A program made the position numbers and the translations under genes. Below the pieces are notes generated by a model. It saw nothing but the letters and a program-made list of their open reading frames with translations. It ran no database searches and was not told the origin of the DNA. Shown here piece by piece: positions 1-57,457 of a stretch of DNA of 57,457 bases. The stretch's first letter is position 1; every line of letters starts with the position of its first letter. Origin of the DNA: Robiginitomaculum sp. (lineage in GTDB: Bacteria > Pseudomonadota > Alphaproteobacteria > Caulobacterales > Maricaulaceae); NCBI GenBank assembly GCA_021776565.1, contig JAJFFQ010000010.1:1-57457 (forward strand), in the 5' to 3' direction.

Positions 1-91
1 CGGAAAGTGGCTGGCCAGCCTGTAAGGATTGAAGAGCTTCATCAAAGTTAAAATCAGTGGTCTTGCTTGGTAATCTGGTCATAATCATCAT
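1..91 (-). CDS. IS256-family transposase, N-terminal fragment (runs off the window)
   Basis: A minus-strand frame opens at ATG 91 (alternatives 88 and 82) behind an AGGA ribosome-binding site and is still open at base 1. Its first residues read MTRLPSKTTDFNFDEALQSL followed by QAGQPLS. A short N-terminus with FDEAL and a GQPL-type turn matches, from memory, the start of IS256/mutator-type transposases, where GKDG and a leucine-rich helix follow. Only about 30 residues are visible and the DDE catalytic core lies outside, so the family call is an inference. The terminal inverted repeat of the element should lie somewhere in the first 200 bases but cannot be recognised from one end. Confidence 0.5.
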   Translation of the reverse strand, partial: MMIMTRLPSKTTDFNFDEALQSLQAGQPLS

Positions 92-227
92 TCCTGTTTT
101 TATCAAAGCTACTGGAATGACACAGAATTTTAAACAGTCTCTAGTCTTTAGGCACAGGTATTCAAACCTGCAATAATCATAGGCTATGAGCACCCCCGGT
201 TGGATAAGTTTGGGATGCTTTGCCCTT

Positions 228-347
228 TTCTCCTTCCCCCCTCCGTCAGCTGCGCTGACACCTCCCCCGTTTACGGGGGAGGAAAACACATAAATGCTTT
301 CTTCCCCTGCTTGCGGGGGAAGTGGCCGCGATAGCGGTCGATGGGGG
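228..347. repeat. Cluster of GC-rich REP-like hairpins
   Basis: Three short inverted repeats follow one another: GTCAGCTGCGCTGAC (247-261), CCTCCCCC with GGGGGAGG around GTTTAC (about 263-283), and TTCCCC with GGGGGAA around 302-321. Runs of C on one side and G on the other resemble the abundant intergenic hairpin repeats of alphaproteobacterial genomes. No open frame crosses them. Confidence 0.55.
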
Positions 348-506
348 GATACCCACCAGCTTATCCCCGTATCCACACACAAGGGTCAGATGAGGGTCAC
401 GGCCTGACCCTGCGTTGACCTTCATGCGTCCCTTAAATGACCCTTATGAGGGCTGATTTATCCCATAAACGCCCCTCATTTGACCCTTATTGTCCCTTAT
501 TTACTG

Positions 507-577
507 GTGCTATCGCGACGGTAAACCTCGCTATTTGTGCACGTGATTCTTGTGCTATCGCTTTGCTATATGAGCAC
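507..577 (+). repeat. Tandem pair of 45-bp-period palindromic repeats (copy pair 1)
   Basis: Unit A (507-542) starts GTGCTATCGCG and ends CGCTATTTGTGCAC. After a 9-base spacer, GTGATTCTT, unit B (552-577) starts GTGCTATCGC and ends ATATGAGCAC; it is shortened in the middle. The ends GTGC/GCAC are inverted, so each unit can fold into an imperfect hairpin. The distance between unit starts is 45 bases, identical to the pair at 50870. Related copies lie inside the aminotransferase gene at 54366-54457. Confidence 0.75.
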
Positions 578-627
578 ACGAAAATTACTTATCCCCACCC
601 GCGTAAGACCAGCTATAATCATGCCAT

Positions 628-1470
628 TTAATCGTCTGCCTCGTCGTCTTCCTTGTGTTTGCGTTCAATCAGGGCAACGCTGAAGATAGAAATTTCATAA
701 AGCAGAAGAACTGGAATACCCAATAATATCTGGCTAATGACATCAGGGGGGGTGAAAAATGCGGCAAAGGCAAGAATACCAACCACGGCAAATTTGCGCC
801 CTTTACGTAAAGAGGACGCACTGACCAGTCCGGCCCGGCCCATCAATGACAGCACCACGGGGAGCTGAAACGAGAACCCGAAGGCGAGGATAAGGGTGGT
901 GGTCAGGCTAAGATATTCGCTAACCCGGGGAAGTAGCTGAATAGCGATGGTTTCACTGTCGGGCGCTTGTTCCTGCATCAGGGCAAAGCGCATGACCATG
1001 GGCATCATGACAAAATAGACAAAGCTGGCGCCAACCGCGAACAATGCCGGTGAGGCCAACATAAAGGGAAGGAACGCCCCGCGCTCATTGCGATACAGTC
1101 CCGGCGCAACAAAGCGGTAAATCTGAAAGGCAATGACTGGAAAGGCAATAATTATCGCACCAAACAGGGCCAGTTTGACCTTGACGAAGAAAAACTCCAT
1201 CGGCCCGGTAAAAATCAGTTGCGGAATAATGGTTTCGCCGGTCTGCTTGCTGACCAGTTCAGCCGCCTGCGTAAAGGGTCGCAGCAGAAGATCATAAATC
1301 GGCAAGGCAAAGGCAAAGCAAACGCCAAACGCCACAGCCACAGCAATCAGCGTCCAGATAATGCGAGTGCGTAATTCCAGCAAGTGCTCCATAAGCGGGG
1401 CACGGCTGGCTTCTACTTCGTCCTCACCATCGTCAGTTTTATTGCTTTCAAGTTCAGGATGCTGCGTCAT
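628..1470 (-). CDS. tatC: Sec-independent protein translocase subunit TatC
   Basis: Integral membrane receptor of the twin-arginine translocase, which binds the RR signal peptide together with TatB in the inner membrane. The 280-residue product has the expected N-terminal block EASRAPLMEHLLELR before membrane segment 1 and the diagnostic first periplasmic loop FTGPMEFFF near residues 87-95, including the conserved Glu92. About six hydrophobic segments follow and a short acidic tail ends the protein. The gene overlaps the end of tatB, so the two are translationally coupled. ATG 1482 is also possible but sits directly against the GAGG; ATG 1470 leaves a 12-base spacing and fits family length. 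Confidence 0.95.
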   Translation of the reverse strand: MTQHPELESNKTDDGEDEVEASRAPLMEHLLELRTRIIWTLIAVAVAFGVCFAFALPIYDLLLRPFTQAAELVSKQTGETIIPQLIFTGPMEFFFVKVKLALFGAIIIAFPVIAFQIYRFVAPGLYRNERGAFLPFMLASPALFAVGASFVYFVMMPMVMRFALMQEQAPDSETIAIQLLPRVSEYLSLTTTLILAFGFSFQLPVVLSLMGRAGLVSASSLRKGRKFAVVGILAFAAFFTPPDVISQILLGIPVLLLYEISIFSVALIERKHKEDDEADD

Positions 1471-1744
1471 CACGCATTTCATCCTCGGTTCTTTTCAGAT
1501 CATCAGCAATGGCGGTGACCGGGTTGGCACGTTTAATTTGCTCGATTTCCTGGCGCAATTCTTCCAGTTCCACTTCGCGGCCCATGTCGTCAAAGGCACC
1601 CTGAAACTCGCGGGCCATGCCCCGTGCCTTGGCAACCCAGCCGCCAGCCTTGCGTAACATGGCGGGCAGGTCGCGTGGCCCCACCACAACCAGCGCGACA
1701 ATGGCGATCAGTAAAAATTCTACAAACCCGAGTTGTGGCAACAT
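1454..1744 (-). CDS. tatB: Sec-independent protein translocase subunit TatB
   Basis: Single-pass membrane protein that forms the substrate-receptor complex with TatC. The 96 residues show a hydrophobic N-terminal helix (about 5-21), the hinge VGPRDLP typical of TatB rather than TatA, then a long amphipathic and charged helix (about 25-85). The gene starts 6 bases after tatA and its 3' end runs into the start of tatC. The order tatA-tatB-tatC on one strand supports a single transcript. Confidence 0.93.
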   Translation of the reverse strand: MLPQLGFVEFLLIAIVALVVVGPRDLPAMLRKAGGWVAKARGMAREFQGAFDDMGREVELEELRQEIEQIKRANPVTAIADDLKRTEDEMRDDAAS

Positions 1745-1750
1745 GATAAA

Positions 1751-1969
1751 CTAGTCTTCTGAGGTCGTGCTTTTTTCACGCCGGGCAGTGCCATCTATGG
1801 TTTCGCCTGTGTCTTCAATGGCAGGGTCATCCTCTTTCAAGCCTTTGCGAAAGCTTTTAATACCTTTGGCCAGATCACCCATGACCGAGGAAATTTTTCC
1901 GCGCCCGCCAAACAGGATCAGCGCAACAACGGCAACAACAATAATCTGTAATGGCCCAACGGAACCCAT
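1751..1969 (-). CDS. tatA: Sec-independent protein translocase subunit TatA
   Basis: Pore-forming subunit of the twin-arginine translocase. The 72 residues have one N-terminal membrane helix, the motif LFGGRGKI, an amphipathic helix ([17 protein letters not shown]) and an acidic tail. I place the start at ATG 1969 because GAGGA lies a few bases upstream; an in-frame ATG four codons earlier (1981) would put that site inside the gene. It is the first gene of tatABC and follows scpB by about 70 bases. Confidence 0.93.
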
Positions 1970-2041
1970 AACTGTCCTCACATGCTTTATTAAACGAGCC
2001 TTTGCAGAATACCCGTCGTAATCGGTTTTGGCGAGGTGTTT

Positions 2042-2821
2042 TTACTGCGCAGGATCCTCGCCCATGTAATCGGTGTGAAATTCTGAACTGGTTTCCAGTG
2101 GCTCGTCCAGTGGTAATTCTTCTTCGCTCATCACATCCGAGGGGCTTGGAACGGTAAATCCTGCTGGCACACGACTGTCCAGCAATCCGGCCGCTTTAAG
2201 TTCATCCTTGCCGGGCAGGTCGTCAATGCGTTCCAGCCCAAAATGGGCCAAAAAGGCATCTGTCGTACCATAGGTAACAGGACGACCCGGTGTGCGGCGG
2301 CGACCCCGAAGTCGCACCCATTTCATCTCCATGAGCAAATCCAGCGTACCTTTGGAAACAGCAACGCCGCGCACATCCTCGATCTCGGCGCGGGTCACTG
2401 GCTGGTGATAGGCAATGATGGAAAGCGTTTCCAATGCAGCGTTGGACAGCTTGCGTGGCTCCTCGCGCTCCTCAACCAGAATGTGGGCAATGTCCGGGGC
2501 GGTTTGCAGACGCCACTTTTGAGCAACACAGACAAGCTGGATACCCCGCCCGGCATAATTCTGCTGCATACGGGCCAAAAGCGCAGTACATTCAGCATTG
2601 GCGGGCAGCCGGGCGCGTATAGTTTCAATGTCCAACGGTTCGGCGGCGGCAAACATAAGTGCCTCAAGCATACGGTAATGTTCTTCATCTCGGGCGCTGA
2701 CCGGGTGCAAGCCCGGAAGACAGGGCGCAGGATCGTGGTGGCCAGTACGAGCAGAGCGAGCCGCCAAGGCCTTCACCGCTTCTTCTATGGCGTCCAGTGT
2801 CGGGTTTTCACTTTCGCTCAT
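2042..2821 (-). CDS. scpB: Segregation and condensation protein B
   Basis: Kleisin-associated winged-helix protein that forms the bacterial condensin with ScpA and Smc and acts in chromosome segregation. The 259 residues contain two winged-helix domains. The second is marked by ETLSIIAYHQPVTRAEIE and by the glycine/arginine-rich RGRRRTPGRPVTYGTT, both typical of ScpB. The acidic C-terminal tail (about 215-259) is a common variable extension. The start ATG overlaps the stop of scpA by four bases (ATGA), which couples the two partners. Confidence 0.93.
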   Translation of the reverse strand: MSESENPTLDAIEEAVKALAARSARTGHHDPAPCLPGLHPVSARDEEHYRMLEALMFAAAEPLDIETIRARLPANAECTALLARMQQNYAGRGIQLVCVAQKWRLQTAPDIAHILVEEREEPRKLSNAALETLSIIAYHQPVTRAEIEDVRGVAVSKGTLDLLMEMKWVRLRGRRRTPGRPVTYGTTDAFLAHFGLERIDDLPGKDELKAAGLLDSRVPAGFTVPSPSDVMSEEELPLDEPLETSSEFHTDYMGEDPAQ

Positions 2822-3636
2822 AATGGCTCCCCCCGGGCAGCGCAGGGTCGCACATAAAGCGGCGTAAAGGCACCAGACTGGCGCAGTTCAGCCTTGCCTT
2901 CCCTGGCCAGTTCCAGCGAAGCCACCAGAGAGCTTGCCAGCATGGATGAACGTGGCGGCTCCTCTGCACCCGGTTTTAGCGATCTGGGCAAAAGATCGTC
3001 CAAAGACGTCCATTCGCGTATTTTCCCCAATACGCGCGCCAGTCGTTCGCGGGCCTCTTCCAGGGCGTAAACTATGGGCGCTTTCATGGTTAAATGCGCC
3101 CGGGCCACCCGGGAGCGACGCACCGCATAGGCCTTGAGCAAGTCATAAATACTGGCTTCAAAAATCGGTGAGGTAATACGCCGCACGCCTTCTGGTGCGC
3201 CGCGTATGAATATGTTGATCCCGGTGCGCTGGCGTTGCATTAATGCAGTGGAGGCAAGGCGCATGGCGTGAAGCCGACGCAAGCGAAAGGCCAGACGAAC
3301 CGCCATTTCCTCGCCACTTGGTTCCTCAGTTTCAGATTGTGGTTTGGGCAGTAAAAGCCGTGATTTCAAATAAGCAAGCCAGGAGGCCATAACCAGATAA
3401 TCTGCCGCCAGTTCAATACGAACCTCTTTGATACGTTCGATAAATGCCAAATATTGTTCGGCAAGTTCAAGAATGGAGATATTGCGCAAATCTACTTTTT
3501 GCTTGCGGGCCAGCTCCAAAAGCACATGCAGCGGCCCCTCAAAACCATCAAGATCAACCATGAGCGCCGCACCATCGCCAAGTGCTTTTTGTGCGGCCTC
3601 AAAGGGCAGGTCTTCCTCAAAAACCTCCACGCTCAT
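2818..3636 (-). CDS. scpA: Segregation and condensation protein A (kleisin)
   Basis: Kleisin subunit that bridges the two heads of Smc. The 272-residue product begins with the conserved N-terminal block VDLDGFEGPLHVLLELARKQ that contacts the Smc neck, continues with ADYLVMASWLAYLKSRLLLP, and ends in the C-terminal winged helix. I choose ATG 3636 because a strong AGGGGGGGCAG site lies immediately upstream and this ATG overlaps the nagZ stop as ATGA; a start 10 codons earlier would not have this signal. Operon order is nagZ-scpA-scpB-tatABC. Confidence 0.94.
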   Translation of the reverse strand: MSVEVFEEDLPFEAAQKALGDGAALMVDLDGFEGPLHVLLELARKQKVDLRNISILELAEQYLAFIERIKEVRIELAADYLVMASWLAYLKSRLLLPKPQSETEEPSGEEMAVRLAFRLRRLHAMRLASTALMQRQRTGINIFIRGAPEGVRRITSPIFEASIYDLLKAYAVRRSRVARAHLTMKAPIVYALEEARERLARVLGKIREWTSLDDLLPRSLKPGAEEPPRSSMLASSLVASLELAREGKAELRQSGAFTPLYVRPCAARGEPL

Positions 3637-4652
3637 GCTGCCCCCCCTGTAAGACGTGCCAGCCATTGGTCGGCTTCTGTCTCCAGAGCAATTACATCTA
3701 CGCTAGCCGTTTTAACTCCGGAACGGGCAGCCCTGGCACGATCCAGCGCCTTGCCCGCCAGCATTGGTGCGGCGGCGGCAATTTCGCGCATGTCGTCCAA
3801 TACGCCATTGCATTGCAGCACCACATCACAGCCGGCATCGATTGCATCGCAAGTCCGCGTTGCCAATGTGCCACTTAATGCCTTCATGTCCAGATCATCA
3901 CTCATCAACAAGCCATCAAACCCGATTCGCTCACGTATGACCGTCTCTATCACGATTTTAGAGCACGTAGCGGCATGATTTGGATCAAAGGCGGTATAAA
4001 TAACGTGGCCCGTCATAGCCATGGGAGCATGGTTCAGGGCGGCAAAGGGTAAAAAGTCATGGCTTTGCAAGCCCTCTTTACTGGTATCAACCATTGGCAG
4101 GGCCAAATGGCTGTCCACTTCGGCGCGGCCATGGCCAGGTATGTGTTTGATGATCCCACTAACCCCGCCAGCGTTTAATCCATCAAGACAGGCCTGGCCC
4201 AGTTTTACGGCCAACTCAGGTGTCGTTGAAAACGCACGATCACCGATGACCGGGTCAGCATTGCTGACCGGCAGATCAAGCACCGGCGCACAGTCAACAT
4301 CAACACCCAGTGCGGCCAGCCGCGCGCCGATGGCGGTGTAATTTGCGCGAACAGCCATGCACATTTCATCATCGGTAAAATCAGAATTGGCGAAGACAGA
4401 TGCTGGTGGCCCGATACGTCCGCCCAATGCGCGCAAACGCGATACCCGTCCGCCTTCCTCGTCGATCAAGATAGGCGCATTGCGGCCCACACAATCACGC
4501 AGATCAGCACAGAGATTACGTATCTGGTCTTCACTCTGGCAATTGCGGGCAAAAAGAATAAAGCCCCAGGGCTGCGCCTTGGCAAAAAACTCTTTTTCCT
4601 CAACGCCAAGCGATGATCCGCCGCAGCCAAAAATACAGGCCCGCGCACTCAA
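3633..4652 (-). CDS. nagZ: Beta-N-acetylhexosaminidase (family GH3)
   Basis: Cytoplasmic enzyme that removes GlcNAc from 1,6-anhydro-muropeptides during cell-wall recycling. The GH3 barrel is clear: IDEEGGRVSRL, then the NagZ signature KHIPGHGRAEVDSHLALP carrying the catalytic His, and the nucleophile Asp in MSDDLDMKAL. The start is unclear because no ATG exists near the N-terminus. I use TTG 4652, which overlaps the stop of the upstream gene (TTGA) and puts ACIFGCGG at the usual distance. A TTG at 4700 would add 16 residues and overlap the SPOR gene by 52 bases. Confidence 0.9.
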   Translation of the reverse strand: MSARACIFGCGGSSLGVEEKEFFAKAQPWGFILFARNCQSEDQIRNLCADLRDCVGRNAPILIDEEGGRVSRLRALGGRIGPPASVFANSDFTDDEMCMAVRANYTAIGARLAALGVDVDCAPVLDLPVSNADPVIGDRAFSTTPELAVKLGQACLDGLNAGGVSGIIKHIPGHGRAEVDSHLALPMVDTSKEGLQSHDFLPFAALNHAPMAMTGHVIYTAFDPNHAATCSKIVIETVIRERIGFDGLLMSDDLDMKALSGTLATRTCDAIDAGCDVVLQCNGVLDDMREIAAAAPMLAGKALDRARAARSGVKTASVDVIALETEADQWLARLTGGAA

Positions 4653-5395
4653 CGAGGCACCACGAGGCAATCCTGACCGTTCTTTTTTAGCTGATCGCAA
4701 AACCCTGTGGCTGCCTCGCGGGTCACGAAGCTGGACGCACGAAGACGGTAATACACGCCCTTGGCCCCCAAATCTGCACGTTGCACATCCGGGACAAACC
4801 CTGTGGTAACCGCCGACAGGCGTCCCGCAAGCCCTGCCCAGGCAGTCAAAGCCTGATCTTCTGAGCGAAAGGCGGCAATTTGCACCACAAACTTACCATC
4901 TGTCACAGCAGGTATGGTGGCCGGTTCGGGACGGGTTTCTGTTTTTGGAACAGGTTTTATTTCCGCCGCAACGGTTTCGGGTTTTTTCTCTATCATTTTG
5001 GCTATGACCGGAGGCGGTGTTACGTCAATTTTCACAGGGCGCGGTAATGGTTCCTCGCTTAATGGCGCCGTGGTAATGGCCTCGGCGGGGGCAGCCTTGA
5101 TATCATCAAGCGGTTCATAAGCCCGATTACCAAGATTGGGTGTTGGTGTGCCGTGGGTCTCGGCCGGACGGGTTTTGATCGGGCCAGGCTCTGCGGTCAC
5201 ATGGGGTGCTGCATCACGCCCACCTTTACGCAAGCCCTGGTGGTATGCGGTATAGATCACCGCTGCAAACGCCAGCAACACCGCCATGGCAACCACCAGC
5301 AATAATGGCCCACGGCTTTCATCACCATCACGACGCGCATCGAACCCGTCTTGGCCTGGGGATGGTGCGTAAACACTGTCGTCTTTTTCAACCAT
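4649..5395 (-). CDS. SPOR-domain protein with one membrane anchor
   Basis: A 248-residue inner-membrane protein of the divisome-associated SPOR type. It has a short cytoplasmic N-terminus, one membrane helix (about 30-50), a Pro/Glu-rich linker (about 60-165) and a C-terminal SPOR domain starting at FVVQIAAFRSEDQA, with Cys residues near the end (CDQL, CLVV). SPOR domains bind glycan strands stripped of peptides at the septum. ATG 5395 has an AGGA eight bases upstream; a GTG 13 codons earlier is less likely. It sits between dgt and nagZ, where alphaproteobacteria usually also carry argS; here argS is missing. Confidence 0.85.
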   Translation of the reverse strand: MVEKDDSVYAPSPGQDGFDARRDGDESRGPLLLVVAMAVLLAFAAVIYTAYHQGLRKGGRDAAPHVTAEPGPIKTRPAETHGTPTPNLGNRAYEPLDDIKAAPAEAITTAPLSEEPLPRPVKIDVTPPPVIAKMIEKKPETVAAEIKPVPKTETRPEPATIPAVTDGKFVVQIAAFRSEDQALTAWAGLAGRLSAVTTGFVPDVQRADLGAKGVYYRLRASSFVTREAATGFCDQLKKNGQDCLVVPR

Positions 5396-5451
5396 CAAAT
5401 TTCCTGCCGTGGTCTGTTGTTTTGTGCGAATCACTTCGTGTTCAACGTATC

Positions 5452-6642
5452 TTAAAGATAGCTGTCCATAGACAACAAGCGCCGGTGTTCTTGCATGGCA
5501 AAGGTATCTGTCATACCGGCGATATAATCACACACCACCCGCGCCGTTGCCGCGCCTTTTGCACCATCTGTTTGCGCATAAAGTTCCGTATCCAGCAGAT
5601 CAGGTTCGTTCAATAAAACATCAAACAGTTCCCGCACGGCGCGGCGCGCCTTGGTTCTGGTACGATTGACGGTGTAATGACGATACATATTGTCCAGCAA
5701 AAAAGTGCGCAGCGCATTGATGTTCACCATCATTTCATCAGAAAAACCTACCAATGGTACTGACATCAACCTCACCTGATCTGCACTTTGTGGATTGGCT
5801 GTCGCAATGCGCGTGCGTGTTTCACTCAATAAATCATTGACCCATTTGCCAATCAGACGACGCACGGCCTCACGGATAACACGATTGCGCGAAAGACCGG
5901 GGTGTTCGGCCATAACCTCCTCAAACGTGGTGCCAACAAGGGGCAGTTCCAATAGCTGTTCAATGGTAATGATCCCGGCGCGCAGGCCATCATCAATATC
6001 ATGATTGTTATAGGCAATATCATCGGCCAGTGCCGCCACTTGCGCCTCTGGCCCGGCAAATGTGTGTGGCTCCAGCCATTCCCAGCCTTCATAGGCGGTA
6101 AACGCCCAGGCTAGCCCGGCTCGATCACTGGCGCGTTTACACAATGGCCCGTTGTGCTTGACCACCCCTTCCAGGGTTTCCCAGGTGAGGTTCAAACCAT
6201 CAAAACCCGGATAGACATGTTCCATTTGCGTAACAATACGCAAGGTCTGGGCATTGTGATCGAAGCCGTCATAGGCCTTCATGGCTTCGTCCAGAACATC
6301 TTCGCCCGCATGACCAAAGGGGGGGTGGCCAAGATCATGGGCCAAAGCCAGAGTTTCGGCCAGATCCTCATCCAGTCCCAGAACCCGGGCAATGGAACGG
6401 GCAATCTGTGCCACCTCCAGCGAATGGGTCAGGCGTGTGCGATAATAATCGTCCGCATGAGCAACAAAAACCTGGGTCTTGTGTTTAAGACGGCGAAACG
6501 CGGTGCAATGAATTACCCGGTCACGGTCACGCTGAAACGCTGTGCGTGTGGCACTGGGGGCTTGTGGATGCAAACGTCCACGGCTACTCGCCGGGTCAGA
6601 AGCAAAGCACACACGTGGCGGAATTGTAAAAATTTCTGTCAT
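5452..6642 (-). CDS. dgt: Deoxyguanosinetriphosphate triphosphohydrolase-like protein
   Basis: HD-domain enzyme that cleaves dNTPs to the nucleoside and tripolyphosphate. The 396-residue protein shows the metal-binding HD set: His73 in TRLTHSLEVAQIAR, His102-Asp103 in AHDLGHPPFGHAG and a later Asp in ALADDIAYNNHD. Length and the lack of an insertion fit the type II (short) bacterial form common in alphaproteobacteria. ATG 6642 is chosen; the ribosome site is weak (AAGTAAG), and a TTG five codons earlier is the alternative. It is divergent from erpA across 82 bases. Confidence 0.93.
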   Translation of the reverse strand: MTEIFTIPPRVCFASDPASSRGRLHPQAPSATRTAFQRDRDRVIHCTAFRRLKHKTQVFVAHADDYYRTRLTHSLEVAQIARSIARVLGLDEDLAETLALAHDLGHPPFGHAGEDVLDEAMKAYDGFDHNAQTLRIVTQMEHVYPGFDGLNLTWETLEGVVKHNGPLCKRASDRAGLAWAFTAYEGWEWLEPHTFAGPEAQVAALADDIAYNNHDIDDGLRAGIITIEQLLELPLVGTTFEEVMAEHPGLSRNRVIREAVRRLIGKWVNDLLSETRTRIATANPQSADQVRLMSVPLVGFSDEMMVNINALRTFLLDNMYRHYTVNRTRTKARRAVRELFDVLLNEPDLLDTELYAQTDGAKGAATARVVCDYIAGMTDTFAMQEHRRLLSMDSYL

Positions 6643-6724
6643 TGGCTTACTTTGCAATCAATATAGGGTATCCCCATATAATCAACTATCAGCTATATTC
6701 CTACTCCCTGAACGGAGCAAACCC

Positions 6725-7054
6725 ATGAATAATCCCCAAGTGAGCCTGTCATCCTCGGCGGCCAAACGTATCAATACGATCATGGTCAAGCATGGTAAAA
6801 GCGCCTTGCGCGTTGCCGTGGTCGGCGGTGGTTGTTCCGGATTTTCCTACACCTTTGATTTTGCTGATACGCCAGAGGAGGATGATCTGGTGATTGAGCG
6901 CGATGGGGCCACAGTGCTGGTCGACAAGGTTTCACTGGATTTTCTTGCCGGTTCCGAAATTGATTATTCAGACGAGCTGATCGGGGCAGCCTTCAAGATC
7001 AACAACCCCAATGCCAAAAGCGGCTGCGGGTGCGGCACCAGTTTTTCGATATAG
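6725..7054 (+). CDS. erpA: Iron-sulfur cluster insertion protein (A-type carrier)
   Basis: Delivers Fe-S clusters to apo-proteins. The 109-residue product has the three A-type cysteines: Cys37 in VGGGCSGF and Cys101 and Cys103 in GCGCGTSF at the C-terminus. The start ATG is preceded by CGGAG at good spacing; the frame is open further upstream but without a ribosome site. Position opposite dgt is the usual alphaproteobacterial arrangement for erpA. IscA is the alternative name, but no isc genes are nearby. Confidence 0.9.
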   Translation: MNNPQVSLSSSAAKRINTIMVKHGKSALRVAVVGGGCSGFSYTFDFADTPEEDDLVIERDGATVLVDKVSLDFLAGSEIDYSDELIGAAFKINNPNAKSGCGCGTSFSI

Positions 7055-7089
7055 TATTTATGAAAAATCTATTTTTTTGTAGAGATTTC

Positions 7090-7114
7090 TTGACATTTTT
7101 GTCAAATATGACAA
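7090..7114. promoter_or_regulatory. Candidate operator upstream of the toxin-antitoxin pair
   Basis: TTGACATTTTTGTCAA (7090-7105) is an inverted repeat TTGAC/GTCAA, and ATATGACAA follows at once, giving a third half-site. It ends 10 bases before the toxin ATG. Toxin-antitoxin operons are commonly autorepressed by the antitoxin at such palindromes; binding here is an inference. Confidence 0.45.
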
Positions 7115-7123
7115 CATGCGCAA

Positions 7124-7462
7124 ATGAAAGAAATTGCTTGGATCAAGGCGGCGCGAAAGGAGTTTGGCAAATTTCCGCCCAAAGTTCAGGAACGCATACT
7201 GGATGCCCTGGCCATTGCCAGCTTTGGTGCCAAAGCAGACATTGCAAAATCAATGAAAGGGCTTGGTTCTGGCGTTTTTGAAATCGCCTTACCCTATAGA
7301 AAAGACGCTTATCGGACAATTTATGCGGCGCAAATTGGTGATATTATTTGGGTAGTGCATGTCTTCAAGAAAAAATCAAAGACCGGCATTGCCACACCAA
7401 AAAAGGAAATTGACCTTCTTAAAGCCCGCTTAAAAAGGATAAAGGAGTTAAAATATGAGTAA
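7124..7462 (+). CDS. HigB-like toxin (phage-derived Gp49-like, RelE/ParE superfamily)
   Basis: A small basic 112-residue protein in the RelE/ParE fold family, which usually acts as a ribosome-dependent mRNase. The core VFEIALPYRKDAYRTIYAAQ followed by IIWVVHVFKKKSKTGIATPK is the signature of the Gp49-like HigB group. No clear ribosome-binding site precedes ATG 7124, so translation may be leaderless or weak, which would fit a toxin. It overlaps the next gene by eight bases. The pair lies as an accessory insert between the housekeeping genes erpA and aspS. Confidence 0.82.
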   Translation: MKEIAWIKAARKEFGKFPPKVQERILDALAIASFGAKADIAKSMKGLGSGVFEIALPYRKDAYRTIYAAQIGDIIWVVHVFKKKSKTGIATPKKEIDLLKARLKRIKELKYE

Positions 7463-7748
7463 GGATGACATGGAGATTATCCGGGGAAGCGGCAGTGTTT
7501 ACGCTGATTTTGGCGATCCGGATGCTGAAACAAAACAGATGAAGGCGTATCTTTCCGCTGAAATCATCAAAGCCCTGGATCAACATAAACTAACCGTTCG
7601 CCAAGCTGCAAAACAGACCGGCATCACGGCGGCAGATATTTCACGTATTCGCAATGCAGACCTCGGGCGCTTTACCCTAGACCGGCTAGTGCGCGTGCTT
7701 GGCCGTTTAGGGCAGAAGGTGGAAATGAAGGTGCGCGAAGCGGCATAA
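7455..7748 (+). CDS. HigA-like antitoxin with XRE-type helix-turn-helix
   Basis: The 97-residue protein contains a helix-turn-helix at about residues 48-70 (LTVRQAAKQTGITAADISRI) followed by a recognition helix and LDRLVRVLGRLGQKVEM, the usual end of HTH_37/XRE antitoxins paired with Gp49-like toxins. It neutralises the toxin and probably represses the operon through the palindrome at 7090-7105. AAGGAG precedes the ATG, and the eight-base overlap with the toxin gene couples translation. Toxin-first order is typical of higBA. Confidence 0.85.
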   Translation: MSKDDMEIIRGSGSVYADFGDPDAETKQMKAYLSAEIIKALDQHKLTVRQAAKQTGITAADISRIRNADLGRFTLDRLVRVLGRLGQKVEMKVREAA

Positions 7749-7872
7749 GAACGGTTATCCACATTGCATATGACGACAAACCTGCCCCTTGCAATTGACA
7801 TTGCGGGTAAATCCGTTTCATTGGCGCGGCCCGTTTCAAGACCCATCACGATACAAAATTTCGAGAATAATT

Positions 7873-9678
7873 ATGCACGCTTATCGCACTCACACCTGCG
7901 GCGAATTACGCCGCGAACACGTTGGTAAAACCGCACGTCTGGCCGGTTGGCTACACCGCAAACGCGATCATGGCGGGCTGTTGTTCGTTGATCTGCGCGA
8001 TAATTTTGGTGTGACCCAAATTGTGCTTTTGCCGGACAATCCGCATTTTGCCACGCTGGAGCGCATGCGTGTAGAAAGCGTTGTTTCGGTCACCGGCGAT
8101 GTAGTCGCCCGCGATGATGAAACGGTAAATGAAAACCTGCCCACTGGCGCGGTGGAAATGCACGTTACCGCTATGAAGGTGCTGTCCGAGGCGGCGGAGC
8201 TGCCTTTGCCAGTGTTTGGCGAGCCGGAATATCCCGAAGATATTCGCCTCACCTATCGTTATCTGGATTTGCGCCGCGAAAGTTTGCACGCCAATATTTT
8301 GCTGCGCTCGAAAATTATTTCCTCCATCCGCCAGCGGATGATCGCGCAGGACTTTACCGAGTTTCAAACCCCCATTCTGACCGCCTCCTCACCAGAAGGC
8401 GCACGGGATTTTCTGGTGCCATCTCGCATACACCCGGGTGAGTTTTACGCCCTGCCGCAAGCGCCGCAGCAATTCAAACAACTCATCATGGTTTCGGGCT
8501 TTGATCGGTATTTTCAGATCGCCCCGTGTTTTCGCGATGAAGACAGCCGGGCGGATCGCAGTCCCGGTGAATTCTATCAGCTCGACATGGAAATGAGTTT
8601 TTGCACCCAGGAAGATGTGTTCGCCGTTATCGAACCTGTCTTGCATGGTGTGTTCAAGGAATTTGCCGACAAGCGCCATGTCCCGGATGAGCCATTTGCG
8701 CGTATCCCCTATGCGCAAGCCATGCTTAAATACGGCACTGACAAGCCAGACCTGCGCATTCCGTTTGAGATATGTGATGTTTCTGATCTGGTTTCACGCG
8801 AGGACGTGACCCTCGGGGTATTCAAGAAAATCGTTGAGGGTGGAGGCGTTGTTCGCGCCATTCCAGCACCAGATACAGGCGAACATGCCCGCAGCTTTTT
8901 TGATAAAATGGACGGCTGGGCGAAAAAGGAAATGCAGGCACCAGGTCTTGGCTATATGCGCTTTGTTGAGGCCGAAGGGCAGATCACCGCAACCGGGCCA
9001 ATTGCTAAATTTTTCTCTGCCGAGGCACTGAGCGCCATTGCGAAGCGCGCCGGGATCAAGGCCGGGGATGGCCTGTTCTTTTCTGCCGGCAAGGCAAGTG
9101 ATGCGATAAAGCTCGCCGGGGCAGCACGAGCCAAGATCGGTGCTGATCTGAACCTTATTGAGCCAGACGTGTTCCGGTTTTGCTGGATTGTTGATTTTCC
9201 CATGTTCGAGTGGAATGAGGACGAAAAGCGCGTTGATTTTTCACACAATCCTTTCTCTATGCCACAAGGCGGGATGGAGGCCTTGCTGGAGAAAGACCCG
9301 CTGGAAATTCTGGCCTACCAATATGACATCGTTTGCAATGGCGTAGAATTGTCATCGGGAGCAATCCGTAACCACCGCAGCGAAATTATGCTCAAAGCCT
9401 TTGAAATTGCCGGCTATGGCGCTGATGTAGTCGAAGACAAGTTTGGCGGCATGTTAAACGCCTTTCGTTATGGCGCACCGCCCCACGGCGGTATTGCCCC
9501 CGGTATTGATCGTATTGTGATGTTGCTCGCAGGTGTAGAAAACATCCGTGAAGTCATCCTGTTCCCGATGAACCAGCAAGCGCAGGATTTGATGATGCAG
9601 GCACCAAACACTGTATCAGATGCACAGCTAAAAGAGTTGCATATTCGAGTGGTGGAACCGCCAAAACCAGCTGGTTAA
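7873..9678 (+). CDS. aspS: Aspartate--tRNA ligase
   Basis: Class IIb aminoacyl-tRNA synthetase of about 601 residues. It starts with the OB-fold anticodon domain ([20 protein letters not shown]), then class II motif 2 with FRDED near 220-224, a bacterial GAD insertion, and motif 3 [16 protein letters not shown] near 539-554. The open frame reaches back to 7789, but homology begins at ATG 7873 ([12 protein letters not shown]). Many alphaproteobacteria use a non-discriminating enzyme together with GatCAB; whether that holds here cannot be told from this gene alone. It ends eight bases from the stop of the convergent pentapeptide gene. Confidence 0.96.
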
Positions 9679-9685
9679 AAAGAAA

Positions 9686-10876
9686 CTAGTCTGCCTTGCC
9701 CGCCAGCTCCTGTTCCTCAAGAGAAGATTTCAAGGCAGCTTGTGCCTTGTCCAGTGACCGGACAGCCATATCCAGTGCGCGTTGCGCACGGCGATTGTCC
9801 AGCCTCAGCCCATCAAGGGCGCGTTGCGCCCGGGCCAAAGCACGTTGCTCTTCGCTGCGCACATCATCAAAATTTGGCCAGGAATACGTTTGACCATCAC
9901 GCTCAATAACGACTTTGGGAAACTCGCCGTCACTCATGGCTTCTGCCAGGGCGATACGGGCCTTTTGCAGCGCGTATTGTGATTGCTCAACGGCCTCTTT
10001 GGTGGTTTTGGCTATGGCCGTACGGTTTTCATCTGATAGATCAAAAGAAAAGGAATAGTTGAACCCGGTTGTACCATTGCGCATACTGGCATTAGTCCAT
10101 TGCACATCGCTACAATCTTGTAGTGACAGGTTTCTTGGCAGGGTCGTCTTTTCACTCCCACAAGCATCATCGAGCTGTTCTTGCCTCAAACCTTTAACCC
10201 TTGTAAGATTAGCCCCTGACAAAATGGCTTCCTCAAAATTTGTACCGCGTACATCGGCACGGCCAAACTCTGATTGTCGCAGGTTTGCACCTTCAAAGTC
10301 CGCGCCGGTCAACTTTGCACCATCCAGTCTCGCCTTGAATAAATTTGTGTTTTGCAGGCTGGCATCATTCAGGTCTGCGCCAGAAAGGTCAGCGTAGCCA
10401 AGATTGCTACGATCAAAAACAGCATCAGGCATTTTGGCACCAACCATGCTTGAATGTGACAAGTTAGAGCCAATCAACTCGGCATCTGCACCCTGAATAC
10501 CGTTAAGGATTGCATAGGCCAGAATAATGCCCTCAGCCTCAACGTCATCCAGCTTGGCCCCGGTCATATCGCAACGGGAAAAATTTGACCCTTCCAGCAC
10601 TGCATCGCTTAAATCCGCTCTTTTGAATATCGCTCTGCCAAAATTGGCCCCACTGATTTGTGCGCCCATCAAATTGGCTCCGGTGAAATTTGCTCGTGGG
10701 AAACTGGCCCCCTGCATAGCAACACCGGAAAGGTCTTTACCGGAAAGGTCGCAATCAGCACATACCCCGCCAAAGCCGATGTGACGCAATAAATCTTCTG
10801 TGGCAGCACCAGGTGTGCTGGCAATTGCCAAAACGGCAAGGCCAAAGGAAACTGAGGCAAAAAGGCGAATAATCAT
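9686..10876 (-). CDS. Exported pentapeptide-repeat protein
   Basis: A 396-residue protein of unknown role. It has an N-terminal signal peptide (about 1-25, ending GAATED), a short region with CADCD, then pentapeptide repeats of A(D/N)LXX type from about 38 to 240 (for example LSGKDLSGVAMQGASFPRAN), which form a right-handed beta-helix. The last 120 residues are charged, Ala- and Gln-rich and predicted helical or coiled coil. Pentapeptide proteins of this exported kind are found across marine alphaproteobacteria; function is not assigned. Confidence 0.82.
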   Translation of the reverse strand: MIIRLFASVSFGLAVLAIASTPGAATEDLLRHIGFGGVCADCDLSGKDLSGVAMQGASFPRANFTGANLMGAQISGANFGRAIFKRADLSDAVLEGSNFSRCDMTGAKLDDVEAEGIILAYAILNGIQGADAELIGSNLSHSSMVGAKMPDAVFDRSNLGYADLSGADLNDASLQNTNLFKARLDGAKLTGADFEGANLRQSEFGRADVRGTNFEEAILSGANLTRVKGLRQEQLDDACGSEKTTLPRNLSLQDCSDVQWTNASMRNGTTGFNYSFSFDLSDENRTAIAKTTKEAVEQSQYALQKARIALAEAMSDGEFPKVVIERDGQTYSWPNFDDVRSEEQRALARAQRALDGLRLDNRRAQRALDMAVRSLDKAQAALKSSLEEQELAGKAD

Positions 10877-11057
10877 ATTGTTTTTCTCAAACTCTTATCG
10901 ATGGTGGGGAGAGTTTACGCGAAAACCTCCTCTATCGCGACTTAAATTGCCGTAATTCTTAAGAAAGCCTGGTGTAACCAAAATTATTCGTCTGGCTGCG
11001 CTGGAATTCTGCTTCATGTGCTGTCATTGTGGGTTATGCCACAAGGAGTACAGCATC

Positions 11058-11963
11058 ATGCTGGATAAAGACCTGGAAACCGAAATTCTTGAAATTCTGG
11101 ATAACCAGAACTCGGTTCTTGGTGTAGAAATTGCCGAAGTATTAGACAATCGATATTTTGAAATTTGGCGCACCTGCCACAATAGTGCCAAAATTTATTC
11201 CACGCCATTTGGCCATTATTATTTGCGTATCGATAAAAAAATTGAAGGGTTGGCACGCCTCAGCCCGTCTATATTGCGTGATTTTCTCACTTATACCCGT
11301 ATTTCTACCTTGGCCAATTTTGAACAGGCCGTAGATGATGCCAAAAATTCACGTCAGGAGCATGTGCGTATCTCGGACGAGAAACGTGATATTGCAAAAC
11401 AGATCATCAGCGAAACACTGTCTCCGCAAATACTGGAACGCACGGGCATATTGATCGCGGGTGATGTTTGCCGCAACATGGCCCACCTTGTTCCCCGGCC
11501 AGAACGTTCAACGGGTAAAATGGTACGAGGATCAGATATAGATTTGATTTTTGTTATTGAGCACGATGACGGCTTAAAAGATGAAATTGAAGGTATAATT
11601 ACCGAAGCCAAAGCCATCTATTTGCAACACCCGGCCTTGCGCGAGGAACTGGATTTTGTGGTCAACACCCTGGATCATTATCGTGAAGCCTCCAGTTTTA
11701 AGGGTGTTCCCAACATGATTTCCTGCAAGGCTGCACTGGAAGGACAACATCTGGCTGGCTCAAAGGCAATTCTTCAGCAATCAACAGACATTTTATTACG
11801 GGCGCAAATACCACGAAAAGTCATCAAGCTCACTGAAACTGCTTTCTCTGACCGCTTAAGAGCTATGGAGAGACTGCGCAAGGATCCGGACGTGATCGGG
11901 CTGCCACGCGAGCGGAGATTGTTTTATTATTCCGATGAAATATGGGAGTTTATGTTAAGCTGA
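11058..11963 (+). CDS. Nucleotidyltransferase-like protein of unknown function
   Basis: A 301-residue soluble protein. The centre carries a nucleotidyltransferase-fold triad: GSDIDLIFV (residues 158-166, Asp160 and Asp162) and a third acid in EELDFVVN (Asp199). The N-terminal 130 residues do not resemble anything I know and the C-terminus is helical. I prefer ATG 11058, which follows AAGGAG; an ATG 14 codons upstream lacks such a site. It stands alone between a divergent pentapeptide gene and a convergent sugar-epimerase gene. A polymerase-beta-like nucleotidyltransferase role is an inference from the motif only. Confidence 0.6.
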   Translation: MLDKDLETEILEILDNQNSVLGVEIAEVLDNRYFEIWRTCHNSAKIYSTPFGHYYLRIDKKIEGLARLSPSILRDFLTYTRISTLANFEQAVDDAKNSRQEHVRISDEKRDIAKQIISETLSPQILERTGILIAGDVCRNMAHLVPRPERSTGKMVRGSDIDLIFVIEHDDGLKDEIEGIITEAKAIYLQHPALREELDFVVNTLDHYREASSFKGVPNMISCKAALEGQHLAGSKAILQQSTDILLRAQIPRKVIKLTETAFSDRLRAMERLRKDPDVIGLPRERRLFYYSDEIWEFMLS

Positions 11964-11975
11964 CAGACGCAAAAA

Positions 11976-13139
11976 TTACGGTTTGCGCCCTTCCACAGTG
12001 ATGGCAGAGCTTTTCGATTGCTCCTGATCTCTGATCTGCGCCGGGGCTTCTGTTTCAGTATGGATATAATTATACAGCATACGACGTACCGCTGTTTCAT
12101 CACTCAGCCGGCAAGCGGCCTCCAACCCGTTCAGCGTTAGCGTAACCTGGTTACGGTCAATCTTGCCCCGGGCAAGCGCAACCTGATTAGAGGGTGTGGA
12201 TTCAGCTGTTTCACCAGGGGCCAACAACGCCTCTGATATTTTTTCACCCGCACGTAACTTGGTGATAACAATCGGAATATCCACATTAGGCCTTAGCCCT
12301 TGAGAGGTAATCATCCGCCGGGCTATATCGGCAATCAATACCCCTGGCCCCATATCATGAAAGAACAGGCCGCCTCGGCTATTATCGTCGTTAATGCCAA
12401 TATGTAGTGCTTCAAGCACCAATGAAACCGCTTCCCGCTCGGTCATGAAATAACGTTCAACTTCCGGGTGGGTGATCGTAACCGGCAGAAGGCGTTCAAT
12501 CTGATGGGCAAACAATGGCACCACAGAACCAGACGAGCCAAAAACATTGCCGAAACGCACAACAATATGGCGCGTTGATGAGGCAGTATCCAGATCCCGC
12601 GCCCGGCATAGTTCTTCAGCGATTTTTTTGGTCGCACCCATCATATTATGAGGTCGAACGGCCTTGTCTGTTGAAATCAGAACCAGCGCCTGCGCGCCAA
12701 ACTCACAGGCAACATCAGATGTATTGCGGGTGCCCAACACATTGGTCGCCGCGCCTTCTGCGGGGTTGTCTTCAACCATGCCAACATGCTTGAGCGCAGC
12801 AACATGAAAAACAATTTCCGGCTTCTCGTCCTCAAAAACCTGACGCAGCCGCGCCTTGTCGCGTACATCACCCAGCACCACACGTCTCGTAAGGCTGGGC
12901 TGTAATTCGTCCAGAGCACCACGCAAGGTGTAAAGACCGTATTCATCATGGTCAAAAGCGACGAGTGATGCCGGGGCAGAGGCCGCAACTGCCCGCGAAA
13001 GTGCAGAGCCGATTGTACCGGCGGCACCGGTAATCAAAACACGCTTGCCTGCCAGGTGCGCGCCAAGAGAAACCAGTTCTACATCTTGTTCCTTGCGACC
13101 CAGTATTTCTTCGGGATCATAGGTTGTACTCGAACTCAC
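11976..13139 (-). CDS. Soluble CapD/WbpM-type nucleotide-sugar 4,6-dehydratase/epimerase
   Basis: Extended SDR enzyme of the polysaccharide biosynthesis family PF02719, acting on UDP-GlcNAc-like substrates for surface sugars. The Rossmann motif ITGAAGTIGS is at residues 36-45 and STDKAVRPHNMMGATKK at 156-172. Met167 stands where most SDRs have the catalytic Tyr, four before Lys171, as in WbpM and CapD. Those relatives have an N-terminal membrane domain, but this 387-residue protein is soluble and starts with a short acidic N-terminus, as FlaA1 does. It is convergent with the nucleotidyltransferase-like gene and divergent from kdsA. Confidence 0.8.
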   Translation of the reverse strand: MSSSTTYDPEEILGRKEQDVELVSLGAHLAGKRVLITGAAGTIGSALSRAVAASAPASLVAFDHDEYGLYTLRGALDELQPSLTRRVVLGDVRDKARLRQVFEDEKPEIVFHVAALKHVGMVEDNPAEGAATNVLGTRNTSDVACEFGAQALVLISTDKAVRPHNMMGATKKIAEELCRARDLDTASSTRHIVVRFGNVFGSSGSVVPLFAHQIERLLPVTITHPEVERYFMTEREAVSLVLEALHIGINDDNSRGGLFFHDMGPGVLIADIARRMITSQGLRPNVDIPIVITKLRAGEKISEALLAPGETAESTPSNQVALARGKIDRNQVTLTLNGLEAACRLSDETAVRRMLYNYIHTETEAPAQIRDQEQSKSSAITVEGRKP

Positions 13140-13365
13140 GGGATATTTCCCCCCATTTTCCCGGTCAAGACCGGCCTTACATCACACAAAACCGAACCCT
13201 AGGCGTATCGAAATGCAAGCCAATAGTCCAGCCTAGTCCCCAATGTTAGCGGCGATTGTAAATAATTTCTGCAAAAAAGATAGGCCTATAAATTTTTCAT
13301 TGGTTTTAACGCTCTACGGCATATATCCTGTCGGTCATATTTCAGCTTTAAAAGGCGCGGATAAA

Positions 13366-14211
13366 ATGATGGCCCATACCTTAGTGATAAAATCCGCTTG
13401 CGGGGCGGCAATACAACTGGGCAACAACCAGCCTATGGCGTTGATAGCCGGGCCATGCGCACTTGAAAGCCGTGACCATGCCCTGGAAGTGGCCAAGGCA
13501 TTGAAAGAAATATCGATTCTCCTGAACGTGCCACTGATATTCAAGACCTCTTTTGACAAGGCAAACCGCACAAGTGCCGAAGCGATGCGCGGTATAGGCA
13601 TGACTGCGGGACTGCCCATTCTGGCGGAAATCCGCGAAACCCTGGATCTGCCTGTGCTAACCGATGTGCATCTACCTGAACAATGCGCCCCGGTCGCCGA
13701 AGTGGTGGACGTGTTGCAAATACCCGCTTTTTTGTGCCGCCAGACAGACCTTTTGCTGGCTGCTGCCGCCACAGGGCGGGCCATAAACATCAAAAAAGGT
13801 CAGTTTCTGGCCCCGTGGGATATGGCTCATGTCATTGAAAAGGTACGCAAGGCTGGAAATCCAGATGTCATGGTCACTGAACGCGGTGCCAGTTTTGGCT
13901 ATAATACCCTGGTTAGCGATATGCGTTCCTTGCCAGTATTGGCCCGCACTGGTGCGCCCGTGGTTTTTGATGCCACCCATTCAGTGCAACAGCCGGGCGG
14001 GCTTGGCGGTGCCTCAGGCGGTCAAAGAGAGTTTGTTCCGGTATTGGCACGGGCCGCTGTGGCCATTGGTGTTGCCGCAGTGTTTATCGAAACCCACCCG
14101 GATCCGGATAACGCCCCCTCGGATGGCCCCAACATGGTGCCCTTGAATGAGTTTGAGGCCTTGGCCCGTGACCTGATGGAATTTGATAAACTGGCCAAAC
14201 GAAGGCCATAA
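13366..14211 (+). CDS. kdsA: 3-deoxy-8-phosphooctulonate synthase (KDO-8-P synthase)
   Basis: Condenses arabinose 5-phosphate and phosphoenolpyruvate to KDO 8-phosphate for lipopolysaccharide. The 281-residue barrel shows [22 protein letters not shown] and [11 protein letters not shown]. The N-terminal IAGPCALES has Cys where the metal-independent E. coli enzyme has Asn, so this is the metal-dependent class. ATG 13366 begins where homology starts; the frame is open further upstream. It implies a KDO-containing outer membrane. No other LPS genes of the pathway lie beside it. Confidence 0.94.
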
Positions 14212-14280
14212 GCACAACATCACGGGGATAAATTGCGTTTCACACCGTTCTTCAGGTTCATGCTATCCATACTTCGAGGC

Positions 14281-14305
14281 CACACCAGTAGCGCGTACTG
14301 GTGTG
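14281..14305. repeat. Perfect 10-bp inverted repeat
   Basis: CACACCAGTA and TACTGGTGTG are exact complements around the loop GCGCG. It follows the kdsA stop by 70 bases and lies directly beside the longer inverted repeat 14313-14373, so both probably belong to one composite element. There is no T-run, so it does not look like a terminator. Confidence 0.6.
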
Positions 14306-14312
14306 GCACCTC

Positions 14313-14373
14313 TCCTTCGACAAGTTCAGGATGAGGTGCTTATGTCCAACCTCATCCTGAGCTTGTCGAAGGA
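14313..14373. repeat. Long palindromic repeat, TCCTTCGACAAG family (intergenic copy)
   Basis: The arms TCCTTCGACAAGTTCAGGAT (first 20 of 25 bases, 14313-14337) and the complementary arm 14349-14373 differ at one position and enclose an 11-base loop. The same arms occur inside the E2 gene at 48299-48411, with a longer spacer. This sequence family is widespread as an intergenic repeat in alphaproteobacterial genomes, to my recollection. Confidence 0.75.
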
Positions 14374-14590
14374 TTGAGGAACACTAGGGTCAGGTTCCCG
14401 AATAAGGCAAATGCCTTTCCACCACCTCGGTTTGAAAGATCACAGGTGTCCCAGTTATGGGACAGTTCACCGCATAAATCTGCTACGATACTGTATCACA
14501 GGTCTTTTGGCTCTTTTCGTCTGGCACTGAAGCGCGTATAGGCTTCTTTTTTAAGTTTGCTGCGGGCCTTTGATCCCGCTGGAGGCGATG

Positions 14591-15793
14591 ATGACTGATA
14601 TTCTTGAGCGCGCCCGTGCGCGGGCGCTCGATCCTGCCGTGCTGGATTTACCACCCGGCGACCCGTCCAAAACCCGTATTGTGGTGGCCATGTCCGGTGG
14701 TGTTGACAGCACCGTTACCGCTGCGCTTCTCAAAGGCGCTGGCTATGATGTCATCGGTATCACCCTGCAACTTTACGACCATGGTGCGGCCATAGCCCGC
14801 AAGGGTGCCTGTTGCGCCGGTGATGATATTCATGATGCACGCCAGGCGGCGGAACGGCTTGGGTTCCCCCATTACGTGCTGGATTATGAAGGGCGTTTCT
14901 CTGAGGCGGTAATGGAGGAATTCGCCGATAGCTATCTGGCCGGGCGAACGCCCATCCCCTGTATTCGCTGTAACCAGACCGTCAAGTTTGCTGATCTGTT
15001 GCGCACGGCAAAAGATCTGGGCGCTGTGGCCTTGGCCACCGGACATTATGTGCGCCGGGTAAAGACCAATGACGGGGTACAATTGCACCGGGCCGTGGAT
15101 GCCAAAAAAGACCAGTCTTACTTCCTGTTTGCCACCACGCCAGAGCAGCTTGCCTTTTTGCGCTTTCCTTTAGGTGGCTTGCAAAAGGATGAGGTGCGTG
15201 CATTGGCGACTGATCTGGGTCTGGCGGCGGCTGACAAACCCGACAGCCAGGACATTTGTTTTGTGCCAGATGGCAATTATGCCGCCATTGTCGAACGGCT
15301 GCGCCCGGGGGCGGCGCGCCCCGGCGATATTGTGCATGTGGATGGCCGGGTGCTGGGTCAGCACAAGGGCGTCATCCATTACACCGTGGGTCAGCGTCGG
15401 GGCCTTGGTGTGGCACTGGGCGCCCCGCTTTATGTGGTGCGTCTGGACGCCGCAAAGGCACAGGTTTTTGTTGGCCCGCGCGAGGCATTACTGGTTGCTG
15501 GGCTGTCCTTGCGAGAGGTTAACTGGCTGGGTGATGAGGATATGGCAGCACTGGATGGCACGCCGGTGGCGGTCAAGGTGCGCTCTACCCGGCCCCCGGT
15601 TCCGGCGCATTTTGCCTGCAATGAAAGCGGCGCTTTGCAAGTGATGCTGGATCATGGCGATGAGGGAGTGGCACCGGGTCAAGCTTGTGTTTTTTATGAA
15701 CCAGAAGCTCCGCACGCAAGGGTGTTGGGCGGCGGCTGGATTTCACAAACACAAAAAATGCTAAACATGCCGACGAGGCGTTGCACTACCTGA
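14591..15793 (+). CDS. mnmA: tRNA-specific 2-thiouridylase
   Basis: Adds sulfur to the wobble uridine 34 of tRNA-Lys, -Glu and -Gln using a persulfide relay. The 400-residue protein has the PP-loop SGGVDS (35-40), the catalytic Cys127 in [16 protein letters not shown], and the second Cys223 in [13 protein letters not shown] five bases before ATG 14591 decides the start over the adjacent ATG 14588. The C-terminal beta-barrel is complete and the short tail after GGGWI is variable in the family. Confidence 0.95.
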
Positions 15794-15868
15794 TTGCCGT
15801 TGTCCCTTGCCTGTTTCCCAGCAAAGGCGTTAACTGAAACAAACATAATTTTCTGGGGGAGAGAAAAC

Positions 15869-17137
15869 ATGGCACATATTGTTATTCTGGGCGCAGGGCT
15901 TGGCGGAGTGCCAATGGCACTGGATATGCGGGCCAAAGCACGACGTGAAGATAAAATTACCGTGGTTTGTGACAGCCCGACTTTTAATTTCACACCGTCC
16001 AACCCATGGGTGGCTGTGGATTGGCGCACCGCAGATCAGATCAAAGTTGAGCTGGCCCCTGTATTCAGGAAAAGAAACATCGGATTCATTCATGCCCGTG
16101 CCGATGCGCTCGACCCGAAAAACAATACCATTGGCCTTAGCGACGGGCAAACTATCAGCTATGATTATCTTGTCATCGCCACCGGGCCAGAACTGGCCTT
16201 TGATGAGGTGGATGGTCTTGGCCCGGACGGCCATACGGTTTCCATCTGCACCACCGATCATGCCGAAAACGCACGAAATAAATGGCTGGACTTTGTTGAT
16301 GATCCCGGCCCGATTGTGGTTGGCGCAGTGCAGGGCGCGTCCTGTTATGGCCCAGCTTATGAATTTGCCATGATTATGGATACTGATCTGCGCAAGCGTA
16401 AAATCCGTGATCGTGTGCCGATGACCTTTGTCACAGCTGAACCATATATCGGCCATTTGGGCCTTGGCGGCGTTGGTGACACCAAAGGAATGCTGGAAAG
16501 CGAAATGCGTAACCGGCATATCAACTGGATCACCAATGCGCGGGTTAAAAAAGTCAAAGCCGGCCTGATGGTCGTTGAGGAAATGGGCGAGGATGGCGCG
16601 ATCAGGGCCACCCACGAACTACCGTTCAAACATTCCATGATGCTGCCCGCCTTTCGCGGTATCAAACCTCTGATGGGGCAAGAAGGCCTGGTCAACCCGC
16701 GCGGGTTTGTCACCGTGGACGAGCATCAGCGCAACAAGGCATATCCCAATATTTTCTCGGTCGGGGTGTGCATTGCCATTGCGCCAGTGGGGGCGACGCC
16801 GGTACCCGTGGGTGTGCCCAAAACCGGCTTTATGATCGAGAGCATGGTGCGGGCCACATCGCAAAACATACGCGCCCTTCTGGATGGCCGTGAACCCAAA
16901 AACCAGGCAAGCTGGAACGCCGTCTGCCTGGCCGATTTTGGGGATGGGGGTGTTGCTTTTATTGCGTCACCACAAATTCCGCCGCGCAATGTTAATTGGG
17001 CGTCACAGGGCAAATGGGTGCATTTGGGTAAAATTGCCTTTGAAAAGTTTTTTCTGGGCAAAATCAAACGCGGCGTTGCCGAGCCGTTATTTGAAAAAAT
17101 GGCTCTCGATATGATGGGTATTAAAAAATCAAAATAA
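15869..17137 (+). CDS. Sulfide:quinone oxidoreductase-like FAD flavoprotein
   Basis: A 422-residue flavoprotein of the disulfide reductase group. It starts with the FAD-binding GAGLGG (residues 7-12), and FTPSNPWVAVDWR and YDYLVIATGPE are typical of sulfide:quinone reductases. Cys159 (GASCYGPAYEF) and Cys301 (GVCIAIAP) are candidates for the redox pair; the C-terminal amphipathic helices near KIAFEKFFLGKIKRG could bind the membrane. GGGGGAGAG precedes ATG 15869. It would oxidise sulfide and pass electrons to quinone. Flavocytochrome c sulfide dehydrogenase is less likely, as no cytochrome partner is near. Confidence 0.82.
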   Translation: MAHIVILGAGLGGVPMALDMRAKARREDKITVVCDSPTFNFTPSNPWVAVDWRTADQIKVELAPVFRKRNIGFIHARADALDPKNNTIGLSDGQTISYDYLVIATGPELAFDEVDGLGPDGHTVSICTTDHAENARNKWLDFVDDPGPIVVGAVQGASCYGPAYEFAMIMDTDLRKRKIRDRVPMTFVTAEPYIGHLGLGGVGDTKGMLESEMRNRHINWITNARVKKVKAGLMVVEEMGEDGAIRATHELPFKHSMMLPAFRGIKPLMGQEGLVNPRGFVTVDEHQRNKAYPNIFSVGVCIAIAPVGATPVPVGVPKTGFMIESMVRATSQNIRALLDGREPKNQASWNAVCLADFGDGGVAFIASPQIPPRNVNWASQGKWVHLGKIAFEKFFLGKIKRGVAEPLFEKMALDMMGIKKSK

Positions 17138-17201
17138 GTTTATAGCTGACGCGCATCATACCTTTTGATATATACTGTCTTCAGACAAGTAAGGGAAAAT
17201 C

Positions 17202-17402
17202 ATGACCATACTCAAATCCACACAAATTCTGTCCGAATCGGGCGACTCTTTTGAAGATGCTGTATCAAATGGCGTAGAACGATTTTCAAGAACCGTGAAG
17301 CATGTACGCTCGGCCAGCGTCAATCACATGTCGGTCACTGTTGAAGACGGAAAGGTTGATAAATACCGCGTCAATATGCAGATCACCTTTGAAGTGAAAT
17401 AA
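17202..17402 (+). CDS. Dodecin family flavin-binding protein
   Basis: A 66-residue protein that forms a dodecameric hollow sphere storing flavin. The layout is typical: a first strand with SESGDSFEDAVSNGVERFSR, a helix, then SVNHMSVTVEDGKVDKYRVN and a last strand ITFEVK. The ribosome site AAGGGAAAA is present. It follows the flavoprotein gene by 64 bases on the same strand, which may reflect flavin handling, but this is an inference. Confidence 0.85.
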   Translation: MTILKSTQILSESGDSFEDAVSNGVERFSRTVKHVRSASVNHMSVTVEDGKVDKYRVNMQITFEVK

Positions 17403-17410
17403 GGACTTCA

Positions 17411-18676
17411 TTACGGCTGTTTTTGATACGCTCTGATCAGCTCCAGTGCGGGCGTGCTCACCCAGGCTTTTTCATGAAAAGCCTCGCCATAGTTAACAGG
17501 CGTAACGTTTTTGTATTCATGCACGGTTTCATCAGCAATAAAGCGTATGCCTTTCCTGATTGAGGCTTTGTGGTTCGGGTTGGCGCCATGGGTCAGCAAC
17601 AACCGGGCCAGCCGCCCGTTTTTTTGTCGGCCAGATTGAGCAGCCTGGGAGACAACGGTGTTAAACAGGGCCGTATGACCACCAAAGCCGTCCCTGTCTT
17701 TATCTGCAGGCTGGTCGACATTGGCCCCTTTTGCGATTAGCCATTTGGCGATCTCCATTTCATCAAAATCCACTGCCATATGCAACAGGGTTGTACCATC
17801 CAGTGGCGTGCCATGAAGGCCAAGGCTTTCATCATCATGACAACCCATTTCAAATGGATAGATTTCGCGATAGGTAAATCGTTGGCTGAGAAGACCAGGT
17901 TTTTTTTCTAGATGCGCGTCAAGCAGGTCTATTCTGCCCCGGTGAAACGCCATGACCGATGTATCGGGGTATTGAATTCCTTGTTCGGCAAAAAGGGCAA
18001 GGCAGGCGTGTTTTGCTTCGGGGTTGCGATAATATCCTTCCAGCAGCAATGCTATGGGGGCCATTGGATCGCCATTGTCGCTTAAAGGGGCACCAATATC
18101 TGCAAGGAATTGTAATCCTTTGATGTTGAGTGTTTCGCATGGCCCCATAACGGCGTCTGGTGCGGGTTCAGCGCCCTTTTTCATGAGCAAATGAGCCATT
18201 CGGATGCGCCCTTTTAGCGTTGCGCGATCCAAAGCCCATTGCTGATCCTGTCCCGGTATGAGCAGTAATTCTTCAAACACACGCTGGCTTCCAACCTGTG
18301 CCGCACAAACAAGGGGCGGCCCCCAATTGGAGGTGATGCCATTGACGCGATCATGCAAAAGTTGTGGATGAGTACGAATGAGACCAGTAACGATGGCGGG
18401 GTCATCGGCACAAATCCCGTTAAACATTTCAATGCCATGCTTGAATTTCGGCCAGCTTGGAAAATCATGAGCACGGGCAAACGTTAACTGGGCATCAGCC
18501 AGCTTGGCGCGGACGGGTTCTGGCAATGACGGATGATATTGGTTAAAAAGTGCGACAGCTTTCGGGTCGCTCGCGCGATATGCAGTTAATAACTCACGCA
18601 CCCTTTTTTTGAGTTGTGCCAGATCAGCAGGCGCAAGAATCCGCCATTTAGGTTCTGGCAGGTTTGTTTTGGTCAT
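17411..18676 (-). CDS. Ankyrin-repeat protein
   Basis: A 421-residue soluble protein of a proteobacterial family whose N-terminal 100 residues (RELLTAYRASDPKAVALFNQ, then ARAHDFPSWPKFK) are conserved. Ankyrin repeats follow, the clearest being GTTLLHMAVDFDEMEIAKWL then IAKGANVDQPAD and GHTALFNTVV then LLTHGANPNHKAS. Such repeats bind other proteins; no catalytic domain is seen. AAGGAGG ten bases before ATG 18676 sets the start. A hairpin at 18699-18716 lies just upstream of that site in the leader. Confidence 0.8.
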   Translation of the reverse strand: MTKTNLPEPKWRILAPADLAQLKKRVRELLTAYRASDPKAVALFNQYHPSLPEPVRAKLADAQLTFARAHDFPSWPKFKHGIEMFNGICADDPAIVTGLIRTHPQLLHDRVNGITSNWGPPLVCAAQVGSQRVFEELLLIPGQDQQWALDRATLKGRIRMAHLLMKKGAEPAPDAVMGPCETLNIKGLQFLADIGAPLSDNGDPMAPIALLLEGYYRNPEAKHACLALFAEQGIQYPDTSVMAFHRGRIDLLDAHLEKKPGLLSQRFTYREIYPFEMGCHDDESLGLHGTPLDGTTLLHMAVDFDEMEIAKWLIAKGANVDQPADKDRDGFGGHTALFNTVVSQAAQSGRQKNGRLARLLLTHGANPNHKASIRKGIRFIADETVHEYKNVTPVNYGEAFHEKAWVSTPALELIRAYQKQP

Positions 18677-18698
18677 ATTCAGATAGCCTCCTTTCCTG

Positions 18699-18716
18699 AT
18701 TGCCGTGCGCGGCAAT
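18699..18716. promoter_or_regulatory. Perfect hairpin in the leader of the ankyrin gene
   Basis: ATTGCCG and CGGCAAT enclose TGCG. It ends about 10 bases upstream of the AAGGAGG of the minus-strand ankyrin gene, so it would be part of its 5' leader. It may affect translation or may simply be a small palindromic repeat. Confidence 0.4.
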
Positions 18717-18964
18717 GTCTTGCCCGTGTTCGCATGGCGGGCAGAAAGAAGGGTATGTATACAGTCATTCAGCAACTGTTGCAGGTGGGCGCTGCCCTTA
18801 CCGCGAACGGGGTGCGCCCTGCGCGCCCGTGAAAACTAGTTTGACAAAATATATAAGTCAATGTTTTTACAAAAGCAGTGCTCGTGCAAACTTGTCCTCT
18901 TGACCCTCTTATGACACAGGGCCATGTTGCAGTGCATCATAGGCGTTAGTAGAAGGAAATCGTC

Positions 18965-20152
18965 ATGTCCCTGGCATCAAACCCCATCGTCATTGTTGGT
19001 TACGCACGAACGCCCATTGGTGGCCTTTTGGGCGAAATGACCCCCCTTAGTGCCAACGAACTGGGGGCTATTGCCATCAAAGCGGCACTGGATGATGCCG
19101 GTTTGGCAGGTGAGGCGGTGGAGCAGGCCTTTATGGGCTGTGTTCTTCCCGCCGGGCAGGGGCAAGCACCAGCGCGCCAGGCGGCGTTAAAGGCCGGACT
19201 GCCAACCCATGTAGAGGCGACAACACTGAACAAGATGTGCGGCTCCGGTATGCAGGCGGCAATTATGGCCCGTGATGCGCTTGGCACCGGGCAGGCGGGT
19301 GTCATCATTGCCGGGGGCATGGAAAGCATGACCAATGCCCCACATATGCTGCCAACCCATCGCGGCGGGTACAAATATGGTCATGACCGGCTGCTGGATC
19401 ATATGGCGCAGGACGGGCTGGAAGATGCTTACTCCCATGAACCCATGGGCAAGTTCGCCGACACGGCCGCACAAAAATACCAGTTTACGCGAGAGGCACA
19501 GGATGCTTACGCACTGGAAACCTTGCGCCGTACGCAAGCGGCGGCGGCAGATGGCTCATTTGACCGCGAAATCAATCCGGTGACGATTAAAAACCGCAAG
19601 GGCGAACAGGTTATCGAAACCGATGAGCTGCCTCGCAAGGCCCGCCCGGAAAAAATTCCTCATTTGCGTCCGGCCTTCACTAAAGATGGCACAGTAACAG
19701 CGGCCAATGCCTCGGCCATTTCAGATGGTGCGGCGGCTTTGGTGATGATGCGCCGCTCAGAAGCCGACAAGCGCGGCCTGAAACCCATTGCCAAAATTGT
19801 TGCCAGTGCCGCCCATGCCCATGAGCCGGAATGGTTCACCACGGCCCCGGTGCCAGCGATAAAAAAAGTGCTGGACAAGGCCGGTTGGGACATTAGCGAT
19901 GTTGATTTGTGGGAGATCAACGAGGCGTTTGCCGTGGTGCCTATGATTGCCATGAAAGAGCTTGGCCTGTCTCATGAAATGGTCAATGTGCATGGTGGTG
20001 CCTGTGCGCTGGGGCATCCCATTGGTGCATCCGGCGCCCGTATTATGGTCACGCTGATGGCGGCGCTTGAAAAGCGCGGCAAGACCAAAGGTGTGGCGTC
20101 CTTATGCATTGGTGGCGGCGAGGCCACGGCAGTCGCATTGGAAATGCTTTAG
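18965..20152 (+). CDS. Acetyl-CoA C-acetyltransferase (thiolase)
   Basis: A 395-residue degradative/biosynthetic thiolase. Cys92 in NKMCGSGMQA is the acyl-enzyme nucleophile, His351 lies in GHPIGASGARI, and Cys381 in CIGGGEA is the second catalytic cysteine. The residues YARTPIGGLLGEM at the N-terminus are typical of acetoacetyl-CoA thiolases. AGAAGGAAA precedes the ATG. A TTGACA box lies at 18841-18846, but no convincing -10 follows. No beta-oxidation or polyhydroxybutyrate genes adjoin it, so the pathway (PhaA or AtoB role) cannot be fixed. Confidence 0.92.
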   Translation: MSLASNPIVIVGYARTPIGGLLGEMTPLSANELGAIAIKAALDDAGLAGEAVEQAFMGCVLPAGQGQAPARQAALKAGLPTHVEATTLNKMCGSGMQAAIMARDALGTGQAGVIIAGGMESMTNAPHMLPTHRGGYKYGHDRLLDHMAQDGLEDAYSHEPMGKFADTAAQKYQFTREAQDAYALETLRRTQAAAADGSFDREINPVTIKNRKGEQVIETDELPRKARPEKIPHLRPAFTKDGTVTAANASAISDGAAALVMMRRSEADKRGLKPIAKIVASAAHAHEPEWFTTAPVPAIKKVLDKAGWDISDVDLWEINEAFAVVPMIAMKELGLSHEMVNVHGGACALGHPIGASGARIMVTLMAALEKRGKTKGVASLCIGGGEATAVALEML

Positions 20153-20157
20153 CTTCT

Positions 20158-20553
20158 TTAGCCTGGAAAAGCCTTACTTATGGCCTGATGAATGGCCAGC
20201 GCGCCCATCAGGTTTTGAAATGCTTCATCTCCGAACAAAACCCGTAATTCCCGTGCATCCTTGCAATGCTGCTCATAGTTTTTCCGGGCTTGCGGGTCAA
20301 AATTCTCAAAGCCTTCATCGTCTGCCCATTCCTCAAAATCGTCATAATCAATGACGCTTTGGGCTTGAACCGCGAAATAATAAACCAGATTACCAATTGT
20401 TGGGGCGTTTGGTGCTGCTTTCCTGACGGTGATGTCACGCACCATCTGTCCATAATCGCTGACCAATGTGCAATGGTATGCGTTTGGCCCGGTTTTCTCT
20501 GCCGTGAGGGTCAGGTTTGCAGCGGCGATGGCCTCGTCTATGAAATCACTCAT
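20158..20553 (-). CDS. Conserved hypothetical acidic protein
   Basis: A 131-residue acidic protein I do not recognise. It is likely alpha/beta: an N-terminal strand region (LTLTAEKTGPNAYHCTLVSD), a helix (IGNLVYYFAVQAQSVIDYDD), then a charged, aromatic-rich helical end. No signal peptide or membrane segment is present. The stop lies five bases from the stop of the thiolase gene. The start is followed on the same strand, 27 bases upstream, by sfsA, so it may be the second gene of an sfsA transcript. Confidence 0.6.
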   Translation of the reverse strand: MSDFIDEAIAAANLTLTAEKTGPNAYHCTLVSDYGQMVRDITVRKAAPNAPTIGNLVYYFAVQAQSVIDYDDFEEWADDEGFENFDPQARKNYEQHCKDARELRVLFGDEAFQNLMGALAIHQAISKAFPG

Positions 20554-20580
20554 CTTCTTCCCAGTTTCTATTCACTAAGG

Positions 20581-21279
20581 TCACTCGAACAATACCGGGT
20601 CTTCAACGCTAATGCCTTCACAGGATATGCGGCAGCCATAAACCAGTATTTCAACACCCGCCTCGCGGGCGCGTTGTAATGCCACGCTATACGCTGGATC
20701 AATATCATCGGCGGGGGCAAAACGGCTACAGTCACTACGCTGCACAACAAACAGCACAATGGCACGATTGCCTTTGCGCACCTCATTGGTCAGATCGTCC
20801 ATGTGCTTTGCGGCGCGTTTACTGACCGAATCTGGAAACTCTGCCAGTCCTTGTTCGCGCGACAGGGTGACGCTTTTCACCTCCACATAGCAGGGGCGGC
20901 GGCCCTCGTTTTGCAACAGGAAATCCACCCGGCTATTCGTGCCGTATTTTACCTCACGACGAAGATCATCATAACCATTCAGAGGTGTAATCATGCCGTC
21001 CAGGATCGCCTCTTCGGCCAGAGCATTGGCCCGGCCCGTATGCACACCGACCAGGGCACCATTCATTTCGATAAATTCCAGGCTGTATTGCAGTTTGCGT
21101 TTGGGGTTTTTGCTGTCCGAGATACACACTCTGGCCCCCGGGGTATTCAGACCCAGCATGGAGCCGGGATTGGCGCAATGCACAGTTATCTCCTCGCCCG
21201 TGCCAAGGCGAACATCGGCCAGAAACCGCTTATAACGTTTAATCAGGGTCGCTTCGACAAGGGGTTCGGGGAATCGCAT
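20581..21279 (-). CDS. sfsA: DNA/RNA nuclease SfsA (sugar fermentation stimulation protein)
   Basis: A 232-residue member of the SfsA family, with an N-terminal OB-like domain and a C-terminal PD-(D/E)XK nuclease-like core. VHCANPGSMLGL, NSRVDFLL, and CYVEVKSVTL (the E-x-K of the core) are visible, followed by GLAEFPDSVSKRAAKHMDDL. Its biological job is not settled; the E. coli protein binds DNA and was found as a stimulator of maltose metabolism. Confidence 0.92.
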   Translation of the reverse strand: MRFPEPLVEATLIKRYKRFLADVRLGTGEEITVHCANPGSMLGLNTPGARVCISDSKNPKRKLQYSLEFIEMNGALVGVHTGRANALAEEAILDGMITPLNGYDDLRREVKYGTNSRVDFLLQNEGRRPCYVEVKSVTLSREQGLAEFPDSVSKRAAKHMDDLTNEVRKGNRAIVLFVVQRSDCSRFAPADDIDPAYSVALQRAREAGVEILVYGCRISCEGISVEDPVLFE

Positions 21280-21371
21280 AACATCATACTGCCCTTGTGT
21301 CGGTGCTCACCGCAATAGGGGCTTTATTTTACCCAGACTTTCGCCATAGTGCGCGATCAGAGTCAGGCTTT

Positions 21372-21459
21372 GCGGGCGTGGCGGAATTGGTAGACGCACA
21401 GGACTTAAAATCCTGAGATCTGTTAGATCGTGGGGGTTCGATTCCCCCCGCCCGCACCA
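21372..21459 (+). tRNA. tRNA-Leu(TAA)
   Basis: An 88-nt type II tRNA including an encoded CCA. The acceptor stem GCGGGCG pairs fully with CGCCCGC, the anticodon stem is CAGGA/TCCTG and the loop CTTAAAA gives anticodon TAA, which reads UUA. The long variable arm (GATCTGTTAGATC) and the T-arm GGGGG/CCCCC are intact. Confidence 0.97.
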
Positions 21460-21502
21460 TCACTTCTTCGGGGGTAACATTTATTGACGAAGGTGGATAA
21501 AT

Positions 21503-22333
21503 CTATTCCGTCACCGCCAGATCGAAGGTAACGATATGGCGCACATGAGCCGTTGCCTCAGTGGCGTTAGCCGGAAGAAGGGCGGCATCAATCAGCGAGC
21601 CAAAATTCATTACAAAAGAGTTTCCCGCCTTGTTCAATAATTCATGAAACAGGGTGACATCGCGCAATTCCCCGCTCAACACGCAAAACAGATAATATAG
21701 GGCTGAGTTTCTGGCCGATATATGTAAAGGCGCGATCGGGGCCTTGTATTTTCGTGCCAGCGAAACGGCGGTAGACTGCCATGGCTGATCCTGAAGCCCC
21801 GTCATTGTCAGCTTTGCCAGTTTTCCTGCCGGAAACATGATGATGCAACGTTCATCATTCATCGCCGCTTTAACTCCGGCCAGGGTGGCCCGTGTAGTCT
21901 CGCGAGATCGTTTTTCCAACACCCATTCAACCGGAATAATCAGATCTTCGCCGCGTGGCACCACCCGCAGGGCGTCGGCATTGGCCAAAAACATTATGTC
22001 TGGACGACGTTTTTTAAGCACATCAAACACCGCCATACCATCGGCAAGTCCGGTGGGATGATCGGCAATGACCACCAAGCGCCCGGTTTCAGGCACATGG
22101 TGCAAGCCATCAATATCAAGACGTAAATCCAGTATGCGAGACACCTCCTCAAAAGCCTCAAACCCGGTGTTTCGCTCTATTCGCTCTGCCATTGCACAGG
22201 CACGCTTATAACCAAGCAAAGAATAAAGCACTGGCTGTATGAGCGGCCAAATGGCCTTTTGCGCCCGCAAACGCTGGCAACGCTCGCCGATCAACTCGTC
22301 AACAATGTGCCTGGATTTAGGGTCAAAGCTCAT
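21503..22333 (-). CDS. Lysophospholipid acyltransferase family protein (PlsC-like)
   Basis: A 276-residue glycerolipid acyltransferase. The acyltransferase motif I is VIADHPTGLADG with His92 and Asp98, a slightly longer spacing than the textbook HX4D and like that of the ornithine-lipid and hemolysin-type branch (NHPxG). Motif III appears as IIMFPAGKLAK, with Ala where Glu is usual. No strong membrane segment is present, only an N-terminal hydrophobic helix near 28-42. The substrate is unknown. Confidence 0.78.
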   Translation of the reverse strand: MSFDPKSRHIVDELIGERCQRLRAQKAIWPLIQPVLYSLLGYKRACAMAERIERNTGFEAFEEVSRILDLRLDIDGLHHVPETGRLVVIADHPTGLADGMAVFDVLKKRRPDIMFLANADALRVVPRGEDLIIPVEWVLEKRSRETTRATLAGVKAAMNDERCIIMFPAGKLAKLTMTGLQDQPWQSTAVSLARKYKAPIAPLHISARNSALYYLFCVLSGELRDVTLFHELLNKAGNSFVMNFGSLIDAALLPANATEATAHVRHIVTFDLAVTE

Positions 22334-22444
22334 TCAAGTTATCGCACCCTTGCAACCGGTCATCGATTATGCCTTGCCATTTTGTAATTTGAAGGCAGCA
22401 ATAAGAATTGCAATACTGTTTTTTTGATAACCGGGTGATATTCA

Positions 22445-23017
22445 ATGAAAACTGCATATCTGGCTGCAATACTATACCTGACCGCCAACGGCGCAATGGC
22501 CCAGCAAACCAATGCAACACCAAAACCGCCCCCTCCACCACCGTGTTCAGCAGACGAGTACCGCCAGCTGGACTTTTGGGTAGGGGAATGGGATTTGTGG
22601 TATAGTCAGGGCAAGGACAAGCCTAAAGGCACAGCGCACAATTCAATCACCAAAGGTGATTTCGGCAATTGTGTCATTACCGAGCATTTTACCATGTCTG
22701 GTTTTAATGGCACCAGCATCTCAACCTATCACAACCGCATTGGCCAATGGCGCCAGACCTGGGTTGATGACAAGGGCGGTTATTTTGACCTGGTTGGTGG
22801 CCCGGCAGAAAAAGGCGCCGGTTATGACTTTGGACTGGAACTGGTTCACCCCGAAGGTATCAAGGTGCCCTATTTGCGCATGATTTGGCAAATTGAGGAT
22901 AAGGATCATCTTGTCTGGCGCTGGCAAAATCACAAGAAAGGTGAGACAGAATGGCAGGATAGCTGGGTGCTGCACTATGTCCGCGAAGGGGCGAAAAGGA
23001 ATGAGTTAAAGGATTAA
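22445..23017 (+). CDS. Exported protein, DUF1579-like fold
   Basis: A 190-residue protein with a signal peptide (about 1-20, ending GAMAQQ), a proline run (KPPPPPPC) with Cys34, then LDFWVGEWDLWYSQG, a common opening of secreted beta-barrel (lipocalin-like) DUF1579-type proteins. The rest is strand- and Trp-rich (VWRWQNH, WVLHYVRE). The cysteine after the signal peptide lies too far on to be a lipobox. The function is unknown. Its end nearly meets the convergent chemoreceptor gene. Confidence 0.65.
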   Translation: MKTAYLAAILYLTANGAMAQQTNATPKPPPPPPCSADEYRQLDFWVGEWDLWYSQGKDKPKGTAHNSITKGDFGNCVITEHFTMSGFNGTSISTYHNRIGQWRQTWVDDKGGYFDLVGGPAEKGAGYDFGLELVHPEGIKVPYLRMIWQIEDKDHLVWRWQNHKKGETEWQDSWVLHYVREGAKRNELKD

Positions 23018-23038
23018 AACTCAACTGCGCCCAACCAC

Positions 23039-24394
23039 TTATGCCGCGCGGATATTGCGCAAAAAACCTTCGACCTGTGTACGCAAGTTTTCCGCCTGCT
23101 TGCCCAGTTCACCGGCGGCATCGACCACATTACCAGAGGCAGCACCGGTTTCGTTGGCACCTTCAAGAACCTGAACAATGTTGCGCGAAACATCCTGGGT
23201 ACCGGTTGCCGCCTCTTGAGTATTGCGGGCAATTTCCTGGGTTGCCGCAGATTGCTCCTCAACCGCTGCGTTAATGGCGACGGAAACTTCGTTCATTTCA
23301 TCAATGGTAGAACGAATGGCACCAATGGCTTCCACCGATTGGCCGGTAATTTCCTGCATACCCTGAATTTGTCCGGCAATGTCTTCGGTGGCCTTGGCGG
23401 TTTGCGTGGCCAGGGATTTTACCTCGGATGCCACCACAGCAAAGCCGCGTCCGGCTTCGCCGGCACGAGCAGATTCGATCGTCGCGTTCAGTGCCAAAAG
23501 ATTTGTTTGTTCGGCTATATCGGAAATCATATTGACCACTTCACCAACTTTTTCAGCGGCCCGGGCCAATGATTCAATCGTGTCATTTGTGGTCTGAGCG
23601 CGCTCCACCGCCTGCCCGGCAATTTCCGTGGAATGGGAAACCTGCTGGGCAATTTCGCTAACCGATGCACCCATCTGTTCAGCCGCTGTAGCAACAACGG
23701 AAACATTGGCGGTGGCTTCCTCGGCTGCAGCAGATACGGTCGTGGACTTTTCTGACGTATGTTCCGCCGTTCTGGCCATGGTCTGGGCCGTGGTTTCCAG
23801 TTCTGTGGCCGCCGCCGCAACAGATTCTACAATACCCAGCACGTTTTGCTCAAACGAGCCTGCAAGTTCATCCATTTCTTTGCTTTTTTGAATCTCTATC
23901 TCTTCCAGATAAATAGAGATAGCAAAATCCATATCCAGCATGGCCGCTTTGTTAAGTGCGACCAGATACAGGGCACGCTTGTCCCCCAGCTTGTCCCTGC
24001 CAAGGCCCTTGGAGACAAAAGTTGCAGAAATTTTCTGGGCAAGCTCTGTAACAATAAAAGCATACCCGGCGATGTACCAGCGTGGTTCAAGACCAAGAAC
24101 AGCATGCACCTTGCCGATGCGACGCACGGACTGAACATAATTATCGTCAAATGTGCCGTTGGTAATGCTCATCCAGTGTTCAAACTGTTTTTGGCTGGCA
24201 TGTTTTTTTTGCTGTTCATTGCTAAAAAATTTATTGACCTGGGGCCATTGCCCAATGTGATCGTAAAACCGGTTAAGAATGTCAGGCAGCCATTCTTTGA
24301 TATAAGGCTGCATTTCCTGTAATGCGCCGCCGCAGCGCCCGCGCTGCAAATCCATAAACTTCAAACGTTCATCAATGGCAATGTTATCAGTCAT
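23039..24394 (-). CDS. Globin-coupled methyl-accepting chemotaxis protein (HemAT-like)
   Basis: A 451-residue soluble oxygen sensor. Residues about 30-175 form a protoglobin domain with the proximal haem His97 in [19 protein letters not shown] short linker leads to a cytoplasmic MCP signalling domain; its hairpin tip reads [20 protein letters not shown], followed by [11 protein letters not shown]. There is no membrane helix, as in Bacillus HemAT. The likely role is aerotaxis through CheA/CheW encoded elsewhere. I start at ATG 24394; the frame extends upstream without a good signal. Confidence 0.92.
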
Positions 24395-24620
24395 AGTATT
24401 AATCACCTGTTTTCTGCCTGTTGCGTGGACGTTGCCCAAGGGCAATCACCCGCTATTAAATCCCCAAGTGCTCTCAATTAACCGGGATTTGGTTACCAAA
24501 ATCTTAGCATGTAAAATGAATTACCGCCCACTTGTAGTTGTATTTTATAATTGACAAGCTGTGCGCCAAAGTATCGGGATACTCACACTGAATTGCAGAG
24601 GGTATTACCGGGGTCAGATT

Positions 24621-25163
24621 TTACTGCGCTCTGGAAAAGCCCTGCACATAATCAACCAGAGAATAGACCGTCACAAGAGCGGCAAACCCGATAAGGGCCA
24701 GACTGATTGTGTCTACCTGACCCAATATATGAGCAATTATAACGCCGATTTGCGCAACGCCCTGTACCACGGCCTTAACCTTGCCCGATAGCCGCGCTCC
24801 TATGCTCACGCCCCGTGATGCCGCCATAATGCGTGCATAAGAGACAATAATATCCCGAAACAGGAACGGGAAAACGAGCCAGAGCGGCATCCAGCCCGCA
24901 GCAGAAAAAGCCATAAAAACAGTTAGTCGATACAGACTGTCGCACAAGGGATCCAGCGCCTGGCCCAGCCCACTGGACAGCCCCATTTTACGTGCCAACG
25001 CGCCATCCAGCACGTCAGATAACTCACTGACAATCGCTAAAACCAGCACCGCCCACAATAACGGTGAGCCGGTGGCGAGAAGATAATAAATACCAAAACC
25101 CAAAACAACGCGCAGCAGGGTCACGATATTGGGCAGGGTGAGTATTGTGCTCTGTTCCTTCAT
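24621..25163 (-). CDS. CDP-alcohol phosphatidyltransferase (PgsA-like)
   Basis: A 180-residue membrane enzyme of phospholipid synthesis. The whole family motif is present: Asp50, Asp53-Gly54, Ala57-Arg58, Gly67, Asp71 and Asp75 (SDVLDGALARKMGLSSGLGQ, then ALDPLCD). It has about five membrane helices. Phosphatidylglycerophosphate synthase is likely because pgsA lies next to uvrC in many alphaproteobacteria, but here three genes stand between them and the product could use another alcohol. Confidence 0.8.
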   Translation of the reverse strand: MKEQSTILTLPNIVTLLRVVLGFGIYYLLATGSPLLWAVLVLAIVSELSDVLDGALARKMGLSSGLGQALDPLCDSLYRLTVFMAFSAAGWMPLWLVFPFLFRDIIVSYARIMAASRGVSIGARLSGKVKAVVQGVAQIGVIIAHILGQVDTISLALIGFAALVTVYSLVDYVQGFSRAQ

Positions 25164-25178
25164 AATGATTTCGCCTTT

Positions 25179-25943
25179 TCAATTTTGATCTGCCCAGGCA
25201 TCCAGTTGAGATGCAAGGGACATATATTCATCCACCTCCACGTAAACCCCTTCTGGGTTCAGAGTAAGTGCGTGAGCGAAAGCTTGATTGTTAAGAGCAC
25301 GTGAAATCATTATGGCAAAGCCATTGTCTTTAATGATTGTCACTGATTTTTCCATATAAGCCTTGCTCCAGTGGTAACGTACAGCAATGGCGCTGGCCCA
25401 CGTCACACCAGAAATATCCGTCATGGCAAATTGTATGGGGTTTGCAGCACTTAAAAGAACTCGGTTACCTCTGACCCACTCAGTGTGCAAGGTGCGACTT
25501 GTTTCAGGGGCTAAAATCTGGCACTGGGCGAGCAAGCCACTAGAATACGAGTCAATCCAAAATCTGTTGGGCACATACTGCTCGAGCAACCGAAACATCA
25601 TGTTCAAGGCTGGTTCAGCAGCACCAAGCCCGGTTTTCAATTCAAGAACAATTTCCATGTTGTCCGGAATCATTTTTAATACTGGTTCGAGTAGTAAAAT
25701 TTGACCGGTTCTTTGCTGCACATCAATTTCAGAAAGCGTCAGGGAATCGAACATATATTTTGGATGGCGCAAATATAAAACCGGTTCATCGCCCAGACTA
25801 TTCCAGCATAAATCCCCTTCTAGCGCAGGGATTGCATATTGCACTGGCCTTTTTAGGAATTTTATTGACCGTACCAATGTAGCTGTTTCATTCAACGCAC
25901 GATGAAAAATGATTCTCTTTTTATTTTTGAAATCCAGTTTCAC
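25179..25943 (-). CDS. Glycerophosphodiester phosphodiesterase-like protein (divergent)
   Basis: A 254-residue protein with scattered but ordered GDPD-type residues: His14-Arg15 (FHRALNE), Glu42 and Asp44 (ALEGDLCW), His60 (LRHP) and Glu101/Lys103 (LELKTG). These match the catalytic HR, E-x-D, H and E-x-K positions of the TIM-barrel GDPD fold; overall similarity to the family is low. It has no signal peptide. It lies 15 bases upstream of the pgsA-like gene and 12 bases downstream of the HAD gene on one strand, so a phospho-metabolic operon is likely. Confidence 0.55.
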   Translation of the reverse strand: MKLDFKNKKRIIFHRALNETATLVRSIKFLKRPVQYAIPALEGDLCWNSLGDEPVLYLRHPKYMFDSLTLSEIDVQQRTGQILLLEPVLKMIPDNMEIVLELKTGLGAAEPALNMMFRLLEQYVPNRFWIDSYSSGLLAQCQILAPETSRTLHTEWVRGNRVLLSAANPIQFAMTDISGVTWASAIAVRYHWSKAYMEKSVTIIKDNGFAIMISRALNNQAFAHALTLNPEGVYVEVDEYMSLASQLDAWADQN

Positions 25944-25955
25944 CGTAATATCTCT

Positions 25956-26747
25956 TTACTTTCTGGCATCCATCAACATTTCTGCCAATTCAATGAATCC
26001 ATTGGCTGAAACACCTGATGTGATAAAACATGGACACTCATCAGCTCTAAGATCGTAGTGCATTATATTTTTTACCCCGACTGAATGTGGAAAACGTTTA
26101 AACATCGGCACATCATTGGGGGAATCGCCAACATAAACTGCCTGATCGATAATGTCAGATACGTCTTGATGCCTCACGGTATCGAGCCAACGTAAAAACA
26201 TGCTCAATTTGTCATAATTTCCAAACCAGGCATTGACGTGGATAGAACTGACCTTGGCTGTTGCCCCTTCGGCCTCGAAACGGGCGCGAATGGCCTCGGC
26301 AGTTTCAAGTGATAGCGGCACTACATCTTCGGCAAAATCTACCGCCACATCGCTGGCCCGCCACGGATTATCCTGTGCCAGTGCCGTGCCTGGAAAGTCA
26401 GCAATGATCCCTCTTGCAATCTCGTGCAGCTGCGCCAGGTTCCCGGTTCTGGTCTCGACAGTATCGTGCCAAATTTGACGCACATGCACGCCATCGCGAT
26501 AAAAACACAAAGCCCCGTTTTCGCCGACAACAGCATCCACAGGGAAAAACCGCGCAATCATATCACACCAGCCAGCAGGGCGCCCGGTAATGAGAACAAC
26601 GGTCATGCCTGTGGCGCACAAGGCCTCCAAAGCTGTATAACTCTTGGCCGGAAAAACACCGTCAGTAGTCAGCGTATCGTCGATATCAGAAAGCACTATT
26701 TGAATGTCTTTGCGATGATCTTTAGGCATTTTAGCAAGCGGTATCAT
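25956..26747 (-). CDS. HAD-IIB (Cof-type) phosphatase
   Basis: A 263-residue HAD phosphatase with motif I SDIDDTLTTDG (Asp21, Asp23), motif II VLITGRPAGW, and motif IV YVGDSPNDVPMFKRFPHSVG. The cap residues NAWFGNYDKL and VVGENGALCFYRDG place it with the sugar-phosphatase branch (sucrose-phosphatase and mannosyl-3-phosphoglycerate phosphatase-like). The true substrate is unknown. The start ATG 26747 overlaps the stop of the membrane-protein gene (ATGA), so the two are coupled. Confidence 0.78.
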   Translation of the reverse strand: MIPLAKMPKDHRKDIQIVLSDIDDTLTTDGVFPAKSYTALEALCATGMTVVLITGRPAGWCDMIARFFPVDAVVGENGALCFYRDGVHVRQIWHDTVETRTGNLAQLHEIARGIIADFPGTALAQDNPWRASDVAVDFAEDVVPLSLETAEAIRARFEAEGATAKVSSIHVNAWFGNYDKLSMFLRWLDTVRHQDVSDIIDQAVYVGDSPNDVPMFKRFPHSVGVKNIMHYDLRADECPCFITSGVSANGFIELAEMLMDARK

Positions 26748-27565
26748 GACTTGTTTGTCCGTTTCTTGGTGTATTTTTCCAGTTGCATAGCTTCTAGCCT
26801 ACCGGCCGAAAATTCCATCAATTCGGTCCATTGGCTATCATTCAAACCAAAGGCGTTCACTATTTCTTCCTTGAGTAGTACCCGTTGTCCTGTTAAAAAA
26901 ATAATCACAGCTATAAAGCTAAAGCCTGCAATCAGCGATGCCAGTGGTGATAATATGGCGATGAAACTAATTACGGCACAGATAGAAAGAGTAACGCCAA
27001 AGCCCCCAAAGATAATGCACAAGTTCACAATTCTGAATCGCGATGGCGTTGGAACAAGTGGCGTGAGGGTATTGGTATGAACCAGCTCCACAACTGCAAT
27101 CAGAGCGCCGCCAACAGCCATTGACGTACAAGAAACAAAGGCAAGATTACGAGCCTTTACATAGTCAATATTATAAGAAAATGCTGCTGCTAATAATGCA
27201 GCAGAGATAAAAATACCAGCATATAAACTCCAATTGTACTCTCTATGGTAACACATCAATGAATTAAAATCAAAATTATTATTTTTTGTATAAATAAAAT
27301 ATTCTTCTGCTTTTCGATAACTAGTTATATAATTTTTCCTTGGCCTATTTTGTTCAATTAATACAAACAATATAACAATTATCCCAGAGAATACACCTAT
27401 CCATACGCCTGACAGCGGCGACCATCTGTTAATTTCTTCAATAACACTCCCGTTTTCAGTTTTTTCAGAAATCGTAAGTATGAATCCAAAGAACAACAAT
27501 GCCATAATTATTATGGTTGCCTGACTGAAACTGCTGAATTTATTAAATTGTGTAGTCGCTTTCAT
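26744..27565 (-). CDS. Membrane protein of unknown function, AT-rich
   Basis: A 273-residue protein that I do not recognise. It has about six hydrophobic segments (roughly 16-33, 52-70, 112-131, 141-160, 180-200, 203-225), a Tyr/Asn-rich cytoplasmic loop between segments 2 and 3, and a charged C-terminal tail ending in KKYTKKRTNKS-like sequence (EKYTKKRTNKS). Base composition is clearly more AT-rich than the flanking uvrC, especially at 27240-27560, which points to transfer. It lies 18 bases from uvrC and overlaps the HAD gene. Confidence 0.6.
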   Translation of the reverse strand: MKATTQFNKFSSFSQATIIIMALLFFGFILTISEKTENGSVIEEINRWSPLSGVWIGVFSGIIVILFVLIEQNRPRKNYITSYRKAEEYFIYTKNNNFDFNSLMCYHREYNWSLYAGIFISAALLAAAFSYNIDYVKARNLAFVSCTSMAVGGALIAVVELVHTNTLTPLVPTPSRFRIVNLCIIFGGFGVTLSICAVISFIAILSPLASLIAGFSFIAVIIFLTGQRVLLKEEIVNAFGLNDSQWTELMEFSAGRLEAMQLEKYTKKRTNKS

Positions 27566-27583
27566 AACGTATTTGAACCCCTT

Positions 27584-29461
27584 CTAAATTTCATCATGGA
27601 AGTAATCATAAATGGTTTTGGCCATTTGTTTAGAGACACCTTGGGCGTTTTGCAGGTCGGCAAGTTTGGCATTAGCCACCGCCTTGGCAGAGCCAAAGCG
27701 GGCAAGCAGTGCCTTTTTTCGCAAGGGGCCAACCCCCGGCACACCATCCAGCGGGTTTTGCCTTGCCCCTTTGGCACGGCGGCGACGGTGCGCACCAATG
27801 GCATAACGGTGAGCCTCATCACGCAGGCGTTGCAGATAATAAAGCACCGGATCGCGATGTTCCAGGCGAAAGGGTTTCTGCCCGGGCAGAAAAAACTGCT
27901 CTCGCCCGGCATCACGCTCTACGCCCTTGGCAATACCGGCGACTTTAACCTCGTCCTGGCTGATACCCAGTTCCTTCATGACGTTAATCGCCTCTTTCAA
28001 TTGACCGGCACCACCATCAACCAACACCAGATCCGGCACCAGAGCCATGCCTTTTTGCTTTTCTTTTACCAGCCGCGAGAACCGCCGGGTCAGCACTTCA
28101 CGCATCATTGCAAAATCATCGCCGGGCGTCAGATCAACGGAGCGGATATTAAATGTGCGGTACTGGTTTTTCTCATACCCGTCCGGCCCGGCCACAATCA
28201 TCGCGCCCACTGCATAGGTGCCGGAAATATGTGAATTGTCATAAACTTCGATACGTTTTGGTGGCTCATCCAGCTTAAACACTTTTGCAATTCCGGCCAG
28301 TTGCACGTTGCGGCTGGAGGTTTCGGCAAGACGGCGCCCCAGTGCATCGCGGGCATTATTGATCGCCTGTCGTAACAATTCGCGTTTTTCGCCCCGTTGC
28401 GGGCGAATAATATCCACATGACGACCGGCCCGCACGCTTAAGGCCTCGCCAAGTAGTTCCTGCTCAGGCAGATCATGACTGATGACCAGGGTTTTGGGCG
28501 GGCGCTTGTTTTCATAAAACTGCGCCAGAAACGCGCCCAGAACTTCGCCCTCACTGTCGGTTTTGTCATGGCGCGGAAAAAATGCGCGATCACCCCAGTT
28601 TTGTCCGGCACGATAGAAAAATACGCGCACACAGCTGGCCCCGCCATCCATGTGCAGGGCGATTACGTCGGCATCATCGGTGCTACCCGGGTTCACCCCT
28701 TGCTGTGCGGTCACGGCGGCCAGTGCCCGGATGCGATCACGCACATCGGCGGCACGCTCAAAATCCTGCACCTGCGCTGCCTCTTGCATTTGCTGGTTCA
28801 GGGCTGCGCCCAGCTCGTTTGACCTGCCCGCCAGAAATGCCTTGGCCTGGGCCACCAGATCCGCATAGTCCTCTGGCAATATCTCACCGGTGCACGGCGC
28901 AGAACAGCGTTTGATCTGGTGCAGCATACAGGGCCGCGTCCGCCCTTCATAAACCGGATCTGAACAGGTGCGCAGCAAAAACGCTTTTTGCAAGGTATCC
29001 AGCGTGCGGTTCACTGCACTGGCGCTGGCAAAGGGGCCAAAATAATCCCCTTTGAGCGAACGCGCACCCCGATGTTTGAGCACTTGCGGTGCCTCATGGT
29101 CGTTACGCAACACAATATAGGGAAAGGATTTGTCATCCCGCAGAAGGATATTATAGCGCGGTTTGAGGCGTTTGATAAGGTTGGCCTCAAGCAACAAGGC
29201 CTCGGTTTCGGTATCGGTAATAATGAATTCCATCGCCGCAGTGGCGACAATCATTCGGGCAATCCGGTTTGGTTGGTTCTCGATCCGTGTATAATTTGAG
29301 ACCCTGTTTTTAAGGTGTTTGGCCTTGCCCACATAAAGCACCGCGCCATGAGCATCCATCATCCGGTAAACCCCGGATTTTGCAGGTAACCGCCGCACAT
29401 GATCGGCAATCAGTGCTGCGCCGGTCAAGGGCTGCGTAGAGGGGGGGCCAAGGTTCGCCAT
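27584..29461 (-). CDS. uvrC: UvrABC system protein C
   Basis: Nucleotide excision repair endonuclease that cuts on both sides of a lesion. The 625 residues show the GIY-YIG domain ([20 protein letters not shown], about 29-48), the UVR motif (about 205-240), the RNase H-like second nuclease ([20 protein letters not shown] and [11 protein letters not shown]) and tandem helix-hairpin-helix motifs at the end ([20 protein letters not shown]). It is complete. A remnant folB lies nine bases upstream. Confidence 0.96.
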
Positions 29462-29470
29462 GATGCGAGT

Positions 29471-29629
29471 TTATCCGGTTTGGTCGGCCACGCACAGCCA
29501 GGTAATTTCCACCCCGGCTGCATCCGCCGCCAGCGCGTTGGGCTTTTCAATACGCACAGTAACGGCATGCACACCAATGGAGGCATCAACCCGCAGTTCG
29601 TGTACGAATATGGTGCTGTTTTTTTGCAT
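29471..29629 (-). pseudogene. folB: Dihydroneopterin aldolase remnant with internal deletion
   Basis: A 52-residue frame starting at ATG 29629, three bases after the SDR stop. The first 20 residues (STIFVHELRVDASIGVH) match the FolB N-terminus. The next residues, AVTVRIEKPNALAADAAGVE, match the FolB C-terminal strand, which in a full protein lies about 70 residues later. The middle, with the catalytic Glu and Lys and most of the fold, is absent. The join falls at a Val-His/GVH that occurs on both sides in the family, as expected after recombination between short repeats. It cannot be an active aldolase, so folB must exist elsewhere or be dispensable. Confidence 0.72.
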
Positions 29630-29631
29630 AT

Positions 29632-30390
29632 TTACTCGCCCACATCGTCCACATCTGCGGTGCGCCACAGCAAGTGTTGACCGCCATCAACAATAAGGGT
29701 CTGTCCGGTCACGGCATTAGCGGACAGTAAATACTGCACCGCCCCGACAATTTCCTCAACGGGTGATCCGGTGCCAAGAAGGGTGGCGTTGACCTGGGCG
29801 ACAAAGTCTGCCTCGCTCTGGCGTATGTTGCGCAGGGTTGGCCCGGGGGCCACAGCATTGACCCGTATATGCGGAGCAAGTGCTTGTGCCATTGTCACAG
29901 TTGCATTAACCAGACCGGCTTTTGACAAAAAATAGCTGAAAAACTTCGGGTTAGGTTTGCGAATACGCTGGTCAATCAAATTTACAATGGCCGCTTTTTT
30001 TCCTGATGGTAATTGCGCAGCAAAGGCTTTGGCCAGGAATACCGGCGCACGCAAATTCGCATCCATATGCCTGTCCCAAAGATCATGGGAAACATCTTGC
30101 AAACGATCATCCTCAAAATGCGAGGCATTATTGACAAGGGCGGTTAACGGCCCGACAGCATCGACCGCGCAAGGCACCAGTGCTTCCAGCGACGCCCGGT
30201 CGCACAGTTCAGCCTGAACCGGCACGGCAAAGCCGCCGCCGTCAATAATGGTCTTGGCAACCGCTTGTGCTTCCTCTGCTGCGTGGCGGTAATGCACCGC
30301 AACACGCCAGCCAACGCTCCCTAGGGCCAGCGCCAGGGCTTTGCCAAGGCGCTGGCCAGCCCCTGTTATCAAAACCGCGTTGGTGCTCAC
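29632..30390 (-). CDS. SDR oxidoreductase, FolM/pteridine reductase-like
   Basis: A 252-residue short-chain dehydrogenase. It has the cofactor motif ITGAGQRLGKALA, LVNNASHFEDD, a central NLIDQRIRKPNPKFFSYFLS with Tyr and Lys of the active site, and PGPTLRNIRQSEADF. The DQR block and the C-terminal VDGGQHLLW are typical of the pteridine/dihydromonapterin reductase group that often neighbours folB. GTG 30390 is the likely start, as it overlaps the stop of the antiporter gene (GTGA). A folate-related role is an inference, supported by the folB remnant just downstream. Confidence 0.8.
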   Translation of the reverse strand: MSTNAVLITGAGQRLGKALALALGSVGWRVAVHYRHAAEEAQAVAKTIIDGGGFAVPVQAELCDRASLEALVPCAVDAVGPLTALVNNASHFEDDRLQDVSHDLWDRHMDANLRAPVFLAKAFAAQLPSGKKAAIVNLIDQRIRKPNPKFFSYFLSKAGLVNATVTMAQALAPHIRVNAVAPGPTLRNIRQSEADFVAQVNATLLGTGSPVEEIVGAVQYLLSANAVTGQTLIVDGGQHLLWRTADVDDVGE

Positions 30391-31364
30391 AACACACCTT
30401 CGCGCACCATCAAACCAGCCAGATAGGCACCATAACTCAAAAGCAGTATGATCCCGGCAAAACGGCCAATTTTGATCCTGGCAAACGCGAACCCACCCAG
30501 CACCACACCGGCACCAACCATCACCCATAGGTCATATTCCAGAAAACTGGCACGAACGGTCAAATTACCCGCCATTGCCGAAGCCCCGCCAACGGCAAAA
30601 ACATTAAAGATATTGGAACCAAAGGCGTTACCCACCGCCAGTTCGCCATGACGGCGCAAGGCTGCAATGATCGAGGTTGCCAGTTCGGGCAGGGATGTGC
30701 CAATGGCCACAATTGTCAGGCCAATAATAGCATCCGAGACATTCATAAGCTCGGCAATGGCAATACCATGACTGCCCACAAGATGCCCACCCAGAGGCAA
30801 GCCGATAATACCGATAACAATAAACCCGGTTATAGTTTTCGCACTCTTTGGCAACCCTTGCATATGGTCTACATCGGCCAGTTCCTGAATATCAGCCGCC
30901 ACGTCCATGCCTGCCTTTGCCTGGGTAAAAAGGTAAATCAGGTAAATGATAATCAGTGAAAACAATAACACGCCCTGCCAGAAGACGATGACGCCACCAA
31001 AAGATAACAAAGTGAGAATAATTGAAGCGGTCAGGGCAAACAAGACGTTACGCCGTGTTCCCGGTGCCGTTGTGGTGATCGGTAAAATCATGGCCGGGAC
31101 AGATAGAACCAGCAACATATTGGCAATGTTGGAGCCAACAATGTTGCCCATGGCCAAACCAGGTGCCCCTTGCAACACGGCACCAACACTAACCACCAGT
31201 TCGGGGGCAGAGGTGCCTAGCGCAACCACCGTCAAACCAATAATAAGCTGTGGCACACCCCATTGGCGGGCCAGTGCAGCAGAGCCACGAACCAGAATGT
31301 CGCCCGCAAAGAGCAGGATAAAAACCCCGCCAGCAAGCCAAAGCAAATGGATAAAAACGGGCAT
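30387..31364 (-). CDS. Calcium/sodium antiporter (CaCA family, YrbG-like)
   Basis: A 324-residue inner-membrane cation exchanger of about 10 segments. Both alpha repeats are visible: ALGTSAPELVVSVGA with GNIVGSNIANML, and AIGTSLPELATSIIA with GNAFGSNIFNVF. The acidic Glu in each repeat binds the cation. ATG 31364 has GGAG six bases upstream; the frame runs 30 codons further without a signal. It overlaps the SDR gene by four bases, so the two share a transcript although their functions seem unrelated. Confidence 0.9.
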   Translation of the reverse strand: MPVFIHLLWLAGGVFILLFAGDILVRGSAALARQWGVPQLIIGLTVVALGTSAPELVVSVGAVLQGAPGLAMGNIVGSNIANMLLVLSVPAMILPITTTAPGTRRNVLFALTASIILTLLSFGGVIVFWQGVLLFSLIIIYLIYLFTQAKAGMDVAADIQELADVDHMQGLPKSAKTITGFIVIGIIGLPLGGHLVGSHGIAIAELMNVSDAIIGLTIVAIGTSLPELATSIIAALRRHGELAVGNAFGSNIFNVFAVGGASAMAGNLTVRASFLEYDLWVMVGAGVVLGGFAFARIKIGRFAGIILLLSYGAYLAGLMVREGVL

Positions 31365-31561
31365 AGGCACTCCGGTGTAATGGTCGGCAGAGGCAGAGGC
31401 CGATACCTTCACCACACACCTATAGCCGGTCAAGGCAAAGAAAGAAAAGGGCACTCACACAGATCAGTTCAAATTTTGTTTAAATACAACTTATACGGGA
31501 TTATTCTTTAATTTACTATTTTGACGATAAATTACTCCAGAATTTTAACCGGAGAGACTCT

Positions 31562-32650
31562 ATGGCTGACAAACCCACGAAAAATACAGGCCATACAGAA
31601 AATATAAGCCGCCAGTTGCGCACACCGTTAACTGATATTCTTGGCATGGCACATTTGCTTGATGACACTGTGCTGGAAACTGACCAACAGGAATATGTTC
31701 AGGCCATCATGCGGGCCAGTCATGAATTGCTTGTCAGTGTTGATAATAATCTTGACCTGGCGCAGCTTGCTGATGATGTGCTGGGCGTGAGGGAAGAATT
31801 TTTTGGTGTCACCGAAGCCCTTTTGGGCATGGTCGAGCGTCTTCGCCCATCGGCCACCGCAAAAGGTCTGGGGCTTAGTCTTGATCTGGCTCCTGACATC
31901 GGCACCAAAATTCATTGTGATAAATCCAGGCTTTCCCAAGCGGTCTATAATCTTACCGCAAGTTTGATTGCCCGTCATACGGATGGCACCTTGCGTTTAG
32001 CCGCCACGATCAATCAAGATCAATGGGGAGACACGCTTAGCGTGACAATTACGGCAAGTACACATACCAGTACGCTTGATCCGTCCGATGATGCGCAAGG
32101 CGATACACTGGAAATTACCCGCAGATTGGCCCGCTTGATGGGCGGAGATGCCACGCTTGGCGCAGAAGAAGGCCAGCCCTATTGCGGGCTATTGACCATT
32201 CGGGTGGAAATGCCCGGCGAGGAAAAAGACGAAACACCCCCGGCTGCGCGTATTCTGGTCGCCGAAGACAGCCGCGCCAATCAACGCCTGATCGGCCTGA
32301 TCTTAAGCAAGTTAGGTCATGAATTTGAACTCGTTGCGGATGGACGGGAAGCCGTGGAAGCTGTGAAAACAAGCCGGTTTGATATGGTTTTGATGGACTT
32401 GCATATGCCACACATGGATGGCATGACCGCCAGCCGGGAAATTCGGGCACTTGATGACGAAATAACGGCTATGGTGCCAATCATCGCGTTAACCGCCGAT
32501 GTGCGCCCGCAAGTTCCCGCAATGATACTGGACGCTGGAATGGATGGCTTGTTGAACAAACCCCTGGATGTAGCAAAACTGGCCCAAACTATTCAGGACA
32601 GCATGAACATGCCACGCAAGCGCAAAATGGCACTGGTAAGAACAGCATAA
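31562..32650 (+). CDS. Degenerate hybrid histidine kinase with an intact receiver domain
   Basis: A 362-residue soluble protein. Residues 12-70 look like a HisKA dimer domain, but the H-box SHE(I/L)RTPL reads SRQLRTPL, so the phospho-acceptor His is Arg17. The ATPase region (about 75-215) keeps CDKSRLSQAVYNL but lacks the second N-box Asn (Ser134) and has no DxGxG box. The C-terminal receiver (230-345) is complete: Glu235/Asp236, phospho-acceptor Asp279 (MVLMDLHMPHMDG), Thr311 and Lys333. It probably takes phosphate from another kinase or works by dimerisation. Its start follows CGGAGAG. Confidence 0.83.
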   Translation: MADKPTKNTGHTENISRQLRTPLTDILGMAHLLDDTVLETDQQEYVQAIMRASHELLVSVDNNLDLAQLADDVLGVREEFFGVTEALLGMVERLRPSATAKGLGLSLDLAPDIGTKIHCDKSRLSQAVYNLTASLIARHTDGTLRLAATINQDQWGDTLSVTITASTHTSTLDPSDDAQGDTLEITRRLARLMGGDATLGAEEGQPYCGLLTIRVEMPGEEKDETPPAARILVAEDSRANQRLIGLILSKLGHEFELVADGREAVEAVKTSRFDMVLMDLHMPHMDGMTASREIRALDDEITAMVPIIALTADVRPQVPAMILDAGMDGLLNKPLDVAKLAQTIQDSMNMPRKRKMALVRTA

Positions 32651-32651
32651 C

Positions 32652-33512
32652 CTACCAGCATAAAGCCGTCATGAAATAGCGGGCATTGGTGTCATGTTCA
32701 TCCAATAGACGCGCCACCGCTTTGGCAGACTTACCATTTCCGACCTGTGCACTATGAATACCGCCGGTGATAAAAATACAATCAAGGCCTTGCACTGCTG
32801 CGCCCATAACGTCAGTGGCCAGTCCGTCACCAATGGCCAGAATACGGCTGCGCTTGACGGGCTTGCTACGCAGAGCCTCTATACGGGAAAAACTGAGTGC
32901 ATAAATCGGGTCATGGGGCTTGCCGCCCAAAATAACCTCACCGCCCATCGCCGCATAGGCTTGCGCCAATGCCCCACCACAATAGAGCGTTTGATTGCCG
33001 AAGTGCGCGATTATATCAGGATTGGCGCAGACCATTGGCAGTTTAAGCTTTACCGCAGTGCTCAACAATTCAGTATAATCATCTGGCGTTTCCTTGCGAT
33101 CATCAAACAGACCCGTGCAGGAGATAAGTTGCGCGTCTTTCAGTGGTGAAAACAATAACCCGGTATCTTGATACAGGCGCTCATCCTTGGATGGCCCCAG
33201 TTTGAACGCTGGCCCTGGTGCGCGCCGTGCCAATAACGCCTTTGTGGCATCGCCGGAGGTCACAATATCGTCCCAACAATTGCGCGGCACGCCAAGGGAT
33301 GAAAATTGCAAGGGTATATCTTCTGCCGGGCGCGGCGCATTGGTGAGCATAATCACTGTGCCGCCAGTGGCGCGAAATTTTGCCAGCGCCTCAACGCATG
33401 CTGTGAAGGCGCGCTCTCCGTTATGCACCACACCCCAGACATCGCACAAAACGGCATCATATCGCTCAGCAATATCGCCAAGTCCGGCAAGATTATGTGC
33501 GGCTTCAGGCAT
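32652..33512 (-). CDS. HAD-superfamily class IIA hydrolase (TIGR01459 type)
   Basis: A 286-residue phosphatase of a family restricted mainly to alphaproteobacteria. Motif I is CDVWGVVHNGERAF, motif II is MLTNAPRPAE, and motifs III/IV are GGKPHDPIYALSF and AIGDGLATDVMGA. NagD-like phosphatases of this class act on nucleotides or sugar phosphates; the substrate is unknown. ATG 33512 is chosen over a TTG 12 codons earlier. It is convergent with the kinase-like gene and divergent from the HEPN pair. Confidence 0.87.
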   Translation of the reverse strand: MPEAAHNLAGLGDIAERYDAVLCDVWGVVHNGERAFTACVEALAKFRATGGTVIMLTNAPRPAEDIPLQFSSLGVPRNCWDDIVTSGDATKALLARRAPGPAFKLGPSKDERLYQDTGLLFSPLKDAQLISCTGLFDDRKETPDDYTELLSTAVKLKLPMVCANPDIIAHFGNQTLYCGGALAQAYAAMGGEVILGGKPHDPIYALSFSRIEALRSKPVKRSRILAIGDGLATDVMGAAVQGLDCIFITGGIHSAQVGNGKSAKAVARLLDEHDTNARYFMTALCW

Positions 33513-33611
33513 AACGCGCCGGGTAGCGCGCCGGGCGCCGGTGGTCAAGCAGCAAATGGGCTTACCTTATTGGGGGTTGGATGTTCGACTCACATAGCCT
33601 ATATTCCAGAC

Positions 33612-33908
33612 ATGAACTTAACAGCTAAAATAGATGACGGTTTTCGCAATGAAATTCGCACGGCGTTGGCAAGGCACTTAACGAGTCTTGGTAGTGCTCG
33701 TGTGCTTGTTGAAGATACTGTAGACCATGATGGCGACCCCATCATCATGGTGCGTGCTGTTTTTCTTGACGAATTGGAAGACAGTATTGGCTGGGACTTG
33801 AGAAATAAAATGCACAAGGATATTTGGCGCATAGTTCGCAAGCACGACATAAATAGTTTCCCCCATTTAATGTTTACCACTGAAGATGCGTTCAAGCGTT
33901 CTGCCTGA
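33612..33908 (+). CDS. Conserved hypothetical protein paired with a HEPN protein
   Basis: A 98-residue mixed alpha/beta protein that I do not recognise. The middle VLVEDTVDHDGDPIIMVRAV then FLDELEDSIGWDLRNKMHKD looks like a strand pair followed by a helix. There is no GSxxD motif, so it is not an obvious MNT nucleotidyltransferase partner. It ends two bases before the HEPN gene starts. The frame is open further upstream across the start of the divergent phosphatase gene, but ATG 33612 is the first plausible start. Confidence 0.6.
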   Translation: MNLTAKIDDGFRNEIRTALARHLTSLGSARVLVEDTVDHDGDPIIMVRAVFLDELEDSIGWDLRNKMHKDIWRIVRKHDINSFPHLMFTTEDAFKRSA

Positions 33909-33910
33909 CC

Positions 33911-34381
33911 ATGGCGATCGACCCAGATCATTTGCTGGAACAAGCTGAACAACTTATAAATGTTGTACGTGGCGCACCAAGGCAAACCGATTTACGTCGT
34001 GCTGTCTCCAATTCATACTATGCTCTTTTTCATACCTTTACAGCCACAGCAGCTGATACTTTTATTGGGAAGAGCTATTATAATGAAAAACGATACACAG
34101 ATGTTTATCGAGCATTGAACCACGGTTTTGCAAAGGAAAAATGCAAAAAATATGCGGCGCAAAGTAAAACTGGAGATGCTCTGGAAAAGATTGCTTCCGC
34201 TTTTGTGCAATTGCAAGAAGCTCGACATAAAGCTGATTACGCTCCAAACGAGAATTTTTCTCTTACCGAAGCAAAAGACTATATTGATCTTGCAACGAAA
34301 TCCATAGGTTCATGGAAACGTGTCCATAAGGACAAGCGGACGGATTTTCTGGTTCGGTTGTTTTTTAATTCCAGAAAATGA
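33911..34381 (+). CDS. HEPN-domain protein
   Basis: A 156-residue all-helical protein. Residues 28-43 ([16 protein letters not shown]) match the second helix signature of HEPN domains, and a later [19 protein letters not shown] fits the end of the fold. HEPN proteins are often RNases or partners in toxin-antitoxin and defence pairs. The catalytic RX4-6H motif is not clear, so no nuclease activity is claimed. It forms a two-gene unit with the 98-residue protein and its stop overlaps the thiE start (ATGA). Confidence 0.65.
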
Positions 34382-35025
34382 CCTCACATCCCTGCCGCCT
34401 CTATCTTCTCACCCCGCCGCGTCTTGATAACTTATCTGGCTTTGCGCAACGTTTATCGCAAGCCCTGGATGGTGGTGATGTGGCGGCTTTGCAGATACGT
34501 CTGAAGGATGTCACTGATGACGACATTCGTGCTGCCTATCATGCCCTGGCCCCCATCGCCCACAACGCAGATGTTGCGGTACTCATCAATGACCGGGTAG
34601 ATCTGGCGCAAGAACTTGGTGCTGATGGTGTTCATCTGGGGCAGGATGACATGTCCTTGCGCGACGCTCGCAAACAATTAGGATCAGACGCCATGATCGG
34701 TGTGACCGCCCATAACTCGCGCCATCACGCCATGATGGCCGGTGAGGGCGGCGCGGATTATGTCGCTTTTGGTGCTTTTTTTGAAAGTGCCACGAAAACG
34801 CCTAAAATACAGGCAACAACAGATATTCTTTCCTGGTGGTCGGAGCTTTTTGAAATTCCATGCGTAGCAATCGGTGGTATTACAGCAAACAATTGTGCAC
34901 CCTTGGTGCGCGCGGGCGCGGATTTTCTGGCCGTGTGTGGCGGGGTTTGGAACACACCAGACGGCCCGTCAAAGGCCGTTCAGGTCTTGAACACGACCAT
35001 CACATCGGCATATTCAGCGGACTGA
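34378..35025 (+). CDS. thiE: Thiamine phosphate synthase
   Basis: Couples the pyrimidine and thiazole moieties to thiamine phosphate. The 215-residue barrel shows [38 protein letters not shown], the loop [20 protein letters not shown] and [10 protein letters not shown]. Several positions differ from the canonical enzyme ([15 protein letters not shown]), as is common in this alphaproteobacterial branch beside efp. No TPP riboswitch is seen upstream; instead translation is coupled to the HEPN gene by a four-base overlap. Confidence 0.87.
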
Positions 35026-36125
35026 TCGCGCTTAGTGTCCTGATTGCCAATCCGGCGCTGGCTCAAGACCCATCGGATGATAAACCTCTTGTGTTTCAGG
35101 AAGGCATCATTCTGGATGAAAGTGCGTTGCCCCCGCTAATTCCCACCCCGGAATTCCCCAACGCTGATTTCTCCAAGGATGACTTTACCGCCGCACAAGC
35201 CTATGCAAACGGCGATTTTGTTCAGGCGCGCGCTTTGGCTTCTGCGCAAAGTGCTAGCGGGGATGCGCGGGCGCAATACCTCTATGCCACCATGTTGCGC
35301 AAAGGACAGGGCGGCGCAGTGCAAAGCGCAGAAGCGGTGAGCTGGTACCAAAAATCTGCCCAGGGCGGCGAAATTTTTGCCTGGCTCTCGCTTGCAGAAA
35401 TGGCCTTCGCCAACCAGGGCGGTTTATCAACAAGTGATGGGCGTGGATTTTTACGCAAAGCCGCACAAAAAGGATCCATAGAGGCCAAAATTGTTCTGGC
35501 CCAGGTGTTCACCTCTGGTCTTGGGGGGCCGCTTGATTTGCTCGAAGCCACAGGCTGGTTTGAGAGCGCCATTCAGGATGGCAGTGTGCTGGCCAAGCAA
35601 TTGCTGGGTAATTTGCTTTATGGCCAACACAAGGATGCACAAGCCCTGGTGTACTATCTTGAAGCCGCCCGTGAGGGTGATACCCGTTCCGCCTATCAGG
35701 CCGGCATTATTATGGCTGATCCCGAAAATGCACTGTTTGACGAAGCAGCATCCTCGCCCCTGATTGAACAGGCAGCACAGGCCGGTTTACCCGAAGCCAT
35801 GACGGCATGGGCTATTTTTGCCGTTCATGACTATCCTCCGCGTCCCGCAGAAGCCGCACGCTGGTTACGCAAGGCCGCCCAGGCCGATGATGGCGAGGGG
35901 CAATATCTTTACGCCATTGCCCTGGCCAAGGGCGAAGGTGTGCAGATGGATCGCGAAGCCGCCTATGAATGGGCGGTGCGGGCAGTGCGTCATAATCCGC
36001 AGGATAGCGAGCGACGGGCATTGGCCATGGCGCTGGGCAGCGCCCTGCCCGGCCCGGTTCGCGGGCGCATTGAAGAGATCGCAGAACAGCCATTGTTGAT
36101 CCTGTCACACACCCCCTCGCCTTGA
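34947..36125 (+). CDS. Exported Sel1-repeat protein
   Basis: A protein of about 392 residues with a hydrophobic signal sequence ([19 protein letters not shown]) and about seven Sel1-like repeats (for example [20 protein letters not shown] and [20 protein letters not shown]). These form a solenoid for protein contacts, probably in the periplasm. No ATG lies close to the signal peptide; I use TTG 34947, preceded by GGCGGGG, and GTG 34935 or ATG 34860 remain possible. All overlap the end of thiE. Such a protein between thiE and efp is common in alphaproteobacteria as I recall. Confidence 0.8.
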
Positions 36126-36182
36126 CCCGCAAGCCCCCCATGGGTAGAGCACCTCACACATGAACACCTTGAGAGCCACGCC

Positions 36183-36746
36183 ATGAAAATCAACGGTAAT
36201 GAGATCAAACCGGGCAATATCATTGAGCACCAGAACGGTCTGTGGATCGCGGTTAAATGTCATGCCGTGAAACCTGGAAAAGGCGGTGCCTTTAATCAGG
36301 TGGAACTGAAAAACCTTGAAGACGGTCGCAAGCTCAATGAACGGTTTCGTTCTTCTGAAACCATTGAAAAGGTACGCCTTGAGCAAAAAGATCACACATA
36401 TCTTTATGACAATGGCGACACGCTGGCCTTTATGGACACGGTTTCATTTGAGCAGGTGGAACTTGCCAAAGAGTTTGTCGGTGATGCACAAAATTATCTG
36501 CAAGATGGCATGACCGTCACCATCAATTTTCATCAGGAACGCCCCATCGATCTTTCCATCCCCGACCAGGTGGTATTGGAAATTGCCGACACTGAACCGG
36601 TGGTCAAGGGCCAGACAGCGGCCAATTCCTTCAAACCGGCGACACTGGAAAATGGTATTCGTACCACGGTGCCGCCGTTTGTTGGTATAGGCGAGAAAGT
36701 TGTGATCTCTACTGCTGATGGCAGTTACGTCAAACGCGCCGATTAA
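36183..36746 (+). CDS. efp: Elongation factor P
   Basis: Relieves ribosome stalling at polyproline. The 187-residue protein has the three-domain EF-P structure; Lys33 in [11 protein letters not shown] is the loop residue that is modified in many bacteria. The central domain shows [17 protein letters not shown] and the C-terminal domain [20 protein letters not shown]. There is no epmA or epmB near. The gene follows the Sel1 gene by 57 bases and precedes suhB by 15. Confidence 0.96.
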
Positions 36747-36761
36747 GGGACTTAAATCATT

Positions 36762-37568
36762 ATGGCACAGGCCTCTGCCCTCTTAAATATCATGACCGCT
36801 GCGGCGCGGCGCGCCGCCGGGAAACTCAACCGTGATTTTGGTGAAGTTGAAAACCTGCAAGTATCCAAGAAAGGCCCCGCAGACTTTGTTTCGGCGGCTG
36901 ATCGCAAATCCGAAGAGATACTGGTGCGGTTGTTATCTGAATCCCGGCCCGGTTACGGCTTCTTGCTCGAAGAAGGCGGGGAGATCAAAGGCACTGACCC
37001 GTCCCACCGTTTCATCATTGATCCGCTTGATGGCACCACCAATTTTCTGCACGCCATACCCCATTTTGCCATTTCAATCGCGCTGGAGCGGCATGGCGAA
37101 ATTACCGCCGGTGTCGTTTATGATCCCATTCGCGACGAGATGTTTCGCGCCGAACGCTTCAAGGGCGCCTTCGTCAACGACCGACGTATTGAGGTTTCTG
37201 CGCGCAGAAAACTGTCCGAAAGCGTCATTGCCACCGGCATCCCTCACATGGGCAAGACCGGTCATGCACGATTTCTCAAAGAATTGCACCGCATCGCCCC
37301 CAAAGTCTCCAGCGTGCGCCGTTTTGGCTCTGCGGCGCTGGATCTGGCCTGGCTGGCCGCCGGGCGATATGATGGTTATTGGGAGCGTGATCTGGCGATC
37401 TGGGATGTGGCTGCCGGAGCATTGATCGCTCGCGAAGCAGGTGCTCTGCTGACCGACGAGGGCGAGGTGAATGAAAAATCCACAGTGAACCCTGACCTCA
37501 TCATTGCCGGCGCGCCCGGTATCCATCCCTTGCTGCACGCGCTCATCATCGAGACCGCCGTTTCGTGA
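36762..37568 (+). CDS. suhB: Inositol monophosphatase family protein (SuhB-like)
   Basis: A 268-residue Mg-dependent phosphatase of the FIG fold. The metal motifs are visible: LLEEGGEI (Glu70/Glu71), DPLDGTTNFLHAIPHFAISI (Asp87, Asp90) and WERDLAIWDVAAGALIAREA. In E. coli SuhB also acts as a Nus factor in rRNA transcription; the placement after efp, a common alphaproteobacterial arrangement, is compatible with either role. The stop overlaps the GTG start of dapE. Confidence 0.92.
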   Translation: MAQASALLNIMTAAARRAAGKLNRDFGEVENLQVSKKGPADFVSAADRKSEEILVRLLSESRPGYGFLLEEGGEIKGTDPSHRFIIDPLDGTTNFLHAIPHFAISIALERHGEITAGVVYDPIRDEMFRAERFKGAFVNDRRIEVSARRKLSESVIATGIPHMGKTGHARFLKELHRIAPKVSSVRRFGSAALDLAWLAAGRYDGYWERDLAIWDVAAGALIAREAGALLTDEGEVNEKSTVNPDLIIAGAPGIHPLLHALIIETAVS

Positions 37569-38764
37569 GCGATGACACGCACAACGTAGACCCGCTGACG
37601 CTTGCCCGTGATCTTATCCGTTGTCGCTCGGTCACGCCTTTAGATGACGGCGCGCTGAGTTTATTGCAAAAACAACTGGAAGCCCTTGGGTTTACGGTAA
37701 AACGCTATCAGTTTGGAGACGTGGGCAATCTTTATGCCCGACTTGGCGGTAAAGCACCCAATTTCTGCTTTGCCGGACATACTGATGTTGTGCCAGCCGG
37801 AAACCGTGAAGACTGGGATGATGATCCGTTTGGCGCACAGGTGCGTGAAGGTATGCTTTGGGGTCGCGGTGCCGCCGACATGAAAGGCGCCATTGCCGCC
37901 TTTATTGCTGCCGCCGGACGCTTTACCACCCGCACTGCTTCCCTGCCCGGGTCGATCAGCCTGCTCATCACCGGTGATGAAGAAGGCGCAGCGGTGGACG
38001 GCACCAAACGTGTGTTGCAAGTCCTGGCCGAGGAGGGTGAGCATATCAGCCATTGTCTGGTGGGCGAACCATCCAATCCCGATGCCCTGGGCGACGAGAT
38101 CAAGAACGGTCGCCGTGGCTCGCTTAACGGTATTATCAGTGTGCGGGGCCAGCAGGGCCATGTGGCCTATCCAGAGCGGGCGCAAAACCCGATCCCACCC
38201 TTGATCGACATTATCAACCGGCTTTATGCCAGATTATTAGATGATGGTGTTGACGGCTTTCAGGCTTCAAACCTTGAAGTGACCAGCATTGATGTGGACA
38301 ACCCGGCCCACAACATCATCCCCTCGGCGGCCTCGGCGCGATTCAATATCCGCTTTAACATCGCCCATACCGGGGCGCAGCTATGCGACTGGATCAAGGA
38401 AGAAGCACAGGCCGAAGAACAGAGCCATGACTGCACCGTGAAGCTAAACCTGAACATAATGGGTGAAGCGTTTTTGACCCAGCCCGGCACGTTCACAAGC
38501 ATTTTGCAAAACGCCGTTGAGGAGATTACCGGACGACGACCGGCGTTAACCACTGGCGGTGGCACATCCGATGCGCGCTTTATCAAGGACTTTGCCCCGG
38601 TGGCCGAATTTGGCCTCACCGGTGCCAGTATGCACAAGGTCAATGAGCACGTCCCGGTTAGCGATATTCATGATTTAAGCGAAATTTATGAGCGGGTTTT
38701 ATCACTGTATTTCAAGGAATATCAGGTCGCCAGGCCACCAATTGTGGTTCATGGAAAAAAATAA
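37565..38764 (+). CDS. dapE: Succinyl-diaminopimelate desuccinylase
   Basis: Removes succinate from N-succinyl-LL-diaminopimelate in lysine and cell-wall synthesis. The 399-residue M20 peptidase-fold enzyme shows the zinc ligands His72 and Asp74 (AGHTDVVPAG), Asp105 (GRGAADMKGAIAAF), and ITGDEEGAA with catalytic Glu, plus TTGGGTSDARFI in the C-terminal part. The start GTG 37565 overlaps the suhB stop (GTGA). A short C-terminal tail follows the domain. Confidence 0.94.
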   Translation: MSDDTHNVDPLTLARDLIRCRSVTPLDDGALSLLQKQLEALGFTVKRYQFGDVGNLYARLGGKAPNFCFAGHTDVVPAGNREDWDDDPFGAQVREGMLWGRGAADMKGAIAAFIAAAGRFTTRTASLPGSISLLITGDEEGAAVDGTKRVLQVLAEEGEHISHCLVGEPSNPDALGDEIKNGRRGSLNGIISVRGQQGHVAYPERAQNPIPPLIDIINRLYARLLDDGVDGFQASNLEVTSIDVDNPAHNIIPSAASARFNIRFNIAHTGAQLCDWIKEEAQAEEQSHDCTVKLNLNIMGEAFLTQPGTFTSILQNAVEEITGRRPALTTGGGTSDARFIKDFAPVAEFGLTGASMHKVNEHVPVSDIHDLSEIYERVLSLYFKEYQVARPPIVVHGKK

Positions 38765-38788
38765 ACTCAATATCCCCCTCTTTCGTCC

Positions 38789-38847
38789 CCCGACGAAGGT
38801 CGGGCCCATTTTGATGAATCACTTTGGATTGCGGCCTTCGCCGCAAT
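38789..38847. repeat. Pair of REP-like hairpins downstream of dapE
   Basis: CCCGAC/GTCGGG around GAAG (38789-38804) and ATTGCGG/CCGCAAT around CCTTCG (38828-38847) lie 23 bases apart. Both resemble intergenic palindromic repeats of alphaproteobacteria. Neither has a T-run, so they are not clear terminators. Confidence 0.6.
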
Positions 38848-38917
38848 GACGGATAGGGTAAAATACAACTCGACTCATAACTAGGGCCAGATTTAATCAA
38901 AGAAGGTTCTGTCCAAT

Positions 38918-39292
38918 TCAACGATCAGTGTAGAAAAAAAATGCCCCTCCAGAAGGATCATAAAATCCGAACTCACGCGTACCCCACGGTTTATCTTCCA
39001 GTGGTGCTGTGATGGAGATTTGAGAATTCCAATCAGCATATAATTTTTCCAAAGCCTCTTGCCCGATCATTTGAATACGAATTGCCATCACTTGTGTGTA
39101 ATTCAGTTGTTCTTTTGTGAACGCCTGGAGGTGAAATTCAATATTGTCCCTGCCCACACCTGCATAATCAGCTGTTTCAGGGGGAACTTGCGATGCAAAC
39201 ACCACTTTGAATCCTAGCTTTTGCCAGAAAGTGATATGTTCTTTCATGTCAAGAACTGGGCAAACAGGGCTGACTGTTTTGAACATGCTCAC
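38918..39292 (-). CDS. VOC-family (glyoxalase/bleomycin-resistance fold) protein
   Basis: A 124-residue protein with the two babab modules of the VOC fold: PVLDMKEHITFWQKLGFKVV at the N-terminus and a C-terminal WGTREFGFYDPSGGAFFFYT. Possible metal ligands are few (His53 in IEFHLQ, and a C-terminal Phe in place of the usual Glu), so it may be a binding rather than catalytic member. A second ATG two codons on is also possible. It stands alone between dapE and rarD. Confidence 0.7.
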   Translation of the reverse strand: MSMFKTVSPVCPVLDMKEHITFWQKLGFKVVFASQVPPETADYAGVGRDNIEFHLQAFTKEQLNYTQVMAIRIQMIGQEALEKLYADWNSQISITAPLEDKPWGTREFGFYDPSGGAFFFYTDR

Positions 39293-39319
39293 TCCTTAAT
39301 CAAATCAACTTTGTATAGA

Positions 39320-40213
39320 TTACGAAACATGTACTGTTCCACGCTTGCGCCACAAATCAAATGTATAGAGCGCCAGACCAGCCCAGATGAAGCCAAAGGT
39401 TATGAGCGCCCCAAGGGACAGGGTTTCTCCAAAATATATGGCCAGGCCAAACTGCGCACTGGGAGCAATATACTGGATTAACCCCAACGTTGAGAGCGGG
39501 ATACGACGCGCCGCATAGGCAAACAGGGTCAGGGGTGCAGCAATGGTCAAACCACCTGTTACAAGCAGTGCCTTTGTCGATATTGCACCGGAAACCATAT
39601 GCCCGCTACCGTGCATTTCCATCCATACAATGGCCCCCAGAATGAGCGGTGCCACCAACAGGGTTTCAACAAAAAGGCCTTCGCGGGCCTCGGCGGCGAC
39701 AGTTTTGCGCAACAATCCATAAATCCCGAATGAAAATGCCAGAAGAAGCGCAATCCATGGCGGCTCGCCGACAATGATGATCTGGTTCAGCACGCCGATA
39801 GCTGCCAGAGCCACAGCCAGCCATCGCCAGATATTCAGTTTCTCGCGCAGAAACACTACGCCCAGTGCAACATTGAACAGCGGGTTGATGAAATAGCCCA
39901 GGGAGGCCTCGGTGAGGTGTTGATTCATCACCGCCCAGGCATAAATTAACCAGTTAATGGCAATAAAAATCGTGCTTAGGAAAAGTGTGGCAATCACCCT
40001 TGGGTTACGAAATATCCTAAAGGCCTGGGTTAAGTCTCCGGTCGTGCCAAGGATTGCCAGCAACACAACAAACGTCCAGCCGATACGGTGCAGGGTAATT
40101 TCAAAGGCGCCGACGCCACCCGGAAATGCCCGAAAATAAAACGGCATAACGCCCCAGAAGCCAAAGGCAAAAATGGCGGCAATAATACCTTGACGCTCGG
40201 TATTATCCATCAA
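39320..40213 (-). CDS. rarD: EamA-family transporter RarD
   Basis: A 297-residue membrane protein with about ten helices in two EamA repeats. FAFGFWGVMPFYFRAF, NWLIYAWAVMNQHLTEASLG, YFINPLFNVALGVVFLREKL and GLIQYIAPSAQFGLAIYFGE are typical of RarD. The substrate is unknown (RarD was linked to chloramphenicol resistance). Its ATG overlaps the stop of asd by four bases. Confidence 0.9.
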   Translation of the reverse strand: MMDNTERQGIIAAIFAFGFWGVMPFYFRAFPGGVGAFEITLHRIGWTFVVLLAILGTTGDLTQAFRIFRNPRVIATLFLSTIFIAINWLIYAWAVMNQHLTEASLGYFINPLFNVALGVVFLREKLNIWRWLAVALAAIGVLNQIIIVGEPPWIALLLAFSFGIYGLLRKTVAAEAREGLFVETLLVAPLILGAIVWMEMHGSGHMVSGAISTKALLVTGGLTIAAPLTLFAYAARRIPLSTLGLIQYIAPSAQFGLAIYFGETLSLGALITFGFIWAGLALYTFDLWRKRGTVHVS

Positions 40214-41226
40214 GAGAAAAGACCCCGGTTTTGCGCCAATTCAGCAATTTGCACGGCGTTCAACGCCCCACCCTTGCGCAAATTATCCGCGACCACCCAT
40301 AAGGAAAGCCCGTGATTAACTGACTTGTCTTCGCGGATACGCGATACATAAACGGCAAACTCACCAGCACTTTCCACCGAAGTCACATAACCGCCGTCCT
40401 CATGCTTGTCGACAACCATCAAACCCGGGGATTCGCGCAATAAGGACTTGGTCGCTGCGGCGCTTAATGGCCGCTCCAACTCCACATTGACCGCTTCACC
40501 GTGACCTACGAAAACAGGCACGCGCACACAAGTGGCGCTGACCTTGATTTCCGCCCCCAGTATTTTGTGGGTCTCGTTTATCATTTTATGTTCTTCGCGA
40601 GTGCCGCCATCACCCATAAACACATCCACCTGGGGGATGACATTAAAGGCTATTTGTTTAGGGAACACTTCGGACGTGGGGCTGTCGGTAACGTAAATGC
40701 CCTTGGTCTGATCCCACAATTCGTCCATGGCCGCTTTGCCAGCACCAGATACAGACTGATAGGTGGCCACCACAATGCGTTTTATCCTGGCCGCATCATG
40801 GATGGGTTTTAGTGCCACCAGCATTTGTATGGTCGAGCAATTCGGGTTTGCAATAATATTTTTTACCCGCGCGCCCATAACTGCATCCGGGTTCACCTCT
40901 GGCACGACCAGCGGCACATTCTTGTCCATGCGAAAGGCCGATGAATTATCAATAACCAGCGCACCAGTTGCGGCAATTTTTGGTGCCCATTTTTGTGCCA
41001 CATCACCACCAGCGGCCATAAACACCAGATCCACACTGGAAAAATCAAACTGCTCCAGGTCTTCGCAAACCAGAGTGCGATCACCAAACGATACCTCACG
41101 GCCCATGGACGCCCGTGACGCCAGCACGTGCATATTACCAACGGCAAACAGACGCTCGTCCAGAATGCTCAGAATTTCGCGCCCGATATTACCGGTGGCG
41201 CCGACCAGTGCAGTATTGATCGCCAT
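40210..41226 (-). CDS. asd: Aspartate-semialdehyde dehydrogenase
   Basis: Reduces aspartyl phosphate to the semialdehyde for lysine, threonine, methionine and diaminopimelate. The 338 residues include the NADP-binding GATGNIGREIL, the catalytic Cys130 in IANPNCSTIQM, and GHGEAV with the acid/base His. SVSGAGKAAMDEL is also typical. It works in the same pathway as dapE 1.4 kb away, but on the other strand. Confidence 0.95.
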   Translation of the reverse strand: MAINTALVGATGNIGREILSILDERLFAVGNMHVLASRASMGREVSFGDRTLVCEDLEQFDFSSVDLVFMAAGGDVAQKWAPKIAATGALVIDNSSAFRMDKNVPLVVPEVNPDAVMGARVKNIIANPNCSTIQMLVALKPIHDAARIKRIVVATYQSVSGAGKAAMDELWDQTKGIYVTDSPTSEVFPKQIAFNVIPQVDVFMGDGGTREEHKMINETHKILGAEIKVSATCVRVPVFVGHGEAVNVELERPLSAAATKSLLRESPGLMVVDKHEDGGYVTSVESAGEFAVYVSRIREDKSVNHGLSLWVVADNLRKGGALNAVQIAELAQNRGLFS

Positions 41227-41332
41227 TGTTTTCCCTATTCAATAATACTGCCCCATAACCCAGTCGCGCTACGGCGAACACCCCGGCATGTGATTATTTC
41301 TGATTATGGCATGAAAATCAGGGTCATCTAAC

Positions 41333-41365
41333 AAGAAAAACCCCCGCACCATTAAGGCGCGGGGG
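41333..41365 (-). terminator. Rho-independent terminator of the TPR gene
   Basis: Read on the minus strand, CCCCCGC and GCGGGGG form a seven-pair GC stem followed by TTTTTCTT. It lies 85 bases beyond the stop of the minus-strand TPR gene and in front of the asd gene on the same strand, so it should separate them. Confidence 0.75.
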
Positions 41366-41449
41366 CATAAAAGACGGTGCAAAGCGGGGAGCAAAGCGTG
41401 CAGGTATCCGGGGGAAGTTGGGTACCTGACCCGTCATTTGTTTTATATC

Positions 41450-41935
41450 TTACTCGACATTGGCCAGCTTGATACCTGCCAGCAGGTCTGCATTAGCCTG
41501 TGCCAGTTCAGCCTTTGGTGCTGTTGCTGCATTAGCGAAATCTGCAGCTGCAGAAATTTTATCACCGGCCAGGTATTTCACCACACCGCGATTGTTCAAC
41601 GCCCGCCAGTTTGCCGGGGAGAGTTCAATCGCTGCATCACAGGCCTCTAGCGCGGCATCAAGGGTGTTTTGCTGACCCAGGCTGGCGCAAAGATTTGCAT
41701 AAGCGATAGAACGGCGAGACTTTTTGAAGCTCTTTGCTGTACCTTTGGTGGAATAGACAGCAGCCTTTGCATAGTCACCACGCGCATACGCATTGTAACC
41801 CATGCGGGTATGACTGTTGGCAGTATTTTGCACAGCAAAAGACGGCGCTCCGGTTTCTGCATAAGCAGCCGGTGCTCCAAAAACGCCCAAAAGGGCAATA
41901 GCTGCAATAGCAGCCAATCCATGACGGTAAGACAT
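41450..41935 (-). CDS. Exported TPR-like protein
   Basis: A 160-residue protein with a signal peptide (MSYRHGLAAIAAIALLGVFG, cleaved after AAYA) and two or three TPR-like helical pairs (YNAYARGDYAKAAVYSTKGT, LDAALEACDAAIELSPANWR). It is probably periplasmic and binds other proteins. AAGGAG seven bases before ATG 41935 decides the start. Its leader contains a perfect 12-bp inverted repeat that reaches into this ribosome-binding site, and a terminator follows the gene, so it is a monocistronic and probably regulated unit. Confidence 0.78.
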   Translation of the reverse strand: MSYRHGLAAIAAIALLGVFGAPAAYAETGAPSFAVQNTANSHTRMGYNAYARGDYAKAAVYSTKGTAKSFKKSRRSIAYANLCASLGQQNTLDAALEACDAAIELSPANWRALNNRGVVKYLAGDKISAAADFANAATAPKAELAQANADLLAGIKLANVE

Positions 41936-41945
41936 CGTGTTTCTC

Positions 41946-41994
41946 CTTATCAAACGACCATGTGTATATAAGCATGCTTTATTCGTTTGATAAG
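41946..41994 (-). promoter_or_regulatory. Perfect 12-bp inverted repeat over the leader and ribosome site
   Basis: CTTATCAAACGA (41946-41957) and TCGTTTGATAAG (41983-41994) are exact complements with 25 bases between them. On the minus strand the second arm ends in the AAG of the AAGGAG ribosome site of the TPR gene. A nested palindrome AAGCATGCTT lies in the loop. Folding would hide the site; alternatively the repeat is a protein operator around a TATATA box (about 41964-41970). Confidence 0.6.
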
Positions 41995-42190
41995 TGAACA
42001 ATGTTTACTTTTTATGCATATATGCCATTCATTATTGAATTAACGTCCAGGGATATTTTATCGTCCCAAGGCCTTACATTCAAATAATAGCATCAAACCA
42101 ACCGCACAACACTATTGACTAATGATGAAGACTGGTCATTCATTCCTGAATAATAAAACTTGAACAAGGCTTAAACAAAGGTGGCCGAGA

Positions 42191-43126
42191 ATGAATAAAT
42201 ACTGGGCAGATTTTCCCATATTATTGGCTGTCGCCGAAAGCGGAAGCCTGACCGCTGCTGGTGACAGACTGGGAATCAGCCAGCCAACCGCCGGGCGCCG
42301 TGTGCGCGCACTGGAGGATTATTTTGGTGCACCCTTGCTAACCAAAGAGAGCAGTAGGTTAGTGCCAACCGCGTTTGGTGAAGCCGTGCTTACACGTATT
42401 CGCCGGATGCAGGAGGAGGCCGATGCCATTGATCGCGCCCGCGCCGGTGCAGATCATAGTCTTGCCGGGCCAGTGATTTTGTCAGGCACGCAAGGCATTG
42501 GTGACATGTGGCTACCCTATGTCATGCAGAATTTTCACGCCGATCACCCTGAAACCCAAATTGAAATTATTGTCGAACAGCGTTCGGTCAATCTTGCCCA
42601 GCGCGAGGCTGATATTGCCATTCGCTGGATCAGCCCAGGCAATCAGAACAGCCTGATTGGTCGTAAGGTTGTTTCGGCTGGTTTTGGCCTTTATGCCGCA
42701 CAATCCTATATCCAGCGCCGGGGTCGGCCTCTGGTTCCAGAAGATATGTGTGAACATGACGGGGTTATGGTTGCCCTTGGCAATGCGACGGATTTTTGGC
42801 CAGAGATTATGGAAGAACCCCTCAGGCGGCCTAAAAACATCACATTTCGTTCCAACTCATTTCATGCCCATAGCCACGCCATCATTGCCGGATATGGCAT
42901 AGGCATACTGGCCCATTTCAAAAGCCCTGAATCTGATACTTCCTTTGCCATAGAGCGCGTATTGCCTGACACGGACTTTTCTGAAGACCTGTGGGTGGTT
43001 GCCCATGAGGATTTACGAAAAACACCAAGGATTCGTATGGTTTACGATTATGTTGTTGAGGCACTGTTACTAGACCGGAAGCATTTTGAGACAGGTTCGC
43101 CATCCAAATATTCCCCTTCATTTTAG
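42191..43126 (+). CDS. LysR-family transcriptional regulator
   Basis: A 311-residue regulator with an N-terminal winged helix (PILLAVAESGSLTAAGDRLG, then ISQPTAGRRVRALEDYFGAP) and a type 2 periplasmic-binding-like effector domain (about 90-295). Effector and targets are unknown. No divergent partner gene is present: the upstream neighbour is the divergent TPR gene. Its stop codon overlaps that of the convergent glycosyltransferase gene by four bases. Confidence 0.9.
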   Translation: MNKYWADFPILLAVAESGSLTAAGDRLGISQPTAGRRVRALEDYFGAPLLTKESSRLVPTAFGEAVLTRIRRMQEEADAIDRARAGADHSLAGPVILSGTQGIGDMWLPYVMQNFHADHPETQIEIIVEQRSVNLAQREADIAIRWISPGNQNSLIGRKVVSAGFGLYAAQSYIQRRGRPLVPEDMCEHDGVMVALGNATDFWPEIMEEPLRRPKNITFRSNSFHAHSHAIIAGYGIGILAHFKSPESDTSFAIERVLPDTDFSEDLWVVAHEDLRKTPRIRMVYDYVVEALLLDRKHFETGSPSKYSPSF

Positions 43127-44331
43127 GTATCTTTCAGCATGCTCTCGGCTATTGGGTGACCCGGTTGCAAGAACAACACCTGTTGGGCCAACCGTCGTGC
43201 CAATTCGGTATTGCCGGCGTTATCAAGATTGACCATGGCCTCGACCAGCAAAGCAGCACTGGTTGCCTCATTGCCAAGTCGCATTTTAGTCTCCTCATAA
43301 AGACGGGTGGCATAGGCATCACGTTCATATAGAAGCGGTGACAGGGCGTGAAAAAATGAGGCAGCTTCATTGTCCACCGCCCCTGTTGTTAGGTTGTCTT
43401 CGGCCAGCACGTCCTCATATAGGGCCAGCAGTTTGGTGGTCATCTGCTCTAGCGTTGCCCGCTCTTTCACCAGACCGGCGAGCACCTCACCTTCTGACCA
43501 GTTCAGCTTCGCTATTTCATCTGTTATTGCCGTAACATCTAGTTCACGGGTGATGGCACGAAGCCCAAAGTTTTTTACGTGCAAAGCGTCAAAATTGCTG
43601 GCAGACACGGCACCACCCCATCTGCCATAGTCAGCAAGAATGACCAATGCGCCACAGGCCATGGCTTCCATGGCTGCGCGGCCCTTGGCAAAGACAAGTC
43701 CATAATCGCCCAGTATGGCTTCAGGCGTACTCACCGGGTCATTAACGGCCCCGCCACACACATCAAGTGAGATATCGTTGTTTTCGCACGCTGTCCTGAG
43801 CACACCAATACTGGTGTCCTGCACCTGATTTGAAAACACCAGAGCGCGCTGACATCGTGCCGTATTTGTTGCCAATGGGGATTTGGGATAAAACCGATGC
43901 GTATCAACACCGTTTTGAATAATCTGTATTTCACCTTCCTCAAGACCCAAATCGGTCATCAACCGTTCACGGGACGCACCATCAACGGCGATATAGCGGC
44001 GTATTTGCCGAAAAGCGATTAGCGGTGTTTCAGGCCAGGGCAAAAACCCGTGACAAATAAATACCGCCGGTGTTTGTGGGTAGGCAAATAACGCCGGCGC
44101 GGTTGCTATATAATGGTGAGCATGAATGAGGTCTGGTGTATAGGTTAACGCGCATGGATCCGAAACAACTTCGATCCCGGCTTTGACCAACTCCTCTGCC
44201 ACCGCCCCTAATTTCGGACTGTAACAGGCGATGCTATGCTCTTTATCATTAAGCGCCAATGCCAGATCACGTACATACAGTTCCGTGCCTGCGCGAGCAT
44301 CCAGTGTATTATTGGTAATCAGAATACGCAT
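43123..44331 (-). CDS. Glycosyltransferase (GT4-like) with helical C-terminus
   Basis: A 402-residue GT-B enzyme. The N-terminal domain opens with ITNNTLDARAGTELYVRDLA and IHAHHYIATAP; the nucleotide-sugar domain has IQNGVDTHRFYPKSP and the E-x7-E-like GRAAMEAMACGALVILADYG. The last 100 residues are helical and TPR-like (ELARRLAQQVLFLQPGHPIA). Donor and acceptor are unknown. ATG 44331 touches the stop of the upstream gene (TGATG), so it is coupled to the PIG-L-like protein. Confidence 0.8.
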   Translation of the reverse strand: MRILITNNTLDARAGTELYVRDLALALNDKEHSIACYSPKLGAVAEELVKAGIEVVSDPCALTYTPDLIHAHHYIATAPALFAYPQTPAVFICHGFLPWPETPLIAFRQIRRYIAVDGASRERLMTDLGLEEGEIQIIQNGVDTHRFYPKSPLATNTARCQRALVFSNQVQDTSIGVLRTACENNDISLDVCGGAVNDPVSTPEAILGDYGLVFAKGRAAMEAMACGALVILADYGRWGGAVSASNFDALHVKNFGLRAITRELDVTAITDEIAKLNWSEGEVLAGLVKERATLEQMTTKLLALYEDVLAEDNLTTGAVDNEAASFFHALSPLLYERDAYATRLYEETKMRLGNEATSAALLVEAMVNLDNAGNTELARRLAQQVLFLQPGHPIAESMLKDT

Positions 44332-45038
44332 CAATCTGACCTTGAAACAACATCAAGCGCAAAGGCAAGGTGCGGGTGTAAACGCAAAATTTTATCATAC
44401 TTTTCTTCCCGTACCCGGCGCTCCCCGTGACGCTCAAAAAAGGGCTTGTCATCCGCAAACCGCGAGAGGTAATCAGCCAGAGACAGAGGTGGGCGCAACA
44501 CTTCCCTGTCCAACACAGCCGTGCCAAAATTATCCTGCATTTCTGCAACCTCCTGACGCAACATATCTTCTTCGGCATCACAATATTCGGTGATGGCTGT
44601 GTACTTGGCCTGAGACGCTTGAGCATCAAGGTCAAAAATCAGGCAATCAGCTTCATCTGCATTTTCAAGGTCATGGGGATGCTCTGTCAAAGGAACTTCC
44701 AGCACTCTAGCAGCAGGACAAACTTTTTTTGCCGCAAAAACAACCAGAAAATGGCAATAATCGTGAACAGGATTATAGCCCTCGGCGCTATCCGTCACAA
44801 TCACGTCCGGAGCCTCACATCTAAGTAAATTTTGTATGGCAATAAAATGCTGATTTATGCTTTGTGCATCAGTATCTAGCAGCATGGCATACAAGGTGTC
44901 ATCAGACAGCGTGGTTAAATTGTTGCTCACTTCCAGGCCAATGGATCGCAAACTTGCAACAGATTTTTGTGTACGCGGACAACCAGTAGAGGCTGAGGCA
45001 TCCGTCAAAAAAGCAATGCATGCCCGTAACGAACGCAA
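44331..45038 (-). CDS. PIG-L-like deacetylase family protein, start unclear
   Basis: The frame encodes at least 235 residues from TTG 45038. Upstream of that codon it stays open to a TAG at 45126-45128 and encodes AVFAHPGHELQCFG, which resembles the AHPDDE N-terminus of PIG-L/LmbE deacetylases. No ATG, GTG or TTG exists between the TAG and 45038; the only near-start is CTG 45056. Later parts (VTDSAEGYNPVHDYCHFLVV, EYCDAEEDMLRQEV) resemble hypothetical proteins linked to glycosyltransferases. It is coupled to such a gene downstream. It either uses an unusual start or is decaying. Confidence 0.5.
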   Translation of the reverse strand: MRSLRACIAFLTDASASTGCPRTQKSVASLRSIGLEVSNNLTTLSDDTLYAMLLDTDAQSINQHFIAIQNLLRCEAPDVIVTDSAEGYNPVHDYCHFLVVFAAKKVCPAARVLEVPLTEHPHDLENADEADCLIFDLDAQASQAKYTAITEYCDAEEDMLRQEVAEMQDNFGTAVLDREVLRPPLSLADYLSRFADDKPFFERHGERRVREEKYDKILRLHPHLAFALDVVSRSD

Positions 45039-45114
45039 ACTGCCAAAACATTGCAGCTCATGACCAGGGTGTGCAAATACAGCTAGTGCTTTAGGTAATA
45101 AATCCGAAACGGCC

Positions 45115-45597
45115 TTACTCCGGCGCTATCAGATGCAAGGGTAAATCCGTGGTGTCCTTGACCGAGCGGATAACAATACGCGACACCGCCGTTTGCACCA
45201 GATCCATGGACAAAATTTCGTCACGAAGAAAATCATCATAGGTGTGCATATCAGTGGTCACAATACGAAGAACATAGTCCACCGCCCCTGTGACTGTGGC
45301 GCAACCAAGAACTTCGGGCAATTTCCTGACCGCCTCCTCAAAGGTACGAAGGTTTGAACGCGTTGGGCGCTCCAGCTTGAGGGCCACATAGACTTCAAAA
45401 TTCAGGCCCAGACGTTCGCGATCAAGAACTGTAACCTGACAGGCGATGATGCCAGTTTCTTCCAGCCGCTTTATACGCCGCCAGCATGGCGATGAGGATA
45501 GCCCGACCTTGGTGGCAATATCAGCCACAGAAAGCGAAGCATCACGTTGCACAAGCTTGAGTATTTTGGCGTCAATTTCGTCGATTTCGTTGGTCAC
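45115..45597 (-). CDS. Lrp/AsnC-family regulator, probable BkdR
   Basis: A 160-residue Lrp-type regulator with an N-terminal helix-turn-helix (LSVADIATKVGLSSSPCWRR, then IKRLEETGII) and a C-terminal RAM domain with the pattern VLGCATVTGAVDYVLRIVTT. GTG 45597 is preferred, with AAGGG eight bases upstream; GTG 45603 is the alternative. It is divergent from the bkd operon, as BkdR is in pseudomonads, where branched-chain amino acids act as effectors. That regulation here is an inference from the position. Confidence 0.88.
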   Translation of the reverse strand: MTNEIDEIDAKILKLVQRDASLSVADIATKVGLSSSPCWRRIKRLEETGIIACQVTVLDRERLGLNFEVYVALKLERPTRSNLRTFEEAVRKLPEVLGCATVTGAVDYVLRIVTTDMHTYDDFLRDEILSMDLVQTAVSRIVIRSVKDTTDLPLHLIAPE

Positions 45598-45746
45598 CAG
45601 CACTGCCCTTGATTGAATTCAAAATTATTTGTGTATGGCAATGCACTTTTTTGAGGACAAATGCAATCATTTTTGCCATAATGCGGGTGGAAATTACCAA
45701 ATCACGCAAAAATAAGGGCATAAACGCCCACATTTGCAGTCAAAAC
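45598..45746. promoter_or_regulatory. Divergent control region between the Lrp-type gene and the bkd operon
   Basis: A 149-base AT-rich stretch. TATGGCA (45634-45640) and TGCCATA (45674-45680) are inverted copies 33 bases apart, and ATTTG/CAAAT words recur around them. Lrp-type octamers wrap DNA with several such degenerate sites. CATAAT at 45677 could be a -10, but no clear -35 is spaced correctly. Confidence 0.45.
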
Positions 45747-47000
45747 ATGAGTGATTATATGACGCGCGCGCCATCAAGCAATACCCCGGGCTTTACTGTT
45801 CCTGAGCCTGTCGCCAGACCTGGTGACACACCGGATTTCTCTGGCCTGGGGTTAAATCCGGATACACTCGCAACACGGCCTGATCCGGTCTGCCCGGCCA
45901 ATGATACCCATGTGTTGGCCAACACCCTCATACGGGTTTTGGATGATGAGCATTGTGCGCAAGGAGAATGGAACCCCGAATTATCAGCCAAGCAATTGCG
46001 TGAGGGGCTGCACCTCATGCTAAAAACGCGGCTTTATGATGAACGCATGCTTAAATTACAGCGCCAGGGCAAGATGTCATTCTACATGAAATCCATGGGC
46101 GAAGAGGCGGTTGCCGTGGCCGCTGGCCTGGCATTGCAGGCCCAGGACATGCTGTTCCCCTCCTATCGACAACAGGGTTTGTTGTTTGCCCGTGATCGCG
46201 ACATGGTCGAAATGATGTGCCATTGCCTGTCCAACTCGCGGGATAATCTAAAGGGGCGACAATTACCGGTACATTACACTTGGAAAGACGGAAACTTCTT
46301 TTCCATATCAGGCAATCTTTGCACCCAGTTTCCGCAAGCCGTGGGCTGGGCCATGGCCAGTGCCGTACAAGGCAAAGACGCTATAGCCGCTTCATGGATT
46401 GGGGACGGCACCACAGCAGAGGGCGACTTTCACGGTGCCTGTACTCTGGCCAGCGTGTATAACGCGCCGGTGATCCTCAACGTGGTCAACAATCAATGGG
46501 CCATATCGTCTTTTTCCGGTATTGCCGGAAGCGAAAACGCAAGTTTTGCCGCCCGTGGTATTGGCTATGGCCTAGCCACCTTGCGGGTGGATGGTAATGA
46601 TTTTCTAGCCGTCTTCGCCGCAACCAAATGGGCCGCGGAACGCGCCCGTTCCGGACACGGGGCAACTTTGATTGAAACTGTAACCTATCGCGCCGATGCT
46701 CACTCCACTTCGGATGACCCCGGGCGTTATCGCCCCAAGGAGGAGGCCACTGCCTGGCCATTAGGTGATCCGATCGAGCGCCTTAGAAAGCATTTGATTG
46801 CTTTGGGTGAATGGGATGAAAAACGCCATGAGGCCTTAAGCGAGGCTTTGACCAAGGAAGTGTTGGCCTCTTACAAAAAAGCCGAAAGTTTTGGCACTTT
46901 ACGCGAAGGGCCACTATCCCCCGTCCCGTCCATGTTTGAAGATGTCTACGCCGAACAACCCTGGCATTTGCGGCGGCAACGCCAGGATTTGGGGGTTTAG
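45747..47000 (+). CDS. bkdA1: Branched-chain 2-oxoacid dehydrogenase E1 component, alpha subunit
   Basis: Thiamine-diphosphate-dependent subunit that decarboxylates 2-oxoacids from valine, leucine and isoleucine. The 417 residues include the ThDP motif from GDGTTAEGDF (219-228) to VVNNQWAIS (Asn248-Asn249), and YRADAHSTSDDPGRYRP with the phosphorylation-loop serines. The long N-terminal extension before VLDDEH is typical of the branched-chain rather than the pyruvate enzyme. ATG 45747 is chosen; the ribosome site is weak. It is the first gene of a four-gene operon. Confidence 0.93.
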   Translation: MSDYMTRAPSSNTPGFTVPEPVARPGDTPDFSGLGLNPDTLATRPDPVCPANDTHVLANTLIRVLDDEHCAQGEWNPELSAKQLREGLHLMLKTRLYDERMLKLQRQGKMSFYMKSMGEEAVAVAAGLALQAQDMLFPSYRQQGLLFARDRDMVEMMCHCLSNSRDNLKGRQLPVHYTWKDGNFFSISGNLCTQFPQAVGWAMASAVQGKDAIAASWIGDGTTAEGDFHGACTLASVYNAPVILNVVNNQWAISSFSGIAGSENASFAARGIGYGLATLRVDGNDFLAVFAATKWAAERARSGHGATLIETVTYRADAHSTSDDPGRYRPKEEATAWPLGDPIERLRKHLIALGEWDEKRHEALSEALTKEVLASYKKAESFGTLREGPLSPVPSMFEDVYAEQPWHLRRQRQDLGV

Positions 47001-48023
47001 ATGGCTGAACACTCTAAAATGACCATGATCCAGGCGATTAACTCTGCCCATGATGTCTTGCTGGAACGCGATGAGCGCACCTGTGCCTTTGGCGAAGATG
47101 CAGGGTATTTTGGCGGCGTGTTTGGCTGCACCCAGGGCTTGCAGGAAAAATACGGCAAAACCCGTGTTTTTGATACGCCAATAAACGAGGCCGCCATTGT
47201 CGCCATGGCCATTGGCATGGCCACCAACGGCATGCGCCCCATCGCGGAAATTCAGTTTGCTGATTATATATTCCCGGGCTTTGACCAAATTGTTTCAGAA
47301 CTTTCGCGCCTTCGTTATCGAACGGCGGGAGAGTTTACCGCGCCATTGGTGCTGCGCACCCCATGCGGTGGCGGCATTTATGGTGGCCAAACCCATTCCA
47401 TGTCTCCGGAAGCGTTTTTTACCCACATTCCGGGCATTGTGGTGGCCATGCCGTCCAACCCCTATGATGCCAAAGGGCTTCTTATCGCGGCTAGCGAAAG
47501 TGATGATCCGGTACTGATATTCGAGCCAAAGCGTCTTTATAACGGCCCCTTTGATGGCGATCCGCACAAACCGGCACTAAGCTGGTCTACCCATGAAAAG
47601 GGCAATGTACCAACCGGGCATTATACGATACCCATAGGCAAGGCCGAGATTGTCCGAAAAGGTGACGCGCTAACCGTTGTGGCCTATGGCACCATGGTGC
47701 ATGTGGCGCTGGAGGCAGCGCGCCTTGCCGATATTGATGCGGAAATTATCGACCTGCGCACGCTGGTTCCCTATGACATGGAAACCATTGCCGCATCAGT
47801 GAACAAGACCGGGCGCTGTGTGGTGGCGCATGAGGCACCGCGCACGGGCGGGTTTGGGGCCGAACTGATCGCGCAAATCGCCGAAGATTGCTTTTATGCC
47901 CTGGAAGCACCGGTCAAACGAGTGACGGGCTGGGATACCCCCTACCCCCATGCCCATGAATGGTCATATTTCCCAGGTCAGGCACGGGTAACCCGTGCGA
48001 TGATCGAGACGCTGGAGGCTTAA
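47001..48023 (+). CDS. bkdA2: Branched-chain 2-oxoacid dehydrogenase E1 component, beta subunit
   Basis: Partner of E1 alpha; the heterotetramer forms the active site at the interface. The 340-residue protein shows CAFGEDAGYFGGVFGCTQGL, INEAAIVAMAIGMATNGMRP, a His-containing YGGQTHSMSPEAFFTHIPGI, and the C-terminal domain with DLRTLVPYDMETIAAS. The ATG directly follows the E1 alpha stop, and one base separates its stop from the E2 start, so all are co-translated. Confidence 0.95.
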   Translation: MAEHSKMTMIQAINSAHDVLLERDERTCAFGEDAGYFGGVFGCTQGLQEKYGKTRVFDTPINEAAIVAMAIGMATNGMRPIAEIQFADYIFPGFDQIVSELSRLRYRTAGEFTAPLVLRTPCGGGIYGGQTHSMSPEAFFTHIPGIVVAMPSNPYDAKGLLIAASESDDPVLIFEPKRLYNGPFDGDPHKPALSWSTHEKGNVPTGHYTIPIGKAEIVRKGDALTVVAYGTMVHVALEAARLADIDAEIIDLRTLVPYDMETIAASVNKTGRCVVAHEAPRTGGFGAELIAQIAEDCFYALEAPVKRVTGWDTPYPHAHEWSYFPGQARVTRAMIETLEA

Positions 48024-48024
48024 A

Positions 48025-49296
48025 ATGGGTCTTTATTCTATCAAACTACCCGATGTTGGCGAAGGTGTTGTCGAAGCCGAAATTGTTGAATGGTATGTAA
48101 AAACAGGCCAGACAATTGCTGAGGATGATAGCCTTGTTGATATCATGACCGACAAGGCCACGGTGGAAATTCCCTCCCCGGTGAACGGCATAGTCAAAAC
48201 CATAACCGGCGAGCCGGGCGACGTTATGGCCGTTGGCACAGTGATTATCACCATCGAAACCGATGGTGAGGCCAGTGCTGATGAGGAGGAAACGCCCATC
48301 CTTCGACAGGCTCAGGATGAGGAGAAAGAAGAAAAACCAATACCCTCCTTGCCTCATCCAGAGGATGTTCAAAAACCCACCTCAAAGCCTCATCCTGAGC
48401 CTGCCGAAGGACGAGGTGAAAACACCAAACCCCTGGCCTCGCCTGCGGTAAGAAAACGTGCGCTGGAGCAAAATGTTGACCTCGCCGCTGTGCCGGGTTC
48501 TGGCCCAGCCGGGCGCATCACCCATCAGGATCTGGATGACTTTATTGCCTCTGGCGGGCGCCTGAAGGTCAGGGCAACCACATTAAGTGGCACTAAACGC
48601 ACCGGTGTTTCGACACAAAAAATCATAGGTCTGCGCCGTAAAATTGCGCAAAATCTGGCCCATTCCAAACGCACCATTCCGCATTTTGCCTATGTCGAAG
48701 AAGTGGAGATGGAGGCACTGGAAACCCTGCGCCAGCACCTGAACGCCAACCGTAGCGAAGGCCAGCCCAAGCTGACCCTGTTGCCGTTTTTGAGCATGGC
48801 ACTGATTAAAGTGCTGCCGGAGTTCCCCCAGGCTAATGCACATTTTGATAACGACGACGGAATAGCCACCAAATATGAGGCCGTGCATATGGGCATTGCC
48901 ACCGCCACGCCAAACGGCCTGATGGTGCCGGTGGTTAAGCACGCCGAAAGTATGAACATCTGGACGCTGGCCAGCGAAATCGCCAGGGTTTGTGCCGCAG
49001 CGCGAGATGGCAAAGGCACCAAAGACGAGCTGACCGGCTCGACCATCACCATCACCTCTTTGGGCGCGCTGGGCGGCATTGCCTCAACCCCGGTTATCAA
49101 TGCGCCCGAAGTGGCCATTATTGGCGTCAACAAGCTGCAAACCCGGCCCGTCTGGTGTGACGGGGCGTTCCAGCCCCGCAAGATGATGAACCTCTCGTCC
49201 AGCTTCGATCATCGTATCGTCGATGGCTATGACGCCGCCCGATTGATCCAAAAGGTCAAAGCCTTGCTGGAAAACCCGGCAACGCTGTTTATGTGA
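48025..49296 (+). CDS. bkdB: Branched-chain 2-oxoacid dehydrogenase E2 (lipoamide acyltransferase)
   Basis: Core acyltransferase of the complex, 423 residues. One lipoyl domain (1-80) carries Lys44 in DIMTDKATVEIPSP. A linker of about 55 residues follows, then the E1/E3-binding domain (138-174, ASPAVRKRALEQNVDLAAVP) and the catalytic domain ending in SSFDHRIVDGYDAAR with His396 and Asp400. The linker from about residue 91 to 131 is encoded by two arms of a palindromic repeat (48299-48411) and reads LRQAQDEE and PHPEPAEGRGE; it keeps the frame and lies where length is tolerated. Confidence 0.95.
   Translation: MGLYSIKLPDVGEGVVEAEIVEWYVKTGQTIAEDDSLVDIMTDKATVEIPSPVNGIVKTITGEPGDVMAVGTVIITIETDGEASADEEETPILRQAQDEEKEEKPIPSLPHPEDVQKPTSKPHPEPAEGRGENTKPLASPAVRKRALEQNVDLAAVPGSGPAGRITHQDLDDFIASGGRLKVRATTLSGTKRTGVSTQKIIGLRRKIAQNLAHSKRTIPHFAYVEEVEMEALETLRQHLNANRSEGQPKLTLLPFLSMALIKVLPEFPQANAHFDNDDGIATKYEAVHMGIATATPNGLMVPVVKHAESMNIWTLASEIARVCAAARDGKGTKDELTGSTITITSLGALGGIASTPVINAPEVAIIGVNKLQTRPVWCDGAFQPRKMMNLSSSFDHRIVDGYDAARLIQKVKALLENPATLFM
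48299..48411. repeat. Palindromic repeat of the TCCTTCGACAAG family inside the E2 gene
   Basis: Arm 1 (48299-48322) reads TCCTTCGACAGGCTCAGGAT plus GAGG, and arm 2 (48388-48411) is its complement with one mismatch. They enclose 65 bases that are in frame and rich in Glu, Lys and Pro codons. The same arms form the intergenic element at 14313-14373. Both arms are translated as linker between the lipoyl and the binding domain. Confidence 0.8.
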
Positions 49297-49306
49297 GCGC
49301 AGAATT

Positions 49307-50716
49307 ATGAGTAAAACAAAAAAAACAAATGTCCTCATTATCGGCGGTGGCCCGGCGGGGTATCCGTGTGCCATTCGGGCGGCACAGCTTGGGCTTGATA
49401 TAATCCTGGTGGATAGCGGTGGCCTTGGCGGTACCTGCCTTAACCGGGGCTGCATCCCGTCAAAGGCGGTGATCCATGCGGCCAGCCGGTTTGAAGAAAT
49501 CTCTGCCCATGCAAGCGCGCCGGCCATGGGTATCACCGCCGGAAAACCAAAACTGGACATGAAGGCCCTGACCCAGTGGAAAAACGATCTGGTCACCAAA
49601 CTGACCTCTGGCGTCGGTATGTTGCTCAAATCTGCGGGTGCAGAGGTGCTTAACGGTTGGGCAGAGTTTTCCGACGCCAAAACCTGCGTCGTAACGCTGG
49701 CCGATGGCGAGCAGATCACAATCACGGCACAAAACGTCGTCCTCGCCACCGGCTCGGTTGAGGTGGAACTACCGTTCTTGCCGCCCACGGATCCGCGCGT
49801 ACTGTCGTCCACCAGTGCGCTGGAATTGGAAAAACTACCCAAAACCATGGCCGTTGTCGGTGCCGGATATATCGGGCTGGAGCTGGGTATTGCCTTTGCC
49901 AAACTGGGCACAAAAGTCAGCTTTATCGAGGCACTGGATCGGATATTGCCCATTTATGACGTGCAAATGACCCGGCCCATATCCCGCTGGCTCAAAACCC
50001 ATGGCGTTGACATGCATTTGTCATCCAAGGCCAGGGCGCTAACCAAAACCGGTATTTCCTTTGAAGATGCGGGTGGCAAGGAACACGACATCATTGCCGA
50101 GAAAATTCTTGTCGCCGTTGGCCGCAAGCCGGTAACGACAGGCTGGGGTCTGGAAAACATGGGCGTTGATATGGACGAGGCGTTCATCCGGGTGGACGAT
50201 CAGTGCGCGACCTCCATGCGCGGCGTCTATGCCATTGGCGATCTTTTGGGCGAGCCGATGCTGGCCCACAAGGGCACAGCGCAGGGCGAAATGGTTGCCG
50301 AAATACTGGCCGGGCATCGTCGCCGGTTCGACCCGGTTTCCATCCCCGCCGTGTGCTTTACCGAGCCTGAAATTGTTGGCGTTGGCCTGACCCCCGATGA
50401 GGCCAAAACCGCAGGCGAAGATATCATAACCGGCAAATTTCCCTTTGCTGCATTGGGCAAGGCCTTGGCCATGCAGGGCGGCACCGATGGCGGCTTTGTG
50501 CGCGTAACGGCGCGCAAAAGCGACCATGTTATACTGGGTATCCATGCGGTGGGCGCCCATGTGACTGAATTATCTGGCGAGTTTGCGTTGGCACTGGAAA
50601 TGGGTGCCCGTCTTGAAGACATTGCCAGCACCATTCATGTACACCCGACGCTCACCGAAGGCTTTGCAGAAAGCGCCATGACAGCACTGGGCCAGCCATT
50701 ACATATTGCGCGGTAA
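49307..50716 (+). CDS. lpdV: Dihydrolipoyl dehydrogenase (E3 of the branched-chain complex)
   Basis: Flavoprotein that reoxidises the lipoyl group of E2 and makes NADH. The 469 residues have the FAD motif IIGGGPAGYPCAIRAA, the redox disulfide Cys44/Cys49 in GGTCLNRGCIPSK, the NAD-binding GAGYIGLELGIAFAKLGTKV and the active-site pair His446/Glu451 in HVHPTLTEGFAES. As the last gene of the bkd operon, it is likely dedicated to this complex. A GC-rich hairpin (50737-50757) without T-run lies 20 bases downstream. Confidence 0.95.
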   Translation: MSKTKKTNVLIIGGGPAGYPCAIRAAQLGLDIILVDSGGLGGTCLNRGCIPSKAVIHAASRFEEISAHASAPAMGITAGKPKLDMKALTQWKNDLVTKLTSGVGMLLKSAGAEVLNGWAEFSDAKTCVVTLADGEQITITAQNVVLATGSVEVELPFLPPTDPRVLSSTSALELEKLPKTMAVVGAGYIGLELGIAFAKLGTKVSFIEALDRILPIYDVQMTRPISRWLKTHGVDMHLSSKARALTKTGISFEDAGGKEHDIIAEKILVAVGRKPVTTGWGLENMGVDMDEAFIRVDDQCATSMRGVYAIGDLLGEPMLAHKGTAQGEMVAEILAGHRRRFDPVSIPAVCFTEPEIVGVGLTPDEAKTAGEDIITGKFPFAALGKALAMQGGTDGGFVRVTARKSDHVILGIHAVGAHVTELSGEFALALEMGARLEDIASTIHVHPTLTEGFAESAMTALGQPLHIAR

Positions 50717-50781
50717 GTCTGTCTTGCCAGCACTGGCGCGGGCGCGTATATCCCGCGACCTGAAAGACAGACACATATAAT

Positions 50782-50858
50782 GGCTGGGTAGCTCAGTTGG
50801 TTAGAGCGCAGGACTCATAATCCTGAGGTCGGGAGTTCAAATCTCCCCCCCGCCACCA
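50782..50858 (+). tRNA. tRNA-Met(CAT), elongator type
   Basis: A 77-nt tRNA with encoded CCA. The anticodon stem CAGGA/TCCTG carries the loop CTCATAA, anticodon CAT. The D-arm and T-arm (GGGAG/CTCCC, TTCAAAT) are standard. In the acceptor stem GGCTGGG against CCCCGCC, position 4 (T, 50785) faces C (50851), a mismatch where relatives have a G-C pair. A lysidine-modified tRNA-Ile2 is the alternative, but the overall sequence fits elongator Met. Confidence 0.9.
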
Positions 50859-50869
50859 TTTTTTTTCTT

Positions 50870-50948
50870 GTGCTATCGCGGTGCTTGCGCCCGCTATTTG
50901 AGCACGGGCTTCTTGTGCTATCGCGACGGCTTCACTCGGTATCTATGT
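50870..50948 (+). repeat. Tandem pair of 45-bp-period palindromic repeats (copy pair 2)
   Basis: Unit C (50870-50905) starts GTGCTATCGCG and ends CGCTATTTGAGCAC. After the spacer GGGCTTCTT, unit D starts GTGCTATCGCG at 50915 but decays by about 50948. The unit-to-unit distance is 45 bases as at 507-552, and the spacers share TTCTT. The pair begins 11 bases after the tRNA-Met gene. Confidence 0.75.
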
Positions 50949-50957
50949 CTACGCCCT

Positions 50958-51078
50958 CCTCTCCTTGGGGAGAGGATTGAGGTGAGGGGAGAAGGGGCGC
51001 ACCTGTCATTACCCGGCTTGTCCGGGTAATCCAGTCAAGCTTCAACACCGCATGGATTGTCGGAACAAGTCCGACAAT
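50958..51078. repeat. Three REP-like hairpins in a row
   Basis: CCTCTCC/GGAGAGG around TTGG (50958-50975), ATTACCCGG/CCGGGTAAT around CTTGT (51008-51030) and ATTGTCGGA/TCCGACAAT around ACAAG (51056-51078). All are perfect or nearly so, and each has its own sequence, so three repeat types are nested in about 120 bases. Confidence 0.65.
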
Positions 51079-51167
51079 GACAACCGGGTTTAATGCACAT
51101 CGCACAAGGCGGCTTTTGCCATGTCAACGCGATCTTCTTCTCCAATGGGAGAGAAAGACCGCCGCGC

Positions 51168-51908
51168 TTATTGCGCAGGTTTCATGAATTTCAGGGTAAA
51201 GCGATCAGACTCACCAATGGCTTTGAATTTGGCCCGCATTGCAGGATCAAAACGGCTTCCGGCCAGATTGGGTAGCAGGGAATAGACACCGTGCAAATGG
51301 TCTTTGGTGTCGGCTGGATTGCGATTTATAGCCGCCTCGTCAATCAACACAAAACCAGCCTCTTTTGCCATAGCCAGAAAGTGACTTTCATTGACATAAC
51401 CGTTTTTTCCTTCTGGATCCTGTGGCACAGTTTCATCCCCGGCATGGTCAACAATCCCCAAAACACCGCCGGGTTTTAACATGGCGAATAACGCATCAAC
51501 GTGATCCTGAGCCGGATCATTATAAATCATGAAACCATGGGCGCGAAACACCAACACCATGTCCACGGCCTCATAAGGGATATCCCCATGATGAGCGGGA
51601 AAGTTTGATCGCTGGCGCACCGGGATATAACGCCCGCCGCCATCATTGATAAAGGGTTCAATAATTTTCCGATACCAGCCCCCCTGACCGCCCGGCCAAA
51701 TTTCCACGACCGTCATGTCAGGCTCTATACCAAGGAAGGTCAGGGTTTGCAGCGGGTGGCGATAGACATCGCGCGCTTTATGCCGCTCAGAACGCTCATC
51801 ACTGGCGATCAATACCGCCAGTTTTTCCTGTGTGCTTGGTGACGATGTTTGTGTTGCGCCGGTTTGAGCGAACATGAGCAAGGCAATAAGGGATAGACAA
51901 TAACGCAT
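51168..51908 (-). CDS. Exported class I methyltransferase-like protein
   Basis: A 246-residue protein with a signal peptide (about 1-20, ending GATQT) followed by a Rossmann-like methyltransferase domain. The family opening ERHKARDVYRHPLQTLTFLG is present and the SAM-loop equivalent reads VVEIWPGGQGGWYRKIIEPF. MLKPGGVLGIVDHAG fits motif IV/V. SAM is not expected in the periplasm, so such exported members are puzzling, yet the family is common in alphaproteobacteria as I recall. It is alone on its strand except for AraC upstream. Confidence 0.75.
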   Translation of the reverse strand: MRYCLSLIALLMFAQTGATQTSSPSTQEKLAVLIASDERSERHKARDVYRHPLQTLTFLGIEPDMTVVEIWPGGQGGWYRKIIEPFINDGGGRYIPVRQRSNFPAHHGDIPYEAVDMVLVFRAHGFMIYNDPAQDHVDALFAMLKPGGVLGIVDHAGDETVPQDPEGKNGYVNESHFLAMAKEAGFVLIDEAAINRNPADTKDHLHGVYSLLPNLAGSRFDPAMRAKFKAIGESDRFTLKFMKPAQ

Positions 51909-51954
51909 AGCACCATGCTATCTTGTGTGACAAGGAAAGCTAGCCGGAAGCGCG

Positions 51955-52833
51955 CTATGTAACATTAAATTGAATATCGGTTTGCCTCGCACTATCATAT
52001 GATACGCGCAATTGCCCCGGGGTGATGCCAAGCACTTGCCTGAAATGGCGGTTCATATGGCTTTGGTCATAAAACCCGCAATCAAGTGCGATTTCATTGA
52101 AATCAGCGCCGCTTATAATGGCGTTTTTTGCAGCGATAATCCGTCTTGCCAGTAAATAGCGATGTGGTGTTAGCCCTTCAGTTTTTTTGAATGCCTCAAC
52201 AACATATCCCGGATGCCAATCAATATGTGCGGCAAGGTCAGAGAGCGATATTGGCTCGCTAAGCCGTTCGCTTAAAAACTGCTTTGCCTTGTTGATCTTG
52301 CTTTTGTTTTTTGCGGGATGGGCGGTAGAAAAAATATCTCTCCCGGTATTTTCTGTATTAGCAGCGAAAAGAGAACAGAGTAGCCCATGTACAGCATCAT
52401 CACGCTCCATCGGGCAGTTATGCAACTTTATTTGTTGAATGGTATTTATGAAAAGCGTGCTCAATTTGGGGTTTTCAAGGATGGGGCTTTGGAAATAGGG
52501 GTAATTGGTACCCGCCTTATCAAACAATATTTTGTTATTCAAAAAATCCGGTTTGAAATAGATGGATGTGTACAGCCAACTACCCCTGTCCACCGACGCT
52601 CCTGTGTGTGCTTCATCTGGGTTGATAAAATAAAGCTGGTTAGTACCGGCATGATATCGGGTGCCTTTGTGCGTGATAATTTCTTCGCCTGAATGGATGA
52701 TTCCAACCGTGTATTCTTCATGTACATGCATTGGAAAATTGAAATCACGGCAATGCGCCTGATGAATTTCCAAATCAATATCAGCAAGCCGCAGTTTAAC
52801 ACTGAATGGCGAGTTGTTTGCGCTTTCCCGCAT
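51955..52833 (-). CDS. AraC-family transcriptional regulator
   Basis: A 292-residue regulator. The N-terminal cupin-like domain (about 20-120, FNFPMHVHEEYTVGIIHSGE) senses a ligand; the C-terminal double helix-turn-helix (about 185-280) includes SLSDLAAHIDWHPGYVVEAF and GFYDQSHMNRHFRQVLGITP. It is divergent from the CPBP protease gene across 110 bases, so it may control that gene. Ligand unknown. Confidence 0.88.
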   Translation of the reverse strand: MRESANNSPFSVKLRLADIDLEIHQAHCRDFNFPMHVHEEYTVGIIHSGEEIITHKGTRYHAGTNQLYFINPDEAHTGASVDRGSWLYTSIYFKPDFLNNKILFDKAGTNYPYFQSPILENPKLSTLFINTIQQIKLHNCPMERDDAVHGLLCSLFAANTENTGRDIFSTAHPAKNKSKINKAKQFLSERLSEPISLSDLAAHIDWHPGYVVEAFKKTEGLTPHRYLLARRIIAAKNAIISGADFNEIALDCGFYDQSHMNRHFRQVLGITPGQLRVSYDSARQTDIQFNVT

Positions 52834-52943
52834 TACAATTCTTTCATCTCATTTAAGATCAGGTATCTGAATATTATCCTATACCGCCAAGTTTGTTTGT
52901 TAGCATATTCGGGCCTGTTTTACATTAGTCAGGAGTCATAAGG

Positions 52944-53951
52944 ATGAATGCCTTGCGATCTTTAGCAGATAAACTGGGTGCCGTTTCAGAGGTTTTCTTT
53001 GTGATCCTTAGTGGGAATATTCTATTTTCTTTAGTATTCGCCGGTCTGATCCCACCTAGCGTGCGAAACATAGCGTTTACCCCGCAAGCAGGGAATGAAT
53101 GGCCCGCAGCTTTATCTTCGGCTGTTAACATTGGTGGAAAGCTAGGGTTGGTTTTACTCATGTTCATTTTGTTGTGGAAGTTGTTGTACCGCAAACATTT
53201 TTCTCAAGCGAACATCACACGGAATTCTCATTCTCTAATAAAATTAATTGGTGTTGGCGTGTTGACATTTGCGTTTGCCAATTTTCCGTGGAAATTAATC
53301 GTTCTGGTAAACCAAATCATCCCGTTTGGCGAAGGGCTTCACGGGTGGGATGCTGTAAATTCAGCAAAGTTTTCTACTGGTTTGGTGGTTTTTGTGCTGG
53401 CCAGCGCCATGTTAATACCGCCTTTGCTTGAAGAGATATCGGTCAGAGGGTTTCAGCTTTCGCGCCTTAATATGAGCTTTGCGCCAATCTCTGCAATTTT
53501 GATTACCGGTATATTCTTTCCGCTAATGCATGGTCATTTTTACCAAAAAGACCCGGTGGTATTGTTGTTGTTGGTCTCATTTATTTTTTCATCAACAATC
53601 TATGGTTTTATTGCCTACCGGTATGGATCGGTCATCCCGGTCATTATTGCCCATAGCCTTGCTAATGCACCGGAACCGTCCAACTCGCTCTGGATGGGGG
53701 CCATTGTGCTGGTAATGCTAAGTGTCGTTTTTGCTTGTCGTGCTCAAATTCTTGCCGCCAGCGCTGCTCTAAGAAAATTATGGGTTGATGCGGGCATCGG
53801 CAGGTTTGATGTTCTTTGGGTAATTCCGTCTGTTTTACTTGTTATCAGTCCGGTTTTTGCTAACCGCAGCAACATCATGATGTCTGCCGGGATATTCTTT
53901 GGCTTGATGGTTCTGGCCCGCCTGTTATCTCCAAAAAAAGCGAAGGCTTAG
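52944..53951 (+). CDS. CPBP-family intramembrane protease
   Basis: A 335-residue membrane protein of about eight segments with the CPBP/Abi motifs: LLEEISVRGF (Glu163, Glu164, Arg168), FFPLMHGHF (His196/His198) and IAHSLANAP (His237, Asn241). These form the glutamate-dependent active site of Rce1-like proteases; in bacteria some give self-immunity to bacteriocins. AGGAG precedes the ATG. The C-terminal 90 residues form extra membrane helices. Confidence 0.85.
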   Translation: MNALRSLADKLGAVSEVFFVILSGNILFSLVFAGLIPPSVRNIAFTPQAGNEWPAALSSAVNIGGKLGLVLLMFILLWKLLYRKHFSQANITRNSHSLIKLIGVGVLTFAFANFPWKLIVLVNQIIPFGEGLHGWDAVNSAKFSTGLVVFVLASAMLIPPLLEEISVRGFQLSRLNMSFAPISAILITGIFFPLMHGHFYQKDPVVLLLLVSFIFSSTIYGFIAYRYGSVIPVIIAHSLANAPEPSNSLWMGAIVLVMLSVVFACRAQILAASAALRKLWVDAGIGRFDVLWVIPSVLLVISPVFANRSNIMMSAGIFFGLMVLARLLSPKKAKA

Positions 53952-53963
53952 ACAGGTAATGGT

Positions 53964-55175
53964 TCAGCCAAGCTCTTCTTTCAATGCCCCAAGGCATTTA
54001 TCCACATTTCCCCGGCTTGCACTGGCACCCATCAGGCCGATGCGCCAGGCCTTGCCGGCCAGCGCACCAAGCCCTGCACCAATTTCAAGGTTATGCTTTT
54101 CAAGAAGTGCCTTGCGTATTGCCGCTTCGTCGCTGACCCCTGTCGGAATACAAACCGTGTTGAGCTGTGGCAAGCGGTAGGCTTTATCCACCAAAAAGCT
54201 AAAGCCCAAAGCCTCCAAACCATCACGCAAATGCTCATGACAGGTCTGATGACGGGCAAAGGCCGCATCCAACCCTTCTTCGCGCAGCATGAGAAGCCCC
54301 TCATGCAGGGCATACATGGCATTGATTGGCGCGGTGTGATGATAGGATCGTGCTGGGTTTTTAGTTGCGCTATCGCGATGCTGGCGCTCGCTATTTGAGC
54401 GCGCACTTTTTTCCTCTGCGCTATCGCGATGCTGGCGCTCGCTATTTGAGCGCGCACCTTGCCAGTAATTCATTACCAGAGACAAATCCAGAAACCAGCT
54501 TTGCACCGGAGTTTTGCGGGCCTCCAGGACGGCTATGGCCCGGGGGCCAAAACTAATGGGGGAAAGCCCCGGCGGCACGGACAGGCATTTTTGCGTGCCT
54601 GAATAAATTGCATCCACACCCCATTCATCAACCTTCACCGGCACCCCGCCAAGGGATGTAACCGCATCAACAATTGTCAAACAGCCATGTGCTTGTGCCA
54701 GTGCGCACAGGGTCTTGGCGTCGGATAATACCCCGGTGGAGGTTTCCGCGTGGACAAAGGCCAGAGTTTTGGCTTTGGGGTGAGTGTGTAAAACCTCCTC
54801 AACCTTTTGTGGATCAACCGGCTGGCCCCACTCATCATTGACAACAATTGCCTTGCCGCCGGCACGGGTAACATTTTCCACCATGCGCGTGCCAAAAACG
54901 CCGTTGACGCAAACAATAACGCTATCTCCCGGCTCTACAAGATTGACAAAGCAGGTTTCCATACCGGCAGAACCGGGTGCAGACACCGGAAACGTCAGGG
55001 TATATTCCGTTTGAAATGCATATCGTAACAGAGCCTTGATCTCGTCCATCAAGTCAATGAACTGCGGATCCAGATGACCGATAGTGGGCCGCGCCATAGC
55101 CTCCAATATCCGCACTGGCACATCAGATGGCCCCGGCCCCATCAAGATTTTGGAAATGGGGTGAAAACTGTTCAT
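53964..55175 (-). CDS. Alanine--glyoxylate/serine--pyruvate aminotransferase family protein with a repeat insertion
   Basis: A 403-residue PLP enzyme of class V. It has GPGPSDVPVRILEAMARPTI, SAPGSAGMETCF, HAETSTGVL and the PLP Lys196 in SGTQKCLSVPPG. After NYWQG (residue 240) the family normally continues within a few residues to YHHTAPIN. Here 33 residues are inserted (241-273), made of two copies of ARSNSERQHRDSA separated by EEKS and encoded by palindromic repeats at 54366-54457. The frame is kept and the rest of the protein is intact, so it may still be active. Confidence 0.9.
   Translation of the reverse strand: MNSFHPISKILMGPGPSDVPVRILEAMARPTIGHLDPQFIDLMDEIKALLRYAFQTEYTLTFPVSAPGSAGMETCFVNLVEPGDSVIVCVNGVFGTRMVENVTRAGGKAIVVNDEWGQPVDPQKVEEVLHTHPKAKTLAFVHAETSTGVLSDAKTLCALAQAHGCLTIVDAVTSLGGVPVKVDEWGVDAIYSGTQKCLSVPPGLSPISFGPRAIAVLEARKTPVQSWFLDLSLVMNYWQGARSNSERQHRDSAEEKSARSNSERQHRDSATKNPARSYHHTAPINAMYALHEGLLMLREEGLDAAFARHQTCHEHLRDGLEALGFSFLVDKAYRLPQLNTVCIPTGVSDEAAIRKALLEKHNLEIGAGLGALAGKAWRIGLMGASASRGNVDKCLGALKEELG
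54366..54457 (-). repeat. In-frame tandem palindromic repeats inside the aminotransferase gene (copy pair 3)
   Basis: Two identical 41-base copies (54366-54406, 54417-54457) start TGCGCTATCGCGATGC and end CGCTATTTGAGCGCGCAC, with 10 bases between. Unit distance is 51, a multiple of three. They match the repeats at 507 and 50870 in the conserved left part CTATCGCG and right part CGCTATTTGAGC; the outer GTGC/GCAC has become GCGC/GCGC, which still pairs. Read on the coding strand, each gives ARSNSERQHRDSA. Confidence 0.85.
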
Positions 55176-55190
55176 TGATCTGCTCCAGGC

Positions 55191-55796
55191 CTAATTTTCA
55201 TTTGCGCTTTTGTTCATTGTTTCGCTTGCAAGAACACATTCTGGATTTGTTGAACCAGCGTCACAATAAACGTTCTTGTTAACCTCCACAGGCGGGTGAA
55301 GGATGACCCATCCCGCCAACAACACCAGAAAAAAGACGAAACCGGATACAAAACCCGTTAAATAACTGCGATGCGATCGGGTAAATGACAATATTGTAGT
55401 CAACCCAGAACCGTTATGGTGCCGCGATGCAATCTGTTGGCCGTATACAGGCCGAACGTTTAACTGATAGCCATCGCCTGGCAAGGTAGTGATGAATTTA
55501 TAAGGGCGCGTTGTATCGCCAAAAGCCCGGCGCAGACGTGAAATAGCCTGGGTCAGGGCTTCATCCGAACCTTCAAATCCCCAGAGTTCATCCAGAATAT
55601 GCTGGCGGGAAACCGGCCCATCGGCGCGTGACAGCATTGACAGTATCTGACCCAATTTGGGTTCAAGAGTAAACTCCTCGCCGTCTTGCACCAAGACGCG
55701 CGTGGCCGGGTGATAACGGATGCTGCCATACAATACCGTCACATCAAGAGCCGTATCTGCAAGCTCGGTTGCGGTATGTGGTTCAATTTCGCCCAT
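55191..55796 (-). CDS. Membrane-anchored winged-helix regulator (ToxR/CadC-like)
   Basis: A 201-residue protein: an OmpR-type winged helix (about 20-112; FTLEPKLGQILSMLSRADGP, HILDELWGFEGSDEALTQAI, then the wing ITTLPGDGYQLNV), a linker, one membrane helix (147-166) and a short outer tail with two Cys residues (YCDAGSTNPECV). This is the layout of CadC and ToxR, which sense signals through the periplasmic part. GAGG six bases before ATG 55796 sets the start; a frame to 55925 would overlap the divergent gene. It likely regulates the serine hydrolase opposite. Confidence 0.8.
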   Translation of the reverse strand: MGEIEPHTATELADTALDVTVLYGSIRYHPATRVLVQDGEEFTLEPKLGQILSMLSRADGPVSRQHILDELWGFEGSDEALTQAISRLRRAFGDTTRPYKFITTLPGDGYQLNVRPVYGQQIASRHHNGSGLTTILSFTRSHRSYLTGFVSGFVFFLVLLAGWVILHPPVEVNKNVYCDAGSTNPECVLASETMNKSANEN

Positions 55797-55897
55797 CTCA
55801 TCCCTCATGAAATATTTGCAGATGTTTTGGTCAGGACAATTCCTACCATATTGTGCACGTTTACGGCTCCATTGTTTTTTTTCAAAGGTGCCTCGAA

Positions 55898-57319
55898 ATG
55901 AGTCAAGTATCAAGCCAGCCTTCACGCATTATAATGTTAAAGATATGTTCGATCATTGTCCTCGGTTTAACCGTATTCGCGTTATTACCGGGTGTGCCCC
56001 TTGCACAGGAGGGTACAAATAATGCGGATTTGCAAAAGCGCCTGGAAAATTCATTTCAAACAATAAAAGATAGTGGGTTTAGCGGCTTAATAGCTGTTAG
56101 CCTGAAAGATCAGCCAACAATGTATGTCAATTTTGGTGATGCTGAAAAGCAAGTTCTGCCAGACCAGAACACGTTGTTTGATATTGGTTCCATCACCAAG
56201 ACCATTACCGCAACCATGGTGTTAAAGGCCGTTGAAAAACACCTGCTGGATTTGGATACATCATTAAGCGATGTTTTCGATGACATCCCGGATGACAAGG
56301 CCGATATTACTGTACACCAGTTGCTTACCCACTCGGCGGGGTTTGTTGATTCCATTGGGCATGATTTTGAACCGATAGAGCGCAGCGCATTTTTGAAACG
56401 TGCATTTGCCTCCAGACTGATATTCAGCCCCGGCACGCAATATGCCTATTCCAATGTTGGTTATTCCGTGCTTGCGGCCATGATCGAAATGCGTAGTGGT
56501 AAAACCTATGAGGCTTTTTTACATGAAGATGTTTTGGCAGGGTTAGCGATCAAAACCCTGGGTTATGAGAGCACCTATGATCCTGCCCGGTCTTACCATG
56601 ATAAAAAGGGCGCAGACATTGCCATGGTTAGCTGGGGCGGGCCAAAGCCCTATTGGCATCTGGTAGGCAATGGTGGTTTGGTGTCGACAGCTGGCGATAT
56701 GATTGCCTGGAGACGGGCATTTACCGCAGGAAAAATAGTGTCTGCGAACATGGTCGAGCACGCGCAAACCCCACATGTCAGGGAAGGCGAAAATGCTCCC
56801 AGCCATTATGGTTATGGTATGGTGGTGCAAAACCAACCGGTTCTTGGACAGTTTTACTGGCACAATGGCGGCAATCACATATTCAGTGCTAACTGGACAG
56901 ATTATGCGGACAAGGGTGCTATTGTTTTTGCCACTTCAAACTCCCCTGATATGAACGCCGATCAGGCGGTAATGCTCGTTACCGGGGCTTTGTTTGATGT
57001 TAAACTGGCCATGAAAACCTCTGATGACGACGACGGCAATGCAATGCCAGACGCTAAAGATGTTGCCAACATCAAGGTAATGGTGAGTGCATTTTTTGAG
57101 GCTATAAACAGCAATGACCCGGTTAAATGGGAAGCGTTTATTCGCACCAATGGCACAGAACAATTTGTTTCCATGGCCCCAATGGAATTTCATATAAAAA
57201 TGTTTGGGCAAATTCACGGTGAAATGAAAGGCTTTACCCGCCTGCGCATTGCCATTACCAGCCCTGATGAGGTCATGGTTGGTCTCATCAATAAGGACAC
57301 CGGTGAAAAAAAAGATCTA
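55898..57319 (+). pseudogene. Serine hydrolase (beta-lactamase/class C-like), 3' end broken by IS630
   Basis: The frame starts at ATG 55898 behind AAAGG and has no stop up to the window end. It encodes a signal peptide (about 1-36), then a class C-type serine hydrolase: SITK (Ser98, Lys101), YSN (Tyr184, Asn186) and HNGG (322-325). After about residue 370 comes a small NTF2-like region (VMVSAFFEAINSNDPVKWEA). At codon 474 (CTA, 57317-57319) the sequence meets the end of an IS630-type element at a CTAG target. The conserved catalytic domain is complete, but the natural C-terminus is replaced by element sequence. Confidence 0.78.
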
Positions 57320-57457
57320 GAGCATTTCCGGTTTAGTTTGATCCATATCCGCTTGCGGCAAAGAAGTTTGCACATTCCTGTTTTGAGAACAGTTCAAGGA
57401 CTTTTCCGGCACTCTTCCAAACGGCATCCACAGTTCTGGGGGCCAGTCGTTTCATGT
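57320..57457. mobile_element. IS630-family insertion sequence, one end (runs off the window)
   Basis: The element begins after the TA of CTAG (57317-57320), the preferred IS630 target, with GAGCATTTCCGGTTTAG as its probable terminal repeat. A transposase reads inward from the right. The other end is outside the window, so the repeat cannot be confirmed. Confidence 0.7.
57333..57457 (-). CDS. IS630-family transposase, C-terminal fragment
   Basis: The minus-strand frame entering from the right edge ends at TAA 57333-57335. Its last 40 residues read APRTVDAVWKSAGKVLELFS, then KQECANFFAASGYGSN, which matches the usual end of IS630 OrfB transposases (RTVDALW and ECANYFAxxGY). The DDE core lies outside the window. 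The frame overlaps the probable terminal repeat by a few bases, as is usual for compact elements. Confidence 0.8.
   Translation of the reverse strand, partial: MKRLAPRTVDAVWKSAGKVLELFSKQECANFFAASGYGSN

Follow-up and report, generated by a model that had tools for sequence, protein, structure and literature searches.

A dispersed hairpin repeat of Robiginitomaculum found behind tRNA genes and in frame within protein genes

In the genome of a Robiginitomaculum sp. we found a dispersed family of short hairpin repeats with a T-rich leader and a covarying stem, which stands in one polarised position behind tRNA genes and is present in frame in some members, and absent from other members, of sets of orthologous protein genes. 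The family was met in a window of 57,457 nucleotides (contig JAJFFQ010000010.1 of assembly GCA_021776565.1), the whole stretch of DNA that was analysed. It is likely to be a non-autonomous mobile hairpin element, consisting of the leader and a hairpin of 26 or 36 nt, that lies mainly between genes and at times in protein genes. Movement of the element, rather than inheritance and loss only, is our inference; no transposition was observed.

An in-frame insert in an aminotransferase gene

The gene at 53964..55175 (minus strand) is an open frame of 403 codons for a class V (AGT-fold) aminotransferase (Pfam Aminotran_5, E 3.8e-23). An exact 41-base repeat begins at 54366 and again at 54417, a spacing of 51 bases, both copies falling inside the open frame, as the first-pass annotation had claimed. 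Each contains a 36-nt hairpin unit on the plus strand, antisense to the gene: unit 1 at 54367..54402 (covariance model 59.5 bits, E 9.3e-18 in the source genome) and unit 2, of the same sequence by the 41-base identity, at 54418..54453 (59.5 bits). The E-value is to be read knowing that the forms on which the model was trained include the aminotransferase unit itself. By orthologue alignment the insert comprises 35 codons (54351..54455, minus strand; residues 241-275) where most element-free orthologues have 3, a net gain of 32 residues, which corrects the earlier figure of 33.

The alignment had 20 rows, two of them probably repeats of the same genomes, leaving 18 distinct orthologues (96 homologous loci had been collected earlier). 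Four of these carry an in-frame copy, namely the source genome with two 36-nt units and G006, G012 and G017 with one 27-nt short-form unit each; another two, G004 and G010, are longer there by four residues; and the remaining 12 are copy-free, with 3 residues at the site in ten of them and 7 and 8 in two distant ones. A homologous segment in repeat-free relatives would have refuted the first reading, and none was seen, the copy-free orthologues having 3 to 8 residues against 35. The closest named relatives of the enzyme belong to Robiginitomaculum metagenome-assembled genomes (MAGs), and the source genome (2.9 Mb, 74 contigs, 96% complete) is presumably a MAG itself. A search of viral contigs found no relatives of the aminotransferase.

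In an aminotransferase tree built with the insert left out, the copy-free G009 falls outside a grouping of eight genomes (the source genome, G017, G003, G012, G002, G006, G004 and G010) that has a bootstrap value of 71, against 96 when G009 is included; inner nodes have values between 35 and 96. Within this group carriers and non-carriers intermingle. Because the carriers do not form a clade and inner support is weak, a single old insertion followed by several clean losses and repeated insertion at one site are both compatible with the tree and cannot be distinguished.

The AlphaFold model of the protein (mean pLDDT 85.1) was matched to the alanine-glyoxylate aminotransferase 1vjo at 43% identity, and its segment 240-277 is the only one with pLDDT below 50 over three or more residues. 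This fits a flexible loop, as a prediction of the model only, with the caveat that a stretch absent from most alignment rows scores low for that alone.

A dispersed and covarying hairpin family

The element has a T-rich leader of about 8 nt followed by a hairpin of 26 or 36 nt, with an outer stem of 5 bp, an asymmetric internal loop of 3 and 6 nt (AYC against TATWTG-like) whose bases are conserved, and a variable inner stem of 4+2 bp, of which the short form has only 2 pairs. The first-pass annotation's palindrome is therefore partly borne out, as a hairpin with an asymmetric internal loop and not as a perfect palindrome. Distinct units were 25-40 nt long, mainly 36 and 26, under a search pattern limited to 24-40 nt. 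TTT occurs within 10 nt on the 5' side in 140 of 195 distinct units (a set that includes some from other genera), compared with 13 of 195 in the stretch further 5'; it is also fairly common within 10 nt on the 3' side (74 of 195), which weakens the leader contrast.

The covariance model was built from 20 aligned forms (14 of 36 nt and six of 26 nt, those of 30 and 35 nt being omitted), drawn from units at 65 loci. These 20 forms gave 20 cells with a double-sided change and none with a one-sided change, and three of five covariation measures beat all 500 shuffles; the other two, double-change pairs and further pair types, were not above the shuffles. A wider alignment of 110 distinct rows (the 150 best among 186 matches, drawn from 97 sources) had 97.5% of cells paired, 127 double-sided against 22 one-sided changes, and changes on both sides in eight of the 11 pairs, with none of 500 shuffles reaching any of the five measures; slid controls fell to 31-52% paired. 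This wider alignment was fitted to the model and is hence biased towards it. Most of the changes are Watson-Crick, with few G-U pairs, a pattern that we read, by inference, as selection on DNA strands rather than on RNA.

Further copies lie in the window on the plus strand. At 507..542 a 36-nt unit (54.3 bits) sits inside a larger dispersed composite repeat and is followed head to tail by a 26-nt short-form unit at 552..577 (43.1 bits). A 36-nt unit at 50870..50905 (59 bits) follows a tRNA-Met (CAT) gene on the same strand (50782..50858, by ARAGORN), 11 nt from its 3' end, and has after it a degenerate second unit at 50915..50948, whose 5' part matches; this last rests on a pattern match at 50915 and on its sequence, and was unreported by the covariance model. 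The first-pass annotation had placed the same repeats at 507-577 and 50870-50948, which is correct insofar as family members are found there, though they are not identical copies. Two side observations belong to these places. The composite repeat (361-640 of the window) has a left part rich in GGGTCA/CCCTTA, then the hairpin units, then ACTTATCCCCACCC...TATAAT; 16 of 53 clusters of the source genome lie inside such a composite, several of them near contig ends, and some of that genome's hairpins seem nested in other, larger palindromes (e.g. C28:17912 and C35:8236). Near the copy at 50870, positions 51004-51030 of the window read TGTCATTACCCGGCTTGTCCGGGTAAT, which resembles a classical REP of the CGTC type.

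Covariance search of the source genome returned at least 93 hits at E up to 10, at least 84 of them at E up to 0.01. These counts are lower bounds, with 150 of 1503 candidates scored there and 113 per genome in the genus-wide search. Two half-patterns matched 40 and 39 times in the source genome, against five and three for the reversed-pattern control, and chance origin of the repeat is ruled out by the covariance scores together with this excess. The 82 units of 20 bits or more fall into 51 arrays (31 single, 20 multiple), so that the other possible refutation of the first reading, an absence of further genomic copies, also failed. All 20 multi-unit arrays run head to tail on a single strand, and among the 93 hits the unit pairs within 100 nt of each other comprised 52 on the same strand and none on opposite strands. 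The commonest linker is GTGATTCTT, seen 13 times, which makes for periods of 45 and 35 bp. Hits occurred in 17 of the 18 genomes of the genus (129 in G005 and 132 in G014) and in 14 of 43 genomes outside it, six of these 14 having a single, marginal hit. A known Rfam RNA family was rejected: cmscan at gathering thresholds over the window and four loci matched tRNAs only. The only Y1-type transposase found in the source genome (L255, C12:56932-57291, a 149-residue open frame), which we take to be IS200-like by its size, is on a contig without a hairpin hit.

The first-pass annotation had proposed counting copies inside genes, and further in-frame copies were found in three other cellular protein families. 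In a short-chain dehydrogenase/reductase (SDR; Pfam adh_short_C2) a copy is present in three of the 16 rows that reach the site (the source genome, G017 and G004) and absent from 12, G011 having four extra residues; a fragment from G012 stops short of the site and was left out. This copy, which in the source genome scores 19.8 bits and hence lies outside the 82 units, is read in another frame than that of the aminotransferase (RAQ...STAI.Q). Hsp33 (Pfam HSP33) has a copy only in G003 (one of 24 aligned rows), as 27 residues between HED and GVR. A small conserved protein without a Pfam match has copies in its C-terminal tail in six of 24 rows, two of them eroded. The in-frame cellular copies span two reading frames, and the element runs antisense to its host gene in every one of the four families. 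Host genes are under purifying selection, with dN/dS of 0.04-0.11 for the aminotransferase, 0.16-0.19 for Hsp33 and 0.12-0.19 for the SDR, ratios that are rough because pS reaches 0.66. The window unit is open in four of its six frames, the most-used antisense frame giving the very hydrophilic RSNSERQHRDS; by our inference nothing in the element need be designed for coding, its shortness, its open frames and selection being enough. Translation of the inserts is likewise inferred, in the absence of protein expression data, and many long open frames around units are probably spurious, some running through tRNA genes.

Placement behind tRNA genes and copies in phages and plasmids

Across four genomes, 107 clusters were counted, and 29 of them follow the 3' end of a tRNA gene at 6-21 nt, all on the tRNA strand (G000, 7 of 51; G010, 11 of 27; G012, 5 of 12; G017, 6 of 17), and none of the 107 lies on the 5' side of a tRNA gene or on the opposite strand within 35 nt. 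Chance would give fewer than 0.04 such adjacencies per genome, assuming 60 tRNA genes in each. The count used the hits of G010, G012 and G017 less four with E above 0.01; hits of G003 and G006 were not used. Over the wider collection of loci, a tRNA 3' end lies within 30 nt of 42 of 195 distinct units; these tRNAs cover eleven amino-acid types, one of the tRNAs being untyped. Part of the tRNA-side copies are common by descent; the spread over eleven types stands nonetheless.

Among 65 tRNA genes examined, a canonical terminator (by a rule of our own) was found within 70 nt of none of the 42 that bear the element, compared with six of the 23 others (Fisher P = 0.0012), and within 200 nt of seven of the 42 compared with 12 of the 23. 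The 23 include several with degenerate copies missed by the pattern, for which the numbers were not corrected, and the shortage of normal terminators may also mean that they were displaced by the array. Degenerate tRNA 3' halves (GGTTCGA..., mostly with a CACCA end; L298, L303, L131 and L125) come after some of the units and at L298 alternate with hairpins, as if tRNA ends had possibly been duplicated with the element. The flank of the Hsp33 insertion, GGTTCAAA...CCACCATTTTT, looks similar to a tRNA 3' half. Apart from the hairpin family, a second tRNA-tail repeat, CCATTTCTTTTGTCTCGCGGCGCGAAG..., was noticed behind tRNA-Val and tRNA-Lys and, as a variant, behind tRNA-Met (L057, L105, L358 and L369); it is possible that tRNA 3' ends in the genus have been colonised by more than one repeat.

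No match to a pattern for the 36-nt form was found in IMG/VR viral contigs, while the 26-nt form matched 82 units in 67 stretches, with 68 distinct contexts. One viral copy is in frame in a P2-type terminase large subunit (residues 305-313), a stretch that is absent from two of three relatives and shorter in one; others adjoin a tail-fibre J match and fall inside a ParB-like one. These assignments come from a PHROGs scan of sixteen phage-like proteins from the source genome and viral contigs, of which only the terminase insert was compared with relatives. BLAST of the 26-nt form against named phages gave three weak matches of no weight. Of 21 matching plasmid records in PLSDB, eight reach E 2e-3 or better and come without exception from Alphaproteobacteria (Asticcacaulis, Rhodovulum, Cereibacter, a Rhodobacteraceae strain and Pseudosulfitobacter); the remaining 13, at E 0.9 or more, are weak and for the most part carry no weight.

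Some single replicons deserve mention. On Rhodovulum plasmid pRSMBA (L514) a 26-nt copy lies between tRNA-Ile and an apparent 16S rRNA 3' end, i.e., in an rRNA operon; on Asticcacaulis excentricus replicons of two strains (L510 and L518) copies adjoin repA, one of them between repA and parB. The viral contig L485 has the only opposite-strand neighbour pair of 26-nt units noticed, at 3166 (+) and 3229 (-). The phage-like contig C41 of the source genome (L108 and L109, with lysozyme and a ParB-like protein) has more than 10 hairpin hits, several within open frames, sense and antisense.

Known repeats, the preferred reading and its rivals

The element works like the Rickettsia palindromic elements (RPEs) and intragenic REPs, yet in both cases at least one of the defining features tested is missing from it. 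RPEs are long stem-loops of 105-146 bp found between genes and in frame in conserved protein genes, and the one RPE-bearing protein tested, a guanylate kinase, was translated and active (PMC2229807). Our repeats share with them intergenic and in-frame placement in conserved genes with copy-free orthologues, but with a hairpin of mostly 26-36 nt plus leader they do not meet the RPE length criterion, and they differ also in lying outside the Rickettsiales and in phages, in their polarised adjacency to tRNAs and in their head-to-tail arrays. The likeness to Rickettsia elements drawn by the first-pass annotation is thus apt as a working analogy. Its claim of novelty on the ground of another alphaproteobacterial host failed as such: coding REPs outside Rickettsia are not new, since intragenic REPs were reported in E. 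lithoralis and S. alaskensis (Di Nocera et al. 2013, PMC3733652). Both are free-living alphaproteobacteria. The new point is that the family is untagged and holds a polarised position behind tRNA genes; no earlier description of it was found in the open-access literature searched, where subscription papers are mostly absent.

The CGTC REPs, which include RPE-4 and RPE-6, have an unpaired CGTC-type tag (TGTC, CCTC) at one end, a stem of 8-9 bp and a loop of 4-5 nt (PMC3733652). The new element resembles them in size, bacterial class, lack of a dedicated transposase and intragenic copies in several species, but it has no tag, an outer stem of 5 bp, an asymmetric internal loop and head-to-tail arrays, whereas in CGTC REPs head-head dimers predominate, and head-tail dimers are absent or rare in CGTC and GTAG REPs (PMC3733652). 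Within 10 nt of the two ends of the 195 distinct units, CGTC on either strand was found 6 and 12 times, against 32 and 9 in distal controls, TGTC 3 and 5 times (13 and 11) and CCTC 2 and 7 times (10 and 17), which is no enrichment. With GTAG REPs and their RAYT transposases the element shares short imperfect hairpins, high copy number and some copies in genes (PMC3733652), but it lacks the GTAG tag (2 and 1 of 195 at the two ends, against 8 and 2 in distal controls; no enrichment), and most of the genus genomes searched yielded no member of the transposase family. Y1 transposase/RAYT (PF01797) was missing from our search results for 10 of 16 genus genomes, G005 and G014 with their more than 110 hits each included, several genomes being incomplete; a co-resident RAYT as the mover was rejected on this result. 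Coding MITEs (ERIC/RU-1, Correia) are likewise small mobile repeats fused in frame to genes, but they are longer, at about 100-200 bp, and have terminal inverted repeats and listed target duplications (PMC2229807); in the new element the hairpin arms are inverted repeats, and comparison of filled and empty sites by eye gave no clear target-site duplication. PARCEL is also coding DNA with dyad symmetry dispersed in genomes; it is a 25-residue amphipathic motif in variable-number tandem repeats in open frames without assigned function (PMC2996958), as opposed to units of about 9-12 residues in unrelated enzymes.

In the reading we prefer, the element would multiply head to tail and settle mainly between genes, most characteristically just behind tRNA genes. 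At times it would land in a protein gene, where the surviving insertions would be those that keep the frame, bring no stop and lie in a tolerant loop; the encoded peptide would therefore be a neutral insert. Copies may move as single-stranded DNA hairpins, an inference from the mostly Watson-Crick changes and the rarity of G-U pairs. No associated enzyme is known to us, and the moving enzyme may be supplied from elsewhere, by phage or host. Behind tRNAs the hairpin may serve as a transcript 3' structure replacing the normal terminator.

The rival that survives best sees the hairpins first of all as functional RNA within tRNA transcripts, marking the 3' boundary or acting in processing or termination, and the other copies as by-products of occasional duplication, not selfish mobile DNA. 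It is supported by the 29 clusters that stand 6-21 nt behind tRNAs, always on the same strand, by the missing canonical terminators within 70 nt (0 of 42 against 6 of 23) and by the conserved internal-loop bases. Against it, 78 of the 107 clusters are away from tRNAs, copies occur also in phage DNA, plasmid DNA and genes, the low G-U rate speaks against selection on RNA alone, and the source-genome tRNA cases shown have no T-run after the hairpin, unlike intrinsic terminators. On balance we lean against this account without being able to set it aside.

We give less credit to an account in which insertion is driven at tRNA 3' ends by a tyrosine integrase, with the hairpin as a component of the att site and the copies as leftovers of integrated phages or islands. 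That tRNA 3' ends are the main landmark, that degenerate tRNA 3' halves with a CACCA end come after some units, at one locus with another unit beyond, and that copies occur in phage contigs all favor it; but GGTTCG is found within 30 nt on the 3' side of only 10 of 195 units, and no tRNA 3' half is evident at the aminotransferase and SDR copies, and we think it improbable.

A bolder reading is also doubtful: that this is an undescribed alphaproteobacterial mini-element specialised for tRNA gene 3' ends, whose mobile form can include tRNA 3' half, leader and hairpin, which has replaced terminators at many tRNA genes and spread on phages and plasmids, and whose in-gene copies arose where a tRNA-end-like sequence was struck. 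The tRNA-end-like Hsp33 flank favors it, and if true it would make the element a bacterial parallel to tRNA-derived short interspersed elements.

There is very little to recommend membership, through an overlooked tag, of the CGTC- or GTAG-tagged REPs moved by a RAYT transposase. The 20-40 bp size, intergenic abundance and intragenic cases do match REPs (PMC3733652), and a tag-type-looking repeat, TGTCATTACCCGG...CCGGGTAAT, adjoins a window copy; but neither tag is enriched near the hairpin, the source-genome arrays run head to tail and PF01797 is missing as described above. Plain membership was rejected, as it fails on the tag. Finally, an ordinary variable aminotransferase loop that happens to resemble the repeat, for which only the 3-8-residue loops of copy-free orthologues speak, is rejected by the orthologue alignment, and an assembly artefact by the short-form copies at the same site in three other genus genomes, both being all but excluded given also that the three named MAGs showing these inserts have unrelated isolate names and that the inserted DNA is part of a family with copies in the dozens.

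In the literature consulted, the fullest accounts of coding palindromes concern Rickettsia, where intracellular genome decay offers a ready explanation. For the non-autonomous mobile element that we favor, the same behaviour is found outside the Rickettsiales, in phages and in bacteria that are probably free-living (an inference), with presence/absence pairs in ordinary enzymes, and the tolerance, gain and loss of such inserts thereby become testable in other organisms. That the element stands so strictly on one side of tRNA genes provides a strong handle on how it chooses its sites, and bears on whether a selfish hairpin can be built into a tRNA transcription unit.
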